This document shows, in pieces, positions 1-64,000 of a stretch of 64,000 nt of DNA (within the stretch, counting starts at the first letter, position 1; the number at the start of each line of letters is the position of its first letter). Position numbers and translations under genes: made by a program. Below the pieces are notes generated by a model. That model did no database searches, had not been told where the DNA came from, and worked only from the letters and a program-made list of their open reading frames with translations. The stretch comes from Lichenibacterium ramalinae. GTDB lineage: Bacteria; Pseudomonadota; Alphaproteobacteria; Rhizobiales; Beijerinckiaceae. Location: positions 1 to 64,000 of the forward strand of contig NZ_QYBC01000012.1 in NCBI RefSeq assembly GCF_004137085.1, read 5' to 3'.

Positions 1-86
1 CGCACCGGGAGGTCGGCGGCCTGAGCGGCACCGGCGGCGGCGAGGGCGGCGGCAGAGCCCAGCAGAAGGCTTTTCACAGCGGTCAT
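1..86 (-). CDS. Porin, N-terminal fragment (runs off left edge)
   Basis: Only the first 28 codons are inside the window. They encode a typical alphaproteobacterial porin signal peptide: MTAVKSLLLG at the start, a hydrophobic Ala/Leu/Gly stretch, and AAQAADLPV around the predicted signal peptidase I site. The Ala-Asp-Leu-Pro-Val mature start is characteristic of the general outer-membrane porins of Hyphomicrobiales (Porin_2 family), which form trimeric beta-barrel diffusion channels. The assignment rests on the signal peptide alone because the barrel lies outside the window. The ATG complement is at 84-86. Confidence 0.6.
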   Translation of the reverse strand, partial: MTAVKSLLLGSAAALAAAGAAQAADLPV

Positions 87-509
87 GGGTGGTTCCGTCA
101 GTGCAGGATCGAGAGGCTCGGCCCGGCGACACGCTCGTCCGCCGCAAAACCGCCGTGAAGGGAGATCTACGGCGAGAAACTTAGCGTTAAATTAGTTTTC
201 GAGTATCCAGAGGCCCCATTTTCCCAACATGAAGCAATGCCGCGCCCCATGTGGCCGAAACGCTACACAACCTTCGGGGGGCCAAGTGGCGTCGCACGAC
301 TGGTCACCGATTGGGCAGAACAGGCAAAAATGTAAAAAATCATTTAATCTGTGACGCTGGGATGACCCGAGCGCCTACGGTGTGGACGGGGGGCGAGGGA
401 CTTTCGACGGAAGCCTTCTCGCGCAATAATAGCTCGAACCGCGCCGAGAGCCGGACTCCGGGTCCCGGGTCCCGGCGGTCGTGCCACCGTTGGATCGAAG
501 AGGTCGGAC
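87..509. other. Intergenic region upstream of porin
   Basis: This 423-bp stretch separates the leftward porin from the rightward small gene. It contains no convincing gene. Two patches are clearly richer in A+T than the surroundings, about 176-200 and 327-357, the first suitably placed for the porin promoter. I could not pick out -35/-10 elements with confidence. Confidence 0.4.
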
Positions 510-734
510 ATGCGCCACCGTCAGGGTCGGGGCCGCACCGCCCAGGGCGCCGAGCCCCAAAGTCCCGCCGAGGTCCTCGCCGACCCCATCGAAAGCGCCC
601 GGGCGATCGGCGACGTCCTGCCCGACGCCATCGCGCAGGCCGAGGCCGCCGGGCTGTCCATCATCGCCCAGCATCTCGGCAAGGCGCTGGATCTCGCCCG
701 GCGTATCGTGGCGTCGGGCGCGGGCGGCGGCTGA
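510..734 (+). CDS. Small hypothetical protein, 74 aa
   Basis: I do not recognise this protein. The first 20 residues are basic and polar; from about residue 18 it becomes Ala/Asp/Ile-rich with a probable amphipathic helical hairpin (around DPIESARAIGDVLPDAIAQ) and a short Gly-rich tail. There is no signal peptide or membrane segment. An AGAGG element lies about 8 bases before the ATG. It ends 18 bp from the convergent PfpI-type gene. The codon pattern fits a real gene, but the call depends on one open frame among several overlapping ones. Confidence 0.45.
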   Translation: MRHRQGRGRTAQGAEPQSPAEVLADPIESARAIGDVLPDAIAQAEAAGLSIIAQHLGKALDLARRIVASGAGGG

Positions 735-752
735 CCGGCCCGGCCGCGCGGC

Positions 753-1316
753 TCAGCCTTCCTCGTCCTCGTCGGCGTCTTCGCCGAAGAGCTCGATCAT
801 CTGCCGGCAGAATTCCGGCAGGTCGGCGGGCTTGCGGGACGTGACCAGGAGACCATCGCGCACGCAGGGCTCGTCCACCCATTCGCCGCCGGCGTTCTCG
901 ATGTCGGTCCGCAGCGACGGCCAGGAGGTGAGCTGGACCCCGTCGACCGCATCGGCCTCGATCAGCATCCAGGGGCCGTGGCAGATGGCGGCGATCGGCT
1001 TGTCGTTGTCGACGAAGTGCTGGACGAAATCGACCGCATCCTCGCTGACGCGCAGCTTGTCGGGGTTGGTGGTCCCGCCCGGCAGGACGAGCGCGTCGAA
1101 GAGCTCGGGGTCGACCGACAGGTCGGCGTCGACCGTGATCCGCTCGCCGGGCTCGACGTCGTTGTTCATGGCCTGGATGGTGCCGGTCTTCAGCGACACC
1201 ACCTTCACGTCGGCTCCGGCGCCCCTCAACGCCTTCATGGGCTCCAGGATCTCGACTTGCTCGACGCCGTCCGTCGCCAGGATGGCGACCTGAAGCCCTT
1301 CAAGATCGGTGGACAT
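753..1316 (-). CDS. DJ-1/PfpI family protein (type 1 glutamine amidotransferase-like)
   Basis: This 187-residue protein has the complete PfpI/DJ-1 flavodoxin-like fold. The nucleophile elbow is AICHGPW with Cys112 followed by His113, and the strand LVLPGG at about 77-81 precedes it. Relatives are variously annotated as intracellular protease, general stress protein 18 or deglycase; the exact activity cannot be read from sequence. The frame stays open upstream, but the start at 1316 (MSTDLEGL) begins directly at the first beta-strand and matches family length. The C-terminus is unusually acidic (GEDADEDEEG). It is monocistronic, convergent with the small gene at 510. Confidence 0.85.
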   Translation of the reverse strand: MSTDLEGLQVAILATDGVEQVEILEPMKALRGAGADVKVVSLKTGTIQAMNNDVEPGERITVDADLSVDPELFDALVLPGGTTNPDKLRVSEDAVDFVQHFVDNDKPIAAICHGPWMLIEADAVDGVQLTSWPSLRTDIENAGGEWVDEPCVRDGLLVTSRKPADLPEFCRQMIELFGEDADEDEEG

Positions 1317-1530
1317 GGCTTGCAAACTCGCTGGTTGGCGCGGGGCTTCCCCGCGCGGTGATGACGAACGCACGAGGCGCGGCCGCCGATCCTGTACGGC
1401 CGAAAAGAGGCTTCGGAGCGGCGGCATCGCGCGCCTGCCATGCTGGCGCCGACACGGGCCGGCTCCAGAAAGGCCGGCCGGTTCAGGGGCTTGAGCTGAA
1501 CACCCGCTTCAACGGCGGCCGGACCGGGCT

Positions 1531-1884
1531 TCAGCCCTGCCGAATCTCGACCTGGTCGGGGTAGAAGGCGAGATGGCCCGCGATGGCTTCCGCCCCCGGC
1601 AAGGGCGCCTCGTAGCTCCAGACCGCGTTCTGGGCTTCGCGGCCCTCGGCCTTCAGGGTGAAATAGCTGGCCTCGCCCTTGAAGGGACAGTGGGTGTGGC
1701 GCTCCGTCGGCACGAAGGCCGCCATGTCGGCATCCTGGCGCGGCACGTAGAGCACGGGGCGCATGCTGCCCTCGACGAGGTCGAGCGCCCGCGACGTTTC
1801 CACCACGATCCGCCCGGCGAAGGCCACCACGACACGGCCCGGGTGGGGCGTGATGTCGAGCTTATGGGGACTGTCGGGCTTCAT
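1531..1884 (-). CDS. DUF427 domain protein
   Basis: This 117-residue protein is a single DUF427 domain (NTP_transf_9-like small beta-rich fold). Visible family features are the VVVAFAGRIVVETSRAL strand pair, the YVPRQDADMAAF segment, THCPFKGEASYF (the conserved C-P-[FYW]-K-G-x-A turn), and the AVWSYEAP and HLAFYPDQVEI strands. No biochemical role is established for the family. The start at 1884 (MKPDSPHKL) is chosen over a longer open frame because an AGGAGA element sits just upstream. It lies 183 bp downstream of ccmG on the same strand and could be transcribed with it. Confidence 0.8.
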   Translation of the reverse strand: MKPDSPHKLDITPHPGRVVVAFAGRIVVETSRALDLVEGSMRPVLYVPRQDADMAAFVPTERHTHCPFKGEASYFTLKAEGREAQNAVWSYEAPLPGAEAIAGHLAFYPDQVEIRQG

Positions 1885-2067
1885 GGGCGAATCTCCTGCG
1901 GCGACCCCGGACTGCGGGCTCGCCTCCATGTAGCGCGCGCCGGCCCGGCGGGGAGGCGCGACCGCCCCGAAGGCCGTCGGCCCGTGATCGCAGCGGGGCT
2001 CCGCCGCGCGTGGCGCGCCGATCTGCCGCCTTTCGGCCGGGGCCGGTCCGCAACGGCACGAGCCGCT

Positions 2068-2712
2068 TCAGCGGGCCGCCTTCTCGATCTCGGCTTCGAG
2101 CGTCCCGAGGTTGTCCGGCGTGACGGGGCCGATGAGCTTGTAGGCCAGGGTCCCGTCGCCCCTGACCACGAAGGTTTCCGGCACGCCATAGACGCCGAAG
2201 TCTATGGCGGTGCGGCCGCTGCGGTCGTCGCCCACGGCGCCGTAGGGATCGCCCTTGGTGCCGAGGTAGCGACGGGCGTCCTCGGCCCGGTCCTTGTAGA
2301 CGATGCCGTCCAGCGGGATGCCGAGTTCCTTCATGCGCGGGCTCGCCGCCAGCATCATCAGCAGCCCATGCTCGTCGTGGCACTCGGCGCACCAGGAGGC
2401 GAAGACGTTGAGCAGCGTGACGTGCCCGCGTTTCAGGGCGGCGGCGTCGAGGCCGGCGGGCGCCGCCGCGCCCGGGGGCGCGGCGCGGCCCGGCAAGGAC
2501 GGCAGGGCGAAGTCCGGCACCGGCAGGCCGATCAGCGGCGATGGGATGCGCGACGGGTCCCCAGCACCGAGCCGCGCCAGGAACAGGGCGGCGAGGCCCG
2601 CGAAGGCCAGCAGCGGCAGGGCGGCGAGCAGGCGACGCGCGCGCGGCACGGCCGAACCCTCCGGCTCCGGCGCCGCGCCCGGCCGGCCGTCCGAGGTTCC
2701 GGAGGCGCTCAC
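2068..2712 (-). CDS. ccmG: Thiol:disulfide interchange protein CcmG/DsbE
   Basis: CcmG is a membrane-tethered periplasmic thioredoxin-like reductase that keeps apocytochrome c CXXCH cysteines (or CcmH) reduced for heme attachment. The 214-residue product has one N-terminal membrane anchor (about residues 28-48), the LIGLPVPDFALP segment typical of CcmG, and the active site WCAEC (Cys108, Cys111). The usual family motif is WCxPC or WCxxC, so the Ala-Glu dipeptide is less common. GVYGVPETFVV supplies the cis-proline loop. The GTG start at 2712 overlaps the ccmD stop as GTGA, indicating translational coupling. Confidence 0.9.
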   Translation of the reverse strand: MSASGTSDGRPGAAPEPEGSAVPRARRLLAALPLLAFAGLAALFLARLGAGDPSRIPSPLIGLPVPDFALPSLPGRAAPPGAAAPAGLDAAALKRGHVTLLNVFASWCAECHDEHGLLMMLAASPRMKELGIPLDGIVYKDRAEDARRYLGTKGDPYGAVGDDRSGRTAIDFGVYGVPETFVVRGDGTLAYKLIGPVTPDNLGTLEAEIEKAAR

Positions 2713-2876
2713 CGGCGCGGCTCCGTCCCGCGGCCGGCGCCACGCGCCTCCAGGCGATCGAGCGCCCGGCGCAGCGCCCACCGGTCGATCAGCACGGCGG
2801 CGGTCGCGCCGCCGACCACCAGGACGGTGGCGGCGTAGGCCGCCACGATGAAGCCGAGATGGGGGATCGCCGTCAC
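2709..2876 (-). CDS. ccmD: Heme exporter protein CcmD
   Basis: CcmD is a tiny single-pass membrane protein that helps release holo-CcmE from the CcmABCD heme-handling complex. This 55-residue product has the expected order: short periplasmic HLGFIVAAY segment, one membrane span (about residues 8-30), then a basic cytoplasmic tail (RRALDRLEARGAGRG). The GTG start overlaps the ccmC stop by the four bases GTGA, and the stop overlaps the GTG of ccmG in the same way, so ccmC-ccmD-ccmG is tightly coupled. Identification rests on size, topology and position, which together are distinctive. Confidence 0.85.
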   Translation of the reverse strand: MTAIPHLGFIVAAYAATVLVVGGATAAVLIDRWALRRALDRLEARGAGRGTEPRR

Positions 2877-3658
2877 GACACGGACCCCTCGACCGGCAGC
2901 GCGTCCCGGACGACGAGCCGCGCCGTGGGCTCGCGGTCCGCGGCGGCGGCCAGCATCAGCCGCCGCAGCCGGCGGCGCAGGATCTCGTTGCGGATGCCGG
3001 CGACGTGCAGCGTCGCGAAGACCAGCGTGAAGGCCGCGGCCATGACGAGCAGCGGCAGCAGGATCGAACGGTCGACCGTGCTGCCCGTCAGGCGGAAGAT
3101 GGAGCCCTGATGCAGGGTGTTCCACCAATCGACCGAGAACTTGACGATGGGCAGGTTGACGGCTCCCACCAGCGTCAGCACCGAGGCGGCGCGGGCGGCC
3201 CGGCCGGGCTCCTCGATCGTGTGCCACAGCGCCATGAGGCCGAGATAGGTGATGAACAGCACCAGCATGGAGGTGAGCCGGGCGTCCCACACCCAATAGG
3301 TGCCCCACATGGGCTTGCCCCAGAGCGAGCCCGTGATGAGGCACAGGAGCGAGAAGGCGGCGCCGAGCGGCACCACCGCCTTCTGGGCCGCCTCGGCCAG
3401 CGGGTGGCGCCACACCAGCGTGCCCAGCGCCGAGGCCGTCATGGCGACGTAGGCGAGGCTGGCGATCCAGGCGGCCGGCACGTGGACGAACATGATCTTC
3501 ACCGTCTCGCCCTGCTGGTAGTCCGGCGGCGACGTGAAGGCCAGGGCGAGGCCCGCCGCGAGGGTCGCCAGCGACAGCGCGACGAGCCAGGGGAGCAGCC
3601 GGCCCGACAGCCGCATGAAGGTCGCGGGGTTGGCGAGGACGTACATGGACCGGTCCAC
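2873..3658 (-). CDS. ccmC: Heme transporter/heme-handling protein CcmC
   Basis: CcmC is an inner-membrane protein that binds heme with external histidines and a periplasmic tryptophan-rich (WWD) loop and passes it to CcmE during System I cytochrome c maturation. The 261-residue product has about six membrane segments, the FVHVPAAW histidine motif near residue 59, and the WWD motif WGKPMWGTYWVWDARLTS at 113-130. A second in-frame ATG at 3646 (MYVLAN) is possible. The gene begins a ccmC-ccmD-ccmG unit, but ccmA and ccmB lie 11 kb away on the opposite strand rather than directly upstream, which is unusual. Confidence 0.93.
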   Translation of the reverse strand: MDRSMYVLANPATFMRLSGRLLPWLVALSLATLAAGLALAFTSPPDYQQGETVKIMFVHVPAAWIASLAYVAMTASALGTLVWRHPLAEAAQKAVVPLGAAFSLLCLITGSLWGKPMWGTYWVWDARLTSMLVLFITYLGLMALWHTIEEPGRAARAASVLTLVGAVNLPIVKFSVDWWNTLHQGSIFRLTGSTVDRSILLPLLVMAAAFTLVFATLHVAGIRNEILRRRLRRLMLAAAADREPTARLVVRDALPVEGSVS

Positions 3659-3736
3659 CCGATGGGACGCGGCGCTCTTGATCGCGCCGTCGCGACGGTT
3701 CTTCTAGCCTAATTGCGGCGACATTCCTAAAGCCGG

Positions 3737-4993
3737 GTGTCGCAGCGCCGCCGCCGCGGGCGGGGCCGTGATCGAGGGAGACAGCCGCTGCGCCTGCCGT
3801 TGCAACTCCGCGTCGACGAGGTCTCGACCCTGCCGCGCGTGGCGACCGTCGCGGACCTGCGAGCCTCGCCGGTGTCCTGCTCCACCGCGCTGCTGCCGCG
3901 CCTGGCGGAACCGGCCGCCGCGCTGTTCCCCGGTGCCTGGAGCCGCCACGACGGCGAGGTGCCGGCCCCGGCCTGGTGGTCGGAGACGGAGAGCTACATC
4001 GGGCACCTCGACCTCTTCAAGGTGCGCGACGCGCTGCTCTTCCCGGCCTGGGGCGTCGTCGTGGCGCGCGACGGCGCCGTGATGCGCCTCACCATGGAGG
4101 AGGCCGCCTACGTGACGCCCGACCTCGCCGACCTGCCCCATGCCGCCCGCCGGGACGGCGACACCGTGCTGGACCTGCCCGACACCATCCCGCACCTGCC
4201 GCGCGCCCTGCTCACCATGCCGTTCGGGGCGCGCATGAACTACGGCCATTTCGTGCTCGACGCCCTGTCCTCCCTGGCCGCCATCGATGCCACGGGCCTC
4301 TTCGCCGACTACCCCGTGCTGGTGCCGCCGCTCGCGCCCTGGCAGGCGCGCCACTTCGCCCTGCTGGGGGCCGAGCCGCTGGTGACGGCGGCGCCGGTGG
4401 TGCGGGTGGGCGAGCTCGTCTACACGGGCGCCGTGCACCACTTCCTGCACAACCCCAACCTCAACTACCGGGATCTGCGCCGACGCCAGATCGCCGCCCT
4501 GGCGCCGCGCGGCGGCGGCCCCAAGCGGCTCTACCTGTCGCGCGGCCGGCGGGACCGTCGCCCCATGGTGCAGGAGGCCCGGCTGGTGCGGGCCCTGCGC
4601 GGCGCGGGTTTCGCCGTGGCCGACACCGGCCGGATGAGCGTCGACCGGCAGATCGCGCTCTTCGCCGGCGCCGAGGCCGTGGTGGGGGCCACGGGCGCGG
4701 CCTTCGCCAACGCCCTCTACTGCCGGCCCGGCACGCTGGTGGTGGAGATCATGCCGAGGGGCATGGAGAACCATTGGGTGCAGCCGCTCTGCCGCATCGG
4801 CGGCCTGCGCCATGCAGCTTGGTTCTGCGGCGCGCAGGAGCGCGACCCGGCCCATCCGGAACGCGGCATGCGCTTCGACCTCGACGTCGAGCGGTTCCTC
4901 GACTTCGCCTTCGCCTGGCCCCCGCTGGCCGGCACGCGGGGCGGGGCCTCGGCGCTGCAGCGGCTGAAGCTGCGGCTCGGCCTGCCGGGCTGA
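3737..4993 (+). CDS. GT61-type glycosyltransferase (DUF563)
   Basis: The 418-residue product resembles glycosyltransferase family 61/DUF563 proteins of bacterial polysaccharide clusters. Recognisable elements are MNYGHFVLDALSSLAAID (about 167-184), the KRLYLSRGRRDRRPM segment (263-277), and the C-terminal donor-site region ALFAGAEAVVGATGAAFANA followed by a strand LVVEI (about 307-338). The acceptor and sugar cannot be deduced. The annotated start is GTG at 3737 and gives an Arg-rich extension; an in-frame TTG at 3800 is an alternative. It lies just to the right of the ccmC 5' end, at the inferred rearrangement junction, and is convergent with the radical SAM gene. Confidence 0.75.
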   Translation: MSQRRRRGRGRDRGRQPLRLPLQLRVDEVSTLPRVATVADLRASPVSCSTALLPRLAEPAAALFPGAWSRHDGEVPAPAWWSETESYIGHLDLFKVRDALLFPAWGVVVARDGAVMRLTMEEAAYVTPDLADLPHAARRDGDTVLDLPDTIPHLPRALLTMPFGARMNYGHFVLDALSSLAAIDATGLFADYPVLVPPLAPWQARHFALLGAEPLVTAAPVVRVGELVYTGAVHHFLHNPNLNYRDLRRRQIAALAPRGGGPKRLYLSRGRRDRRPMVQEARLVRALRGAGFAVADTGRMSVDRQIALFAGAEAVVGATGAAFANALYCRPGTLVVEIMPRGMENHWVQPLCRIGGLRHAAWFCGAQERDPAHPERGMRFDLDVERFLDFAFAWPPLAGTRGGASALQRLKLRLGLPG

Positions 4994-5003
4994 TGCCGCC
5001 GCC

Positions 5004-6215
5004 TCAGAACAGGTTCAACTGCTGGCCGTGCGGCGTCGGCGCCCGGAACAGGTCGGTGCGGAGCTTGGCGCGGACCTTCGGGAAGCCGAGCTTGGCGGCG
5101 GCGATCTCGAAGCGGCGGCCCAGCATCCAGGCATAGGGGCCGGTGCCGGTCATGCGCTTGCCCCAGGTGGCATCGTAGTCCTCGCCGTCCCGCATGGACT
5201 GGATCAGCCCCATGACGTGGCGCAGCTTGTCGGGGAAATGGGCCAGAAGCCATTCCCGGAACAGGTCGCGCACCTCCAGGGGCAGCCGCAACACCACGTA
5301 GCCGGCCTCGGTGGCGCCCGCCTGGCGGGCCGCCTGCAGGATGGTCTCCATCTCGTGGTCGTTGACGGCGGGGATCAGGGGTGCCGTCATCACCGTCACG
5401 GGGATGCCGGCCTCGGACAGGCGACGGATGGCGTCGAGGCGTTTGCGCGGCGCGGGCGCGCGGGGCTCCATGAGCCGCGCCAGCGCCGGATCCAGCGTCG
5501 TCACCGACACCGCCACCTTGACGAGGCCCTTGGCCGCCATGGGGGCCAGGAGATCGATGTCGCGCGCGACCAGCGCCGATTTGGTGATGATGCCGATCGG
5601 GTGGTGGCAGCGCTCCAGCACCTCGAGGATCGAGCGCATGATGCGCCGCTCGCGCTCGATCGGCTGGTAGGGGTCGGTGTTGGTGCCGATGGCGAGGGTG
5701 CGGGGCTTGTAGCCCGCCGCCGCCAGTTCGCGCTCGAGCTTGTCGGCCGCGCCCTCCTTGGCGAAGAGCTTGGTCTCGAAATCCAGCCCCGGCGACAGGC
5801 CCACGAAGGCGTGTGTGGGCCGGGCGAAGCAGTAGACGCAGCCGTGCTCGCAGCCCCGGTAGGGGTTGATGGACCGGTCGAAGGAGATGTCGGGCGAGTC
5901 GTTGCGGGTGATCACCGTCCGGGGCCGCTCCACCGTCACGGTGGTGGCGAAGCCCGCGGGGTCGGGCAGCGATTCGGCGTCCAGCGGCTCCGCCGTCCGG
6001 CTCTCGGCCTCGAAGCGGCCGGCGGCGTTCGACAGGGCGCCGCGGCCGCGCCGGCGGTTGGCCAGGACGTCGTCGAGCGACAGCGGCTCGGCCTCGCGGT
6101 CGGCACGCCGGGTGGGGTCGGCCGGCTTGGCCGGGGCGGCGGCCTTGGAGACAGCGGCCTTAGGGAATGGCGGCGGGGCGATCGGGGCACCGCCCACGTC
6201 GAAACCGGTCAACAT
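5004..6215 (-). CDS. PA0069-family radical SAM protein
   Basis: This 403-residue protein has the radical SAM cluster motif CX3CX2C as CEHGCVYC (Cys122, Cys126, Cys129) inside the signature SINPYRGCEHGCVYCFARPT, which is specific to the PA0069/Rv2578c subgroup related to spore photoproduct lyase (SplB). Further family motifs are AIGTNTDPYQPIER, IITKSALVARDIDLL and NDHEMETILQAA. About 110 residues precede the catalytic barrel, rich in Ala/Pro/Arg and probably disordered. Substrate is unknown; a DNA or nucleic-acid repair role is only suggested by the SplB relationship. The reading starts at ATG 6215. Confidence 0.88.
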   Translation of the reverse strand: MLTGFDVGGAPIAPPPFPKAAVSKAAAPAKPADPTRRADREAEPLSLDDVLANRRRGRGALSNAAGRFEAESRTAEPLDAESLPDPAGFATTVTVERPRTVITRNDSPDISFDRSINPYRGCEHGCVYCFARPTHAFVGLSPGLDFETKLFAKEGAADKLERELAAAGYKPRTLAIGTNTDPYQPIERERRIMRSILEVLERCHHPIGIITKSALVARDIDLLAPMAAKGLVKVAVSVTTLDPALARLMEPRAPAPRKRLDAIRRLSEAGIPVTVMTAPLIPAVNDHEMETILQAARQAGATEAGYVVLRLPLEVRDLFREWLLAHFPDKLRHVMGLIQSMRDGEDYDATWGKRMTGTGPYAWMLGRRFEIAAAKLGFPKVRAKLRTDLFRAPTPHGQQLNLF

Positions 6216-6322
6216 CGGCGCTCTCCGGGCTCGGACCGGGCCGCCGCATCCTGTGGATAACGTCGGCCGATACGGAACGAATAGAGAACGGCCGGGAGGC
6301 CGTCAATCGCCGAATCGGCCCG

Positions 6323-6835
6323 TCAGGGTTTGGGTGCCGCGGGTCTCGGCTCGCCCTGCGGCGGCTTGGTCTCGGGCGGCCGGGGCTCGCCCGCCGGCAC
6401 GGCGGGATGGTGGGCGGCCGGTGCGGCCGGCCGCGGCGCGCCGGCGGGACCCGGGGCCGCGATCGTGCAGCGGGCGTAGCGGAGCGGACGGGCGATCTTC
6501 AGCCGCGCCGCCTGGCGCCGCACCTGCATCAGGTCCGGCCCCAGCATGCGGATCGTCTCGGTGTAGTTGCCGGGGCGGTCCGAACGACGGCAGTCCTCGA
6601 AGATCTCGAACTGGCCCGCGCCGGCCGCGACCTTCCGGTAGGCGCAGTGGCCGGTGGGAAAGGCCACGTCCCTGGCCGTATAGGTGCGCACCCGCGGCGC
6701 GTTGGGCACGCAGTCTCGGTTCGCCCGCACCCAGGTCCCCTCGAAGGGATATCCGGGCTCGGCGGCCGCGGCCGCCACGGTGCCGGCCAGGACGGCGAGC
6801 AGGACGGCGCCGCCGCGCAGCGCGTCACTCGTCAT
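6323..6835 (-). CDS. Secreted hypothetical protein with Pro-rich tail
   Basis: I do not recognise a family. The 170-residue product begins with a probable Sec signal peptide (hydrophobic GGAVLLAVLAGTVAAAAAEP, cleavage near residue 25). The mature part is a compact domain of about 95 residues with four cysteines (NRDC, GHCAYR, FEDCRRSD, YARCTIAA) that could form two disulfides in the periplasm. The last 40 residues are Pro/Ala-rich low complexity. Its start overlaps the end of the upstream HTH gene by 11 bp, so the two are likely co-translated. Confidence 0.65.
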   Translation of the reverse strand: MTSDALRGGAVLLAVLAGTVAAAAAEPGYPFEGTWVRANRDCVPNAPRVRTYTARDVAFPTGHCAYRKVAAGAGQFEIFEDCRRSDRPGNYTETIRMLGPDLMQVRRQAARLKIARPLRYARCTIAAPGPAGAPRPAAPAAHHPAVPAGEPRPPETKPPQGEPRPAAPKP

Positions 6836-7088
6836 TGTAGGAGTTCATCTCTTCGAGCGGGACGGTGAGGGCGGCGGCCTGGCGGGGGTCGAAGCGCACC
6901 CCGTCCCCGTCGAGGAAGGCGACGCCCGCACCCTCGAAGGTGGCGCGCAGCTTGGCCGACGCGGCCCCCTCCGCGCCGCCGCGCTCGAGGCCGGCGACGT
7001 CCTCGGGCGACAGGCCCGCCTTGCGCGACAGCGCTTCCGCCGTCATGTCGAGGGCGGCGCGCGCCATCCGGACCTGCACAGGTGTCAT
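6825..7088 (-). CDS. Small XRE-type helix-turn-helix regulator
   Basis: The 87-residue protein is one helix-turn-helix domain of the XRE/Cro-CI type: QVRMARAALDMTAEALSRKAGLSPEDVAGLERGG (about 5-38) fits the classic five-helix pattern with the A-x-x-[AS]-G-L-S turn. The second half, KLRATFEGAGVAFLDGDGVRFDP, matches the extension common in alphaproteobacterial phage-repressor-like small regulators. It overlaps the downstream secreted-protein gene by 11 bp and may control that gene or itself. The natural effector is unknown. Confidence 0.8.
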   Translation of the reverse strand: MTPVQVRMARAALDMTAEALSRKAGLSPEDVAGLERGGAEGAASAKLRATFEGAGVAFLDGDGVRFDPRQAAALTVPLEEMNSYNDE

Positions 7089-7315
7089 CCGCGTGTTCCC
7101 CTCGGTCGGTCCGACGGCGTGACGCGCGCGCCACGGTGAAGCCGGATTTCCATCGCAGAGCGTCGTGGCGCCGCAGCGCCCCGACCCCGAACCATGCCGC
7201 GATCCATCATAGGGCGGCGCCCGCAGCCGGGCAACGCCGCGGCGGGCAGCGGAGTGGCATCGGACTTGCGTCGCCGGACGACGGACCGGTCGGATCTTCG
7301 AGGGAGGCGCGTGGG

Positions 7316-8128
7316 ATGGGGTCAGAGCTGCCGCCGGCGGAGACGCTGCCGCGCCCCCTGCTGATGATCCTGCACCAGGAGCATTCGACGCCGGGGCGCG
7401 TCGGGCAGCTGCTGCGCGCCATGGGCTACCGCCTCGATATCAGGCGGCCGCGCTTCGGCGACCCGCTGCCCCAGACCATGGCGGACCATGCCGGCGCCGT
7501 GATCTTCGGCGGCCCGATGAGCGCCAACGACCCGGACGATTGGGTCCGCGCCGAGATCGAATGGACGGCCGTGCCGCTCCGCGAAGGGGCACCGCTGCTT
7601 GGCCTTTGCCTCGGCGCCCAGTTGATCGCACGCCAGCTCGGGCAGAGCGTCGGCCCTCATCCGGGCGGCCACGTCGAGATCGGCTACTACCCCATCACGC
7701 CGACGCCGGCGGGGGACGCCCTGCTGGGCGTGCCGTTCCCGCGCTGGGTCTACCATTGGCACCGGGAAGGGTTCTGCCTGCCGCCCGGCGCCATCGGCCT
7801 CGCCGAGGGGACGGATTTCGAGTGCCAGGCCTTCCGCTACGGCCGTGGCGCCGTCGGGCTGCAGTTCCACCCCGAAGTCACCTACGCCATGATGAGCCGC
7901 TGGATCGTCCTGGGACACGAGAAGGCCTGCGGCAAGAATGCCAGGCCGGTGCACCAGCATCGGCAGGACTGGTTCCAGCACGACGGCGCCGTGGCGCGGT
8001 GGGCCGTGGCCTTCCTGGCATCCTGGGCCGCAGGCACCCTGCCCGATGCCGCCGTGCCGCCGGGGATGGGGCCGAGTTGCCCGGTTCAGCCGGGCGAAGC
8101 GGGACCGCCCTCCGTCACGCCGATGTGA
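7316..8128 (+). CDS. Class I glutamine amidotransferase
   Basis: The 270-residue product is a stand-alone class I GATase. The triad is visible: nucleophile Cys98 in GLCLGAQ, and His185-Pro-Glu187 in LQFHPEV; the oxyanion strand is VIFGGPMSAND (about 63-73). Stand-alone members include GMP synthase-like amidotransferases and gamma-glutamyl hydrolase-type enzymes; no synthetase partner is adjacent, so the acceptor is unknown. The ATG at 7316 is selected over the longer open frame because GGGAGG lies eight bases upstream and the sequence before it is not conserved-looking. The last 30 residues are Pro-rich. Confidence 0.85.
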   Translation: MGSELPPAETLPRPLLMILHQEHSTPGRVGQLLRAMGYRLDIRRPRFGDPLPQTMADHAGAVIFGGPMSANDPDDWVRAEIEWTAVPLREGAPLLGLCLGAQLIARQLGQSVGPHPGGHVEIGYYPITPTPAGDALLGVPFPRWVYHWHREGFCLPPGAIGLAEGTDFECQAFRYGRGAVGLQFHPEVTYAMMSRWIVLGHEKACGKNARPVHQHRQDWFQHDGAVARWAVAFLASWAAGTLPDAAVPPGMGPSCPVQPGEAGPPSVTPM

Positions 8129-8194
8129 TCGCGCCGGCCTCGACCCGGCACGCCCCTCGCGCATTGTCTCGAAAACATAACGGGACGGTTCACC

Positions 8195-8416
8195 ATGTCG
8201 GACTATCGGTTGATGAGCACGCGGCATCGGCCGGACGGCGCCATGGACACGCCGACCGCCATCCTCCTTTCGGCCGAGGACGAGGGGGACGCCATCGACC
8301 AGGCGCGGCGCTACCCGCTCGAAAACTTCGTGGAAGCCGCCGACTACGCCTGGTTGGTCGATGGATCCGGCACGGTCGTATGCGCCTTCGCGGTGGCGGC
8401 CAACCGCGCCGCGTGA
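8195..8416 (+). CDS. Small hypothetical protein, 73 aa
   Basis: No family recognised. The 73-residue product is soluble and acidic, with a plausible helix (EDEGDAIDQARRYPLENFVE, about 28-47) followed by two short strands (YAWLVDG, TVVCAFAVA). No signal peptide or motif. It sits 66 bp after the amidotransferase and 70 bp before a glycosyltransferase, all on the plus strand. Length, codon pattern and placement support a real gene. Confidence 0.55.
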   Translation: MSDYRLMSTRHRPDGAMDTPTAILLSAEDEGDAIDQARRYPLENFVEAADYAWLVDGSGTVVCAFAVAANRAA

Positions 8417-8486
8417 CCCGCCGGCGATGCCGCACCGTCGCATCGGCTGGACAACCCCGGCCCGGGGTGGCACAGCAGCCGGCGCC

Positions 8487-9683
8487 ATGGTCGCCCGCAC
8501 CGCCTTCGTCTCGATCTGCTCGAACAATTACCTGGCACAGGCCGAGGTGTTCTTCGCCTCGGCGCGCACCCACCACCCCGAGGCCACTCTGGTGCTGGGC
8601 CTCGCCGACCGGACCGACCCGGGGCTGCGCTACCCCGACGGCGTGGAGGTCCTCCCCGCCGAGGCCCTCGGCATCGCGGATTTCGACGGTTTCGCCTTCG
8701 GCTACGACGTCACGGAATTCAACACCGCCATCAAGCCCTTCCTGATGCTGCGGCTCCTCGAGCGCGGGCACCGGAACGTCGTCTATTTCGACCCCGACAT
8801 CGAGATCTTCCGGCGCCTCGACGACCTCCTGGACCTGCTGGCGGGGGGCGCCTCCTTCGTGGTGACGCCGCATTTCTGCGCGCCGCCCACCGAGGCCGCG
8901 CCGCGCCGCGAGCAGCACGTCATGCAGACGGGCGTCTACAACCTCGGCTTCCTCGCCGTCGCCCAGGCCGCCGAAACCGAGCCGGTCCTGCGCTGGTGGG
9001 CCCGCATGCTGCGCCACGGCTGCTTCAACGAGCAGGACCGGGGCCTCTTCGTCGACCAGAAATACATGGACCTGCTGCCCGGGCTGGCGGAACACGCCCA
9101 CGTGCTGCGGGACACGGGGTTCAACGTCGCCTATTGGAACCTCGACCGGCGCGCCGTGACGACGGCGCCCGAGGGCGGGTGGTGCGTCGACGGGCGGCCG
9201 CTCGGCTTCTTCCACTTCTCGGGCTTCGTGCCGGAGCGGCCCGGCGAGGTCTCGAAATACACGCCCGAACCCCGCGCCACGGGGGCGCTGGCGGACCTGC
9301 TGGGCGGCCACGCGGCGCGGCGGCGCGCGGCGGCGGCACGGCTCGGCTCGGCGGCGAGCCCCTACGCCTACGGGACGTTCCGCTCGGGCATCGCCATCCC
9401 CGACATGGTCCGCCACATGTTCCGCGACAAGCACCTCACCTGGTCGGGCGACCCTTTCGCCGGCTACGAGCGCTATAGCCGCCTGCCGCATCCCGCCTGC
9501 CGCACGGGGGCTTCGGGGGAGATCGTGACCAACCTCATGCACCACCGCCATTCCCGCGACCCGGCCCTGCGTTTCGCCTTCCACCTCGACAACCCCTTCG
9601 AGGTCACGGCCTATGCCCGCTTCTTCGCCCGGATGGCCGCGGCCGCGGGGATCGACGACAGCCTGTGGCGGGCCGCGGCGTGA
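8487..9683 (+). CDS. Glycosyltransferase (GT-A, GT8-like)
   Basis: The 398-residue protein begins with a GT-A type nucleotide-binding segment (VSICSNNYLAQAEVFFASA) and carries the acidic metal/nucleotide motif DPDIE at 102-106 in NVVYFDPDIEIFRRL, followed by MQTGVYNLGFLAV, NEQDRGLFVDQKYMD and GFNVAYWNLDRR. This arrangement is typical of GT8-like glycosyltransferases that use nucleotide sugars and divalent metal. Acceptor and sugar are unknown. Start at ATG 8487 is preferred; an in-frame ATG at 8427 exists. The stop overlaps the GTG of the following coiled-coil gene as GTGA, so the two products probably act together. Confidence 0.8.
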   Translation: MVARTAFVSICSNNYLAQAEVFFASARTHHPEATLVLGLADRTDPGLRYPDGVEVLPAEALGIADFDGFAFGYDVTEFNTAIKPFLMLRLLERGHRNVVYFDPDIEIFRRLDDLLDLLAGGASFVVTPHFCAPPTEAAPRREQHVMQTGVYNLGFLAVAQAAETEPVLRWWARMLRHGCFNEQDRGLFVDQKYMDLLPGLAEHAHVLRDTGFNVAYWNLDRRAVTTAPEGGWCVDGRPLGFFHFSGFVPERPGEVSKYTPEPRATGALADLLGGHAARRRAAAARLGSAASPYAYGTFRSGIAIPDMVRHMFRDKHLTWSGDPFAGYERYSRLPHPACRTGASGEIVTNLMHHRHSRDPALRFAFHLDNPFEVTAYARFFARMAAAAGIDDSLWRAAA

Positions 9684-9934
9684 CGGGCGCGGGGCCGGAA
9701 ACCGACGAGGCGGCGGCGCTGCGGGTGCGGCGGCTCGCGCTCGACAACGACGACCTGCGCGCCGAGAACGCCCGGCTCAAGGGCTCGATCGCCCAGAAGC
9801 AGGAGGAGATCCTGGCGCTGGGCGAGCGCCTCGGCCAGCTGCAGGCGCGGCTCGACACGGTGCACCGGGTGGCCGCGTGGGGGCGGCTGCGGCGCCTGAA
9901 CCCGCTGCGGTCCCTGCTGCGACGGATGGGGTGA
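9680..9934 (+). CDS. Small coiled-coil protein coupled to glycosyltransferase
   Basis: No family recognised. The 84-residue product is mostly one long heptad-patterned helix (about residues 12-63: ALRVRRLALDNDDLRAEN, then ARLKGSIAQKQEEILALG and RLGQLQARLDTV) followed by a basic C-terminus. Leu/Ile/Val recur at a and d positions, so it likely dimerises as a coiled coil. The GTG start overlaps the stop of the upstream glycosyltransferase. A second GTG five codons earlier (9665) is possible. A scaffolding or complex-forming role for the glycosyltransferase is an inference from coupling only. Confidence 0.6.
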   Translation: MTGAGPETDEAAALRVRRLALDNDDLRAENARLKGSIAQKQEEILALGERLGQLQARLDTVHRVAAWGRLRRLNPLRSLLRRMG

Positions 9935-9987
9935 CGGCGGGCCCGCCGCACCGGCGCTTGACACCCCCTCCCCCCGTCCCCCACCAC

Positions 9988-10033
9988 CCTCGGCGATCCC
10001 GCCGCCCGCCGCGGGCGGCGTCCCGTCCCGAGG
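9988..10033 (+). promoter_or_regulatory. Structured serC leader, candidate serC-motif RNA
   Basis: A 9-bp perfect hairpin, CGCCGCCCG (10000-10008) with CGGGCGGCG (10012-10020), is enclosed by a second pairing, CCTCGG (9988-9993) with CCGAGG (10028-10033). The latter contains the GAGG ribosome-binding sequence seven bases before the serC ATG, so the structure could hide the ribosome-binding site. Alphaproteobacteria are known to carry a conserved serC-motif RNA upstream of serC; I infer that this is an instance but cannot compare it with the covariance model. Confidence 0.5.
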
Positions 10034-10040
10034 ACATCCG

Positions 10041-11201
10041 ATGACCACCCCGATCCGCCGGCCGGCCAACCCCTGCTTCTCGTCCGGGCCCTGCGCCAAG
10101 CGCCCCGGCTGGTCGCTCGCGGCGTTGGGCGATGCCGCGCTCGGCCGCTCGCACCGCGCGCCCGTCGGCCGCGACAAGCTCGCCGAGGCCATCGCGCTCA
10201 CCCGGACCGTCCTGGAGATCCCCGCCGACTACCGCATCGGCATCGTGCCGGCCTCCGACACCGGCGCGGTCGAGATGGCGATGTGGAACCTGCTCGGCGC
10301 CCGGCCGGTCGACATGGTGGCCTGGGAAAGCTTCGGCGAGAGCTGGGTGACGGATGCCGTGAAGCAGCTCCGCCTGGAGGACGCCCGCGTCCTCACCGCC
10401 CCCTACGGCGACATCGTGGACTTCGCCGAGGTGGATTTCGACCGCGACGTCGTCTTCACCTGGAACGGCACCACGTCGGGGGTCCGGGTCGCGCCCGGCA
10501 CGGCGATCCCGGCGGACCGCGCCGGCCTGACGATCTGCGACGCCACCTCGGCCGCCTTCGCCCAGGCCCTCCCCTGGGACCGGCTCGACGTCGTCACCTT
10601 CTCCTGGCAGAAGGCGCTCGGCGGCGAAGCCGCCCACGGCATGCTGGTGCTGTCGCCCCGCGCCGTCGCGCGGCTCCTCGCCTACGCGCCGCCCCGGCCC
10701 CTTCCGAAGATCTTCCGGCTGGTGTCGGGCCGCAAGCTCATCGAGGGCATCTTCAAGGGCGACACCATCAACACGCCCTCCATGCTCTGCGTCGAGGACT
10801 ACCTCGACGCCCTGCGCTGGGGGCAGTCGGTCGGCGGCCTCGCCGGGCTGATCGGCCGGGCCGACCGCAACGCCGGCGCGCTCGACGCCTGGGTTCGCCG
10901 CACCCCCTGGGTCGCCAACCTCGCGGCCCGGCCCGAGATCCAGTCCAACACCTCCGTCTGCCTGCGCGTGGTGGACCCAGCCGTCGCGGCGCTGGCGCCC
11001 GACGCGCAGGCGGATTTCGCCAAGGCGCTGGCGACGCGGCTGGATCGCCAGGGCGTCGCCCACGACATCGCCTCCTACCGCGACGCGCCGGCGGGGCTGC
11101 GGGTGTGGTGCGGCGCCACGGTCGAGACCGCCGACATCGAAGCGCTGACGGAGTGGCTCGACTGGGCCTATGCGGCGGCGAAGGCGGAGCTGGAGGCATA
11201 G
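10041..11201 (+). CDS. serC: Phosphoserine aminotransferase
   Basis: SerC is a PLP enzyme converting 3-phosphohydroxypyruvate and glutamate to O-phosphoserine and 2-oxoglutarate in serine synthesis. The 386-residue product matches the alphaproteobacterial/archaeal-type subgroup: NPCFSSGPCAKRPGW at 10-24, SHRAPVGRDKL at 37-47, CDATSAAF (PLP-phosphate region) at 166-173, and the Schiff-base lysine Lys191 in TFSWQKALGGE. Length is normal. Its usual partner serA is not in the next position; an unrelated Uma2 gene follows convergently. Expression may be governed by the leader at 9988-10033. Confidence 0.93.
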   Translation: MTTPIRRPANPCFSSGPCAKRPGWSLAALGDAALGRSHRAPVGRDKLAEAIALTRTVLEIPADYRIGIVPASDTGAVEMAMWNLLGARPVDMVAWESFGESWVTDAVKQLRLEDARVLTAPYGDIVDFAEVDFDRDVVFTWNGTTSGVRVAPGTAIPADRAGLTICDATSAAFAQALPWDRLDVVTFSWQKALGGEAAHGMLVLSPRAVARLLAYAPPRPLPKIFRLVSGRKLIEGIFKGDTINTPSMLCVEDYLDALRWGQSVGGLAGLIGRADRNAGALDAWVRRTPWVANLAARPEIQSNTSVCLRVVDPAVAALAPDAQADFAKALATRLDRQGVAHDIASYRDAPAGLRVWCGATVETADIEALTEWLDWAYAAAKAELEA

Positions 11202-11212
11202 GGTCGCCTTGA

Positions 11213-11248
11213 GCGCGTGTCGTGCTGTCGCCGACACACGCCAGCTCT
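11213..11248 (-). repeat. Dispersed 36-bp palindromic repeat, copy A
   Basis: Read on the minus strand this 36-bp segment matches 16700-16735 at 35 of 36 positions. Its core is an imperfect inverted repeat, GCGTGTGTCG pairing with CGACACGCGC across a 9-base loop. It lies in the gap between the convergent serC and Uma2 genes, the typical position of REP-like intergenic elements. Confidence 0.7.
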
Positions 11249-11262
11249 GACGTGCGGGCCCG

Positions 11263-11829
11263 TCACAGGCTCTCGGCCGGAGGGGGCCCGAGCAGGTCTT
11301 CGACGCTCAGGTCCAGCCCCGGCGGGTCGAGGCGCAGCGGGCCGGAGGGGACGAGGCGTGTCCGGATGTCGTCGCCGTCGCGCGCGTGATGGATGACCAT
11401 GAGACGGTCGATGTCGACGATCAGGTAATGCCGGACGCTCGGCACGGCGAAATAACCCGCCAACTTGCCATGGCGGTCATAGAAGCCCGTGCTCGGCGAC
11501 AGCACCTCCACCACGATCACCGGCGCCGGCACGATCGTGTCGTTCCGCGGCAGCCGCGTCCCGCAATAGACGAGGGCGTCCGGCTCGTAGGCCGTCCGCG
11601 CGTCGATGCGGACTGTCATGCCGTCGCCCATGGCCTCGCCGGGCAGGCGTTTCCGCGCGATGGCATCTTCCAAGGCGCGCTGAGCCCTGATCTTGGCCCT
11701 GGCGTGGCCGGCGCGCTCCGGCGCCATCGCATGGACGTATCCGTCGACGAGTTCGTGCCGCCCCGGACGGCCCTCGGCCCAGGCCAGGAACTCGTCGACC
11801 GTCATCGGTTGGAGCGACGCTTCCGACAT
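11263..11829 (-). CDS. Uma2 family (DUF820) endonuclease-fold protein
   Basis: The 188-residue product is a Uma2/DUF820 protein with a restriction-endonuclease-like fold. Characteristic elements are TVDEFLAWAEG near the N-terminus, RHELVDGYVHAM (a Glu-containing strand), YEPDALVYCG, the PVIVVEVLSPST strand with the E-V-L-S-P-S motif, and YDRHGKLAGYFAVPSVRHYLIVD. The family is common in cyanobacteria and alphaproteobacteria; no defined nuclease activity or target is established. It is monocistronic, 89 bp downstream of the acnA 3' end on the same strand. Confidence 0.88.
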   Translation of the reverse strand: MSEASLQPMTVDEFLAWAEGRPGRHELVDGYVHAMAPERAGHARAKIRAQRALEDAIARKRLPGEAMGDGMTVRIDARTAYEPDALVYCGTRLPRNDTIVPAPVIVVEVLSPSTGFYDRHGKLAGYFAVPSVRHYLIVDIDRLMVIHHARDGDDIRTRLVPSGPLRLDPPGLDLSVEDLLGPPPAESL

Positions 11830-11870
11830 GGCGCCAGCCTACCACTGCCCCGGCGGTCCGCAACGGGACA

Positions 11871-11896
11871 GGGCCGCGCGGTGTCCCGCGCGGCCC
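11871..11896 (-). terminator. Hairpin after acnA, probable terminator
   Basis: GGGCCGCGCG (11871-11880) pairs perfectly with CGCGCGGCCC (11887-11896) across a 6-base loop, 22 bp beyond the acnA stop. There is no clear T-run on the minus-strand exit side, so it may act with Rho or as a 3'-end stabiliser. Confidence 0.45.
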
Positions 11897-11918
11897 TTTC
11901 CCCGTCGATGTCGTCGTG

Positions 11919-14612
<2,694 letters not shown>

Positions 14613-14712
14613 GGGGCATCCTTCGCGGCGCGGGGCGGATCTGGAACAGATCGAATATAGGAATTCCACCCGCCCTGGCTACGGGATAAGTGCGACGCAA
14701 CATGGTGCACCG

Positions 14713-15369
14713 ATGACGCTCCCGCCCTCGCCCTCGTCCCCGCTGAGCCTCGTCGTGCAGGACCTCGCGGCCGAGCGCGGCGGGCGGCCCGTGCTGGCGG
14801 GCGTCAGCTTCGCGGCGCGGGGCGGGGAAGCCCTCGGCGTGGTGGGGCGCAACGGCGCCGGCAAGTCGACGCTGCTGCGGGTGCTGGCGGGGCTGCTGCG
14901 CCCCGCCGCCGGCCGTGTGTCGCTGGAGCCGCCCGAGGCCGGCGACCCCGACACGCCCGTGGCGGAACGCGCCCATTACCTCGGCCATGCCGATGCCCTG
15001 AAGCCCGCGCTGACGCCGCGCCAGCACCTCGCCTTCGCGGCGGCGCTGCTCGGCCGCGGCCCGGCCGCGGGCGCCGCCGCGACGCCGGACGAGGCGCTGG
15101 AGCGCGTCGCCCTCGGCCATGCCGGGGACCTGCCCTGCGGCTACCTGTCGGCCGGGCAGCGGCGGCGCGTCGCCCTGGCGCGGCTCCTCGTCGCGGTGCG
15201 GCCGTTGTGGCTGCTCGACGAGCCCGCGACGGCGCTGGACGCCGCCTCTCAGGCGGTGCTGGCCGGCATGATGCGCCGTCACCTCGCGGGCGGCGGCATC
15301 GTGGTGGCGGCGACGCACGGCCCGCTCGGCCTCGACGGCTGGCGCGAGCTGCGCCTGGACCGGGGCTGA
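14713..15369 (+). CDS. ccmA: Heme exporter ATP-binding protein CcmA
   Basis: CcmA is the ATPase of the CcmAB(CD) complex that drives release of heme-loaded CcmE for cytochrome c maturation. The 218-residue ABC protein has Walker A GRNGAGKST (45-53), Q-loop region YLGHADALK, signature LSAGQRRRVALAR (145-157) and Walker B LWLLDEP (165-171), and THG after it. YLGHADALKPALT is typical of CcmA. The ATG at 14713 begins 100 bp from the divergent acnA start. The stop overlaps the ccmB start as TGATG. Confidence 0.93.
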   Translation: MTLPPSPSSPLSLVVQDLAAERGGRPVLAGVSFAARGGEALGVVGRNGAGKSTLLRVLAGLLRPAAGRVSLEPPEAGDPDTPVAERAHYLGHADALKPALTPRQHLAFAAALLGRGPAAGAAATPDEALERVALGHAGDLPCGYLSAGQRRRVALARLLVAVRPLWLLDEPATALDAASQAVLAGMMRRHLAGGGIVVAATHGPLGLDGWRELRLDRG

Positions 15370-16037
15370 TGCCGGCCCTCCTGGCGCTGTTCCGGCGCGA
15401 CCTCGCGCTCGCCCGCCGCATCGGCGGCGGCGGCACGACCGGCATCGTGTTCTTCCTCTGCCTCGTCACCGTCGTGCCCTTCGCGGTCGGGCCGGACCTC
15501 GCCTTGCTGGCGCGCATCGGCCCCGCCATCCTGTGGATCGCGGCCCTGCTGTCGACGCTGCTCGGGCTCGACCGGCTCTTCGGCGCCGACCACGAGGACG
15601 GCTCGCTCGACCAGCTGCGGCTCGCCGGGACGCCGCTCGAGCTCGTGGTGGCGGTGAAGTGCCTCGCGCATTGGTGCACCACCGGCCTGCCGCTGGTGAT
15701 CGTGTCGCCGCTCTTCGGGCTCATGCTGGCGCTCGACGGGCCCGCGCTCGGCGGCGTCGCGGCGACGCTGCTGGTCGGCACGCCGGCCCTGACCTGCCTC
15801 GGCGCCATCGGGGCGGCGCTGACCGTGTCGCTGCGGCGCGGCGGCCTGCTGCTGTCCGTGCTGGTGATGCCGCTGGCGATCCCGGTGCTGATCTTCGGCG
15901 TGTCGGCGGCCGACGCGGCGGGTGGCGGCACCGTGCCCTTCGCCACCCCGTTCCTGGTGCTGTGCGGCCTCACGCTGCTGGCGCTGGCCGGCACGCCCTT
16001 CGCGGCCGCGGCCGCGCTGCGGCTGACGGCCGAGTGA
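15369..16037 (+). CDS. ccmB: Heme exporter membrane protein CcmB
   Basis: CcmB is the membrane subunit partnering CcmA in System I cytochrome c biogenesis. The 222-residue product has about six membrane segments and the family landmarks ALFRRDLALARRIGGG at the start, LDRLFGADHEDGSLDQL (about 56-72) and the LVIVSPLFGLML span. The ATG shares a base with the ccmA stop (TGATG). In most alphaproteobacteria ccmC would follow at once; here a minus-strand hypothetical gene ends 21 bp away and ccmC is 12 kb to the left. Confidence 0.92.
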   Translation: MPALLALFRRDLALARRIGGGGTTGIVFFLCLVTVVPFAVGPDLALLARIGPAILWIAALLSTLLGLDRLFGADHEDGSLDQLRLAGTPLELVVAVKCLAHWCTTGLPLVIVSPLFGLMLALDGPALGGVAATLLVGTPALTCLGAIGAALTVSLRRGGLLLSVLVMPLAIPVLIFGVSAADAAGGGTVPFATPFLVLCGLTLLALAGTPFAAAAALRLTAE

Positions 16038-16058
16038 GCGGGCGCGCTTCGGCCCCAA

Positions 16059-16610
16059 TCACCTCGCCGGCGTCGTGGGCGGCATCGGCGCACTGCCGTG
16101 CAGGTACCAGAACAGCATCAGCAGCACCAACAGGGCGACGCTGAGGCCCACGATGGCGCGGGCGCTGAGCTGGAAGTTCGAGGGCCCGGGCGTCAGTCCG
16201 AGCCGCGACGCCGGTGCGCCGGGCGCGCGGCCCGTGCCGACCCGCGCGGGATCGGCCGCGCTGCCCGCCACCTGGGCACCCCGGCCGTCGAGCACGGCCT
16301 GGGCGAGGTGGCGGTAGGTGGCGAGGCGCCGTGGCGTGCTTTCGCCGAGCAGGTAGGAATGGACCTCGGGCGGCTCCGGCATGCGGCCCTGGAAGCGGCC
16401 ATAGGCCTGCAGCCAGTCGTATTTGTTCTGCTTGTAGATCGAATAGGCCACGAGCCCCACGATGTCGTCGTCGCCCTTCACGAGGCTGGTGAACACGACA
16501 TTGTGCTCGGCCGGGTCCACGATGGCGGGATCGGGCGACAGGTCGCCGGTCTCGCGCGGCCGCAACGGCGGCACCTGCTCACTCTCCACTCGCGACGGCA
16601 TCTGATCCAT
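16059..16610 (-). CDS. Hypothetical protein with C-terminal membrane anchor
   Basis: No named family recognised, but the central part looks conserved: EHNVVFTSLVKGDDDIVGLV (about 35-54) then SIYKQNKYDWLQAYGR, EVHSYLLGESTPRRLATYRH and AQAVLDGRG. A single hydrophobic span (about 152-171) lies near the C-terminus followed by a short Pro-rich tail, so it is probably tail-anchored with the N-terminal 145 residues in the cytoplasm. Start is ATG 16610. It converges on ccmB, at the other junction of the proposed inversion. Confidence 0.65.
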   Translation of the reverse strand: MDQMPSRVESEQVPPLRPRETGDLSPDPAIVDPAEHNVVFTSLVKGDDDIVGLVAYSIYKQNKYDWLQAYGRFQGRMPEPPEVHSYLLGESTPRRLATYRHLAQAVLDGRGAQVAGSAADPARVGTGRAPGAPASRLGLTPGPSNFQLSARAIVGLSVALLVLLMLFWYLHGSAPMPPTTPAR

Positions 16611-16699
16611 GGTCCCGCACCCTCCATCCGTGCTAGAGCCCGTCAGGCTGTCGTTGAAGCGGCGCTTCGACGTGGAGCCCGTGACCGCACGCCCATCGT

Positions 16700-16735
16700 A
16701 GAGCTGGCGTGTGTCGGCGACAGCATGACACGCGC
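16700..16735 (+). repeat. Dispersed 36-bp palindromic repeat, copy B
   Basis: Inverted relative to copy A at 11213-11248, with a single difference in 36 bases (C in A, T in B). That difference creates the ATG at 16725 that is the only in-frame ATG available for the rnhB N-terminus, so the annotated start lies inside a repeat. Confidence 0.7.
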
Positions 16736-17432
16736 AAGCCCAACCGCGAGACGCACCGGAGGGATCCGGCCGGGATGCCGGCGGATCCGGACGACGAGAG
16801 GGGACCGGGCACTGCCGCCGCACGATCACTGGGAACGCGGCCTGCGCGCCGGCGGCTTTGCCCGCGTGGCGGGCCTCGACGAGGCGGGGCGCGGCCCGCT
16901 CGCCGGGCCGGTCTCGGCGGCCGCCGTCATCCTCGACCCTGAGGACGTGCCCGACGGCATCGACGATTCCAAGGCGATGAGCCCTGCGGCGCGCGAGGCG
17001 GTCTGTGCCGCCGTCCTGGCCCGGGCCCTGGCGGTCGGCGTGGGCTTCGCCACGGCAGCCGAGATCGATGCCGTGAACATCCGCCAGGCCACCTTCGCGG
17101 CGATGCGCCGGGCCGTGCGGGCCCTGTCGCTGGCGCCCGACCACCTGCTGATCGATGGGCGCGACGTGCCGCCCGGCCTGCCCTGCCCGGCGCGGGCGCT
17201 GGTGAAGGGGGACAGCCTGTCGGTGTCGATCGCGGCGGCCTCGGTCGTCGCCAAGGTGGTGCGGGACCGCCTGATGGTCCGGCTCGACGCCAGCCACCCC
17301 GCCTACGGCTTCGGCATCCACAAGGGCTACCCCACGGCGGCCCACCGGGCCGCGCTGGTCGGGCTCGGCCCGACGCCCTTCCATCGCCTGAGCTTCGGCT
17401 CCCTCGCGCGCCGCGACGACGGCCAGAGCTGA
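16725..17432 (+). CDS. rnhB: Ribonuclease HII
   Basis: RNase HII nicks RNA in RNA:DNA hybrids, removing primers and misincorporated ribonucleotides. Motifs are intact: VAGLDEAGRGPLAGPV (catalytic Asp52-Glu53 in this numbering), DSKAMSPAARE, DAVNIRQATFAAMRRAV, LIDGRDVP (third acidic residue) and VKGDSLSVSIAAASVVAK, ending with GFGIHKGYPTAAH. The start is uncertain: ATG 16725 falls inside a dispersed repeat and gives about 30 basic residues before the conserved domain. A non-ATG start such as CTG near 16812 is possible. rnhB next to ccrM is a conserved alphaproteobacterial pairing. Confidence 0.92.
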   Translation: MTRASPTARRTGGIRPGCRRIRTTRGDRALPPHDHWERGLRAGGFARVAGLDEAGRGPLAGPVSAAAVILDPEDVPDGIDDSKAMSPAAREAVCAAVLARALAVGVGFATAAEIDAVNIRQATFAAMRRAVRALSLAPDHLLIDGRDVPPGLPCPARALVKGDSLSVSIAAASVVAKVVRDRLMVRLDASHPAYGFGIHKGYPTAAHRAALVGLGPTPFHRLSFGSLARRDDGQS

Positions 17433-17478
17433 CGACGGCCAGAGCCGACGACGGCCAGAGCCGACGACGACCAAGCCT
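17415..17478 (+). repeat. Four tandem copies of a 16-bp unit
   Basis: Units start at 17415, 17431, 17447 and 17463 with consensus GACGACGGCCAGAGCY. The first encodes the end of rnhB (Asp-Asp-Gly-Gln-Ser then the stop); copies two and three are nearly identical and the fourth is degenerate. Because 16 is not a multiple of three the stop is not repeated in frame. Confidence 0.85.
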
Positions 17479-17519
17479 GACGGCGTCGAGAACGTCACGA
17501 AACAGGACAGCTTCCGAAC

Positions 17520-18769
<1,250 letters not shown>

Positions 18770-18935
18770 GCGACGGCGGAATCGCGGCAGCTGCGCAGCG
18801 GTGGAGCCCGCTATCGTGGCGGCAGGCCGCCGTGTCCGGCGAGGTCTTCGAGGGCGGCATCATGGCGGGACGCGAGGGGGATCCGTCCGGCGATCGGTGC
18901 GAGGTCCTGCCTCGCTCCGACCGCCCGAAGGTCAA

Positions 18936-18956
18936 CGCGTTTCAAGCTAAAACGCG
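18936..18956. other. Hairpin between ccrM and SDR gene
   Basis: CGCGTTT (18936-18942) pairs perfectly with AAACGCG (18950-18956) over a 7-base loop. It sits in the 267-bp gap between the convergent ccrM and SDR genes, so a shared transcription-end role is reasonable. Nothing else was recognised in the gap. Confidence 0.35.
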
Positions 18957-19036
18957 CAACGGATCCTCGGACCGCGACCGGAACTCGCCATCCCCTCGCC
19001 TGAGGGCGGGACCGCGGCCGTGATCCGCGGCAGGAA

Positions 19037-19891
19037 CTACCGTTCGCCCGCGGGGTAATCCGTGTCGAGCGCGGTCTGCCGGCGCGATTCCACTTCGGCC
19101 AGCGTCTCCTTGAGCTTCTTCACCACGGCGTCGTGGCCCCATTCGCCGAGAACGAGGTGGAGCGGGGGGTTCGCCTCCGCCACCAGGGCGATCATGGCCT
19201 CGCCAGCCCGCACGGGATCTCCCGCCTGCGTGCCGCTGTTCTTCGACGTGGTCGCCATGCGGGACGCGACGGTCTCGGCATAGTCCGGAATGGTGCTGGC
19301 GGTCTGCGTCATGGACCGGCCGGCCCAATCGGTCCGGAACGGGCCCGGCTCCACCACCGTCACCTTGATGCCGAGCGGTGCCGCTTCCTTGGCGAGCGAA
19401 TCCGAGAAGCCCTCGACGGCGTGTTTCGACGCCGCGTAATAGCCCGACCCCGGGAAGCCGCAGAACCCCGCGACCGACGCGATGTTGATGACATGGCCGC
19501 TCTTCTGGCGCCGCATCACCGGCAGAACGGCGCGCGTCATGGCGAAGAGGCCGAAGACGTTGGCCTCGAACTGCGCCCGGATCTCCTCGGCGACCCCTTC
19601 CTCGATCGACGCCAGGTAGCCGTAGCCGGCATTGTTCACCAGCACGTCGATCCGCCCGAAGGCCTTCAGGGCCGCGGCGACGCCGGCCTCGATGTCGTCG
19701 TCGTCGATGACGTCCAGGGCCAGGGCCAGGGCCCGCCCGTCCCGCCCCTGCGCCAGGTCCTCGACCCGCGCCCTGTCGCGCGCCGTCACCACGGCGCGCC
19801 AGCCCCGGTCGAGCACCAGCCTGGCGAGTTCTCGCCCGAACCCCGTCGAACAGCCCGTGATGAACCAGACGGGCGATGCAGTGTCAGACAT
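19037..19891 (-). CDS. Short-chain dehydrogenase/reductase
   Basis: A 284-residue classical SDR. The NADP(H)-binding motif TGCSTGFG is at 12-19, NNAG at 86-89, and the catalytic set Ser139, Tyr152 and Lys156 lies in INIASVAGF and YYAASKHAVEGF. VEPGPFRTDWAG follows. The TGCSTGFGRELA variant and length resemble the oxidoreductases often annotated as SDR family with an extended C-terminus; substrate unknown. It is 39 bp downstream of an aldo/keto reductase on the same strand, with GAGGA before the ATG, so both are probably one operon. Confidence 0.88.
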   Translation of the reverse strand: MSDTASPVWFITGCSTGFGRELARLVLDRGWRAVVTARDRARVEDLAQGRDGRALALALDVIDDDDIEAGVAAALKAFGRIDVLVNNAGYGYLASIEEGVAEEIRAQFEANVFGLFAMTRAVLPVMRRQKSGHVINIASVAGFCGFPGSGYYAASKHAVEGFSDSLAKEAAPLGIKVTVVEPGPFRTDWAGRSMTQTASTIPDYAETVASRMATTSKNSGTQAGDPVRAGEAMIALVAEANPPLHLVLGEWGHDAVVKKLKETLAEVESRRQTALDTDYPAGER

Positions 19892-19930
19892 ATGCGATAT
19901 CCTCGATATATGCGAAATAACCTGGGTCGA

Positions 19931-21905
<1,975 letters not shown>

Positions 21906-21920
21906 CGCCGCGCCCGAGGC

Positions 21921-23348
21921 TCAGGAGGCCTCCACCGCACCCGCCGTCCAGCAGCGCAGCCGCACGTCGCAGCCGCCGCCCGGGCGGCTGCCGATCTCCA
22001 ACGCGAAGCCGTGCAGGCGGGCGATGGCGGCGACGAGGCTGAGCCCGAGGCCCGTGCCGGGCAGGTGCCGGCTGGGGTCGAGGCGGTAGAAGCGGCGCAT
22101 CACGGCCTCGGAGGCGTCCGGCGGGATGCCCGGCCCGGTGTCCCACACCCGCACGACCGCGCCGCCGCGCTCCGCCTCCAGGGCGAGCCCGACCCGGCCG
22201 CCCCGCGGCGTGTATTTGATGGCGTTGTCGACGAGGTTGGCCACGGCCTCGAAGACGAGGTCGCCGTCCCCGTGGAGCAGGACGGCGGGCCCGCCCCGGT
22301 CGAGCGCGAAGCCGATCTCCTTTTCCTCCGCCACGGGCGCGTAGAGCTCCGCGACCGCTTCGATCACGTCGCCGAGCGCGACGGCGCGGAAGCCGCCCTG
22401 CCGCCGGCCGTGCTCCACCTCGGCGAGGCGCAGCACGGCCGTGACGGTGGCGAGGAGCTGGTCCACGTCGGCCACCGACTTGGCCAGCACCTCGGACACG
22501 GGAGCGTGGCGGGCGCCGGGATCGAGCGCGCGTTCGAGGCGCACACGCAGGCGCGTCAGCGGCGTCCGAAGGTCGTGGGCGATGGCGTCCCCCGCCCCCT
22601 TCACCTCGTCGACGAGACGCTCGATCTCGTCCAGCATGCCGTTGACCATCTCGGACAGGCGGTCGAACTCGTCGTGACGGCGCCCGGCCGGCAGGCGGCG
22701 GTGGAACTCCCCCTCCATGATGAGGCTGCAGGCGCGCCACACGGCGTCGACCCGGCGCAGCGTCCCCAGGCTGATGACGGCGCCGCCCGCCAGGGCCAGC
22801 AGCGCCGCCGGGAGCGCGGCGAGGCCGATGGCGCGCTTGACGATGGCGTCGATCTCGTGGAGGTCGCCGGCGCTGCGGCCGAGGAACAGCACGGCGCCGT
22901 CCGCCAGGGGCAGCGCCACGGCACGGACGTCGACACTCTCGGGCGCGCCGTGCCGCGACCAGTTCACCGTGACGGGGGCCGGCTGGTCCTCGGGCGGCAG
23001 CGTCGCCGGGAGCCCGTCCACGTCGCCGGCGAGGCGTGCGCCGTCCGGCCCGAACAGCCCATAGGCCTTGTTGCCCTGGGGATCGACGGTCAGCGACTTT
23101 TCCAGCCGCAGGATGAGCACGCGCCGCGATTCCATGCGGAGCGAGCGCGCCTCCAGCAGCAGCCCGGCATCGAGGCGGCCGGTGAAATAGCCCACGGTCT
23201 GCCAGTAGAAGAAGGCCCCCATGGCGGCGATGCCGATGCCGACGATGGCGGCGGAGCCCATGGTCCAGCGGAAGGCCGTCGTCTGGAACAGCCGGAGCCG
23301 GCGCAGCCGCGGCGGCGGACGGCGGGCGAGGGTGGGCCCCGCCGTCAC
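21921..23348 (-). CDS. Two-component sensor histidine kinase
   Basis: A 475-residue membrane histidine kinase. Order: TM1 at about 27-49, a periplasmic sensor of about 120 residues, TM2 at about 172-196, HAMP (197-250), HisKA with phosphoacceptor His258 in AIAHDLRTPLTRLRVRLE, then HATPase with N-box NLVDNAIKYTPRGG, G1 VWDTGPGIPP and G2 GTGLGLSLV. The AHDLRTPL variant is typical of the family pairing with OmpR-type regulators. The GTG start at 23348 overlaps the regulator stop as GTGA. The signal is unknown; the convergent DsbB gene hints at nothing firm. Confidence 0.93.
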   Translation of the reverse strand: MTAGPTLARRPPPRLRRLRLFQTTAFRWTMGSAAIVGIGIAAMGAFFYWQTVGYFTGRLDAGLLLEARSLRMESRRVLILRLEKSLTVDPQGNKAYGLFGPDGARLAGDVDGLPATLPPEDQPAPVTVNWSRHGAPESVDVRAVALPLADGAVLFLGRSAGDLHEIDAIVKRAIGLAALPAALLALAGGAVISLGTLRRVDAVWRACSLIMEGEFHRRLPAGRRHDEFDRLSEMVNGMLDEIERLVDEVKGAGDAIAHDLRTPLTRLRVRLERALDPGARHAPVSEVLAKSVADVDQLLATVTAVLRLAEVEHGRRQGGFRAVALGDVIEAVAELYAPVAEEKEIGFALDRGGPAVLLHGDGDLVFEAVANLVDNAIKYTPRGGRVGLALEAERGGAVVRVWDTGPGIPPDASEAVMRRFYRLDPSRHLPGTGLGLSLVAAIARLHGFALEIGSRPGGGCDVRLRCWTAGAVEAS

Positions 23349-24025
23349 GGCCCCGGCGCGCGCAGCACGAAGCCGGTGCCCCGCACGGTGTGGATCAGCG
23401 CCGGCTCGCCCGGGCCGTCCACCTTGCGGCGCAGCTTGCCGAGGTGGACGTCGACGAGGTTGGTGCCGGGGTCGAAGCGGTAGCCCCACACCTGTTCGAA
23501 CAGCATGGCGCGCGTCACCACCTGCTCGGCGTGGCGGACCAGGAACTCGAGAAGCTTGAACTCGCGCGGGTACAGGTCGAGCAGCCGCTCCCCGCGCCGC
23601 GCCGCCCGGCCGATCAGGTCGAGCTGCAGGTCGGCGAAGCGCAGCACCGTAATGTCCCGGTCGGACGGACGCCGCGCCAGCACCTCCACGCGGGCGCGCA
23701 GCTCCGCGGCGAAGAAGGGCTTGGACAGGTAGTCGTCCCCCCCGGCGCGCAGGCCGCGGATGCGCTCGTCGACCGACGACAGCGCGCTCAGCACCAGCAC
23801 CGGCGTGGAGACGCCCGCGGCGCGGAGCCGGTCGAGCAGCGCCAGGCCATCGAGACCGGGCAGCATCCGGTCGAGCGTCACGACGTCGAAGGGTTCCGCC
23901 TGGGCGCGGGCGAGGCCGGCGGGGCCGTCGGTCTCGAGCGTGACGGCGAAGCCCGCGGCGGAAAAGTCCTCGACGATCTCCGCCGCGGTCTCGCCGTCAT
24001 CCTCGATGACCAGCACCCTCAGCAT
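23345..24025 (-). CDS. OmpR/PhoB family response regulator
   Basis: A 226-residue regulator. Receiver domain 1-115 with acidic pocket Asp9-Asp10, phosphoacceptor Asp52 in VTLDRMLPGLDG and Lys102 in YLSKPF; winged-helix DNA-binding domain about 130-226 with LDLYPREFKLLEFLVRH, TRAMLFEQVWGY, VDVHLGKLRRKVD and IHTVRGTGFVL. Start ATG 24025 (MLRVLVIEDD) is the conserved start. It is the first gene of the operon with the sensor kinase. Three 31-bp tandem repeats lie upstream in the shared 191-bp intergenic region. Confidence 0.95.
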   Translation of the reverse strand: MLRVLVIEDDGETAAEIVEDFSAAGFAVTLETDGPAGLARAQAEPFDVVTLDRMLPGLDGLALLDRLRAAGVSTPVLVLSALSSVDERIRGLRAGGDDYLSKPFFAAELRARVEVLARRPSDRDITVLRFADLQLDLIGRAARRGERLLDLYPREFKLLEFLVRHAEQVVTRAMLFEQVWGYRFDPGTNLVDVHLGKLRRKVDGPGEPALIHTVRGTGFVLRAPGP

Positions 24026-24092
24026 GGCATCCTTCCCGTTCGATGCGTCATAGACCATTGCGGTCGTGGCGGATGCAAGGCACGCCGCTAGC

Positions 24093-24185
24093 GCGGCACC
24101 TTGGGTTTCGGCCCGCCGGCCTTGCGGCGCCTTGGCTTTCGGCCCGCCCTCCTTGCGGCGCCTTGGCTTTCGGCGCGCCGCCAGC
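24093..24185. repeat. Three tandem copies of a 31-bp unit
   Basis: Units begin at 24093, 24124 and 24155, each starting GCGGCRCCTTGGSTTTCGGC; the first two are 31 bp and the third diverges near its end. They fill the region between the divergent response regulator and rsmC-like genes, so they overlap any promoter or operator there. Confidence 0.85.
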
Positions 24186-24216
24186 CTATATCGCCCGGAG
24201 ACGGACAGGAGACGGC

Positions 24217-25134
24217 GTGGACGCGGCGCAACGCAAGGGCCTATACGGCAACCCGATCGACGGATTGAAGCTCGACGTGGCGGACAGCGTCCAGCTGTCG
24301 CCGCTGGTGCCGGGAGCGGAAGCGCTCGACGGGCTGCCGGAGGGCGCGCTCGGCGCCCTGGTGATGGTGGCGCCCCCCGGCACGGTGGAGCGGCGCCACG
24401 CGATGGCGCTCGGCCTGCGGGCCCTCGCGCCCGGCGCCCCCTTCACCATCGTGGCTCCCAAGGACAAGGGCGGCTCACGCCTGGGCGACGAGCTCGCGGC
24501 CTTCGGCTGCGGCGTCGACGACACCGGCAAGCGCCATCACCGCGTCTGCACCGGGCTTCGGCCCGCGGCGCTCGAGGGCATCGAGGATGCGGTGGCGGCG
24601 GGGGCGCCGCGCCTCGTCGAGGCGCTCGGGCTGTGGTCGCAGCCCGGCATCTTCTCCTGGGACCGGCTCGACCCCGGCACGGCCCTGCTGATCGAGACGC
24701 TGCCGGCCCTGGCGGGCCGCGGCGCCGATTTCGGCTGCGGCGTCGGGGTGCTGGCCCATGCGGTGCTCAAGGCCCCCAAGGTGAAGGGCGTGACGCTGAT
24801 CGACATCGACCGGCGCGCCGTCGAGGCGGCCCGGCGCAACGTCGACGACCCCCGGGCGGAGGTCCGCTGGGCCGACCTGCGCACGGGCCCGGGCGGCCTC
24901 GCCAACCTCGACTTCGTCGTGATGAACCCGCCCTTCCACCTGGCGGGCTCCGAAGACCAGGCCCTCGGGCAGGGCTTCGTCGCCACCGCCGCCAAGGCGC
25001 TGCGGCGCGGCGGCGCGCTCTGGCTGACGGCCAACCGGCACCTGCCTTACGAGGGCGCGCTGAAGCCGCTCTTCGCCCGGGTCGAACTCCGGGCCGAGGC
25101 CCGCGGCTTCAAGGTCTTCGAGGCCCATCGCTGA
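24217..25134 (+). CDS. RsmC/RlmG-type rRNA guanine methyltransferase
   Basis: A 305-residue class I SAM methyltransferase of the RsmC/RlmG group, which makes m2G in rRNA (RsmC acts on 16S G1207). The C-terminal catalytic half has the SAM motif DFGCGVGVLA (171-180), the acidic strand VTLIDIDRRAV, and the family-diagnostic NPPFH (237-241). The N-terminal half is a degenerate copy of the domain, as in RsmC. Starts at GTG 24217 with AGGAGA just upstream. Followed after 2 bp by the rsuA-like gene, so two 16S modification genes are paired. Confidence 0.85.
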   Translation: MDAAQRKGLYGNPIDGLKLDVADSVQLSPLVPGAEALDGLPEGALGALVMVAPPGTVERRHAMALGLRALAPGAPFTIVAPKDKGGSRLGDELAAFGCGVDDTGKRHHRVCTGLRPAALEGIEDAVAAGAPRLVEALGLWSQPGIFSWDRLDPGTALLIETLPALAGRGADFGCGVGVLAHAVLKAPKVKGVTLIDIDRRAVEAARRNVDDPRAEVRWADLRTGPGGLANLDFVVMNPPFHLAGSEDQALGQGFVATAAKALRRGGALWLTANRHLPYEGALKPLFARVELRAEARGFKVFEAHR

Positions 25135-25136
25135 CC

Positions 25137-25916
25137 ATGGCGGGCATGGTGCGGATCGACAGGCTGCTGGGCAACCTCGGCTATGGTTCGCGGCGCGAGA
25201 TCGCCGCCCTGTGCCGGGGTGGCCACGTCCTGCTCGACGGCGCCCCCCTGCGGGCGGCCGACACCAAGGTGCCGCTCGCCGACGCGCTCGCGACGCGGCT
25301 GAGGGTCGAGGGCGACGCGCTCGACCCCCTGCCCGGCCTCGCCCTGGCGATGCACAAGCCGCTGGGGACCACCTGTTCGCACGACGAGGCGGGTCCCCTG
25401 GTCTACGACCTGCTGCCGCCGCGCTGGCGGCGACGCGACCCGCCGCTGTCGAGCGCCGGCCGGCTCGACAAGGACACGTCCGGCCTCCTCATCCTCACCG
25501 ACGACGGCGCCCTGCTGCACCGGATCATCTCGCCGCGCCACCAGGCGCCCAAGCGCTACCGGGCGACGCTGGCGGAGCCGCTGCGGGCCGATGCCGGCGC
25601 CATCCTGGCCTCCGGCACCCTCGTGCTCAACGGGGAGGACAGGCCGCTGCTGCCGGCCGACCTGAGGCTGGACGGACCGACGGAGGCGGTGGTGACGATC
25701 GTCGAGGGGCGCTATCATCAGGTGCGCCGCATGTTCGCCGCGCTCGGCAACCGCGTCCTGGCGCTGCACCGGGACCGGGTGGGCGGCTACGACCTCCCGG
25801 ACGACCTCGCGCCCGGGCAATGGCGCATCCTGTCGGGCGACGCCCTCGCCGCCGTCCTGGCCCCGCAGGCCAAGACCGGAGGTGGCACGCCGGCACCGGA
25901 GGAGCCCCGGGCGTAA
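25137..25916 (+). CDS. RsuA-type 16S rRNA pseudouridine synthase
   Basis: A 259-residue pseudouridine synthase of the RsuA/RluB/E/F family; RsuA makes pseudouridine 516 in 16S rRNA. An S4 RNA-binding domain occupies about 4-60 (VRIDRLLGNLGYGSRREIAA), followed by HKPLGTTCS, the catalytic motif SAGRLDKDTSGLLILT with Asp111, and the EGRYHQVRRMFAALGN motif. It begins 2 bp after the rsmC-like stop and is probably co-translated. Which uridine it modifies cannot be fixed by eye, but length and the GTTCS loop suit RsuA best. Confidence 0.88.
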   Translation: MAGMVRIDRLLGNLGYGSRREIAALCRGGHVLLDGAPLRAADTKVPLADALATRLRVEGDALDPLPGLALAMHKPLGTTCSHDEAGPLVYDLLPPRWRRRDPPLSSAGRLDKDTSGLLILTDDGALLHRIISPRHQAPKRYRATLAEPLRADAGAILASGTLVLNGEDRPLLPADLRLDGPTEAVVTIVEGRYHQVRRMFAALGNRVLALHRDRVGGYDLPDDLAPGQWRILSGDALAAVLAPQAKTGGGTPAPEEPRA

Positions 25917-26016
25917 CCTATGATGGGGACGACATGGTGCCACAGTGCGGTTCCGCGCGTGGCGCAGGGGAAGGGCAAGGCGTATCTGGACGGAACTGCA
26001 ACCCAGGTGGACCTCC

Positions 26017-26220
26017 ATGCTCGACAGGCTGTGGCGCCGCCTGCTCTGGCCGGCGGTGATGCGTGACGCCGACCGCCTGATCGAGGCGCATGGCCGCGGT
26101 GCCTATGGCATGGCGCGGCTCGGTGCGACGGCGTCCCGCGAGGTCGACGGCCACGGTCACTGGTGCAGCGTCGCCCGGGAGGTCGCCCGGCGCCTCGAAC
26201 ACGAATACAAGAAGCATTAG
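26017..26220 (+). CDS. Small hypothetical protein, 67 aa
   Basis: No family recognised. A basic, Trp/His-containing soluble protein of 67 residues, mostly helical: LDRLWRRLLWPAVMRDADRL at the start, and SVAREVARRLEHEYKKH at the end. MRDADRLIEAHGRGAYGMAR resembles segments in small DUF-type proteins of Hyphomicrobiales, but I cannot name one. It starts 100 bp after the rsuA-like gene and is directly followed by a strong hairpin, which supports it being the last gene of a transcript. Confidence 0.5.
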   Translation: MLDRLWRRLLWPAVMRDADRLIEAHGRGAYGMARLGATASREVDGHGHWCSVAREVARRLEHEYKKH

Positions 26221-26222
26221 GC

Positions 26223-26250
26223 CGCGATCGGGGGCAGCAACCCGATCGCG
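26223..26250 (+). terminator. Perfect 10-bp hairpin after small gene
   Basis: CGCGATCGGG (26223-26232) pairs with CCCGATCGCG (26241-26250) over an 8-base loop, three bases after the stop at 26220. There is no T-run, so intrinsic termination is uncertain, but position and perfect pairing suggest a 3'-end structure. Confidence 0.5.
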
Positions 26251-26465
26251 TGAAACGTCATGGGAACGACGGGCGGGCACTTGGAGTCTTGGGTCAGCCG
26301 GTGTCGGGCCGTGCCGCCACGGGCCAGTCCGACATCGAGAGGCCGTCCGCCGTCGAAGGCGAGCCGCAGCGGCCCCCTCGGGTCGCCGTGGCCCGTCCCG
26401 GCCGGGGATGCCGCCTCAAGATCCATCGACCGTGGGCGGGCCGGCGGTGCCGGCCGCCGCCGAGG

Positions 26466-28067
26466 TCAGAACGGGTGGTACTGGAACAGCCAGGTCTCGC
26501 TCAACGTCTGGTCGCCGCTCTTGAGGTAGAGCCGCAGCTCCACAGGATCGGTCCCGTCGACCGCAAGGTCGAACGACGTCATCCAATGGCCCGGCACGCC
26601 GTCCGCCACGGCCTCGGTGATCTTGTAGGGACCGATCGTGCCGCGCGACGCCGTCACGACGTGGTCGGGTGACACGCCGAAGGGCAAGGACGCCAGCGGC
26701 CCGCCGAGGAACTCGATCATGAACTTGCGCACGCCCGGCGGGCGCGGCTGGCCGGGCTGGCCGCCGCGGCCGAGGCGCGTCGCCACCACCTTGGCGAGCG
26801 CCGGGGGGAAGGGTTCGGCGGCCAGCCAATATTGCTTGTACGTGAAGCTATAGGCGTTGCCGGCCTTGGCCGGCTCGGCCGGCACCCACATGGCCACCAC
26901 GTTGTCGTGGATCTCGTCGTCGGTCGGGATCTCGATGAGCTGGACGGCGCCATGGCCCCAGTCGCCCCGGGGCTCGACCCAGACGCTGGGCCGCCTGTCG
27001 TAATACACGCCGTCGACGTAATGATCGAAGACCCGATCGCGCTGCATGGTGCCGAAGCCCTTCGGCGACACGTCCGAGAAGGCCGAGGCCGTGGTGCGGT
27101 CCGGGTTGTTCAGCGCCCGCCACAGCCGCTCGCCCGTCCCGGTCCAGAGCGACAGCCCGTCGGAATCGTGAACCTCGGGACGCCAGTCGATCGCCGTCGG
27201 CTTGGCGGTCTCGGAATACCAGTACATGGTGGTGAGCGGCGCGATGCCGAGCCGGGCCACGTCCTTGCGGAGGTGGAGCGTGTGGTCGATCTCGATCGTG
27301 ACGCCCTTGGCGCGGGTCATCAGGAACTTGTAGGCGCCCGTGACGGAGGGGCCGTCGAGCAGCGCGTAGACGGTCAGCGTGTCGCCGTCGCCGGTCGGCG
27401 TCTCGATGTAGAACTTGGTGAAGTCGGGGAATTCCTCGGGCCGGTCCGCCACGGCCGTGTCGATGGCGATGCCGCGGGCCGACTGGCCGTACTGGTAGAG
27501 TTCGCCGATGGCGCGGAAGTAGGAGGCGCCGAGGAAGGCGGCCCAATCGTTCTTGTGCCAGTCCACCTTGCCGTTGCGCGGCTCCTGCACCCGGAAGCCC
27601 GCGAAGCCGATGCCCTTGGGCAGCTTGCGGGCCGGGCTGTCGGCGGGGATGTTGAACATCGCCTGGTCGTAGACGATCTCGCGCGACGTGCCGTCCTTCA
27701 CCACCAGCATGTCGACCGATTTGGCGAAGAACATGCCGAGGTGGAAGAACGTGACGGGGAACTCGCCCGGGCCCTCGGCGAAGACGGCCGCATCGGTGTT
27801 GAAGGTGACCCGGCCCCATTCCTCGTAGTTGAGCTGCTTGACGATGTCGTTCGCCGGCAGCATCGGGGCCGCATAGGGCTGGGCCGCGAGGCTGCGGGCC
27901 TGCTCCTTGAGGATGTCGAAGGAGAAGGGCTTGGGATCCTGGAGCTTCAGCGCCCCGGCGCCCGCGGCCGTCTGGGCGGCGGCGGGCGTGACGCCCGTGG
28001 GCAGCAGCCCGAAAGCCGACGCGGCCGCGAGGGCCGTCAACAGCGAGCGACGGTCGAAGTCGGTCAT
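26466..28067 (-). CDS. Periplasmic glucan biosynthesis protein, OpgD/MdoD-like
   Basis: A 533-residue MdoG/OpgD family protein, which shapes osmoregulated periplasmic glucans. It starts with a twin-arginine signal (FDRRSLLTALAAASAFG; Arg-Arg at 6-7), as in OpgD, which uses the Tat pathway. Family landmarks include PFSFDILKEQARSLAAQPY, VTFFHLGMFFAKSV, GFAGFRVQEP, ASYFRAIGELYQYGQSARG, MYWYSETAKPTAIDWRPEVHDSDGL and VWVEPRGDWGHGAVQLIEIP. OpgG versus OpgD cannot be settled, but the Tat signal favours OpgD. A small membrane-protein gene precedes it by 43 bp on the same strand. Confidence 0.92.
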   Translation of the reverse strand: MTDFDRRSLLTALAAASAFGLLPTGVTPAAAQTAAGAGALKLQDPKPFSFDILKEQARSLAAQPYAAPMLPANDIVKQLNYEEWGRVTFNTDAAVFAEGPGEFPVTFFHLGMFFAKSVDMLVVKDGTSREIVYDQAMFNIPADSPARKLPKGIGFAGFRVQEPRNGKVDWHKNDWAAFLGASYFRAIGELYQYGQSARGIAIDTAVADRPEEFPDFTKFYIETPTGDGDTLTVYALLDGPSVTGAYKFLMTRAKGVTIEIDHTLHLRKDVARLGIAPLTTMYWYSETAKPTAIDWRPEVHDSDGLSLWTGTGERLWRALNNPDRTTASAFSDVSPKGFGTMQRDRVFDHYVDGVYYDRRPSVWVEPRGDWGHGAVQLIEIPTDDEIHDNVVAMWVPAEPAKAGNAYSFTYKQYWLAAEPFPPALAKVVATRLGRGGQPGQPRPPGVRKFMIEFLGGPLASLPFGVSPDHVVTASRGTIGPYKITEAVADGVPGHWMTSFDLAVDGTDPVELRLYLKSGDQTLSETWLFQYHPF

Positions 28068-28110
28068 GATCGCGGGCTCTGGAAAGGAGAAGGAGGGGCG
28101 CCGAGGCCGC

Positions 28111-28347
28111 TCAATGCGTCAGCGGCTCGACCTTGATGGCGGCGCGCATGAAGTAATACAGCGCCACGAAGCCTGACAGGCCGAACACGATCTCGACGGT
28201 GCGGGCGACGGCGGGCGCGAGGCCGAAGAGGCCGCCGAGCGCCCAACCGGCCGCCCAGGACATGCCGACCAGTTCGGTGCCGACGAGGATGCACACCGAC
28301 ACGATGGTGGTGAAGTTGCCCCAGTTGATCGTTCGCGCCTGCGCCAA
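28111..28347 (-). CDS. Small two-span membrane protein upstream of opgD-like gene
   Basis: A 78-residue protein with two membrane segments (about 14-42 and 52-70), beginning ARTINWGNFTTIVSVCILVG and ending RAAIKVEPLTH. No named family recognised. No ATG is suitably placed; a TTG at 28347 has CCGGAG ten bases upstream and gives a start just before the first span. Its position 43 bp upstream of the opgD-like gene on the same strand suggests a shared transcript. Confidence 0.6.
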   Translation of the reverse strand: MAQARTINWGNFTTIVSVCILVGTELVGMSWAAGWALGGLFGLAPAVARTVEIVFGLSGFVALYYFMRAAIKVEPLTH

Positions 28348-28418
28348 GGTCGTCTCCGGAGGTCTGCCCGCTGGGGCGGACCTATAGCAGGTGACCGACG
28401 GGTGCAAGGCGGAGCCCG

Positions 28419-28814
28419 TCATCCATCGGCATGGCAGACGGCCTCGATCCGGTTGCCGGACGGGTCCGCCAGGAACGCCGCGTAATAGGCGGGGTGGTAT
28501 CGGGGACGCAGGCCCGGGGCGCCCTCGTCGGCCCCGCCCTGCGCCAGACCGGCCGACCAGAAGGCCCGGACGGCGGCGCGGGTGGGCACCTTGAAGCAGA
28601 GGTGCCGGCCATGCGCGGGCTCGGGCGACGCCCCGCGGCGCACCGACAGGTAGCTGCGGGCCGGATGGGCCGCCGAGCAGCGGTCGCCGTACCCGAGCCA
28701 GCCCTCGTCGGTGTCGCGACCGACCTTGGGCACGCCGAGCGCCTGCATCACGGCGTCATAGAAACGCTCCGCGGCCGCGAAGTCCGACACCGTGAGGGAG
28801 ACGTGGTCGAGCAT
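28419..28814 (-). CDS. VOC family (glyoxalase-like) protein
   Basis: A 131-residue vicinal-oxygen-chelate fold protein: MLDHVSLTVSDFAAAERFYD is the canonical first beta-alpha unit with His4, HLCFKVPTRAAVRAFWSAG the second module with His, and AAFLADPSGNRIEAVC the last strand with the metal-ligand Glu. This subgroup is close to bleomycin-resistance/dioxygenase-superfamily proteins of unknown substrate. It begins 6 bp after the stop of the upstream coiled-coil membrane protein and is probably co-transcribed with it. Confidence 0.88.
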   Translation of the reverse strand: MLDHVSLTVSDFAAAERFYDAVMQALGVPKVGRDTDEGWLGYGDRCSAAHPARSYLSVRRGASPEPAHGRHLCFKVPTRAAVRAFWSAGLAQGGADEGAPGLRPRYHPAYYAAFLADPSGNRIEAVCHADG

Positions 28815-28820
28815 GGACCG

Positions 28821-29228
28821 TCAGCGGCGCCGGAAGGCGAGGGCCAGCACGAAGCCGACGCCGCCGGCCATCAGGAGCGCCAGAGCCTTGTTGTCGCCCG
28901 TGAAGCGGGCCGCCGTCTCGCGGTAGGCGCGGCTGCGGCGCAGGGCCTCGTCGTACAGGTGGGAGCCCTGCTCCACCAGGGCGTCGGCCTGGCGCCGCGC
29001 CTCCTCGTAGGCATCCTCGGCGGCCGATCGCGCGTCGGCATAGGCGTGTTCGGCACTCTCGAGGGCATCGTGGTAGGCGTGCTGCGCTTCCTCGTAGGCC
29101 TGCTCGGCCGAGGCTGCGGCCTGGTCGTAGGCGCTGCCGACCTGACGGCCGAAGCCCCCCATCGTTTCGGCCCCGACGCTCCCGCCCCTGGCGTTGCGGA
29201 TACGATCGATGGGTGTGCCGCGCTTCAT
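28821..29228 (-). CDS. Ala-rich hendecad-repeat protein with C-terminal membrane anchor
   Basis: A 135-residue protein. Residues about 33-83 are built of five consecutive short repeats beginning with Ala-Tyr (AYDQAAASAEQ, AYEEAQH, AYHDALESAEH, AYADARSAAED, AYEEARRQADA), mostly 11 residues long, predicting a right-handed coiled coil or amphipathic helix. A C-terminal hydrophobic span (ALALLMAGGVGFVLALAF) is followed by RRR. The layout recalls ElaB/YqjD-type tail-anchored proteins that can bind ribosomes or membranes in stationary phase, but the sequence is not the same family. Start ATG 29228 (MKRGTPIDRI). Confidence 0.7.
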   Translation of the reverse strand: MKRGTPIDRIRNARGGSVGAETMGGFGRQVGSAYDQAAASAEQAYEEAQHAYHDALESAEHAYADARSAAEDAYEEARRQADALVEQGSHLYDEALRRSRAYRETAARFTGDNKALALLMAGGVGFVLALAFRRR

Positions 29229-29313
29229 GGGACGCTCCTCGGGGACGGTGGCGAAGCCGGCCTGGGCTTCGCCGTTGCCACAACGGCCGAAACGCGCTTC
29301 GGGTCCCGGGGCC

Positions 29314-29394
29314 TCACTGCGCGCGGCGGCGCGTCATCGACATGGCCAAGACGAAGCCCAGGACGAGGGCGGCGGTCCAGAGCGTGCGGGCCAT
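29314..29394 (-). CDS. Possible 26-residue membrane microprotein
   Basis: ATG at 29394 follows GAGGAAG at a suitable distance and encodes one hydrophobic span (TLWTAALVLGFVLAMSM) ending in TRRRAQ. Very short single-span proteins of this shape are common in Hyphomicrobiales, but so short a frame can occur by chance. It would be the first gene of the leftward group at 28.4-29.4 kb. Confidence 0.4.
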   Translation of the reverse strand: MARTLWTAALVLGFVLAMSMTRRRAQ

Positions 29395-29593
29395 GGCGGT
29401 CTTCCTCGCGCGGTGGCGGTGATCGAAACTTGGAAAGTCCTGAACCGGCCATTGCGTTCCGCGGCGTCCGGGGTCGACGAACCGGCTCGCGCTTCCGCCG
29501 GCTTGACAGCCCGTCGGATCTGCCGGGATGGGTCGGCACGCTCGCTGCATGAAGGCTCCGGCCCCGCCGCGCCGACCCGACCTCCGACCCCGG

Positions 29594-30004
29594 ATGACAC
29601 CCATGGACCCCGCCGCACCGCCGTCCCGCCTGCCCGACCACCCGCCCCACCTGCGCGCCATCGCCATGCCGGCCGATACCAACCCGGCCGGCGACATCTT
29701 CGGCGGCTGGCTGATGGCCCAGATGGACCTCGCGGCCGGCAATGCGGCCGCGCGCCGGGCGCGCGGACGCTGCGCCACCGTGGCGGTCGACAAGATGACG
29801 TTCCACCAGCCCGTGCTGGTCGGCGACGAGGTGAGCTTCTACGCGACGATCGACCGGGTCGGCCGGACCTCGATGGTGATCCGGGTCGAAGCCTGGCGCC
29901 GCTCGCGCGATGCCGAGGAGGCAGGCCGCGTCACGGGCGCGACCTTCACCTTCGTCGCCATCGGCGACGACCGGCGCCCGCGCGAGATCCCCAAGGAGGC
30001 GTGA
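29594..30004 (+). CDS. Acyl-CoA thioesterase, YciA-like hotdog fold
   Basis: A 136-residue hotdog-fold thioesterase. TNPAGDIFGGWLMAQMDLAAGNAA is the YciA/acyl-CoA thioesterase signature containing the catalytic Asp, and VDKMTFHQPVLVGDEVSFYA, VIRVEAWRR and ATFTFVAI supply the other strands. It hydrolyses acyl-CoA thioesters; chain-length preference is unknown. Start is ATG 29594 or 29603; upstream in-frame ATGs give a Pro/Arg-rich extension that is unlikely to be translated. No partner genes of lipid metabolism are adjacent. Confidence 0.88.
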   Translation: MTPMDPAAPPSRLPDHPPHLRAIAMPADTNPAGDIFGGWLMAQMDLAAGNAAARRARGRCATVAVDKMTFHQPVLVGDEVSFYATIDRVGRTSMVIRVEAWRRSRDAEEAGRVTGATFTFVAIGDDRRPREIPKEA

Positions 30005-30085
30005 CGGCCGGGCCGCGTCAGCGGACCGTCACGCTGGCGCGATAGGCGAGGGGGCAACCGACCCTCCCCTGCCCCGGAGCCCATC

Positions 30086-30982
30086 ATGACCGCGCCTCGC
30101 ATCTCCGCCGTCGGCTTCAGCATCCAGTCGGAGGACGGCAGCGTCGCCGGCCTCGAGCCGGCCCTGCGGGCCCATGCCGACCTCGGCGTCGACGCCATCG
30201 AGATCGCCGCCTCCTCGCTCGACCTCGTGGCCGGCGGCCGCGTGCTGGCGCGCCCCCTGGCGGAACTCGAACGGCTGACCCGCGCCTTCCCTTTCACCTA
30301 CACGGTGCACGGGCTCGTGGCGTCGAACTTCATGGACCCCGCCACGCAGGACCGCCAGGTGCGGGCCGCGCTCGCCATGGTGGAGGTTTGCGGCGCCATC
30401 GGCGCCCGCATTCTCGTGCAGCACAGCGGCTGCGTCGACGCCGGCCAGCCTGGAGACCGCGCCGGCGCCGAGGCGCGGGAATGCGACGCGCTGCGGACGG
30501 TGGGCGATGCCGCGGGGCGGCACGGGGTGCGCGTCGCCCTCGAGAACATCTTCACCACCGCGCCCGGCCAGTTCCGCCGCACGCCCTCCGAGGTCGCCGC
30601 GGCGGTGCGGCAGCTCGACCACCCCCACGTGGTGGCGCTGATCGACATCAGCCACGCCTGGATCGAGGCGACCCACCGCGGCCTCGATGTCCGCGCCGAA
30701 CTGCGCGCCATGGCGCCGGTGGCGGGGCACCTCCACGTCCACGACAGCTTCGGCCAGCCCGAAGGCGCGACGCCCTTCTACTATCCGGCGGAGCGCACCG
30801 CGCTCGGGCTCGGCGACCTCCACCTGCCGCTCGGCTGGGGCGACATCCCGTGGGACGCCATCGCGGCCGATCTCGCGGTGCTGCCCGGCACGGTCCTCAT
30901 GATGGAGATCGGCGCCCGCTACCGCGCCGAACACGCGGCATGCCTGGGCCGGGCCCGCGAGATCGCGGCCCGGATCGGCTGA
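30086..30982 (+). CDS. Sugar phosphate isomerase/epimerase (AP endonuclease 2-type TIM barrel)
   Basis: A 298-residue xylose-isomerase-like TIM barrel. Metal-binding barrel strands are visible: DAIEIAASSLDLVAGG, FTYTVHGLVAS, ARILVQHSGCV, VRVALENIF (Glu), VVALIDISHAWIE (Asp/His), HLHVHDSFGQPEG (His-x-His-Asp) and VLMMEIGARY (terminal Glu). This set is usual in the sugar phosphate isomerase/epimerase group whose substrates range from inosose to tagatose. The particular substrate is not evident. GGAG precedes the ATG. Convergent with the DadA-like gene through a shared hairpin. Confidence 0.8.
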   Translation: MTAPRISAVGFSIQSEDGSVAGLEPALRAHADLGVDAIEIAASSLDLVAGGRVLARPLAELERLTRAFPFTYTVHGLVASNFMDPATQDRQVRAALAMVEVCGAIGARILVQHSGCVDAGQPGDRAGAEARECDALRTVGDAAGRHGVRVALENIFTTAPGQFRRTPSEVAAAVRQLDHPHVVALIDISHAWIEATHRGLDVRAELRAMAPVAGHLHVHDSFGQPEGATPFYYPAERTALGLGDLHLPLGWGDIPWDAIAADLAVLPGTVLMMEIGARYRAEHAACLGRAREIAARIG

Positions 30983-31014
30983 CCCGGGGGCGGGGTTCGG
31001 GCCGCCAAGGTTCG

Positions 31015-31032
31015 CGCCGCCGTCAGGCGGCG
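31015..31032. terminator. Hairpin between convergent genes
   Basis: CGCCGCC (31015-31021), loop GTCA, GGCGGCG (31026-31032). It lies where the isomerase and the DadA-like gene converge and overlaps the stop of the latter, so it could serve as a bidirectional terminator. It lacks T-runs. Confidence 0.4.
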
Positions 31033-32297
31033 TGGCGCACCGCGCCCGTGCCCGCGTGCCCCACCTCCTCGGCGACGAGCTCGGCCGTCGCGGCCGACAG
31101 CGTCCAGCCGAGGTGGCCGTGGCCGGTGTTGTAGAAGACGCCGGGGCGCTTGCCGCGGCCGACGCGCGGCAGCATGTCGGGCAGCATGGGGCGCAGGCCG
31201 GCCCAGGGCACGACCTTGCTGGTGTCGACAGCCGGGAAGAGCTGGCGGGTCCAATCGATCAGCGGCTTCACGCGGTCGGCCCGGATGTCGCGGTTCTCGC
31301 CGTTGAACTCGGCCGTGCCGGCCACGCGGAACCGATCCTGGCCGAGGCGGCTCGACACGATCTTGGTCTCGTCGTCGAGCAGGCTCACCCAGGGGGCGGC
31401 GCGGCGGCTCTCGCCCTGCAGGTCGACCGTGATGGAATAGCCCTTCACGGGATAGATGTTGACCCGGTCGCCGAGGCCCTGGGCCAGCTTGCGGCTGGCG
31501 AGGCCGGCACAGATCACGACGCCGTCGACCGGCATGGACTCGGGCGCGCCGGGCGCCGTGCCATGCATGTGGGCCGGGGACCAGCGCACCGCGTAGCCCT
31601 CGGCCGCGTCGCCGGCGGCGGAGGGCTCCACCGCCGTCACGTCGGCATCGTAGACGAACTTGGCGCCGCGCCGCAGGCAGGCCGCCGCGAGGCCGCGGGT
31701 GAAGCGGTGGATGTCGCCGGTCGAGTCGGATTCGGTGAAGAAGCCGCCGTGATAGGTGCCGTGCAGGGCCGGCTCGATCGCCTTCATCTCGGCCGGCGTG
31801 ACGCTGCGGCGGTCGAGGCCGCCCTGGCGCAGCAGCCCGTTGACGTGGGCGGCGTGGTCGTAGCCGGCCTTGTTGCGGTAGACGTGCAGGATGCCGCGCC
31901 GCTCGAGGTCGAAGTCGATGGTCTCGCGCCCCGCGATCTCGAACAGGCGCTGGCGGGCCGCGATGGCGAGCTTGGTGGTGGCGACCGTGTTGGCCTCGTA
32001 ACGCGGGATGTTGGCGACGAATTCGGCCAGCCAGGAATATTTGTGCCAGGAGGGGCGGAGGTTGAGGCTGAGCGGCGCGTCGCGCTTCGCCAGCCACTTC
32101 AGGCCCTTGAACACCGTCGGCCAGGAGTTCCACACTTCGGCATTGCTGGCGGAAAGCTGGCCGCCGTTGGCGAAGGAGGTTTCCATGGCGGCATAGCGCT
32201 GCCGGTCGAAGACCGTCACGGCGAAGCCGCGGTCGAGCAGCGAATAGGCGGTGGTGATGCCGGTGATGCCGGCGCCGATGACGGCGATGTGATGCAT
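31023..32297 (-). CDS. Glycine/D-amino acid dehydrogenase, DadA-like FAD oxidoreductase
   Basis: A 424-residue FAD-dependent amine oxidoreductase of the DAO family, closest in layout to DadA (D-amino acid dehydrogenase small subunit). The Rossmann motif VIGAGITGITTAYSL is at 5-19, followed by SFANGGQLSASNAEVW, a DadA hallmark, and the C-terminal FAD contact NTGHGHLGWTLSAATAEL. The enzyme deaminates D-amino acids or glycine, feeding electrons to the respiratory chain. Start is ATG 32297 with GAGGTG upstream. The tandem glycine riboswitch ahead of it strongly suggests induction by glycine and hence a role in glycine disposal. Confidence 0.9.
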   Translation of the reverse strand: MHHIAVIGAGITGITTAYSLLDRGFAVTVFDRQRYAAMETSFANGGQLSASNAEVWNSWPTVFKGLKWLAKRDAPLSLNLRPSWHKYSWLAEFVANIPRYEANTVATTKLAIAARQRLFEIAGRETIDFDLERRGILHVYRNKAGYDHAAHVNGLLRQGGLDRRSVTPAEMKAIEPALHGTYHGGFFTESDSTGDIHRFTRGLAAACLRRGAKFVYDADVTAVEPSAAGDAAEGYAVRWSPAHMHGTAPGAPESMPVDGVVICAGLASRKLAQGLGDRVNIYPVKGYSITVDLQGESRRAAPWVSLLDDETKIVSSRLGQDRFRVAGTAEFNGENRDIRADRVKPLIDWTRQLFPAVDTSKVVPWAGLRPMLPDMLPRVGRGKRPGVFYNTGHGHLGWTLSAATAELVAEEVGHAGTGAVRHAA

Positions 32298-32333
32298 GGG
32301 GTGACACCTCGGGACAGCGTGGCGGTGCAAGAT

Positions 32334-32356
32334 CCGAGCCGCAGTGCGGCCCTCGG
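32334..32356 (-). promoter_or_regulatory. Hairpin between glycine riboswitch and DadA-like gene
   Basis: CCGAG/CTCGG outer stem (32334-32338 with 32352-32356) and CCGC/GCGG inner stem with a two-base bulge, directly downstream of the second aptamer and 24 bp before the ribosome-binding site. It is a candidate expression-platform element; no T-run follows. Confidence 0.35.
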
Positions 32357-32360
32357 TCCT

Positions 32361-32558
32361 GACCCCTCTCTGTCACGGGTACCTGAGAGATTGCCCACCC
32401 GGATTCCCGGACGGCTTCCCCTTCGGCGGGCACGATAGGACGGACCCCGTGCCTCTCTCCAGAGTGCTCTCGCGCCGTGGTCCTTTTGCCTGAGAGTTTC
32501 CGGGGCGGTTGCTCCGTCGGCGCCCCGAATCCGTCACCGGTCCGAGGTCTCTCCCGCA
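32361..32558 (-). ncRNA. Tandem glycine riboswitch
   Basis: Read on the minus strand, two glycine aptamers occur in series. Aptamer 1 (about 32478-32558) opens with GCGGGAGAGACC and closes with CTCTCAGGCAAAAGGACC; aptamer 2 (about 32361-32462) opens with CTGGAGAGAGGC, contains GCCGAAGGGG, and closes with AATCTCTCAGG then a GACAGAGAGG stretch. The paired GGAGAG and CTCTCAGG blocks are the hallmark of this riboswitch. Tandem aptamers normally act as glycine-responsive ON switches for glycine catabolism, consistent with the DadA-like oxidase 64 bp downstream. Confidence 0.93.
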
Positions 32559-32641
32559 GCGCTTGGCGAGCGACGCCACCATGGCAGTTCGCGCGGCGTT
32601 CCGCAACAGAGGCGAGGGCCGGGGCGACCCGATCGGCCGCG

Positions 32642-33514
32642 TCAGCGCCGCCCGGCGCGCTTGCGCAGCCACAGGCTCGCCTCGGGCGCGCCGCCGGCGA
32701 GGGGCAGGTCCGCCACTAGCGTGTCGGCGATGAGGTCCGTCGCGGTGGCGACGTAGCGGCTGGCAAAGACGATCTCGTAGCCGCCCCCGCCCAGCAGCGC
32801 ACCGACGGCGGTCTGCTCGTTGTAGCGGCGCGTTTCCCATGCGTCCGGGTAGCCGAAGGGCAGGAAGATGTCGTGGAAATGCACCAGCACGCCGGCCGGC
32901 AGGCGGGGCAGGACGTCGAGCAGCAGGCGGTCCACCTCGTTGCCCGGCACCACGACGTGGCTGGAATCGACGAAGACGATGTCGCCCGGCGCGAAGGCCG
33001 CGGCGGCCGCGACGTCGGCCTCGCCGAAGGGGCGCTGCGCGTGGCGGACCGGCAGCCCCGCCAAGGGCGCGCGCGGCCGCGGGTCGACGCAGGTCATGGC
33101 GGTCGAAAGGCCGCCGTCGACGATCGCCTGGGCCATGAAGCGGGACGAGTGCCCGCAGCCGATCTCGAGGATGCGGGCCGGCCGGGCCTGGCGCACGAGC
33201 GTGTAGGCGGCGACGGCGTCGAGGCGCGGAAACCATTCCTGGGTGAAACGCGCCGGGCGCTCGCCGACGAGGTCCGGGCTTGCGCGGGCGATGCGGGCGA
33301 TGTCGTAGGCGTAGGTTTCGGCGGCGGCGAGCAGCGCCGCGCAGGACGGCAGGGCCGCGGCGAAGAGCGGCACCAGCGCCGCATAGGCGGCGACCGGGGC
33401 GGCGGCCGGCGGCCGGCCGAAGCCTCGCACGGCGGCGATCGAAACGGGTGAAAGCGAGATCAAGGGGGCACCGCGGGGCAGAGCGATGGCGTCGACGCCA
33501 CCGGGATCGGCCAC
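32642..33514 (-). CDS. Class I SAM-dependent methyltransferase (Methyltransf_24 type)
   Basis: A 290-residue methyltransferase. SAM motif I ILEIGCGHSSRF is at 115-126; acidic strand TCVDPRPR, then DIVFVDSSHVV (motif with Asp and His), and VHFHDIFLPFGYP follow. The Methyltransf_24 group includes cephalosporin-hydroxylase-like and O-methyltransferases used on sugars or polyketides; the substrate is not evident. N-terminal 110 residues are helical. Start GTG 33514. It sits between the riboswitch-controlled oxidase and the DUF299 gene, all leftward, but a shared function is not implied. Confidence 0.78.
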   Translation of the reverse strand: MADPGGVDAIALPRGAPLISLSPVSIAAVRGFGRPPAAAPVAAYAALVPLFAAALPSCAALLAAAETYAYDIARIARASPDLVGERPARFTQEWFPRLDAVAAYTLVRQARPARILEIGCGHSSRFMAQAIVDGGLSTAMTCVDPRPRAPLAGLPVRHAQRPFGEADVAAAAAFAPGDIVFVDSSHVVVPGNEVDRLLLDVLPRLPAGVLVHFHDIFLPFGYPDAWETRRYNEQTAVGALLGGGGYEIVFASRYVATATDLIADTLVADLPLAGGAPEASLWLRKRAGRR

Positions 33515-33600
33515 GACTTAGCCGGATCTCATCCTGCCGACAACGCGCGCCACCGCGGGGCGGCCATGCCGAAGCCGGACCCCGGCGGTGCGGCCGGGCC

Positions 33601-34437
33601 TCAGGCCTGGGTGATGAACTTCATGCGGTGCACCTTGTGCAGGTCGATGATGGCGGCCGCCGTCTCCTCGATGGAGCGACGCGTCACGTCGATCGTGGGC
33701 CACCCGTGCTGGGCGAAGAGCCGCCGCGCGCTGGCGATCTCCTCGGCCACCGCCACGCGGTCGACATAGGGCGTCACGCGGTCGCCGGCGTTGAGCGACA
33801 GCAGGCGGTTCTGGCGGATCTGCACGATGCGCTCGGGCGAGGCCAGCAGCCCGACGACGAGCGGGTTCTTGAGGTTCTCGATGCCGGGCGCCAGGGGCAC
33901 GCCGGGCACCAGCGGGATGTTGGCGGTGCGCACGCCGCGGTTGGCGAGATAGATGCTGGTCGGCGTCTTGGAGGTGCGGCTGACGCCCAGCAGCAGCACG
34001 TCGGCCCCCTCGTAGCCTTCGACCGTCTGCCCGTCGTCGTGCATCATCGTGTAGTTCAGCGCGTCGATGCGCTTGAAGTAATCGGCATTGAGCACGTGCT
34101 GGGCGCCCGGGCGCGGCGTCGAGGCGGTGCCGAGGTAGGAGCCGAACAGCGACACGATCGGCTGCAGCACCGACAGGCAGGGCGAGCCGGATTCGCGGCA
34201 GGCCTCCTCGAGGCGGTGGCTGAGCTCCTGGTCGACGAGCGTGAACAGCACGATGCCGGGGGCGGCCTCGATCTCGGCGATGGCGCGGTCGAGCTGCGCC
34301 CGCGAGCGCACGAGCGGGTAGACGTGCTCGATGGACGACACCTCCTGGTACTGCGCCGCCACGGCGCGGCTCGCCGCGATCAGCGTCTCGCCGGTGGAAT
34401 CCGAGATCAGGTGCAGGTGGAAATAGTGCCGTCCCAT
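33601..34437 (-). CDS. DUF299 pyruvate,phosphate/water dikinase regulatory kinase-phosphorylase
   Basis: A 278-residue DUF299 (RP1/PSRP) protein, a bifunctional ADP-dependent threonine kinase and Pi-dependent phosphorylase that switches PpdK or PpsA off and on. Features: [20 protein letters not shown] at the N-terminus, HDDGQ at 133-137, and P-loop-like [15 protein letters not shown] at 151-165, then [27 protein letters not shown]. Start ATG 34437. In Caulobacter and Rickettsia this gene borders the chromosome origin with hemE on the other side, exactly as here. Confidence 0.93.
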
Positions 34438-34973
34438 GCGGGCGTCCGATCGATGCGTGGTCGAGCCCCTGAGGTAGCACGGTTCACGCCGGGGCGGCCT
34501 CGCCGCCTCGCCGCCCCGCTCCATGGCGCGAACCCGCAGGGCCCGTCCCCCCGGTGTCCTGGCGGCGACGGCTCCTGCAAGTGCATGGCTGTGCTGCCGG
34601 AATCCGCGCCGGAGCCCGTTGTCCCGGCCCCGAGTGCCGTCCTGTGGACGGGGGAGGACGGATCGGGCCCCGCCCGCCGACCCTGTGGATGAGGCCGGAT
34701 TCGACCCACAGCGAGATCCCGGGACAGCCCCGCGGCGGGGCTGCCTGTCGAGAGGGGGGATTGCGGGGACAAGCCGCGGCGCGTTCTGCGTGGAGCCTGG
34801 CCCAAGTCCCTCGTCCCACGGGAGAATCCCGGCCCATCCCGCCTGTGGACGGGGACGGGCTTGACTCCCGATGACGGGGCGCGTCCGTGGGACATGTTGT
34901 GTCCACCCCGGGATGACGGTAATCCGGCCCCCAAGCAGACTCAGCAAATCTAAGATTCTAAAAGGATTCTTTT
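34438..34973. other. Probable chromosome replication origin (oriC)
   Basis: The 536-bp gap between the DUF299 gene and hemE carries no gene. Its placement matches the experimentally mapped origins of Caulobacter crescentus and the hemE-linked origins of Rickettsia and Sinorhizobium. It has three same-strand copies of CCTGTGGAYG (34641-34650, 34682-34691, 34842-34851), of which TGTGGATGA at 34684-34692 differs from a consensus DnaA box (TGTGGATAA) at one base. An inverted relative is at 34702-34711 and GTCCACC at 34901-34907. Seven GANTC sites lie at 34600, 34698, 34824, 34863, 34938, 34954 and 34965. A roughly three-quarters A+T tract (34941-34975) abuts hemE and could be the unwinding element. 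Confidence 0.75.
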
Positions 34974-36041
34974 TTGGAAGATCCGATCCGCCGCTCTCCC
35001 GCCGGGGTCGTCGCCCCGGTGCAGCCGTCCCTCTTCCTCCGGGTGCTGGACGGCGAGGTCGCGGCGAAGCCGCCGGTCTGGCTGATGCGCCAGGCGGGCC
35101 GCTACCTGCCCGAATACCGGGAGCTGCGCGCCACCACCCCGACCTTTCTCGACCTGTGCTACAACCCGAAGCTCGCCGCCGAGGTGACGCTGCAGCCGAT
35201 CCGCCGCTTCGGCTTCGACGCCGCCATCCTGTTCTCCGACATCCTCGTCGTCCCCGACGCCCTGGGGCTGCCCACCAGCTTCGAGACCGGCCACGGCCCG
35301 AAGCTGCAGCCGGTCACGACCGCCGAAGGCTTCGCGGCGCTGCACGAGGCGGTCGACATGGAGCGGCTCGCGCCCGTGCTGGAGACCGTCGAGCGGGTTC
35401 GCGGCAGCCTACCGGCCGAGACCGCCCTGATCGGCTTCTGCGGGGCTCCCTTCACGGTGGCGAGCTACATGGTGGCGGGGGCGGGCACGCCCGACCAGGG
35501 GCCGGCCCGCGCCCTGGCCTACCGCGACCCGGACCTCTTCGCCCGCCTCATCGCGCGCGTGACAGACGCGTCCGTCACCTACCTGTCGGCCCAGCTCGCG
35601 GCCGGTGCCGATGCCGTGATGATCTTCGACAGCTGGGCCGGCGTCCTGCCGCGGCTCGAATACGAGCGCTGGTCGCAGGAGCCCCTCGCCCGGATCGTGT
35701 CCGGGGTGCGGGCTCGCCATCCGGGGGCGCGGATCATCGGCTTCCCGCGCGTGTCGGGGGGACAGCTGCTGCGCGCCGCCACCACGGGCGTCACGGCGCT
35801 GGGCCTCGACATCGCGGTCGACCCCCACTGGGCCGACGGCGCGCTGCCGGCGGGCCTGCCGCTGCAGGGTAACCTCGACCCCAAGGCGCTGATCGCGGGG
35901 GGCCGGGCCCTCGACGACGGGGTGGACGACATCCGGTCTGCCCTGGCGCGGCGCCCGCACGTCTTCAACCTCGGCCACGGCATCACGCCCGACACGCCGA
36001 TCCCGCATGTCGAGCGGTTGGTGGCCCGGCTGCGCGCCTGA
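34974..36041 (+). CDS. hemE: Uroporphyrinogen decarboxylase
   Basis: HemE decarboxylates uroporphyrinogen III to coproporphyrinogen III in heme synthesis. The 355-residue product has the signature [17 protein letters not shown] (34-50), the [12 protein letters not shown] loop with catalytic Asp, [23 protein letters not shown] and the C-terminal GNLDPKAL and FNLGHGI motifs. The start is TTG 34974 with AAAGGA seven bases upstream, placing the start codon at the edge of the A+T-rich part of the putative origin; GTG 35019 is an alternative. hemJ follows after 55 bp. Confidence 0.96.
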
Positions 36042-36096
36042 CCCGGCGACGCCGGCCCGACATCATGCCGTCGCATCCCTCAGACAGGACAGCTCC

Positions 36097-36528
36097 ATGC
36101 AGGACTCCATCCTCTGGCTCAAGGCCGCCCATATCCTGTCGATCATCGCCTGGATGGTCGGCATGCTCTACCTGCCCCGCCTCATGGTCTACCACGCGAG
36201 TGTCGGGGCGGGCACGCCGCAGTCCGAAACCTTCAAGGTCATGGAACGGCGCCTGCTCCGGGGCATCGTCACGCCGGCGCTGGTCGCGGTCTGGATCACC
36301 GGCCCGTGGCTGGCCTATGCCGAGGGCGCGTTCCGGGAGCATTGGCTGCACGGCAAGCTGCTGCTCGTGGTGCTGCTGACCGGCGTGCACGGCATTCTGG
36401 CCGCCAACGTCCGCCGCTTCGCCGGCGACGCCAACACCAAGTCGCCCACCTACTTCCGCATCGTCAACGAGATCCCGACGGTGCTGCTGATCGGCATCGT
36501 CATCCTGGTGGTGGTGAAGCCCTTCTGA
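36097..36528 (+). CDS. hemJ: Protoporphyrinogen IX oxidase HemJ
   Basis: HemJ is a small membrane heme-binding oxidase converting protoporphyrinogen IX to protoporphyrin IX in bacteria lacking HemG/HemY. The 143-residue product has four membrane spans and the family-conserved KAAHILSIIAWMVGMLYLPRLMVYH (read as two adjoining blocks), with histidines 12 and 33, plus WLHGKLLLVVLLTGVHG and the RIVNEIPTVLLIGIVILVVVKPF end. Adjacent to hemE, a common alphaproteobacterial arrangement, forming a heme module by the origin. Confidence 0.93.
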   Translation: MQDSILWLKAAHILSIIAWMVGMLYLPRLMVYHASVGAGTPQSETFKVMERRLLRGIVTPALVAVWITGPWLAYAEGAFREHWLHGKLLLVVLLTGVHGILAANVRRFAGDANTKSPTYFRIVNEIPTVLLIGIVILVVVKPF

Positions 36529-36687
36529 TCGGGGCTGCCCCCGGCCGGCCTCGGCGGGGGCGGCGGTCCCGGCCTTCACCATTTCACCTCGTGGTGGTGC
36601 GATTTCCGAGCCTCGGCGCGCCATATTCGGATAGAAGGCGGCCACCGCTCCGGGCAGGCCGGCGGGTGCTCGGGCAAAGGGACGGTC

Positions 36688-37626
36688 TTGAAACGCTACC
36701 TGAACTACCTGTGGCCGGTGATCGGGATCGGTGCCGTCGTCCTGTCGCTGTGGCTGTTGTTCCGGGAACTGCGGGGCCTGTCGTTCGCCGAGGTCGAAGC
36801 CGCCTTCGCCGCCATCCCGGCCGGTCGCTGGGCCCTCGCCGTGCTGGCGACGCTGGTGGCCTACCTGGCGCTCGCCTGGTACGACCGGATCGCGCTGCTC
36901 CACCTCGGCTTCGCGCTGTCCTGGCGTTTCATCTCGGCGGTGTCCTTCACCACCTACGCGCTCAGCCACAACATCGGCATGTCGATGTTCTCGGGCGCCA
37001 TGGTGCGCTACCGCGCCTATTCCACCAAAGGCCTCACCATCGGCGACGTCGGCGTGCTGGTGGCCTTCTGCTCCTTCACCTTCGCGCTCGGCACCATCCT
37101 GCTCGGCGGCATCGTGCTGGCGTTCGAGCCCGAGATCGTGCAGCGCCTGTTCCAGGTCGATCCGCTGGTGGCGCGCCTCGTCGGTGGCGCCATGCTGCTG
37201 TTCGTGGCGCTCTACGTCGGGGGCGCGGCCCTGCACTTCCGGCCGCTGGTCGTCGGCAGCTTCACCGTCATCTACCCGCGCCTGCCCATCGCGATGCGCC
37301 AGCTCCTGGCGGGGCCGCTCGAGCTCATGGGCGCCGCCGGCATCATCTGGTGTGCCCTCCCCGCCGACCACAACCCGGGCTTCTTCATCGTGCTCGGCGT
37401 GTTCCTCGCCTCCTTCTCGGCGGCGCTGCTGAGCCACGCGCCGGGCGGCCTCGGCGTGCTGGAACTCGTCTTCGTCAACGCCCTGCCCGACACGCCCCGC
37501 GCCGACGTGCTGGCGGCGCTGCTCGTGTTCCGCCTGCTCTATCTCGTCATCCCGCTGCTGCTCGGCATCGTCGCCGTCGTGGTGTTCGAGCGGAGCCGCA
37601 TCCTGCGCCGTCCGGCGCTCGATTGA
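36688..37626 (+). CDS. YbhN/UPF0104-type integral membrane protein (LPG synthase TM-like)
   Basis: A 312-residue membrane protein with about seven to eight spans, belonging to the family that includes YbhN and the flippase domain of lysylphosphatidylglycerol synthase. Family signs are LAWYDRIALLHLG, SFTTYALSHNIGMSMFSGAMVRYRAYSTKGL and ALLSHAPGGLGVLELVFV. The soluble aminoacyl-transferase domain of MprF is absent, so direct lipid aminoacylation is not expected. Start TTG 36688 with AAAGGGA upstream. Followed 33 bp later by an AI-2E family protein. Confidence 0.88.
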   Translation: MKRYLNYLWPVIGIGAVVLSLWLLFRELRGLSFAEVEAAFAAIPAGRWALAVLATLVAYLALAWYDRIALLHLGFALSWRFISAVSFTTYALSHNIGMSMFSGAMVRYRAYSTKGLTIGDVGVLVAFCSFTFALGTILLGGIVLAFEPEIVQRLFQVDPLVARLVGGAMLLFVALYVGGAALHFRPLVVGSFTVIYPRLPIAMRQLLAGPLELMGAAGIIWCALPADHNPGFFIVLGVFLASFSAALLSHAPGGLGVLELVFVNALPDTPRADVLAALLVFRLLYLVIPLLLGIVAVVVFERSRILRRPALD

Positions 37627-37659
37627 ACCGGCCGGCCGCGGCCGGTGGAGACCCCCTCG

Positions 37660-38736
37660 ATGAACGTCCCCGTCCCGCCGCCCGGCGCCTCCGACCTCGA
37701 ATGGCAGCGCCGCCGGGCCCTCGCGGCCGAGCGGACGGCGCGCATCCTCGCCTGGGGCCTCGGCCTCGCCATCGCGGTCGGCGTCTGCTGGGCCATGGCC
37801 GACATCGTGCTCCTGGTCTTCGCGGCGGCGCTGCTCGCCTGCCTGCTGCGCGGCGGCGCCGAGTTCCTGTCGCGGCGGGTCGGTGGCCCGATCGGCCTGT
37901 GGCTCGCCGCCATCGTGCTGGCGCTGGTGGCCTTCCTGGGCTTCGAGATCTTCGTGCGCGGCCCCGTCATCGCCGGGCAGCTCACCGACATCTGGGGCCA
38001 GCTGCGGGGGCAGGCGACGGCGCTCTGGGAGCGTTACGGCAGTGCCGACTGGCTGCAGCCGGTGCTGGGCCGCGCCAAGGACTATTTCCAGGACGGCACC
38101 CACAAGATCGCCGGCATGGCGGCCGGCGTCGGCACCTCGACGCTGGGCGGCCTCGGCAGCCTGCTCGTCATGGTGGTCACCGCCATCTTCTTCGCCATCG
38201 ACCCCGGCCTCTATGTCGGGGGAACCGCCAAGCTGATGCCCAAGGACTGGCGCGCCCACGCGGTCGACACGATGGGCGGGATCGCCCACGTGCTGCGCTG
38301 GTGGTTCATCGGCCAGTTCCTCGACATGTGCGCGGTCGGCATTCTGACGGCGATCGGCCTCTACGTCATCGGCGTCAAGCTGGCCTTCACGCTGGCGCTG
38401 ATCGCGGCCCTGTTCAACTTCGTGCCCTATATCGGCGCCCTGGCCGGGGCCGTGCCGGCCGTGCTGATCGCCCTCGGCCAGGGACCGCAGACGGCGCTCT
38501 ACACCGCCATCCTCTTCTTCGTCGTGCAGACGCTCGAGGGCAACCTCATCGCGCCCCTCATCCAGAAGCGCACCGTCGAACTCGCCCCGGTGCTCACCAT
38601 CCTGTCGCAGACGGTGCTCGGCACGCTGTTCGGCCCGCTCGGCCTCATCCTGGCCACGCCCGTGACGGCGGCCGGCGTGGAACTCGTCAAGAAGGTCTGG
38701 GTGGAGGAGGTCCTCGACGACACGCTCGACGGCTGA
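37660..38736 (+). CDS. AI-2E family (PerM/YhhT-like) membrane transporter
   Basis: A 358-residue AI-2E family protein. Seven or eight membrane segments, with two N-terminal spans (about 26-70), a large loop containing an amphipathic region (IWGQLRGQATALWERYG), and a conserved C-terminal half: RWWFIGQFLDMCAVGILTAIG, FNFVPYIGALAGAVPAVLIAL, QTLEGNLIAPLIQKRTVELAP and FGPLGLILATPVTA. The family exports quorum signals in E. coli TqsA but includes Na+/H+ antiporters and peptidoglycan-related permeases, so substrate is open. ATG 37660 with GGTGGAG upstream is preferred over GTG 37645. Confidence 0.9.
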   Translation: MNVPVPPPGASDLEWQRRRALAAERTARILAWGLGLAIAVGVCWAMADIVLLVFAAALLACLLRGGAEFLSRRVGGPIGLWLAAIVLALVAFLGFEIFVRGPVIAGQLTDIWGQLRGQATALWERYGSADWLQPVLGRAKDYFQDGTHKIAGMAAGVGTSTLGGLGSLLVMVVTAIFFAIDPGLYVGGTAKLMPKDWRAHAVDTMGGIAHVLRWWFIGQFLDMCAVGILTAIGLYVIGVKLAFTLALIAALFNFVPYIGALAGAVPAVLIALGQGPQTALYTAILFFVVQTLEGNLIAPLIQKRTVELAPVLTILSQTVLGTLFGPLGLILATPVTAAGVELVKKVWVEEVLDDTLDG

Positions 38737-38761
38737 ACGGCTTGCGCCCCGCGACCGTGCG

Positions 38762-38791
38762 GGATATGCGGATGCGAATATCCGCATATCC
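38762..38791. promoter_or_regulatory. Perfect 12-bp inverted repeat, VapBC-type operator
   Basis: GGATATGCGGAT (38762-38773) and ATCCGCATATCC (38780-38791) are exact reverse complements around a 6-base spacer. This A+T-richer palindrome lies 17 bp before the antitoxin start, the expected place for autoregulatory binding by an antitoxin-toxin complex. Confidence 0.7.
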
Positions 38792-38807
38792 GCCAGGGAA
38801 TATCCCC

Positions 38808-39008
38808 GTGCCGCTCTACATCCGCGACGATGCCGTGGCCGGGCTCGCCCGCGCCGTCCAGGCCGCTTCCGGCGCCCGCACCGTGACGGATGCGGTCCGG
38901 GCTGCGCTGGAGCGCGAGCGGGACCGCTTGAAGCAGAGCCTGCCACCCAGCGCCCGCCTCGGCAAGGCCCTGGCCCTGGCCGACGCGATCGGCGCCGACG
39001 CCCCGTGA
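38808..39008 (+). CDS. VapB-type antitoxin (Rv0623-like)
   Basis: A 66-residue antitoxin. VPLYIRDDAVAGLARAVQ followed by RTVTDAVRAALERERDRL matches the Rv0623-like VapB family, which starts with a short strand and a ribbon-helix-type DNA-binding unit; the C-terminal part (SARLGKALALADAIGADAP) is the toxin-binding tail. GTG 38808 is chosen because AGGGA lies ten bases upstream and known homologues begin at this strand. A perfect palindrome lies just upstream. The stop overlaps the toxin ATG. Confidence 0.75.
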   Translation: MPLYIRDDAVAGLARAVQAASGARTVTDAVRAALERERDRLKQSLPPSARLGKALALADAIGADAP

Positions 39009-39373
39009 TGCTCGACGCTTCCGCCATCGTCGCCATCCTGGCGCGGTGGCCGGGGTCGGACGCGCTGCTGGCGCGGCTCGACGCGCATGGCGGGCCGTTC
39101 CTGGCCACGCCCGTGGCGCTGCTCGATGCCGTGGCGGGGCTCGCCCGCGCCAAGGCGGGTGCCGGAACCGTCACGCCCGCGCTGCTCGGCGCGGCGCGCG
39201 ACGCCGTAGCGGAGTTCGCCGCCGCGCTGCCCTCGCGGGAGGTGCCGGTCTCGGCCGACCTCGGGCGCCGCGCCGCGGACCTGCTCGCGGCCGAGGGCGG
39301 CGACGCCGGACGGGCCCTCAGCCGGGCGGCGGCGCGGGCCTATCGCGTGCCGGTGCTGGAGCACGCGGGGTGA
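39008..39373 (+). CDS. VapC-like PIN-domain toxin, probably degenerate
   Basis: A 121-residue PIN-domain-like protein, ATG overlapping the antitoxin stop. The first catalytic Asp is present in MLDASAIVAIL, and the second acidic position (normally Glu in the LETALVIE-type helix) appears as Asp in LLDAVAGLARAK. The third acidic site, in the G-D-C-F-x-Y motif of active Rv0624-type toxins, is not preserved (GRALSRAAARAYRVPVL), and the C-terminal G-x-D-F-x-x-T-D end is missing because the protein stops at EHAG. Ribonuclease activity is therefore doubtful. Confidence 0.65.
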   Translation: MLDASAIVAILARWPGSDALLARLDAHGGPFLATPVALLDAVAGLARAKAGAGTVTPALLGAARDAVAEFAAALPSREVPVSADLGRRAADLLAAEGGDAGRALSRAAARAYRVPVLEHAG

Positions 39374-39422
39374 TGCGGGCGTGGGCGGATCGGGCTATGC
39401 TGGGACCTCGTGGAGATCTCCG

Positions 39423-41079
<1,657 letters not shown>

Positions 41080-41092
41080 GCCGACCCGCCCT

Positions 41093-41207
41093 CCTCCTCC
41101 CCGCGACGGGAGGAGGTGCCGACAGGCGGACGAGGGGACCCGACGCCTGTCGGACATCCCCTTCTCCGACTGCGATGGGCCACCTTCTCCCACGTGAGGG
41201 GAGAAGG
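41093..41207. repeat. Mosaic of three perfect hairpins (RIME-like intergenic element)
   Basis: Between ilvC and pdxY lie three exact inverted repeats in a row: CCTCCTCCC/GGGAGGAGG (41093-41101 with 41108-41116), CCGACAGGCG/CGCCTGTCGG (41119-41128 with 41144-41153) and CCTTCTCCC/GGGAGAAGG (41183-41191 with 41199-41207). The Pyr-rich and Pur-rich arms around a short CG-rich loop resemble the palindromic intergenic mosaic elements of Rhizobiales. It may also end ilvC transcription. Confidence 0.7.
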
Positions 41208-41224
41208 GCGAACCGGGACCGCCC

Positions 41225-42073
41225 ATGAACATCCTGTCCATCCAGTCCCACGTCGCCTACGGGCATGTCGGCAACGCCGCCGCCACCTTCCCCATCCAGC
41301 GGATGGGGCACGACGTGTGGCCCATCCACACGGTGCAGTTCTCCAACCACACCGGCTACGGTGCCTGGCGCGGACAGGTCTTCGACGCGGGGCTGATCGG
41401 CGACTGCGTGGCGGGCATCGCGGAGCGCGGCGCCCTCGCCCGGTGCGACGGGGTGCTGTCGGGCTACATGGGCTCGGCCGACACCGGCATCGCTATCCTC
41501 GACGCCGTGGCGCGGGTGCGCGAAGCCCATGCCGGCGCGCTCTATTGCTGCGATCCCGTCATCGGCGACGTCGGCCGCGGCGTGTTCGTGCGCCCCGGCA
41601 TCGCCGAGTTCATGCGCGACCGCGCCCTGCCGGCCGCCGACGTCGTCACCCCCAACCAGTTCGAACTCGAACTCCTCTGCGGCCAGGGGACGGGGACGCA
41701 AGCGGGCCTGCGCGCCGGCTTGGCGGCGCTGCATGCCAAGGGTCCCCGCGCCGTGCTGGTCACCTCCTACCTCGGCGACGCGACGCCCGACGACGCGCTC
41801 GACCTCGTCGCCTCGGACGGCAGCCGGGCGTGGCGCATCCGCACGCCGAAGCTGGCCCTTTCGGTCAACGGCGCCGGCGACGCCATCGCGGCCCTGTTCT
41901 TCGTGACCTATCTGGCCCGCCGCTCCGTGCCCGACGCGCTGTCGCATGCCGCCTCGGCGGTGTTCGGCCTGCTCTCGGCGACGCTGGAGGCCGGCACGCG
42001 CGAACTCGCGCTCGTGGCGGCCCAGGACGAGTTCGTGCGCCCCTCCCGCGTCTTCACGCCCGAACCGCTCTGA
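41225..42073 (+). CDS. pdxY: Pyridoxal kinase
   Basis: A 282-residue pyridoxal kinase of the PdxY type, which phosphorylates pyridoxal to PLP in the salvage route. [19 protein letters not shown] is the characteristic start, [12 protein letters not shown] follows, VSGYMG-type [29 protein letters not shown] and the anion-hole/catalytic-base motif [13 protein letters not shown] with Asp219. The PLP product serves SerC and other enzymes. Starts at ATG 41225 directly after the hairpin mosaic. Confidence 0.94.
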
Positions 42074-42169
42074 CGGCGCCGCGTGGCGGGGCTTTCTGCC
42101 GGCTCCGGGGAACACCTGCCCGTCGTGGCGATTGTCAGGGCGCATTTCCGGAACTCGAGGAGACCTCCC

Positions 42170-42697
42170 ATGGCCACGCAGGTGACCGACACCAATCCCG
42201 CGTCCCTCAACACGCCCAACGATCTCGGCGACAACGGCCGCCAGGCGGTGGCCGATTCGGTCAACAAGCTCGTCGCCGACGCCTTCGTGCTCTACACCAA
42301 GACCAAGAACTTCCACTGGCACATGACGGGCCCGCACTTCCGGGACTACCACCTGATGCTCGACGAGCAGTCCGAGCAGATCTTCGCCAGCACCGACCCG
42401 CTGGCCGAGCGGGTGCGCAAGCTCGGCAAGCGCACCGTCCATTCCATGGCCGAGATGGTCAAGATCGCCCATCTCGAGGAGAACAATGCCGACTTCATCC
42501 CGCCGCTCGACATGCTCGGCGAGCTGATGTCGGACAACAAGAAGATGGCGGCGGCGATGCGCGAGACCCACAAGGTCTGCGACGAGCACGAGGATGTGGC
42601 GACCGCCAGCCTGCTCGAGAACTACATCGACGAGACCGAGCGCCGCACCTGGTTCCTGTTCGAAGCCATGCAGGGCGCGGACGAGAGCGGCCACTGA
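42170..42697 (+). CDS. dps: Dps family DNA-protecting ferritin-like protein
   Basis: A 175-residue Dps protein, forming dodecamers that store iron and guard DNA under stress. The ferroxidase ligands are in TKTKNFHWHMTGPHFRDYHLMLDEQSE (two blocks; His49/His51, Asp, Glu), and the second and fourth helices follow (KLGKRTVHSMAEMVKIA; LLENYIDETERRTWFLFEA). The N-terminal 20 residues are flexible and could mediate contacts. GAGGAGA lies before the ATG. No OxyR-type site recognised in the 96-bp gap upstream. Confidence 0.93.
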   Translation: MATQVTDTNPASLNTPNDLGDNGRQAVADSVNKLVADAFVLYTKTKNFHWHMTGPHFRDYHLMLDEQSEQIFASTDPLAERVRKLGKRTVHSMAEMVKIAHLEENNADFIPPLDMLGELMSDNKKMAAAMRETHKVCDEHEDVATASLLENYIDETERRTWFLFEAMQGADESGH

Positions 42698-42795
42698 GGC
42701 GCTTGCGCCCGCTGGACGGGGGGCGGGGTCGCCGCCTCCCGCCCCGGGCGACCGGGCGCATGGTGCCGCGCCGCGATCCGGGCTAGTCTCGCGCC

Positions 42796-43674
42796 ATGCG
42801 ACGCCGCTTCCACACCCTCGACGTCTTCACCGACCGGCCGCTGAGCGGCAACCCCCTCGCCGTGGTCCACGACGCGCAGGGGCTCGACGCGGCCCGCATG
42901 CAGGCGGTGGCCCGCGAGTTCAACCTGTCGGAGACGGTCTTCCTGCTGGAGCCGCGGGACCCGGTGAACTCCGCCCGCATCCGCATCTTCACGCCCGCGC
43001 GCGAGCTGCCCTTCGCGGGCCACCCCACGGTGGGGACCGCCGTGTTGCTGGCCGAACTGCGCGCGCCCGAGATCGTGGCCCGCCAGGACCTCGCCCTCGT
43101 CATCGAGGAGGAGGTGGGCCTCGTTCAGTGCACGGCGCGCCGCGCCAGGGGCCGGCCCTATGCCGAGTTTCTCCTGCCGCGGCTGCCCGAGGCCTGCGGC
43201 ACGCCGATGCCCGACGCGGATCTGGCGGCGTCGCTGTCGCTCGATGCGGCCGAGATCGGCTTCGACCGCCACCGTCCGCTGATGCTCACGGCAGGCGTGC
43301 CGTTCACGACGGTGCCGCTGGCCTCGCCCGAGGCGGTCGACCGGGCCAGCCCCGACGCCGGCCGTTGGCCGTCGGATCTCCGCACCTACGTCTACGCGCG
43401 CTCCGGCGCGGGCTTTCACGCCCGCATGTTCGCGGCCGGCCTCGGCATCGCCGAGGACCCCGCGACGGGTTCGGCCGCCGCCGCCTTCGCCGGAGCCGTG
43501 ATGGCCTTCGACGCGCCGCCCGACGGCGAGCATGCGATCGAGATCCGGCAAGGCGTCGCCATGGGCCGGCCCAGCCTCATCGTGCTGGGGCTGGATGTCG
43601 CGGGCGGCGCGCTCGTGGCGGCGACGATCGGCGGCGGCGCCGTGATCGTCTCCGAAGGGACGATCGACCTGTGA
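42796..43674 (+). CDS. PhzF family isomerase-like protein
   Basis: A 292-residue PhzF/diaminopimelate-epimerase-fold protein. Conserved motifs: FTDRPLSGNPLAVV, FNLSETVFLLEP with the catalytic Glu46, ARELPFAGHPTVGTA, and the second-domain EDPATGSAAAAFAG. PhzF isomerises a dihydroanthranilate in phenazine synthesis, but most family members, like this one without phz neighbours, have unknown substrates. Its stop overlaps the GTG start of the NUDIX gene as GTGA, so the pair is translationally coupled. Confidence 0.92.
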   Translation: MRRRFHTLDVFTDRPLSGNPLAVVHDAQGLDAARMQAVAREFNLSETVFLLEPRDPVNSARIRIFTPARELPFAGHPTVGTAVLLAELRAPEIVARQDLALVIEEEVGLVQCTARRARGRPYAEFLLPRLPEACGTPMPDADLAASLSLDAAEIGFDRHRPLMLTAGVPFTTVPLASPEAVDRASPDAGRWPSDLRTYVYARSGAGFHARMFAAGLGIAEDPATGSAAAAFAGAVMAFDAPPDGEHAIEIRQGVAMGRPSLIVLGLDVAGGALVAATIGGGAVIVSEGTIDL

Positions 43675-44405
43675 CGGTGGGTGCGCCCGCCGGCCCGCAG
43701 GAGGTCGTGGAGGTCGACGCCGTCGACTGTGCCTTCGAGCCCCGCCGCTGGGACTTCGCCGAGGCCCGGTCCGCCGAGATCGCCGCCCACTGGGCCGAGG
43801 CCTTGCGACGCAAGCCCCGCATGTTCGACGGCCGGGTGCTGCTGATGCATCGCGGTGCGGTCGAGGTGGAGGCAGATGGCCGGCGCGTGTTCCGCGGCGC
43901 CTATCTCGAGACCAGCTTCAGCGCCTTCCTGTTCTGGCGCGACATCGGCCTGCCGCCCGCCGGGGTGCGCAACGGCTTCGGCATGGCCTGCCTGTCATCG
44001 GCCGATGGCGCCTTCGTGCTCGGCGAGATGGGGCACCACACCGCCAATGCCGGTGCCATCTACTTCGCATCCGGCACGCCCGACCCCGGCGACGTTCGGG
44101 ACGGCCGCGTCGACATCGAGGGCAGCATCCGGCGCGAACTCCGCGAGGAGACGGGGCTCGACGCCGCGACGCTGAGCCTCGATCCCGGACTGACGTTGGT
44201 GATGGATGGCTGCCGCGTCGGCTTCATGAAGCGCGTCCGTTCGGCCGAGACGGCCGAGGCCCTGGTGGCCCGCATCGGTGCTTTCCTGGCGCGTGACCCC
44301 GAGCCGGAGCTCGCCCGCATGCATGTCGTTGCCACCGCGGCCGAGATCGGCCCGGCCGTGCAGGTGTCGGCCGCCACCTATCTCAGGGCCAAGCTGCCCG
44401 CCTGA
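43671..44405 (+). CDS. NUDIX hydrolase-like protein
   Basis: A 244-residue NUDIX protein. The catalytic helix is recognisable as IRRELREETGLD (about 153-164), matching the REUXEEXGU half of the Nudix box; the preceding Gly/Glu half is atypical (RDGRVDIEGS). The N-terminal 100 residues (RVLLMHRGAVEVEADGRRVF, then GAYLETSFSAFLFWRD) are an additional domain seen in some fungal/alphaproteobacterial NUDIX proteins. It probably hydrolyses a nucleoside diphosphate derivative. Start GTG 43671, coupled to the PhzF gene. Confidence 0.8.
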   Translation: MTVGAPAGPQEVVEVDAVDCAFEPRRWDFAEARSAEIAAHWAEALRRKPRMFDGRVLLMHRGAVEVEADGRRVFRGAYLETSFSAFLFWRDIGLPPAGVRNGFGMACLSSADGAFVLGEMGHHTANAGAIYFASGTPDPGDVRDGRVDIEGSIRRELREETGLDAATLSLDPGLTLVMDGCRVGFMKRVRSAETAEALVARIGAFLARDPEPELARMHVVATAAEIGPAVQVSAATYLRAKLPA

Positions 44406-44605
44406 CGAGCGTGGCCGCCGGGGCCGGCGGCGCGGGCCTGCGACGCGCGCCAGATCATCGGCCTCGGTCCAAGCTGCGCCGCGACGACGGCCCGACAGGC
44501 TCGGGCCCGGCCGACAACCATCCCTGCCAGGACCGACATCATGCCGATCTCCGCGCCCGCTGCCCAACCGTCCCGCAGTCCCACCCGCGCCGGAGGGATC
44601 GGCGC

Positions 44606-46015
44606 TTGACGGGCCGGGCGTCGAAACCGGGCCGGAAGGTGCCGAGCCTCGCCATCCTGGGCGGCGGCTTCACCGGCGCCGCGCTGGCGATCCACGCGGC
44701 CAGCGCCGCTCGAGCCCCGCTGGCGATCGACATCGTCGAGCCGGCGGAACGGCTCGGCCGCGGCGCCGCCTACGGCACGGTGGATCCCGTGCATCGCATC
44801 AACGTGCCGTCCCACCGCATGAGCCTCTTCGCCGACGTGCCGGACCACTTCACCCGCTGGCTCTTCGCGCGCGGCGTCCTGCCCGATCCGGCCAGCACGG
44901 ACGGGCGCGGGGACCACTATGTGTCCCGCGCGGCTTTCGGCGCCTATGTGGCGGACAGCCTCGACGGCGCGCTGGCGCAGGCGGGGCCGGAAGTCGTGCT
45001 CCGGCACCGCCGGGCCCGGGCCGTCTCGGTCTCCCGCGACGGCCGGGGCTGGCGCGTGGCGCTCGACGGCGGCGAAAGGCTGGCGGCGGACGCCGTGGCT
45101 CTGTGTACCGGCCATGCCGCGCCGGCCCTGCCCTGCCCGGTCTCGGCGGCGGCCCGGGCCCATCCGGGTTTCGTCGCCGACCCGTGGCGCCCCGACGCCC
45201 TGGTGGCCGTCCACCGGGATGCGGCCGTGCTGGTCGTCGGCACCGGCCTGACGATGCTGGACGTGATCGCTTCGCTCGACCGCATCGGGCACCGCGGCGC
45301 CGTGCTCGCCGTCTCGCGCCATGGCCTGCTGGCGCGGCCACAGGGCGCCTTCCCGGACGGATTCGACCCCTTCGCCGGTGCCCCGGTGCCGCGCACCGCG
45401 CTCGACCTGCTCGCCCTCTTGCGACGCGGCCTGCGCCAGCTGGACCCCGATGTCGGCTGGCAGGAGGTGGTGGACGCCTTCCGCTTCCGCCTGCCGCCGC
45501 TGTGGTCGGCGCTGCCGCCGCGGGAGCAGCGCCGCGTGCAGCGCCGCCTCCTGCCATTCTGGGAGGTCCACCGCTTCCGGGCCGCGCCGCAGCCCTTCGC
45601 CCTGGCGACCGCGTGGCGCGACGGCGGCCGGCTCACGGTGCTGCGGGCGGCCTTGGTCGGCCTCGACGCCGACACTGCTCTCGACGCCGCCCTGGACCGC
45701 CCCGGGACGGGTGTGGAGCGCCGGAGCTTCGACGCCGTCGTTCTGTGCACGGGCCCGGCGAATGCGCTGCGCTCCGACCCGCTGGTGCGGGACGTCGTGG
45801 ACCGAGGCCTGGCGCAGCCGGATGGCGTCGGGCTCGGCCTCGCCGTCGATGGTGAGAGCCAGCTCGTCGACGCTCATGGTCGGGCCGAAGCGCGGTTGCG
45901 GGCCTTCGGGCCGCTGACGCGGGGCAGTTTCGGCGAGATGACCGGCCAGCCCGACATCGTGCGCCACGTCGCCCGTACCGTGCCGGGCCTGCTCGAAGCC
46001 CTGGCGGACGCCTGA
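44606..46015 (+). CDS. FAD/NAD(P)-binding protein (NAD_binding_9-like)
   Basis: A 469-residue flavoprotein-like oxidoreductase. LAILGGGFTGAALAIHAA is the dinucleotide-binding motif (about 15-32), followed by DIVEPAERLGRGAAYGTVDPVHRINVPSHRMSLF (two blocks), typical of FAD-NAD(P)-binding domain proteins (HpaM-like/NAD_binding_9). A second Rossmann VLVVGTGLTMLDVIASL occurs near 211-227. Function unknown. No suitable ATG; TTG 44606 has CGGAGGGA upstream. The TTG overlaps the stop of a 22-codon ATG frame (44541-44609), which might act as a leader. The 200 bp before the TTG show no other feature. Confidence 0.8.
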   Translation: MTGRASKPGRKVPSLAILGGGFTGAALAIHAASAARAPLAIDIVEPAERLGRGAAYGTVDPVHRINVPSHRMSLFADVPDHFTRWLFARGVLPDPASTDGRGDHYVSRAAFGAYVADSLDGALAQAGPEVVLRHRRARAVSVSRDGRGWRVALDGGERLAADAVALCTGHAAPALPCPVSAAARAHPGFVADPWRPDALVAVHRDAAVLVVGTGLTMLDVIASLDRIGHRGAVLAVSRHGLLARPQGAFPDGFDPFAGAPVPRTALDLLALLRRGLRQLDPDVGWQEVVDAFRFRLPPLWSALPPREQRRVQRRLLPFWEVHRFRAAPQPFALATAWRDGGRLTVLRAALVGLDADTALDAALDRPGTGVERRSFDAVVLCTGPANALRSDPLVRDVVDRGLAQPDGVGLGLAVDGESQLVDAHGRAEARLRAFGPLTRGSFGEMTGQPDIVRHVARTVPGLLEALADA

Positions 46016-46048
46016 GCGCCGCCTGTTTCACGTGAGCCAGGGTCCCCG

Positions 46049-46474
46049 TCAGGGCGCGGCGTTGCGGGCCATGAAGGAGGCGGCGTCGCCATCGGCCGGG
46101 TTCACGAAGGTCACGTCGTCCGGTGCGCGGCGCGGCGTGTCGATGGCGAGGAACACCACCGGATGCTCGTGCAGCTCCGGCATGGCATGGACGGTGTCGC
46201 GGTCGAAGACGAGGAGCTGGCCCGGCGCGAAGGGGGCCGCCCGGCTCGCGTCCCCCATCCAGAACGTCCCCCGGCCCGACAGGACGTAGAGGTACTCGTC
46301 GCAGCCGCGGTGGGAATGCGCCGGCACGGGCCGATAGGTACGGAACACCCGCGCGCTGCCGGAGGGCCGGTCCGTGATGTAATGGTCGGCGAGCAGCGTC
46401 GCGGCGCTCTCCGGCAGGCTCGCGGCGAGCGCGAGCACGTCGAAGCGCCCGCCCGCCTGTCCGTCACTGGTCAT
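46049..46474 (-). CDS. Cupin domain protein
   Basis: A 141-residue single cupin. Motif 1 is HSHRGCDEYLYVLSGRGTFWMGD (the G(X)5HXH(X)3-4E pattern, with His-x-His and Glu) and motif 2 PGQLLVFDRDTVHAMPELH. It likely binds a metal; small cupins of this kind serve as sensors, isomerases or dioxygenases, and nothing nearby decides which. It precedes the dehydrogenase/arginase group's left end, all on the minus strand, 40 bp from the dehydrogenase stop. Confidence 0.85.
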   Translation of the reverse strand: MTSDGQAGGRFDVLALAASLPESAATLLADHYITDRPSGSARVFRTYRPVPAHSHRGCDEYLYVLSGRGTFWMGDASRAAPFAPGQLLVFDRDTVHAMPELHEHPVVFLAIDTPRRAPDDVTFVNPADGDAASFMARNAAP

Positions 46475-46514
46475 GGCCGTTCCCTCGATCCCGAGCCTCG
46501 GCAGGCCCGTCTCG

Positions 46515-47528
46515 TCATGCTCGGATGTCGAGGCAGATCTTGCCGAAATGCGCCCCGCTCCCCTGGAGGCGGAAGGCCTCGGCGAGGTCCCCGAGCGGGA
46601 AGCTGCGGTCGATGACGGGCTTGAGGCCGATCGCCTCGATGCCGCGTACGAAGTCCTGCTGCTCGCGGCGGCTGCCCACGATGAGGCCCTGGAGCCGGGC
46701 CTGCTTCAGCATGAAGGGTCCGGTCGGCACCGGGCCGGCGTAGCCCGTCAGCACGCCGATGAGCGCGATATGGCCGCCGACGCGCACGGCCGCGATGGAT
46801 TGCGGCAGCGTGCCGGGTCCGCCGACCTCGATGACGTGGTCAACACCGCGCCCGCCCGTCCAGTCCCACACGCGCCGGCCCCACTCGGGGTCCTGCCGGT
46901 AGTTGATGGTGTGGTCGGCGCCAAGCCCACGCACCCGCTCGAGCTTCTCGTCCGACGAGGAAGTGACGACGACGGTGGCGCCCATGGCCTTGGCGATCTG
47001 CAGGGCGAAGATCGAGACGCCGCCCGTGCCCAGCACCAGGACGGTGTCGCCGGCCTTGAGCCCGCCGTCGACCACCAGGGCCCGCCAGGCCGTCAGGCCC
47101 GCCGTGGTGAGGGTCGCGGCCTCGGCATGGCTGAAGCCCTTCGGCGCCCGCGTGAAGGCGGTCGCCGGCAGCGTCACGGCTTCCCGGGCGAAACCGTCGA
47201 CGCCGTCGCCCGGCACGGTGGCGAAATCCGCGATGGTGGCGGGACCGTCGGCCCAGGTCGGGAAGAAGCACGACACCACGGAGTCACCCGTCGCGACGTC
47301 GGTCACGCCGGTGCCGACCGCCTCGACCACCCCGGCGCCGTCCGACATCGGGATGCGACCGTCGGCCTGCCAGCCGGGGCGGCTCGCCACGCCGTAGTCG
47401 TGGTAGTTCAACGAGGAGGCGTGCAGCCGGACGCGGATCTCGCCCGGACCCGGGTCCTTCGGGGACTCCATGTCGACGAGCTGGAGGTTGTCGAGGCCGC
47501 CGGGCGACCGCAGACGAATGGCTTTCAT
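46515..47528 (-). CDS. Zinc-type/quinone-oxidoreductase-like medium-chain dehydrogenase
   Basis: A 337-residue MDR superfamily enzyme. MKAIRLRSPGG start, LHASSLNYHDYGVASRPG, SDGAGVVEAVGTGV, and Rossmann VLVLGTGGVSIFALQIAKAMGA (two blocks) are present. The cysteine cluster of the structural zinc lobe and the classical catalytic zinc Cys/His/Glu set are not evident, so it behaves more like a zinc-independent quinone reductase or enoyl reductase. ATG 47528 is preferred. It is 71 bp downstream of arginase on the same strand. Confidence 0.87.
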   Translation of the reverse strand: MKAIRLRSPGGLDNLQLVDMESPKDPGPGEIRVRLHASSLNYHDYGVASRPGWQADGRIPMSDGAGVVEAVGTGVTDVATGDSVVSCFFPTWADGPATIADFATVPGDGVDGFAREAVTLPATAFTRAPKGFSHAEAATLTTAGLTAWRALVVDGGLKAGDTVLVLGTGGVSIFALQIAKAMGATVVVTSSSDEKLERVRGLGADHTINYRQDPEWGRRVWDWTGGRGVDHVIEVGGPGTLPQSIAAVRVGGHIALIGVLTGYAGPVPTGPFMLKQARLQGLIVGSRREQQDFVRGIEAIGLKPVIDRSFPLGDLAEAFRLQGSGAHFGKICLDIRA

Positions 47529-47599
47529 GGGACTCGTTCCCGCATGTGAGGATCGAGACCTCGAAGCGCCGGACCCCGGCGCTGGTTCCCTCCCCTGGG

Positions 47600-48580
47600 T
47601 CAGAAGGCGGGGGCGGCCGCGGTGGCGCGGTCCATGACCTGGCGGCCGAAGAGGCTCGCGACGAGGTCGACCAGGATGAGGGCGCTGCGGCCGCGGTCGT
47701 CGAGGAAGGGGTTGAGCTCGACGACGTCGAGCGAGCCCATCAGCCCGGAATCGTGGATCATCTCCATGATGAGATGGGCTTCGCGGTAGGTGGCGCCGCC
47801 CGGCACCGTGGTGCCGACGCCCGGCGCCAGCGACGGGTCGAGGAAATCGACGTCGAGGCTGACGTGCAGCCAGCCGCCCGCCGCCTTCACCCGGTCGAGG
47901 ATGCGGCGCAGCGGCACCGCCACGCCCCATTCGTCGATGTGGCGCATGTCGACGACGTGGACCCCGCGCCGGTTCAGCAGGGCGCGCTCGCCGCGGTCGA
48001 CCGAGCGGATGCCGAAGAGGTGGACGTGGTCGGGCGAGACCCGCGGACCCGGCGCGCCGCCGCCGAAGACGCCTTCGAGGCCCGGCTCGCCGCAGAGCGC
48101 GGCGAGCGGCATGCCGTGCATGTTGCCCGAGGGGGACGTTTCGGGCGTGTTGAAATCCGCGTGGGCGTCGAGCCAGATCACGAAGAGCTCCCGGCCGCTC
48201 TCGCGGCAATGGCGGGCGACGCCGTCGACCGAGCCCATCGACAGGCTGTGGTCGCCGCCCAGCACGACGGGCACTTCGCCGTCGCGCAGGCATTGCGCGA
48301 CCCGGTCGGCGATCGCCGCCGTCCAGGCCGCGACCTCGCCGAAGCGCCGCAGGGTCGGGGACGAGGCGGCAACGGTGCCGGCCGCCAACTCCGGCATCAG
48401 GTCCCCATGGTCGCGCAGGCTGCAGCCGAGTTCCGCGAGGGCGGCGCCGAGACCCGCCGTGCGCAGCGAGGCCGGCCCCATCAGGCATCCGGCCTGGTGC
48501 GTCCCGGCCTGGACCGGCACGCCCAGCAGCGCGACGGGGCCGCGGGGTGCGGCGGGCCGTTCGGAATGGATGTGGTTCAT
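47600..48580 (-). CDS. rocF: Arginase
   Basis: Arginase hydrolyses arginine to ornithine and urea with a binuclear Mn centre. The 326-residue product has metal motifs GGDHSLSMGS (His111), WLDAHADFNT (138-142) and SLDVDFLDPS (Asp243, Asp245), with the SGNMHGMPLA segment that binds the arginine alpha-groups and distinguishes arginase from agmatinase. Start ATG 48580 (MNHIHSERP); longer open frame upstream is excluded. Divergent from the GGDEF-EAL gene across about 180 bp. Confidence 0.93.
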   Translation of the reverse strand: MNHIHSERPAAPRGPVALLGVPVQAGTHQAGCLMGPASLRTAGLGAALAELGCSLRDHGDLMPELAAGTVAASSPTLRRFGEVAAWTAAIADRVAQCLRDGEVPVVLGGDHSLSMGSVDGVARHCRESGRELFVIWLDAHADFNTPETSPSGNMHGMPLAALCGEPGLEGVFGGGAPGPRVSPDHVHLFGIRSVDRGERALLNRRGVHVVDMRHIDEWGVAVPLRRILDRVKAAGGWLHVSLDVDFLDPSLAPGVGTTVPGGATYREAHLIMEMIHDSGLMGSLDVVELNPFLDDRGRSALILVDLVASLFGRQVMDRATAAAPAF

Positions 48581-48762
48581 GGGACAGCCTCCGCAGCCGC
48601 GCGCGCGGCCGGCGCCCCGGCATAGACCACAAGGGTCCGGCACAGAAGCCGCGGCTTCGCGGGCGCTCGGCAGCCGCGCCGACACCTCCCCGATGGCGTG
48701 GTTTCGGCTTTCCGCAGCGTGACGCTTTCGCGACGCCAGTCTTAGCGCGCCCTTCGTATCTG

Positions 48763-51315
48763 ATGACACACAATGGTCCATCCGCCTCCCGCATCGCCGC
48801 AAAGTCGAGCCCGCCCGTGCCGAGCCAGTCCGACCCTTCCCCAACGCCGGACTCGCTCGCCGCTCCCTTGGCGGCGGTCGAGATCGACAAGCTCGTCCGG
48901 CGCTGGATGGCGGCCCGGCAGGGCAAGGACCTGCCGTTGTTCGAGGACGTCGCGCTCGGCAGCCTCGGTGCCGTCGCCGACAGGATCGGCATCGCCCGGG
49001 AAGATGCGCCCGGCCGGTTCAGGATCCTGCATGCCGGCCCGGAGTTCGAGCGCCAGGTCGGTCGCGACCTGACGGGCGTGGACTGCGACGCGCTCGCCCC
49101 CAGCTACCGGACCGGCATCGTGGACTGCCTCGCCCGCGCCGCGACGCGGCTCGTGCCCAGCGAGGGGGTGGCGCGCGGCTTGGTGGACGGCGCCGTCGCG
49201 ACCTGCGACGTGCTGGCGCTCCCCCTCAGCAATCGGTGGGGCGGCCACCTGATGGTCGTCTACCTGCGGCAGCGGCCCGTGGTGCAGGACCTGCTCGAAG
49301 CCATGCACCGCTCGACCAGCGACGGCCTCGTGGCCCTGGCGGCGGCGGACGACCGGGCCGGGCGTCCCGACTTCCAGATCGTGAGCCTCAACGGCGCGGC
49401 GGCGCGGCTGTTCGGCCGTCCGGAGGAGGCGCTCTGCTGGCAGTACCTGTCCGACGTCATGGTGTCCTGGGGCAAGAACGGGCTCGACGTTGAACTGTCC
49501 CGCGCCTTGGACCGGCAGCAGGCGCATGTCTTCGAATATGCGGTCCAGCGCCGGGATGCGGAACCGGTGCACCTGCGGATCTCGGTCGCGCCGCTCGGCG
49601 ACCTGCTCGGCATCGCCCTCACGGACGTCACGGAGATGAAGCGGCGCGAAGACTCGGTCCGCCTGTTGTTCGACAGCAACCCCATGCCGCTGCTCGTCTA
49701 CGAGCGCGGCACCCTGGCCGTCCGCAGGACCAACGACGCCATGCTCCGGCTGTGCGGTCGCTCCGCCGGCGACCTCGTCGCGGCGACCTGGCCCGACCTG
49801 TTCGGCGAGGAGGAGCGGGCCGCCGTCGCGTCGAAGGCGCGCGCGACGGTGCGGGACGATGTGGCCCGGCGGGCCTGGCGCATGGTGACGGGCCATGGCG
49901 AGACGGTGGAAGTCGAGGTCTACGCCAATGCCCTCGACTTCGACGGCGACGATTGCGTCCTCGTTTCGGTCCTCGACGTCACGGCGCAGCGGAAGGCGCA
50001 GGCCCAGGTCGCCTACATGGCCCACCACGACGACCTCACGGGCCTGTGCAACCGGGCCCGGTTCCGCACGCATCTGATGGACGGGCTCGCCGAGGCCCGG
50101 ACGCGGGGCGAGACCCTGGCGGTCCTCTGCATCGACCTCGACTTCTTCAAGCAGGTCAACGACACGCTGGGTCATGGCGCCGGCGACAAAGTGCTGCGCG
50201 CCGTCGGGGACCGGATCGCCACCGCCATCGGGCCGGGCGGCGTGGCGGCCCGGCTGGGCGGGGACGAGTTCGCCGTCATGATGACGGGGCTCGCGCGCCC
50301 GGCAGAGGCGAGCGCCCTGGCGGACCGGATCATCGGCCGGATCTCCGCCCCCTACCTCGTCGACGGGCACCAGGCCGTCATCGGGGCCAGCATCGGCATC
50401 TCGCTGGCGCCCGGAGACGGCTCCGCCCCCGACATCCTGCTGCACAACGCCGACATCGCCCTCTACCGGTCGAAGTCCCAGGGGCGCGGCGCCTTCCGCT
50501 TCTTCGAGGCCGGCATGGACCAGTCGCTGCAGGCCCGCCGCAGCCTCGAAGGCGACCTCCGCCAGGCCCTGGCCCGGGGCGAGTTCGAGCTTTTCTACCA
50601 GCCCATCGTGGCGGCGGGTTCGCTGCAGGTGCTGGGCTTCGAGGCGCTGCTGCGCTGGTTCCACCCCGGCCGCGGGGCCGTGCCGCCCGCCGAGTTCATC
50701 CCCGTCGCCGAGGAGATCGGCCTGATCCACGCCATCGGCGATTGGGTGCTGCGCCAGGCCTGCCGCGAAGCGGCGCGCTGGCCGGACGGGTGCCGGGTCG
50801 CCGTGAACCTGTCGGCCGCGCAGTTCCGGCGGGGCGACCTCGCCGGCTCGGTCTCCGCCGCGCTCGCGGAAGCCGGGCTGGCGCCGGCGCGCCTCGAACT
50901 CGAGATCACCGAATCGGTGTTCCTCGACGACAGCGCCGACAACATCGCGCTGCTGCACCGGCTGCGCGGGCTCGGCGTGGCGATCTCGCTCGACGATTTC
51001 GGCACCGGCTATTCGAGCCTCGCCTATCTCAACCGCTTTCCCTTCGACAAGATCAAGATCGACCGCTCCTTCATCCGCGACATGGCGGAGGACCGGCACG
51101 GCCTCGCCATCGTGCGGGCGGTGGTCAGCCTGGGGGCCAGCCTCGGCATCCGCACGCTGGCCGAAGGCATCGAGACCGCCGAGCAGCTGGAGCGCCTGCG
51201 GCAGGAAGGCTGTTCCGAGCTGCAGGGCTACCACCTCGGGCGGCCCATGCCGGCCCCGCGGCTGCCCGCGCTGCTGGAGCGCGGCGTGGCGCGCCGCCTG
51301 CACGACGCCGCCTGA
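48763..51315 (+). CDS. PAS-PAS-GGDEF-EAL cyclic-di-GMP signalling protein
   Basis: An 850-residue cytoplasmic protein. N-terminal PAS_5-like region about 35-170, PAS 175-295, PAS 298-412, GGDEF about 415-580 and EAL about 592-840. The GGDEF core is intact (LGGDEF at 498-503), and the preceding I-site RxxD is missing (IGPGGVAARLGGDEF), so product inhibition is not expected. The EAL motif is intact at FEALLRW (627-629), as are NLSAAQF, ELEITESVF, DDFGTGYSSL, DKIKIDRSFI and EGIETAEQ. Both cyclase and phosphodiesterase activities are possible; no membrane spans. Confidence 0.93.
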   Translation: MTHNGPSASRIAAKSSPPVPSQSDPSPTPDSLAAPLAAVEIDKLVRRWMAARQGKDLPLFEDVALGSLGAVADRIGIAREDAPGRFRILHAGPEFERQVGRDLTGVDCDALAPSYRTGIVDCLARAATRLVPSEGVARGLVDGAVATCDVLALPLSNRWGGHLMVVYLRQRPVVQDLLEAMHRSTSDGLVALAAADDRAGRPDFQIVSLNGAAARLFGRPEEALCWQYLSDVMVSWGKNGLDVELSRALDRQQAHVFEYAVQRRDAEPVHLRISVAPLGDLLGIALTDVTEMKRREDSVRLLFDSNPMPLLVYERGTLAVRRTNDAMLRLCGRSAGDLVAATWPDLFGEEERAAVASKARATVRDDVARRAWRMVTGHGETVEVEVYANALDFDGDDCVLVSVLDVTAQRKAQAQVAYMAHHDDLTGLCNRARFRTHLMDGLAEARTRGETLAVLCIDLDFFKQVNDTLGHGAGDKVLRAVGDRIATAIGPGGVAARLGGDEFAVMMTGLARPAEASALADRIIGRISAPYLVDGHQAVIGASIGISLAPGDGSAPDILLHNADIALYRSKSQGRGAFRFFEAGMDQSLQARRSLEGDLRQALARGEFELFYQPIVAAGSLQVLGFEALLRWFHPGRGAVPPAEFIPVAEEIGLIHAIGDWVLRQACREAARWPDGCRVAVNLSAAQFRRGDLAGSVSAALAEAGLAPARLELEITESVFLDDSADNIALLHRLRGLGVAISLDDFGTGYSSLAYLNRFPFDKIKIDRSFIRDMAEDRHGLAIVRAVVSLGASLGIRTLAEGIETAEQLERLRQEGCSELQGYHLGRPMPAPRLPALLERGVARRLHDAA

Positions 51316-51342
51316 GGGCCGCTGCCGGACACCTCCCCAGGG

Positions 51343-51402
51343 GGCGACTCCCGTGGCGTCCCGCGCGGCGTCTCAGGTGGCGTCTCCGGTGGCGTCATGG
51401 GC
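51343..51402 (+). repeat. Five tandem copies of a 12-bp unit
   Basis: Units of GGCGTCTCCGGT type start at 51343, 51355, 51367, 51379 and 51391; each begins GGCG[AT]C. They fill half of the 133-bp space between the GGDEF-EAL stop and the yhaO-like start, so they lie in that gene's 5' leader or promoter. Confidence 0.75.
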
Positions 51403-51448
51403 CGGCCTGGGGTAAGGGACGGCACAGACCGGGAACATATGCCACCGC

Positions 51449-52735
51449 ATGGCCTATCGCTTCGTCCACGCCGCCGACATCCACCTCGACAGCCCGCTGA
51501 AGTCCCTGGCGCTGCGCGACCCCGCCCTGGCGGAGCTGATCGGCACGGCGACACGCCAGGCCTTCGTGGCCGTCGTCGACCTTTGCCTCGACGAGCGCGT
51601 CGACGCCCTCATGCTGGGCGGCGACCTCTACGACGGCGAGCAGACCTCGATGAAGACGGCGCGCTTCCTCGCCGAACAGCTGCGGCGCCTCGACGAGGCC
51701 GGGATCCGCGCCTTCGTGATCCGCGGCAACCACGACGCCCTGTCGAAGATCACCCGCGAGCTGGTGCTGCCCGACAGCGTGAAGCTGTTCGGCGGCTGGG
51801 CCGAGGCCGTGGCGGTCGACGGCGTCGCCGGGGGCCTCGACATCCGCGTGCACGGGCTGAGCTTCGCCCAGCCCCACGCTCCCGACAGCTTCCTGCCGCG
51901 CTACAAGGCGCCGGTCGAGGGCGCCGTCAACATCGGCCTGATGCACACCAGCCTCGAAAGCCATGGGGCACATGCTCGCTACGCCCCCTGCAGCACGGCG
52001 GAGCTGCAGGCCTCGGGCTTCTCCTACTGGGCGCTGGGCCACATCCATTCCCGCCACGCGCCGCCGCCCGGGTCGCCGCGCGCCGCCACGGTGGTCATGC
52101 CGGGCATCCCGCAGGGCCGGGACATCAACGAGGCCGGGCCGAAGTCCGTCACGCTGGTGACGGTGCGGGACGACCGCACGCTGCTGGTCGAGGCGCGCGT
52201 CACTAGCGTCGCCCAGTTCGAGCGGGTGCCGGTGGACCTCGGCGGCGTCGAGGACTGGCGGGCCGTGCTCGACAGGATCACGCGGGCGCTCGGCGCGGCG
52301 CGCGATGGCGCCGTGTCGCCCCACCTCGTGGCACGCCTGGAGATCGCCGGGGCGACGCCCTTCGCCTGGCAGATCCGGCGCGACCCCGACCGGGTTCGGG
52401 CCGAAGCCGCCTTCGTGGCGGGCGGGCTGCCCGGCACCTGGATCGAGAGCGTGGAGGTGGCGGTCTCGTCGCCCGATGCCGCGCCCGCCGCCGGCGACGC
52501 CGTGGCGGAACTCGCCGAACTCGTCGGCACGGCCGTGCTCGGCTCGGAGGCCTTCCGCATCGGCATGGGACCGGTCCTCGAGGAACTCACCCGCAAGCTG
52601 CCGCGCGAATGCCGCGACGCTGTGCTGGGCACCGACGCGGCGGCGGGCGAGGCCGCGCTGGCGCGGCTCTTCGCCGAGGGCGCCGAGGACGTGATGGCGC
52701 GGCTGCGCGATCCCGCCGACGCCGGCCCGGCCTGA
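51449..52735 (+). CDS. YhaO-like DNA repair exonuclease (SbcD/Mre11-type metallophosphoesterase)
   Basis: A 428-residue calcineurin-like nuclease. The metal-binding signature is complete: FVHAADIHLDSPL (Asp-x-His), LMLGGDLYDG, VIRGNHDALS, IGLMHTSLESH and ALGHIHSRHA. This gene order and C-terminal helical region fit YhaO/SbcD relatives that work with an SMC-like ATPase on DNA ends. The stop overlaps the ATG of the next gene (TGATG), which encodes the matching ATPase, so the two form a nuclease-ATPase complex by inference. Confidence 0.9.
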   Translation: MAYRFVHAADIHLDSPLKSLALRDPALAELIGTATRQAFVAVVDLCLDERVDALMLGGDLYDGEQTSMKTARFLAEQLRRLDEAGIRAFVIRGNHDALSKITRELVLPDSVKLFGGWAEAVAVDGVAGGLDIRVHGLSFAQPHAPDSFLPRYKAPVEGAVNIGLMHTSLESHGAHARYAPCSTAELQASGFSYWALGHIHSRHAPPPGSPRAATVVMPGIPQGRDINEAGPKSVTLVTVRDDRTLLVEARVTSVAQFERVPVDLGGVEDWRAVLDRITRALGAARDGAVSPHLVARLEIAGATPFAWQIRRDPDRVRAEAAFVAGGLPGTWIESVEVAVSSPDAAPAAGDAVAELAELVGTAVLGSEAFRIGMGPVLEELTRKLPRECRDAVLGTDAAAGEAALARLFAEGAEDVMARLRDPADAGPA

Positions 52736-55700
52736 TGCGCCTCGCCCGGCTCGACCTCGTCCGCTACGGCAAGTTCACCGGCCGGACGCTGCACTTCGGC
52801 GCCAGACCGGTGGGCGGGCCCGACCTCCACATCGTCTACGGCCCCAACGAGGCCGGCAAGTCGACGGCCTTCTCGGCCTTCCTCGACCTCCTCTACGGCA
52901 TCCGAGCCACCAAGGAGCCGAACTACGCCTTCCTGCACCCCTACCCCACCCTGCGGATCGGCGCGCTGCTGGAGCTGGCGGGCGGCGACCGCGAGCTCGT
53001 GCGCATCCGCCGCGCCCAGGCGACGCTGCTCGACGCCGACGACCGGCCGCTCGACGAGGGGCTGCTGGCGGCCGAACTCGGGGGCATCGGCCGGGACGGC
53101 TATCGCGGCATGTTCTCGCTCGACGACGAATCGCTCGAACAGGGCGGCGAGGAGATCCTGGCGAGCCGGGGCGACCTCGGGCGCATCCTCTTCTCGGGCA
53201 GCGCGGGCGCGGCCGGCCTCAGCCAGGCGCTGGAGGCGATGCGCGAGGAGGCGGACCGGTTCTTCCGGCCGGGCGCCCACAAGACGCGGCTCAACGAACT
53301 CAAGGCCGAGCTCGACGCCCTCAAGGCCGAGCGGGACGCGACCGACACGCAGGCCGCGGGCCACAAGCGCCTCGTCGACGAGCGCGACCGGGCGGCGGCG
53401 GCCCATGATGCGGCGCTGAAGGCGCGCGGCGACGCCGGCGTCCGCCGGGACGAGATCGCGCGCCTGCTCGGCGGCCTGCCGCTCCTTGCCCGGTCGCGCA
53501 GCCTCCACGACGCCCTCGGCCCGCTCCGCGCCATGCCGGAGCCGCCCGCAGGCTGGAGCGCGGAACTGCCCGGTCTCGAACGGGACGAGGTGAGGCTCGG
53601 CACGGAGCTTCAGGCCGTCCGCCGCGAGATCGAGGCGCTGGGGCTGGAGCGCGATGCCATCGCGGTGGACGAGGCCGCGCTCGGGTGCGGCGACGCCCAC
53701 GACGCCCTGGCCGGCCTCCGCGCCGCCGCGCTCACCGCCGCCAAGGATCTGCCGCGCCGCCGCCCCAGCCTCGCCGAGGCTGAAGGTGCCGTCGCGGCGC
53801 ATCTCGCCCGCCTCGGGCGGCCGCCGGGGACCGACCCGGACGCCGTGGCGCTGCCCGCCGCGCTGGTCGGCACGTTGCGGGAGCTGATCGCCGAGCGTTC
53901 GGGCGTGGCGGCACGCCGCGAGGCCGCCCGGCTGGAGCTGGACACGGCGACGGGCGACCTTTCGGCGGCCCGGGATGCCCTGGCGGCGGCGGGCGGCGCG
54001 GCGGCGGCGCCCGCCGCCGCCCTCGCCCGGCTCGCCGGCACGCTGGAAGCCGCCCGGCAGGCCGATCCGGCCGGCACGCTGCGCTCGGCGGATCGCGTCC
54101 GGGCGGCGGCCGAGGAGCGCCTGGCCGAAGCGCTGCGGGCGCTGGCGCCCTGGCGCGGCGGGGCCGAGGCCCTCGCCGGCCTCCCCCTTCCGGCGGCCCG
54201 CGACGCCGAAGCTTGGGCGAGCGAAGCCGCCGAGGCCGAAGCCGAGGCGCAGCGCCGGGACGGCGAAGCCGGGGACCTCGCACTCGACCGGGACGCGTTG
54301 CGGGCGCAGGTGGACGCGCTCGGGCGCGTCGCCGGCCCCATCGCGGATGCGGAGGTCCTGACGCTGCGCGCGGCGCGTGACCGGGCCTGGGCGGCCCATC
54401 GCGGCCGGCTCGACGCCGCTTCCGCCGAGGACTTCGAGGACGCGCTGCGGCGCGACGACGCCGTCGCGGCGGCGCGCTTCGGCCAGGCCGCCGAGGTGGC
54501 GCGGCTGCGCGAAGCCAGCGTGAGGCTCGCCGAACTCGAGACGCGGCTGCGTGGCGCCGGCGACCGGGCCGCCGCGGCCCGCCGTCGCCGGGCGGCGGTG
54601 GACGACGCGGTGGCGGCCGCCGCGGGACGCCTCGACCCGCCCTTGGCCGGCCCGCCGACGCCGGCGGGGCTCGTCGCCTGGCTGGCCCGCACCGGCCCGG
54701 CGCTGCGGGCGCGGGAGGAGGCCCGGACGGCCCTTGAAGCCTGCCGGGCGGCCGAACGCGATGTGCAGGACTGGCGCGACCGGCTGGCCGGCGCGCTGGC
54801 CGAGGCCGACGTCGCGCATGATCCGGCCGGAGCGCTCGACGGGCTCGCCGGCGCGGCCCGGGCCGCCGGCGCGGCCGCCGCGGCGCGCGGCGCGCTGGCG
54901 ACCGAGTTCGCCGGGGCCGAGCGCCGCCTGGCCGAGCGCGCCGCCGCCGGAGCCCGCGCCGAGGCTGCCGAGACCGCGTGGGAGGAGCGATGGGCCGCGG
55001 CCTGCCGCGCCGGCTGGCTCGGCGAAACCGGCACCGAACCGACGCCCGCCGCCGTCGGCGAGGTGCTGGAAGTGCTGGCCGCCCTCGCGCCCGACCTCCG
55101 CACCCGGGCCGACCTCGGCCACCGCATCGCCGCCATGGAGGCCGACGAGGCCCGCTTCGCCGCCCGGCTGGCGTCGCTGGCCGCCCGGCTGGGGCTCGAT
55201 GCCGCCTCGACCGGGGACCCCGCCGCCGTCCTGCAGCTCGACGCCGCCCTGGAGCGGCGCATCCGCGAGGCCCGGGCCGCGCAGGCGGCGCGAAACGCCT
55301 GCGCGGCCCGTCTCGCCGAGGCGGAAGCCCGCCATGCACGGGCTTCGGCCGCCGCGGCGGGGAACCGCGCCCGGGGCGACGTGCTGCGCGCCTTCTTCGG
55401 CGTCGATACCCTGGCCGAGGCCGGCGCGCGGCTGACGCTGTGCGCCGAGCGCGACCGCCTCGCCGGCGAAGCCGCGGCGCTGGAGCGCGACATCCGCACC
55501 TCCCTGCGCGTCCCAGACTTCGCGGCGGCGGAAGCCTTGCTCGACGGGCTCGATGCCGCCGCCCTCGAAGCGGAACGCGACGCCGCCGAGGGCCGCTACG
55601 CGGCGGCCGACGGCGAACTCAGGACCCACCACGCGAGCCGGGTCGGCGCCGAAGCCGCGCTCGATGCCGTGGGGGGCGACGATGCCGTGGCCCGCATGGA

Positions 55701-56247
55701 GGCGCGGCGGCGCGCCGTCCTGCTCGACATCGAGGACCAGGCGCGGCGCTTCATCAAGCTCAGGGGCGGCATCGCGGCGGCGGAGCTGGCGCTCGCCGCC
55801 TACCGCGACCGGCATCGGAGCGCCCTGCTCGCCAAGGCCTCGGAGGCCTTCGCCACCATCAGCCGCCAAGCCTATACCGGACTCGCCGCCCAGCCGACCG
55901 ACAAGGGCGAGGTGCTCATCGCCAAGGCACGGGCGGGCGGCACCAAGCAGGCCGGGGACCTCTCGAAGGGCACGCGGTTCCAGCTCTACCTGGCGCTGCG
56001 CGCCGCCGGCTACCACGAGTTCGCCGCGACGCGCCGCGCCGTGCCCTTCGTGGCCGACGACATCATGGAAACCTTCGACGATTTCCGCGCCGAGGAGGCG
56101 TTCCGGCTCTTCGCCGGCATGGCGGAGGTCGGGCAGGTCATCTACCTCACCCACCACCGCCACCTGATCGACATCGCCCGCGTCGTCTGCCCGGATGTGC
56201 GGGTGCACCGGCTCGACGAGGCCGCAGCCTCCGGGGAACCAACATGA
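52735..56247 (+). CDS. YhaN-like SMC/Rad50-type AAA ATPase
   Basis: A 1170-residue ATPase. Walker A IVYGPNEAGKSTAFSAF (GPNEAGKST at 36-44) follows the strand MRLARLDLVRYGKFTGRTL; the C-terminal lobe has the signature-like QAGDLSKGTRFQLYLALR and Walker B-type VPFVADDIMETFDDFRAE, with the D-loop-like H-switch YLTHHRHLI. The intervening 900 residues are Ala/Arg/Glu-rich coiled coil. There is no obvious zinc-hook CXXC. The yhaO-like nuclease upstream and hpnA downstream overlap its ends (TGATG and ATGA). Confidence 0.9.
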   Translation: MRLARLDLVRYGKFTGRTLHFGARPVGGPDLHIVYGPNEAGKSTAFSAFLDLLYGIRATKEPNYAFLHPYPTLRIGALLELAGGDRELVRIRRAQATLLDADDRPLDEGLLAAELGGIGRDGYRGMFSLDDESLEQGGEEILASRGDLGRILFSGSAGAAGLSQALEAMREEADRFFRPGAHKTRLNELKAELDALKAERDATDTQAAGHKRLVDERDRAAAAHDAALKARGDAGVRRDEIARLLGGLPLLARSRSLHDALGPLRAMPEPPAGWSAELPGLERDEVRLGTELQAVRREIEALGLERDAIAVDEAALGCGDAHDALAGLRAAALTAAKDLPRRRPSLAEAEGAVAAHLARLGRPPGTDPDAVALPAALVGTLRELIAERSGVAARREAARLELDTATGDLSAARDALAAAGGAAAAPAAALARLAGTLEAARQADPAGTLRSADRVRAAAEERLAEALRALAPWRGGAEALAGLPLPAARDAEAWASEAAEAEAEAQRRDGEAGDLALDRDALRAQVDALGRVAGPIADAEVLTLRAARDRAWAAHRGRLDAASAEDFEDALRRDDAVAAARFGQAAEVARLREASVRLAELETRLRGAGDRAAAARRRRAAVDDAVAAAAGRLDPPLAGPPTPAGLVAWLARTGPALRAREEARTALEACRAAERDVQDWRDRLAGALAEADVAHDPAGALDGLAGAARAAGAAAAARGALATEFAGAERRLAERAAAGARAEAAETAWEERWAAACRAGWLGETGTEPTPAAVGEVLEVLAALAPDLRTRADLGHRIAAMEADEARFAARLASLAARLGLDAASTGDPAAVLQLDAALERRIREARAAQAARNACAARLAEAEARHARASAAAAGNRARGDVLRAFFGVDTLAEAGARLTLCAERDRLAGEAAALERDIRTSLRVPDFAAAEALLDGLDAAALEAERDAAEGRYAAADGELRTHHASRVGAEAALDAVGGDDAVARMEARRRAVLLDIEDQARRFIKLRGGIAAAELALAAYRDRHRSALLAKASEAFATISRQAYTGLAAQPTDKGEVLIAKARAGGTKQAGDLSKGTRFQLYLALRAAGYHEFAATRRAVPFVADDIMETFDDFRAEEAFRLFAGMAEVGQVIYLTHHRHLIDIARVVCPDVRVHRLDEAAASGEPT

Positions 56248-57257
56248 GCGATCCCATCCTGGTCACCGGCGCCTCGGGCTTCGTCGGTTCCGCCGTGGCC
56301 CGCGCGCTCCTCGCCGAGGGCGAGCGCGTGCGGGTGCTGGTGCGCCCGACGAGCCCCCGCACCAACATCGCCGACCTCAACGTCGAGGTCGCGACCGGCG
56401 ACATCCGCGACCGGGCCTCGGTGGCGCGGGCACTCGAGGGCTGCCGCCACCTGTTCCACGTCGCCGCGGATTACCGCCTCTGGGCCCGCGACCCCGACGA
56501 GATCGTGCGGGCCAACCTCGAGGGCACCCGCGCCGTCATGGAGGCGGCGCGCGACGCGCGGCTCGACCGCATCGTCTACACGTCGAGCGTCGCCACGCTG
56601 AAGCTGCGGCAGGACGGCGTGCCGGTCGACGAGACCGCGCCGAACCACCCCGACACCACCATCGGGGCCTACAAGAAGAGCAAGGTGCTGGCGGAGCGGC
56701 TGGTCGAATCCATGGTGGCCGAGGGCCTGCCGGCCACGATCGTGCTGCCCTCGACCCCCATCGGCCCGCGCGACGTCAAGCCGACGCCCACCGGCCGCAT
56801 CGTGGTCGAGGCCGCCAACGGCAAGATGCCGGCCTATATCGACACGGGTCTGAACCTCGTCCACGTCGACGACGTGGCGCGGGGCCACCTTCTGGCCTGG
56901 AAGGCGGGCCGCGTCGGCGAGCGCTATATCCTGGGCGGGCAGGACGTCGGCCTCGGCGACATGCTGCGCGTCATCGCCGGCCTCGTCGGCCGCAAGCCCC
57001 CGACGGTCGAACTGCCGCGCGGGCCCATCTTCCCGCTGGCCTATGCGGCGGAACTCGTGGCCCGCGTCACGGGGCGCGAACCCTTCGCCACCGTGGATGC
57101 GTTGAGGATGGCGAAGTACCGGATGTTCTTCTCGTCGGCGAAGGCGGAGCGGGACCTCGGTTATGCGGCGCGGCCCTATGCCGAGGCCCTCGCCGACGCC
57201 GTGGCCTGGTTCCGCGCGGCCGGGTTCATCGGGACCGAAAAGGGCAAGGCCGCATGA
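56244..57257 (+). CDS. hpnA: Hopanoid-associated sugar epimerase HpnA
   Basis: A 337-residue extended SDR/NAD-dependent epimerase. Rossmann motif VTGASGFVGSAVARAL (7-22), the active-site Tyr143-x-x-x-Lys147 in GAYKKSKVLAER, and HVAADYRLWARDP, VYTSSVATL, LPSTPIGPRDVKPTPTG are the HpnA family profile. HpnA genes are usually within hopanoid (hpn) clusters; here it follows a yhaN-like ATPase with an ATGA overlap and precedes a GST with ATGA. It may modify sugar headgroups of hopanoids; the rest of the pathway is not in the window. Confidence 0.88.
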   Translation: MSDPILVTGASGFVGSAVARALLAEGERVRVLVRPTSPRTNIADLNVEVATGDIRDRASVARALEGCRHLFHVAADYRLWARDPDEIVRANLEGTRAVMEAARDARLDRIVYTSSVATLKLRQDGVPVDETAPNHPDTTIGAYKKSKVLAERLVESMVAEGLPATIVLPSTPIGPRDVKPTPTGRIVVEAANGKMPAYIDTGLNLVHVDDVARGHLLAWKAGRVGERYILGGQDVGLGDMLRVIAGLVGRKPPTVELPRGPIFPLAYAAELVARVTGREPFATVDALRMAKYRMFFSSAKAERDLGYAARPYAEALADAVAWFRAAGFIGTEKGKAA

Positions 57258-57889
57258 TCCGTCTCTACACCTGGTCCACGCCGAACGGCCGCAAGGTTTC
57301 CATCGCGCTCGAAGAGCTCGGACTGCCCTACTCCGTCCATCCGGTGAACATCGGCAAGGACGAGCAGTTCTCGCCCGAGTTCCTGGCCATCGACCCCAAC
57401 AACAAGATCCCCGCCATCGTCGACGACGCGGCGCCCGGCGGGCCGCTGTCGATCTTCGAATCCGGCGCCATCCTGACCTATCTCGCCGAGAAGACCGGCA
57501 AGCTCCTGGCGCCCTCGGGCCCCGAGCGCTATGCCGCGCTGCAATGGCTGCACTGGCAGATGGGCGGGCTCGGGCCGATGCTGGGCCAACTCGGCTTCTT
57601 CGCGGTGCGCTCGCCCGAAAAGGCGCCCCTCGCCATCGAGCGTTTCACCACCGAGAGCGGTCGGCTGCTCGGCGTCATGGAGGCACGGCTGCGCGCCGCC
57701 CCCTACCTCGGCGGCGAGGATTACTCGATCGCCGACATCGCCTGCTACGCCTGGACGCTGGCGGCCACGACCTTCCTCGAGGAAGCCCTGGGCGACAAGC
57801 TCGACGGCAAGGAGGCGATCCACGCCTGGCTCGACAAGGTCGGCGCGCGACCGGGCGTGCAGCGCGGCATGGCGGTGCCGAAGAGCTGA
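57254..57889 (+). CDS. Glutathione S-transferase (YghU/YfcG-like)
   Basis: A 211-residue GST. The thioredoxin-like N-terminal domain has MIRLYTWSTPNGRKVSIALEE (two blocks), with the T-P-N-G-x-K-V-S-I motif of YfcG/YghU-type GSTs that use an N-capping Thr/Asn for the glutathione thiol, PNNKIPAIVD and ESGAILTYLAEKTG. The C-terminal helical domain spans about 90-205 (QWLHWQMGGLGPMLGQ). It may have disulfide-bond oxidoreductase activity. Coupled to hpnA by ATGA, ending the four-gene run. Confidence 0.92.
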   Translation: MIRLYTWSTPNGRKVSIALEELGLPYSVHPVNIGKDEQFSPEFLAIDPNNKIPAIVDDAAPGGPLSIFESGAILTYLAEKTGKLLAPSGPERYAALQWLHWQMGGLGPMLGQLGFFAVRSPEKAPLAIERFTTESGRLLGVMEARLRAAPYLGGEDYSIADIACYAWTLAATTFLEEALGDKLDGKEAIHAWLDKVGARPGVQRGMAVPKS

Positions 57890-57908
57890 ACCGCAGGGCC
57901 GCGGGGCG

Positions 57909-59063
57909 TCACGCCGCCTCGACCAGCCCCACCCAGTAGCGGATCCCGGCCGGGATGGCCCGGTCGTCGAAGTCGTAGCCGGGGTGGTGCAGCCCCGCCG
58001 TGTCGCCGTTGCCGATGAAGGCGAAGGCACCGGGCCGCTCGTGCAGGAAGCTCGCGAAGTCCTCGCCGATCATCAGCGGCGGCATGGCGGCCTCGCTGTT
58101 GCCCTCTCCCGCCACGCTGCCGGCCACCTGCGCCGCGATGGCCGCCTCGGCCGCGTGGTTGACCGTCGCCGCCGAGATCCGGTCGTAGGTGACGCGGGCT
58201 TCCGCGCCGTTCAGCCGCGCCACGCCCTCCGCCACGGCGGCGAGGCGCGCCTCGATCGTGTCGCGGGCGGCCGGCGACAGGCAGCGCGCCGTGCCGAGCA
58301 GGCGGGCCGAATCCGGCAGGACGTTGAAGGCGTCGCCGGCCTGGATGGCGCCCACCGTCACGACGGCGGGTTCCAGCGGATCGAGGTTGCGGGACACGAT
58401 GCTCTGCAGCGCCACCACGATCTGGCTCGCCACATAGACGGCATCGACCCCCTGGTGCGGCATGGCGGCATGGGCGCCGCGCGCCTCGACCCGGATCTCG
58501 AACCGATCGACCGACGCCATGACGGCCCCCGGCCGCGTCGCGAAATGGCCGACCGGCAGGCCCGGCAGGCTGTGCAGCCCGTAGATGGCGTCGACCGGGA
58601 AGCGCGCGAAGAGCCCGTCGGCGATCATGGCGTTGGCGCCCTGCGAGATCTCCTCGGCGGGCTGGAACACGAACACGGCCGTGCCGGCGAAGTCGCGCGT
58701 CTCGGCGAGGTACCGGGCGGCGCCGAGCAGCATGGCGGTATGGCCGTCGTGCCCGCAGGCGTGCATCTTGCCGGGCACCCGCGAGGCGTGGCCGAGGTTC
58801 GTCTGCTCGTGGATCGGCAGGGCATCCATGTCGGCGCGCAGGCCGACGGCCCGGCTGCCGTCCCGGCGCCCGCGCAGCACGCCCACGACGCCGCTGCGGC
58901 CGACCCCTTCGACCACCTCGTCGAAGCCGAAGCCGCGCAGCTTCTCGGCGACGAGGGCGGCCGTCGGGCCGACGTCGAAGCCGGTGCCGGGGTTGCGGTG
59001 GATCTCCCGCCGCCAGCCCGCGACTTCGCCGGCCAGGGCTTCGATCCGCGACGTGTCAGACAT
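57909..59063 (-). CDS. M20 family amidohydrolase (hippurate hydrolase-like)
   Basis: A 384-residue M20D peptidase/amidohydrolase. Metal-binding and catalytic motifs are LRADMDALPI (76-85), MHACGHDGHTAMLLGAA (100-116), VFQPAEEISQGANAM (Glu-Glu) and IGEDFASFL at the C-terminal end. The lid domain is present between. The group hydrolyses N-acyl amino acids (hippurate, N-acetyl-diaminopimelate and IAA conjugates); substrate not fixed. No signal peptide. Convergent with the GST gene at 20 bp. Confidence 0.93.
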   Translation of the reverse strand: MSDTSRIEALAGEVAGWRREIHRNPGTGFDVGPTAALVAEKLRGFGFDEVVEGVGRSGVVGVLRGRRDGSRAVGLRADMDALPIHEQTNLGHASRVPGKMHACGHDGHTAMLLGAARYLAETRDFAGTAVFVFQPAEEISQGANAMIADGLFARFPVDAIYGLHSLPGLPVGHFATRPGAVMASVDRFEIRVEARGAHAAMPHQGVDAVYVASQIVVALQSIVSRNLDPLEPAVVTVGAIQAGDAFNVLPDSARLLGTARCLSPAARDTIEARLAAVAEGVARLNGAEARVTYDRISAATVNHAAEAAIAAQVAGSVAGEGNSEAAMPPLMIGEDFASFLHERPGAFAFIGNGDTAGLHHPGYDFDDRAIPAGIRYWVGLVEAA

Positions 59064-59194
59064 GGCGGGCTCCGTTGCGACTGCGGCGGCGACGATGGCG
59101 CCGGGGCCGGCACGGTGTCAACGCGCGGGAAGCGGAGACCGGAGACCGTGAACAGGTCCGCCCGTCGCCGAAGCCACCCGTCGCGGCAGGGCCG

Positions 59195-60403
59195 CTACTT
59201 GAACAGGTCCAACGGCACGGCGTCGCCCATGGCGCGGTAACCGGCGTCGCTGGGGTGGAGGTGGTCGCCGGAATCGAAGGTGGCGCGGAGCTGCGTGGTG
59301 CGGGCGGGGTCGCGCAGGGCCGCATCGAAATCGACGGTGGCGTCGAAGGCGCCGCCGGTCCGGATCCAGGCATTGACGGCCTGGCGGGCCGCCTCGCGGG
59401 CCGGGGTCGCGGCGACCTGGCCGGTGCCGCCGAACGGCGTCAGCGTGCCGCCGACGACGAGGATGCCGCGCTCGTGGGCGCGGGCGATGATCTGCCGGTC
59501 GGCCGCGATGAGGTCGGCCGCGACCGTGCCGGGCGAGGCCGTGAACATGACGTCGTTCAGGCCTTCGAGCAGCACCAGCCAGCGCAGGCCGGGCCGGCTC
59601 AGCCCGTCGCGGTCGAGCCGCGCCAGCGCGCCTTCGCCGAAGGTGTCGAAAGGCGTGCCGCCCGTCACGGTGTTGCCGGCGAGCCCGAGGTTGACCACGG
59701 CCGGGATGGCGGCGCCCGTCCGGGCGACGAGGCGTTCGGCGAGCCGGTCCGTCCAGCGCCGGTCCCGGTCGGGGGTGGAGCCGACGCCGTCCGTGGTCGA
59801 GTCGCCGAGCGCCCCGACCGCTGCGGCGGTCTGCCCCGGTACGTTGACCTCGACGCCGCTCAGCGCGTAGCGCGACGTCGCGGTGGTGGCGCCCTTGAAG
59901 GTCGCGTCGCCGAGGTGGTCGCCGGGCAGCAGGAAGGCGGTTTCCCCGCCCTGGTCGTGGCCGACCTGCTTCGCCTCGGCGCCGTCGACGAGGGCCGTGA
60001 TCACGACGGTGGACAGGGCCGCCACGGGCAGGTCCACCGGGTCGGACAGCAGCGGCGCGCCCGGCGGGATGGCGGCGGTGCTGGCCCCGCCGAAGGTCAG
60101 GGCGCGGTCGGTCGCCGGGTCGACGGAGCCCGGCGCCGCACCCGGCAGAGCGATGTGGGCGCCGCCGACCGTCATGGCGCGGGTCCCGGTCTCGTTGGAG
60201 AACCGCACCCGCAGCTGGGGGCCGCCGAGCGACAGGCGGAGGGACTGTCGCACCGTCGTGGCGCGCAGGCTCGGCGAAGCCAGGAGGGCGGGCGCCGCCG
60301 CCCAGGACGCCACCCAATTGGCCCTGGCCGGACCGGGCCCGGCGAGCAGGGACGCGAGCAGCGCGGCGAGGACGGCACGGGAGCGGTGGCGGCGGACGGG
60401 CAC
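59195..60403 (-). CDS. Secreted SGNH/GDSL hydrolase
   Basis: A 402-residue secreted SGNH esterase. GTG start gives a basic n-region and hydrophobic VLAALLASLLAGPGPARA signal peptide with cleavage near residue 28. Block I GALGDSTTDG has nucleophile Ser202; block III GNTVTGG-type and LLEGLNDVMF provide the oxyanion-hole Gly and Asn; block V DHLHPSDAGY carries Asp and His. The N-terminal 190 residues form an additional beta-rich module (SGNH_hydro N-domain). The ester substrate is probably extracellular or cell-wall polysaccharide-linked. 131 bp separate it from the M20 gene. Confidence 0.88.
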   Translation of the reverse strand: MPVRRHRSRAVLAALLASLLAGPGPARANWVASWAAAPALLASPSLRATTVRQSLRLSLGGPQLRVRFSNETGTRAMTVGGAHIALPGAAPGSVDPATDRALTFGGASTAAIPPGAPLLSDPVDLPVAALSTVVITALVDGAEAKQVGHDQGGETAFLLPGDHLGDATFKGATTATSRYALSGVEVNVPGQTAAAVGALGDSTTDGVGSTPDRDRRWTDRLAERLVARTGAAIPAVVNLGLAGNTVTGGTPFDTFGEGALARLDRDGLSRPGLRWLVLLEGLNDVMFTASPGTVAADLIAADRQIIARAHERGILVVGGTLTPFGGTGQVAATPAREAARQAVNAWIRTGGAFDATVDFDAALRDPARTTQLRATFDSGDHLHPSDAGYRAMGDAVPLDLFK

Positions 60404-60527
60404 GGGCGAGGTCTCGTGGGGCGCGGGATCCTATCTCGGCATCCTGGACCCGTCGCGTTTCGATAATGCCAACGCGCCCGCAGCGGGCGTGCGACCGATG
60501 GCGCGCGGGCCCGGTGACGGTGCCCGG

Positions 60528-61373
60528 TCAGCGGCCCGCGCCGAGCCGGGTGCTGCGCCGCTCCATCGTGTCGAGGTCGATGCGGCCCTCGGCGAAGTCG
60601 TCGAAGACGGCCTGCAGCTCCGGCGACACGGGGCGGCCCGCGATGCTTTCCACGAGCAGCGCTTCGCGCACCAGGGCGGCGCGGTCGGGCTCGCCAACGG
60701 CCTGGAGGAAGCTGGGCTCGCTGCCGGCCTCCGGGTCGAGCACCGCGGCCGTGAGCCGGCCCGAGCGGAAGGCGCCGGTGTCGATGGAGATGCGGTTCGG
60801 CGTGACGACCGGCCTGTCGCCCATGATCGTGTGGCCGTGCACGACACGGCGGGGCAGCCGGCCCGTGAAGGTCAGAAAGGGTTCGCGGATCCAGATCAGG
60901 TCCTCGGGGTCCTGCCGGTCGAGCGGCACGCCCGGGCGGATGCCGGCATGGACGAAGAGGTGGGTGCCGTCGTCGTGGGTGAGCGGCAGGGCCGCCAGAT
61001 AGGCGGCGTGGCGGCGCAGTTCGCCGTCCCGCCCCGCCATGGTCTCGACGGTGACGCCGTAGCTCAGCACCGTGTGGGTGAACAGGGTCCAGGCCCAGTC
61101 GGGGATGACCGGGCCGCGCGCCACCGCCGTGGCGAACAGGTCGTCGTGGTTGCCCTGCAGCGGCACGAAGCTGTCGCCCGGGCGCCGCGGACCCGCCATG
61201 ACGCGCGCCACCACGCCGCGGGACGCGGGGCCTCGGTCCATGTAGTCGCCGGTGAACACGACCTTGGCGGCGGCGCGGCGCTCGGCCGCATCGGCTTCGA
61301 CGAGGTCGAGCAGGTCGTCCAGCAGGTCGAGGCGTCCGTGGATGTCGCCGATCGCGTAAGTGACGGTTCGCAT
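60528..61373 (-). CDS. Calcineurin-like serine/threonine protein phosphatase
   Basis: A 281-residue metallophosphoesterase of the PP1/PrpA-type bacterial Ser/Thr phosphatase class. Motifs: YAIGDIHGRLDLLDDLL (GDIHGR at 9-14), FTGDYMDRGPASRGV (42-48), LQGNHDDLF (74-77), FVHAGIRPGVPL, and VVHGHTI near the end. It likely removes phosphate from proteins or small molecules such as Ap4A. Start ATG 61373. 220 bp lie between it and the divergent pit gene, with no recognised regulatory motif. Confidence 0.9.
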   Translation of the reverse strand: MRTVTYAIGDIHGRLDLLDDLLDLVEADAAERRAAAKVVFTGDYMDRGPASRGVVARVMAGPRRPGDSFVPLQGNHDDLFATAVARGPVIPDWAWTLFTHTVLSYGVTVETMAGRDGELRRHAAYLAALPLTHDDGTHLFVHAGIRPGVPLDRQDPEDLIWIREPFLTFTGRLPRRVVHGHTIMGDRPVVTPNRISIDTGAFRSGRLTAAVLDPEAGSEPSFLQAVGEPDRAALVREALLVESIAGRPVSPELQAVFDDFAEGRIDLDTMERRSTRLGAGR

Positions 61374-61593
61374 GGCCCTGGGCGCTGGAAGCTGCAACGG
61401 CCCTGGCGGCAGGCCTCGGACGGCATCGAGGGCGCCTTCACCCTCGGCGACTGCGCTCCGGCTTGGCTCTAGCCCCTGACGGGCACCCGGCGCAAGCCGC
61501 GGCAGAAGCGGACCACCGGCGGAGCACCGTCGCGAGACCGTCATGGAAGGCTGCATCAATCGCGGGACGCCGGCCGACGATTGAAGGACCACC

Positions 61594-62973
61594 ATGCTCG
61601 CCTTGATTGAACCGGGATCGACGACCGCGATCGTCTTCCTGTCCATCTGCCTCGTCCTCGTCCTGGTCTTCGAGTTCTCCAACGGCTTCCACGACACCGC
61701 CAACGCCGTCGCGACCGTGATCTACACGCATTCGCTGAAGGCCCAGGTCGCCGTCGTGTGGTCGGGCGTGTGGAACTTCCTCGGCGTGATGCTCGGCGGC
61801 ATCGCGGTGGCCTATGCCCTCGTCGAGCTGATCCCGCCCGACGCCCTGTCGCCGCCCGACGGCGGCATCGCGGCCGGCATGCTGGCGGCGATCTTCATTT
61901 CGGCCCTGGGCTGGAACGTGGCGACGTGGCTGTTCGGCATCCCGAACTCCTCCTCCCACGCCCTCATCGGCGCGCTGGTCGGCATCGGGGTCGAGGATTC
62001 GCTGCGCAACGGTCGGCCGCTCGGCCAGGGCGTCGACTGGCACCAGGTGTGGAGCGTCCTCCTGTCGCTCCTGGTGTCGCCGATCCTGGGGTTCGGCCTC
62101 GCCATGGCGGCCTTCTGGCTGCTGAAGCGGACGGTGCACGACCAGCACCTCTACGAGCCGCCCAAGGAGGAGAAGCCCCCGATCTGGTGGATGCGCGGCA
62201 TCCTCATCCTCACCTGCACGGGCGTGTCCTTCGCCCACGGCACCAACGACGGCCAGAAGAGCATCGGCCTCATCATGCTGACCATCATCGGCCTGTTCCC
62301 GGCGAGCTACGCCCTGAACACCGCCATGACGGGCGACGAACTGCACCGGATCGCCGGCGACATGCCCACGGCGGCCGACCTCATCGGCCGCTACGGCGAC
62401 GACCGCCGGCAGCTCGGCGTGACGGCGGCACAGGCGATCGGCGCAGGCTTCGGCCGCGCCTCGGCCGGCACCGCCCTCCCGGAACCGGAGCGCCCCGCCC
62501 TGCGCAACGACATGAACCTCGTGCTGGCGGAGCTGAAGACGGCCGGCGAGGCCAAGGGCATCGCGGCGCCCGACAAGGCGCGGGCCCACGAGATCCACGA
62601 GACCCTGATGGGCACGGCCCAGTACGTGCCCTGGTGGGTGCGGGTCCTCAGCGCGGTCTGCCTCGGCGCCGGCACGATGATCGGCTACAAGCGGATCGTG
62701 ACCACCCTGGGGGAGCGGCTCGGCAAGCAGCATCTCGCCCCGGCCCAGGGCGCCGCCGCCGAGATCGTGGCGGCGGGGCTGATCGGCGGCGCCGGGTTCA
62801 GCGGCTTCCCGGTCTCCACCACCCATGTCGTCACCGGCGGCATCGCCGGCACGATGGTGGGCTCGGGCGCCGGCATCCAGCCCGCGACGCTGAAGCGGAT
62901 CGCCGCCGCCTGGGTGCTGACCCTGCCCGCCACGGTGGCGATCTCGGCGGGGATCTTCTACCTCCTGTCGTGA
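61594..62973 (+). CDS. Inorganic phosphate transporter, Pit family
   Basis: A 459-residue Pit-type low-affinity phosphate transporter, importing metal-phosphate with protons. Two internal family repeats are visible: EFSNGFHDTANAVATVIYTH (about 27-46) and SFAHGTNDGQKSIGLIML (about 210-227), together with WLFGIPNSSSHALIGAL and GFPVSTTHVVTGGIAGTM. About ten membrane spans are expected, with a large cytoplasmic loop near residues 245-340. No phoU/phoR gene is adjacent. No Pho box recognised upstream. Confidence 0.95.
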   Translation: MLALIEPGSTTAIVFLSICLVLVLVFEFSNGFHDTANAVATVIYTHSLKAQVAVVWSGVWNFLGVMLGGIAVAYALVELIPPDALSPPDGGIAAGMLAAIFISALGWNVATWLFGIPNSSSHALIGALVGIGVEDSLRNGRPLGQGVDWHQVWSVLLSLLVSPILGFGLAMAAFWLLKRTVHDQHLYEPPKEEKPPIWWMRGILILTCTGVSFAHGTNDGQKSIGLIMLTIIGLFPASYALNTAMTGDELHRIAGDMPTAADLIGRYGDDRRQLGVTAAQAIGAGFGRASAGTALPEPERPALRNDMNLVLAELKTAGEAKGIAAPDKARAHEIHETLMGTAQYVPWWVRVLSAVCLGAGTMIGYKRIVTTLGERLGKQHLAPAQGAAAEIVAAGLIGGAGFSGFPVSTTHVVTGGIAGTMVGSGAGIQPATLKRIAAAWVLTLPATVAISAGIFYLLS

Positions 62974-63064
62974 GGCTCCGCCCGCGGGCTGCGGCCGCCT
63001 TTGCGCCGGGCTGCGAAGCGGTCTATGCGAGGCGCCAGGCTCCACTGAATGCAGGTTCGAACGG

Positions 63065-63304
63065 ATGCGGATCACCCTAGCGTCGGCCATCGCGGCCCTG
63101 GCTCTGCTGGCCCCCGGCATGGCTTTGGCCGACATCTCGACCGATACGGTGCGGCAGAAGGCCGAACAAGCCTGCTACGACGACGTCAACAAGCTGTGCG
63201 GCGATGCCATTCCGGACGAGGACAAGATCAAGGCCTGCATGAAGGTGAACCGGGCCCAGCTCAGCCCGAAATGCCGATCGGTGTTCGACGCCAACGTCAG
63301 GTGA
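63065..63304 (+). CDS. Small secreted Cys-rich-repeat-like protein
   Basis: A 79-residue protein with a clear Sec signal peptide (MRITLASAIAALALLAPGMALA, written as the first 22 residues; cleavage before ADIST). The mature part is about 57 residues with four cysteines (EQACYDD, NKLCGDA, IKACMKVN, SPKCRSVF) spaced like the Cys-rich repeat seen in GLG1-type and Hyphomicrobiales secreted proteins. Function unknown. A strong hairpin follows the stop. It sits 91 bp after the pit gene, probably in its own transcript. Confidence 0.7.
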   Translation: MRITLASAIAALALLAPGMALADISTDTVRQKAEQACYDDVNKLCGDAIPDEDKIKACMKVNRAQLSPKCRSVFDANVR

Positions 63305-63309
63305 CCGGC

Positions 63310-63333
63310 GGCCGGCGGGCAGGCCCGCCGGCC
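63310..63333 (+). terminator. Strong hairpin after small secreted gene
   Basis: GGCCGGCGGGC (63310-63320) pairs with GCCCGCCGGCC (63323-63333) with a two-base centre, six bases after the stop. There is no T-run. It marks a probable transcript end before the MetX-like gene. Confidence 0.5.
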
Positions 63334-63416
63334 ACCACCCAGCCCATCTTTCCGAGACGGAACGCAGGCGGAGTCGCGCGGGGCGACGCGGGCCGTCCTG
63401 CCGAGGGAGACGCGCC

Positions 63417-64000
63417 ATGGCATGGGATACCGACGAGGGCCGGCACGAGTTCGGCGACCTGACGCTGCAGTCCGGCGCGGTGCTGCCCGGGGCCCGGCTG
63501 TCCTGGAGGAGCTACGGCACGCTGGCGCCCGACCGGTCCAACGTCGTTCTGTTCCCGACCAGCTATTCCGCCCAGGCCGCCGACCAGGACTGGCTGATCG
63601 CGCCGGACGGCATCCTCGACCCGACGCGCTGGTTCATCGTCGTGCCCGACATGTTCGGCAACGGCCTGTCGTCGAGCCCCTCCAACACGCCTGCCTACCC
63701 GGCGCTGGTCACGACGGCCGACAACGTGCTGGCGCAGCGCCGCTTCCTGATCGAGCGGTTCGGGATCGACAGGCTCGCCTGCGCCTACGGCTTCTCCATG
63801 GGGGCCCAGCAGAGCTACCACTGGGCGGCGCTGTTCCCCGAGGCCGTGGAGCGGGCCATCGTGGTCTGCGGCAGCGCCCGGACGGCCGAGCACAACAAGG
63901 TCTTCCTGCTTTCGCTGCTGGCGACGCTGGAAGCGGCGCCCGAGCATATCGGGGGCGGTCGCTTCTCGGCCGAACCCGTGGCGGCGCTGCGGGCCTTCGC
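63417..64000 (+). CDS. MetX-like alpha/beta fold hydrolase, N-terminal part
   Basis: The first 194 codons of a rightward gene cut by the window edge. The start MAWDTDEGRHEFGDLTLQSG, RLSWRSYGTLAPDRSNVVL, the oxyanion loop PTSYSAQAADQDWLI, PDMFGNGLSSSPSNTP and nucleophile elbow YGFSMGAQQSYHWAALFP (Ser127) match the alpha/beta hydrolases of the homoserine O-acetyltransferase (MetX)-like group. Whether it is a true MetX or a related esterase cannot be judged without the C-terminal half with Asp and His. GAGGGAGA lies nine bases before the ATG at 63417. No SAM riboswitch seen. Confidence 0.78.
   Translation, partial: MAWDTDEGRHEFGDLTLQSGAVLPGARLSWRSYGTLAPDRSNVVLFPTSYSAQAADQDWLIAPDGILDPTRWFIVVPDMFGNGLSSSPSNTPAYPALVTTADNVLAQRRFLIERFGIDRLACAYGFSMGAQQSYHWAALFPEAVERAIVVCGSARTAEHNKVFLLSLLATLEAAPEHIGGGRFSAEPVAALRAF

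Follow-up and report, generated by a model that had tools for sequence, protein, structure and literature searches.

The window, the whole stretch of DNA analyzed here, comprises bases 1-64000 of contig C28 (190,232 bp) from a Lichenibacterium genome of 5.8 Mb in 76 contigs. The closest named relative is Lichenibacterium minor, whose DUF299 is 94% identical (among the 80 loci kept). As the first-pass annotation had described, a gene-free gap of 536 bp separates a DUF299 gene from hemE; profile matches to PF03618 and PF01208 bound it on either side (Table 1). A gap of approximately 300-600 bp between divergent hemE and COG1806/DUF299 genes, as expected of a chromosome origin (oriC) of the hemE/DUF299 type, is therefore present. 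The UPF0093 gene that follows hemE is presumably hemJ. On the other side of the gap, tandem glycine riboswitch aptamers (window 32366-32566, - strand; 60.3 and 40.6 bits) are located upstream of a gene for a DAO-family FAD oxidoreductase (31023-32330).

Table 1. Features of the gap and its surroundings (positions in the window, unless given as contig positions)
Feature	Position	Strand	Remarks
Gap, most likely oriC	34438..34973	.	536 bp; top origin-word window of the 190-kb contig
DUF299 / kinase-pyrophosphorylase gene (COG1806)	33601..34437	-	PF03618, E 4.7e-87; start at 34437
hemE, uroporphyrinogen decarboxylase	34974..36041	+	PF01208, E 2.5e-107; TTG start at 34974
UPF0093 gene	36007..36528	+	near rho in intact relatives, not in the window's genome
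CCTGTGGACG, DnaA-box variant	34641..34650	+	TCCACA core on - strand; family-wide word
CCTGTGGATG	34682..34691	+	overlaps TCATCCACA (34684-34692, -), one base off the consensus DnaA box TTATCCACA
CCTGTGGACG, third box	34842..34851	+	no counterpart at the corresponding alignment position of L. minor or G001
TTGTCCCC, weak DnaA-box-like word	34765..34772	-	inside a block conserved in window, L. minor and G001
Seven GANTC sites	34600..34969	.	starts 34600, 34698, 34824, 34863, 34938, 34954, 34965; those at 34938, 34954 and 34965 in or beside the A+T-rich tract
A+T-rich tract, candidate unwinding element	34939..34973	.	25/35 A+T; also holds the hemE ribosome-binding-like sequence
Block around gap	31023..46015	.	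collinear, apart from small breaks, between the window's genome, G001 and G002; no longer joined to rho-parAB or coaE
parS-like site	46024..46039	.	2 mismatches; in window
parS-like sites outside window	contig 73650, 75734, 82070, 87217		

Three same-strand copies of CCTGTGGAYG had been reported in the gap, and all three are present, spaced 41 and 160 bp apart, with no other copy in the 64-kb window. By chance 0.51 copies are expected in the window, and three were reached in none of 100 shuffles. The DnaA boxes of the gap are variants, without an exact TTATCCACA among them; the middle motif overlaps a word one base removed from this consensus, again in line with the first-pass annotation. The only perfect TTATCCACA of the 190-kb contig is found far from the gap, at window 6252-6260 (- strand). 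Two further blocks in the gap, an imperfect palindrome GGACATGTTGTGTCC (34890-34904) and the GCCTGTCGANAGGGGGGATTG block (34743-34773), are common to the window, L. minor and the congener G001.

The seven GANTC sites, which we take to be targets of CcrM, are likewise confirmed and exceed chance (Poisson P 2.9e-7, for this one gap); the 1.5 sites originally expected for the gap were an overestimate, as 536 bp of the contig outside the gap would contain 0.42 on average. Counted in 540-bp windows, GANTC sites reach their highest number at the gap both in the window's contig (7) and in the G001 stretch analyzed (11). In the G003 stretch other places are richer than the gap (6 vs 5), and the enrichment is therefore not uniform in the genus.

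The A+T-rich tract noted against hemE is real: the 35-mer at 34948 contains 26/35 A+T and ties with one other place as the most A+T-rich of the 190-kb contig. Within this 35-mer falls AAAAGGA (34960-34966), a ribosome-binding-like sequence for hemE. The A+T richness expected of a hemE/DUF299-type oriC is provided by the tract only, the gap as a whole being hardly A+T-rich (G+C 0.705 vs 0.721 for the contig; A+T 29.5% vs 27.9%). Neither CtrA sites (TTAA-N7-TTAA) nor the IHF consensus, also expected of this type, were found in the gap, and the missing IHF consensus counts against its assignment.

Among 111 sequences (the window plus 110 loci, with some duplicates), hemE and DUF299 are divergent within 2.5 kb in 77; the other 34 have no hemE within 2.5 kb in a divergent layout. 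The gap measures 311-587 bp in 76 cases and 1,072 bp in one. After removal of the one gap above 700 bp, of duplicates (69 left) and of near-copies (63 left), TGTGGA, which corresponds to the TCCACA core, was present in 55 of the 63 gaps vs 9.9 expected. The most over-represented words include TGTGGA, TGTGGAC, CTGTGGA, TGTGGAT, TTGTCCACA and TTATCCCC, all of which resemble DnaA boxes in sequence; in other enriched words, such as TCGTTAA and CTGTTGA, this likeness is absent or weak. Because box words are common to the gaps of the family, the core of CCTGTGGAYG is the family's usual box and not a private one. The exact motif is absent from a 200-kb stretch of G002 and occurs once in the G001 gap, which retains a single TGTGGA; box number and spacing are not conserved among relatives. 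The proposal of a lineage-specific DnaA arrangement could thus not be upheld, as the words are family-wide and their number and spacing vary inside the genus.

A word score was trained on 57 DUF299-hemE gaps, all from outside the genus, and applied in 450-bp windows. The gap was the top window of its own 190-kb contig, with a score of 43.7 (next best 22.0; best of 20 shuffles of the contig 23.2), and carries the cluster of DnaA boxes, exceptional for its contig, that is expected of a hemE/DUF299-type oriC. The gap ranked first in all five stretches scored: besides the window's contig, those of G001 (32.8, next best 25.3), G002 (29.4, next best 17.8), G003 (43.6, next best 23.9) and, from another genus, G013 (38.0, next best 31.4). 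The words that weigh most in the score of the gap are DnaA-box variants common across the family.

We also scored 11 of the 34 sequences lacking a divergent nearby hemE, plus locus L096. The top window overlapped the stretch upstream of DUF299 in 12/12, in L012 only weakly ahead of the next (13.7 vs 11.4), and the loci L087, L089 and L090 being 3.8 kb long each. The origin-word signature is therefore independent of hemE, which argues against a plain hemE promoter. We give very little credence to the reading that the gap serves only as a bidirectional promoter and owes its motifs to chance: the conserved end of the gap does carry the hemE start signals and part of the A+T-rich tract is ribosome-binding-like, but the box words are also found in gaps that have lost hemE, and both the shuffles and the GANTC statistics speak against chance. 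In L087, L089 and L090, where hemE is not adjacent, the origin-word stretch is located between DUF299 and rho.

The surroundings of the gap depart from the usual layout. In 41 of the 46 genomes with DUF299 and rho on one contig, the two genes are 1.1-3.4 kb apart, on opposite strands in 40 of the 41. They are farther apart in the remaining five: the window's genome (42.7 kb), G001 (43.6 kb), G002 (117.5 kb), G003 (43.6 kb) and G013 (93.6 kb). Eight of the 54 genomes were set aside because DUF299 and rho fall on different contigs, among them the congeners G004 and G005; the statement on the genus therefore rests on the window's genome and three of five congeners. In the window's genome, parB and rho are found approximately 37 kb and 43 kb from the gap. 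The gene coaE lies approximately 1.5 kb from DUF299 in G013, G014, G019, G023, G024 and G054, at approximately 17 kb in Labrys, 360 kb in G003 and 1.46 Mb in G001, and on another contig in the window's genome; it has scattered while the gap stayed within 118 kb of rho. The neighborhood usual for this type of oriC, with rho-mnmE-mnmG-parAB and coaE in order, is missing from the window's genome, and the distances from rho-parAB and coaE therefore indicate that the DUF299-hemE unit is detached from both.

The window's genome, G001 and G002 share two largely collinear blocks, one including the gap (31-46 kb) and one including rho (70.7-105 kb); the sequence that separates these blocks is for the most part different. 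In the window's genome, the orientation of parB-rho with respect to hemE is the reverse of that in relatives, and in G003 it is the DUF299-hemE unit that is reversed. The dnaA gene is no origin landmark: in nine genomes its distance from DUF299 ranges from approximately 149 kb to 2 Mb, and in the window's genome the two are on different contigs. In G001 we observed ten equal-score weak matches to the DnaA domain (E 5.9e-5) and four at 1.6e-7; as a guess, these copies are perhaps insertion-sequence ATPases, and G001 may be IS-rich.

GC skew gave no support to the gap in the window's genome. The minimum anticipated there by the first-pass annotation did not appear: the cumulative skew of the window peaks at the gap, and that of the first 105 kb of the contig at approximately 80-85 kb, both of the wrong sign for an origin. 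Outward skew on the window's contig, -0.025 to the right of rho and -0.012 to the left of the gap, runs against the polarity reading given below. Between the gap and rho, the skew has the sign of a rho-side origin in three genomes, weakly (+0.0017, +0.0156, +0.0035). In a leave-one-out test, k-mer classifiers assigned 19-23 of 32 stretches correctly; because this test is weak, local skew is taken as unreliable in the window's genome, and neither it nor the classifiers were used as an origin test either way. A GC-skew shift is a supporting sign, not one required of every origin (PMC1914354, excerpt). In twenty 20-kb samples of one 4.24-Mb contig of G014, skew was negative in all 9 stretches to one side of the gap, and 10 of the 11 stretches to the other side had positive skew. 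The corresponding counts in G003 were 8/8 and 9/12, and in G001 the sampled skew did not clearly change sign at the gap (-0.0041 and -0.0006).

Polarity motifs served better than skew: among 32 arm stretches of G001, the octamer with the strongest polarity was GGGCAGGG (76 vs 14, z 6.5; z at most 4.2 in four null arm assignments). We use the name KOPS for these polar motifs, which, with GGGNAGGG, we take to be those of FtsK. Weights were derived from G001 stretches located over 200 kb away from the origin region of that genome and applied to five genomes, G001 included. On the window's contig the polarity switches at 79,478 (2-LL interval 78,257-80,311), outside the window, at a point 44-46 kb from the gap and a short distance upstream of rho (77,161-78,411). 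The switch is also 1-3 kb upstream of rho in G001 (2,411,013-2,413,153; rho 2,414,119-2,415,369; a 7.5-kb stretch of this region reads N) and G002 (277,345-279,617; rho 275,271-276,521), in the latter 119-122 kb from the gap. In G003 it appeared near the gap at coarse sampling, and finer mapping placed it at parB (1,301,832-1,308,886), 34-41 kb away. In G013, whose gap is at 1,151 kb and parB at 1,242 kb, the switch falls at 1,237,472-1,281,248. Placement of the switch at the gap was rejected in all five genomes, 0/5000 simulations each reaching the observed likelihood difference, with the reservation that neighboring KOPS events are not fully independent. A skew shift or KOPS switch at the gap, looked for as a mark of oriC, is absent from the window's genome and present in G014. 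The sense of GGGNAGGG around the gap was 2/11 vs 17/2 in G014, 0/22 vs 23/9 in G003 and 26/53 vs 24/11 in G001 (sampled).

Only five parS-like sites (up to 2 mismatches) were found in the window's genome, all on the window's contig, and the parS consensus palindrome had no match within one mismatch in that genome. Copies such as CGTTTCACGTGAAACC and CGTTTCACGGGAAACA occur at the four contig positions outside the window and in G001 (2373343-2419145), and G003 keeps two perfect parS copies. From these sequences, the parS-like sites appear to have changed in the genus.

These data raise the alternative of a working origin beside rho (contig 78.3-80.3 kb), the gap being a retired origin kept for hemE/DUF299 regulation. 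The KOPS switch at 79.5 kb, like those upstream of rho in G001 and G002, fits such an origin, as do four of the five parS-like sites (73.7-87.2 kb), the weak skew between gap and rho, and the direction of parAB-rho, which would be co-directional with it; their head-on orientation to forks from the gap counts against an origin at the gap. Moreover, KOPS polarity from gap to rho is as strong as that of the G001 arms (GGGNAGGG 72/90 and 130/160). Species-unique sites, present in one of the window's genome, G001 and G002 at alignable places (for the outgroup some are retained, not new), follow the rho-centered sense, 11:4 for GGGNAGGG and 23:7 for GGGCAGG (6:3, 9:2, 8:2). The excess is larger than expected of an old pattern in decay, and it is the strongest point for an origin beside rho. 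We nevertheless consider it unlikely. Near rho the best origin-word scores in three genomes were 5.8, 8.1 and 5.1, vs 43.7, 32.8 and 29.4 for the gaps, and no TTATCCACA within one mismatch was found between 34.7 and 106 kb of the window's contig; the gap retains its boxes and GANTC cluster, and a new or duplicated origin would be needed. A hidden second origin beside rho was discarded for the same lack of origin words there. Gene-direction bias was also rejected as the cause of the KOPS pattern, since the gap-to-rho sites comprise 4 on the coding strand, 6 on the template strand and 5 in no conserved ORF.

For the intact layout, we pooled the 66 loci, out of the 78 numbered L003-L080, in which rho and DUF299 are no more than 6 kb apart. 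Within 10 kb of the gap, the counts of GGGNAGGG by sense were 38/77 towards hemE-rho and 44/26 towards DUF299. Towards rho they were 11/9 within 2 kb, 5/38 at 4-6 kb and neutral at 6-8 and 8-10 kb (5/4, 7/5); towards DUF299, those at 4-6 kb were reversed (4/9). Most of the signal comes from the 4-6 kb bin on the rho side and the bin next to it. Sites in conserved genes are not independent between loci, making these counts suggestive only. The switch of the intact layout seems to be at or near the gap, suggesting that the polarity axis usually accompanies the origin area, albeit in a patchy manner. As the pooled sense changes near the gap, we set aside the view that KOPS follows parS in every case and not the origin area, with the same suggestive weight.

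Taken together, the gap is probably oriC, a displaced variant of the known hemE/DUF299 type. Of the origin call made in the first-pass annotation, the gene pair, the gap and the box words stand, all matching a hemE/COG1806 origin, with a skew and KOPS change at this place in G014; the expected skew minimum does not stand for the window's genome. By analogy with related origins, DnaA would bind the TCCACA-core boxes and weaker neighbors in the gap, the A+T-rich tract beside hemE would open and the helicase be loaded there, and the GANTC cluster may make the gap sensitive to CcrM methylation. Comparison of layouts shows that in the ancestry of the genus the unit DUF299-gap-hemE-hemJ became detached from rho-mnmE-mnmG-rsmG-parAB and coaE, one on each side. 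In the window's genome and three congeners, the unit is today separated from rho by 43-118 kb and lies to the side of parAB. The KOPS switch has kept its place next to rho (closer to parB in G003), and in the window's genome four of the five parS-like sites surround it. Forks would then set out from within a region that, by its KOPS polarity, belongs to a single arm. We favor this explanation, in which oriC moved with the unit and the polarity axis was left behind, over a rho-side origin without recognizable DnaA boxes.

With the gap still as oriC, the origin may instead have stayed put, the approximately 42 kb from the UPF0093 gene to rho having recently inverted and turned its KOPS sites. 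An inversion with these ends would give the same KOPS picture, and rho and parAB are indeed turned round relative to hemE in the window's genome; we regard it as quite unlikely, as the separation also occurs in G001, G002 and, with the unit turned round, G003, at hemE identities of 66-85%, species-unique sites keep their rho-centered sense (23 to 7), and G013 offers a further case. Returning to the displaced oriC, it is conceivable, and we propose tentatively, that in Lichenibacterium and independently in G013 the origin is approximately 40-120 kb from a KOPS axis that is actively kept beside rho, most parS-like sites of the window's genome being separated as well.

Origin, centromere and arm polarity normally sit together, and it is then hard to ask which of them sets the others. 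Here, box sequences and polarity motifs disagree by approximately 34-120 kb in four genomes of one genus and one of another, natural counterparts of a constructed Caulobacter inversion. If the separation is true, KOPS orientation in the origin region would not be set by the fork start site. It also warns that origin calls based on skew or KOPS and those based on genes can differ by tens of kilobases. Among the matches listed (titles and opening abstract lines), there was no published report of an origin in Lichenibacterium or of a natural origin-KOPS separation.

According to the first-pass annotation, the Sinorhizobium origin adjoins hemE. In Caulobacter, Cori lies between hemE and COG1806 (DUF299), and the Rickettsia origin between the same pair (PMC1914354, excerpt), as that annotation had also stated. 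Cori of Caulobacter crescentus shares with the gap its flanking genes, an A+T-rich tract of approximately 40 bp and weak, non-consensus DnaA boxes (PMC1914354, PMC4468827, excerpts); strengthening mutations in the Caulobacter boxes can decrease replication (PMC4468827, excerpt). Unlike Cori, the gap has no TTAA-N7-TTAA CtrA site or IHF consensus and rho is not adjacent to it; its A+T content is hardly raised, whereas Cori has 43.6% A+T vs 32.8% for the genome (PMC1914354, excerpt), and parB is approximately 37 kb away, whereas parS is within 8 kb of Cori (PMC4468827, excerpt). The predicted Wolbachia, Ehrlichia and Anaplasma origins also kept hemE after rearrangement (PMC1914354, excerpt), but there the DUF299 side was replaced, whereas the unit of the window kept both genes and left rho-parAB and coaE. 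In Hyphomonas neptunium the marker-frequency maximum is likewise close to hemE, where GC skew, dnaA and DnaA sites had not clearly pointed to an origin, and parAB is approximately 7 kb from hemE, unlike here (PMC6650430, excerpt). A parallel to the separation itself is Caulobacter Flip 1-5, in which a laboratory inversion moved parS approximately 400 kb from ori (PMC5815017, excerpt); that strain was constructed, whereas the Lichenibacterium separation is natural and found in several species.
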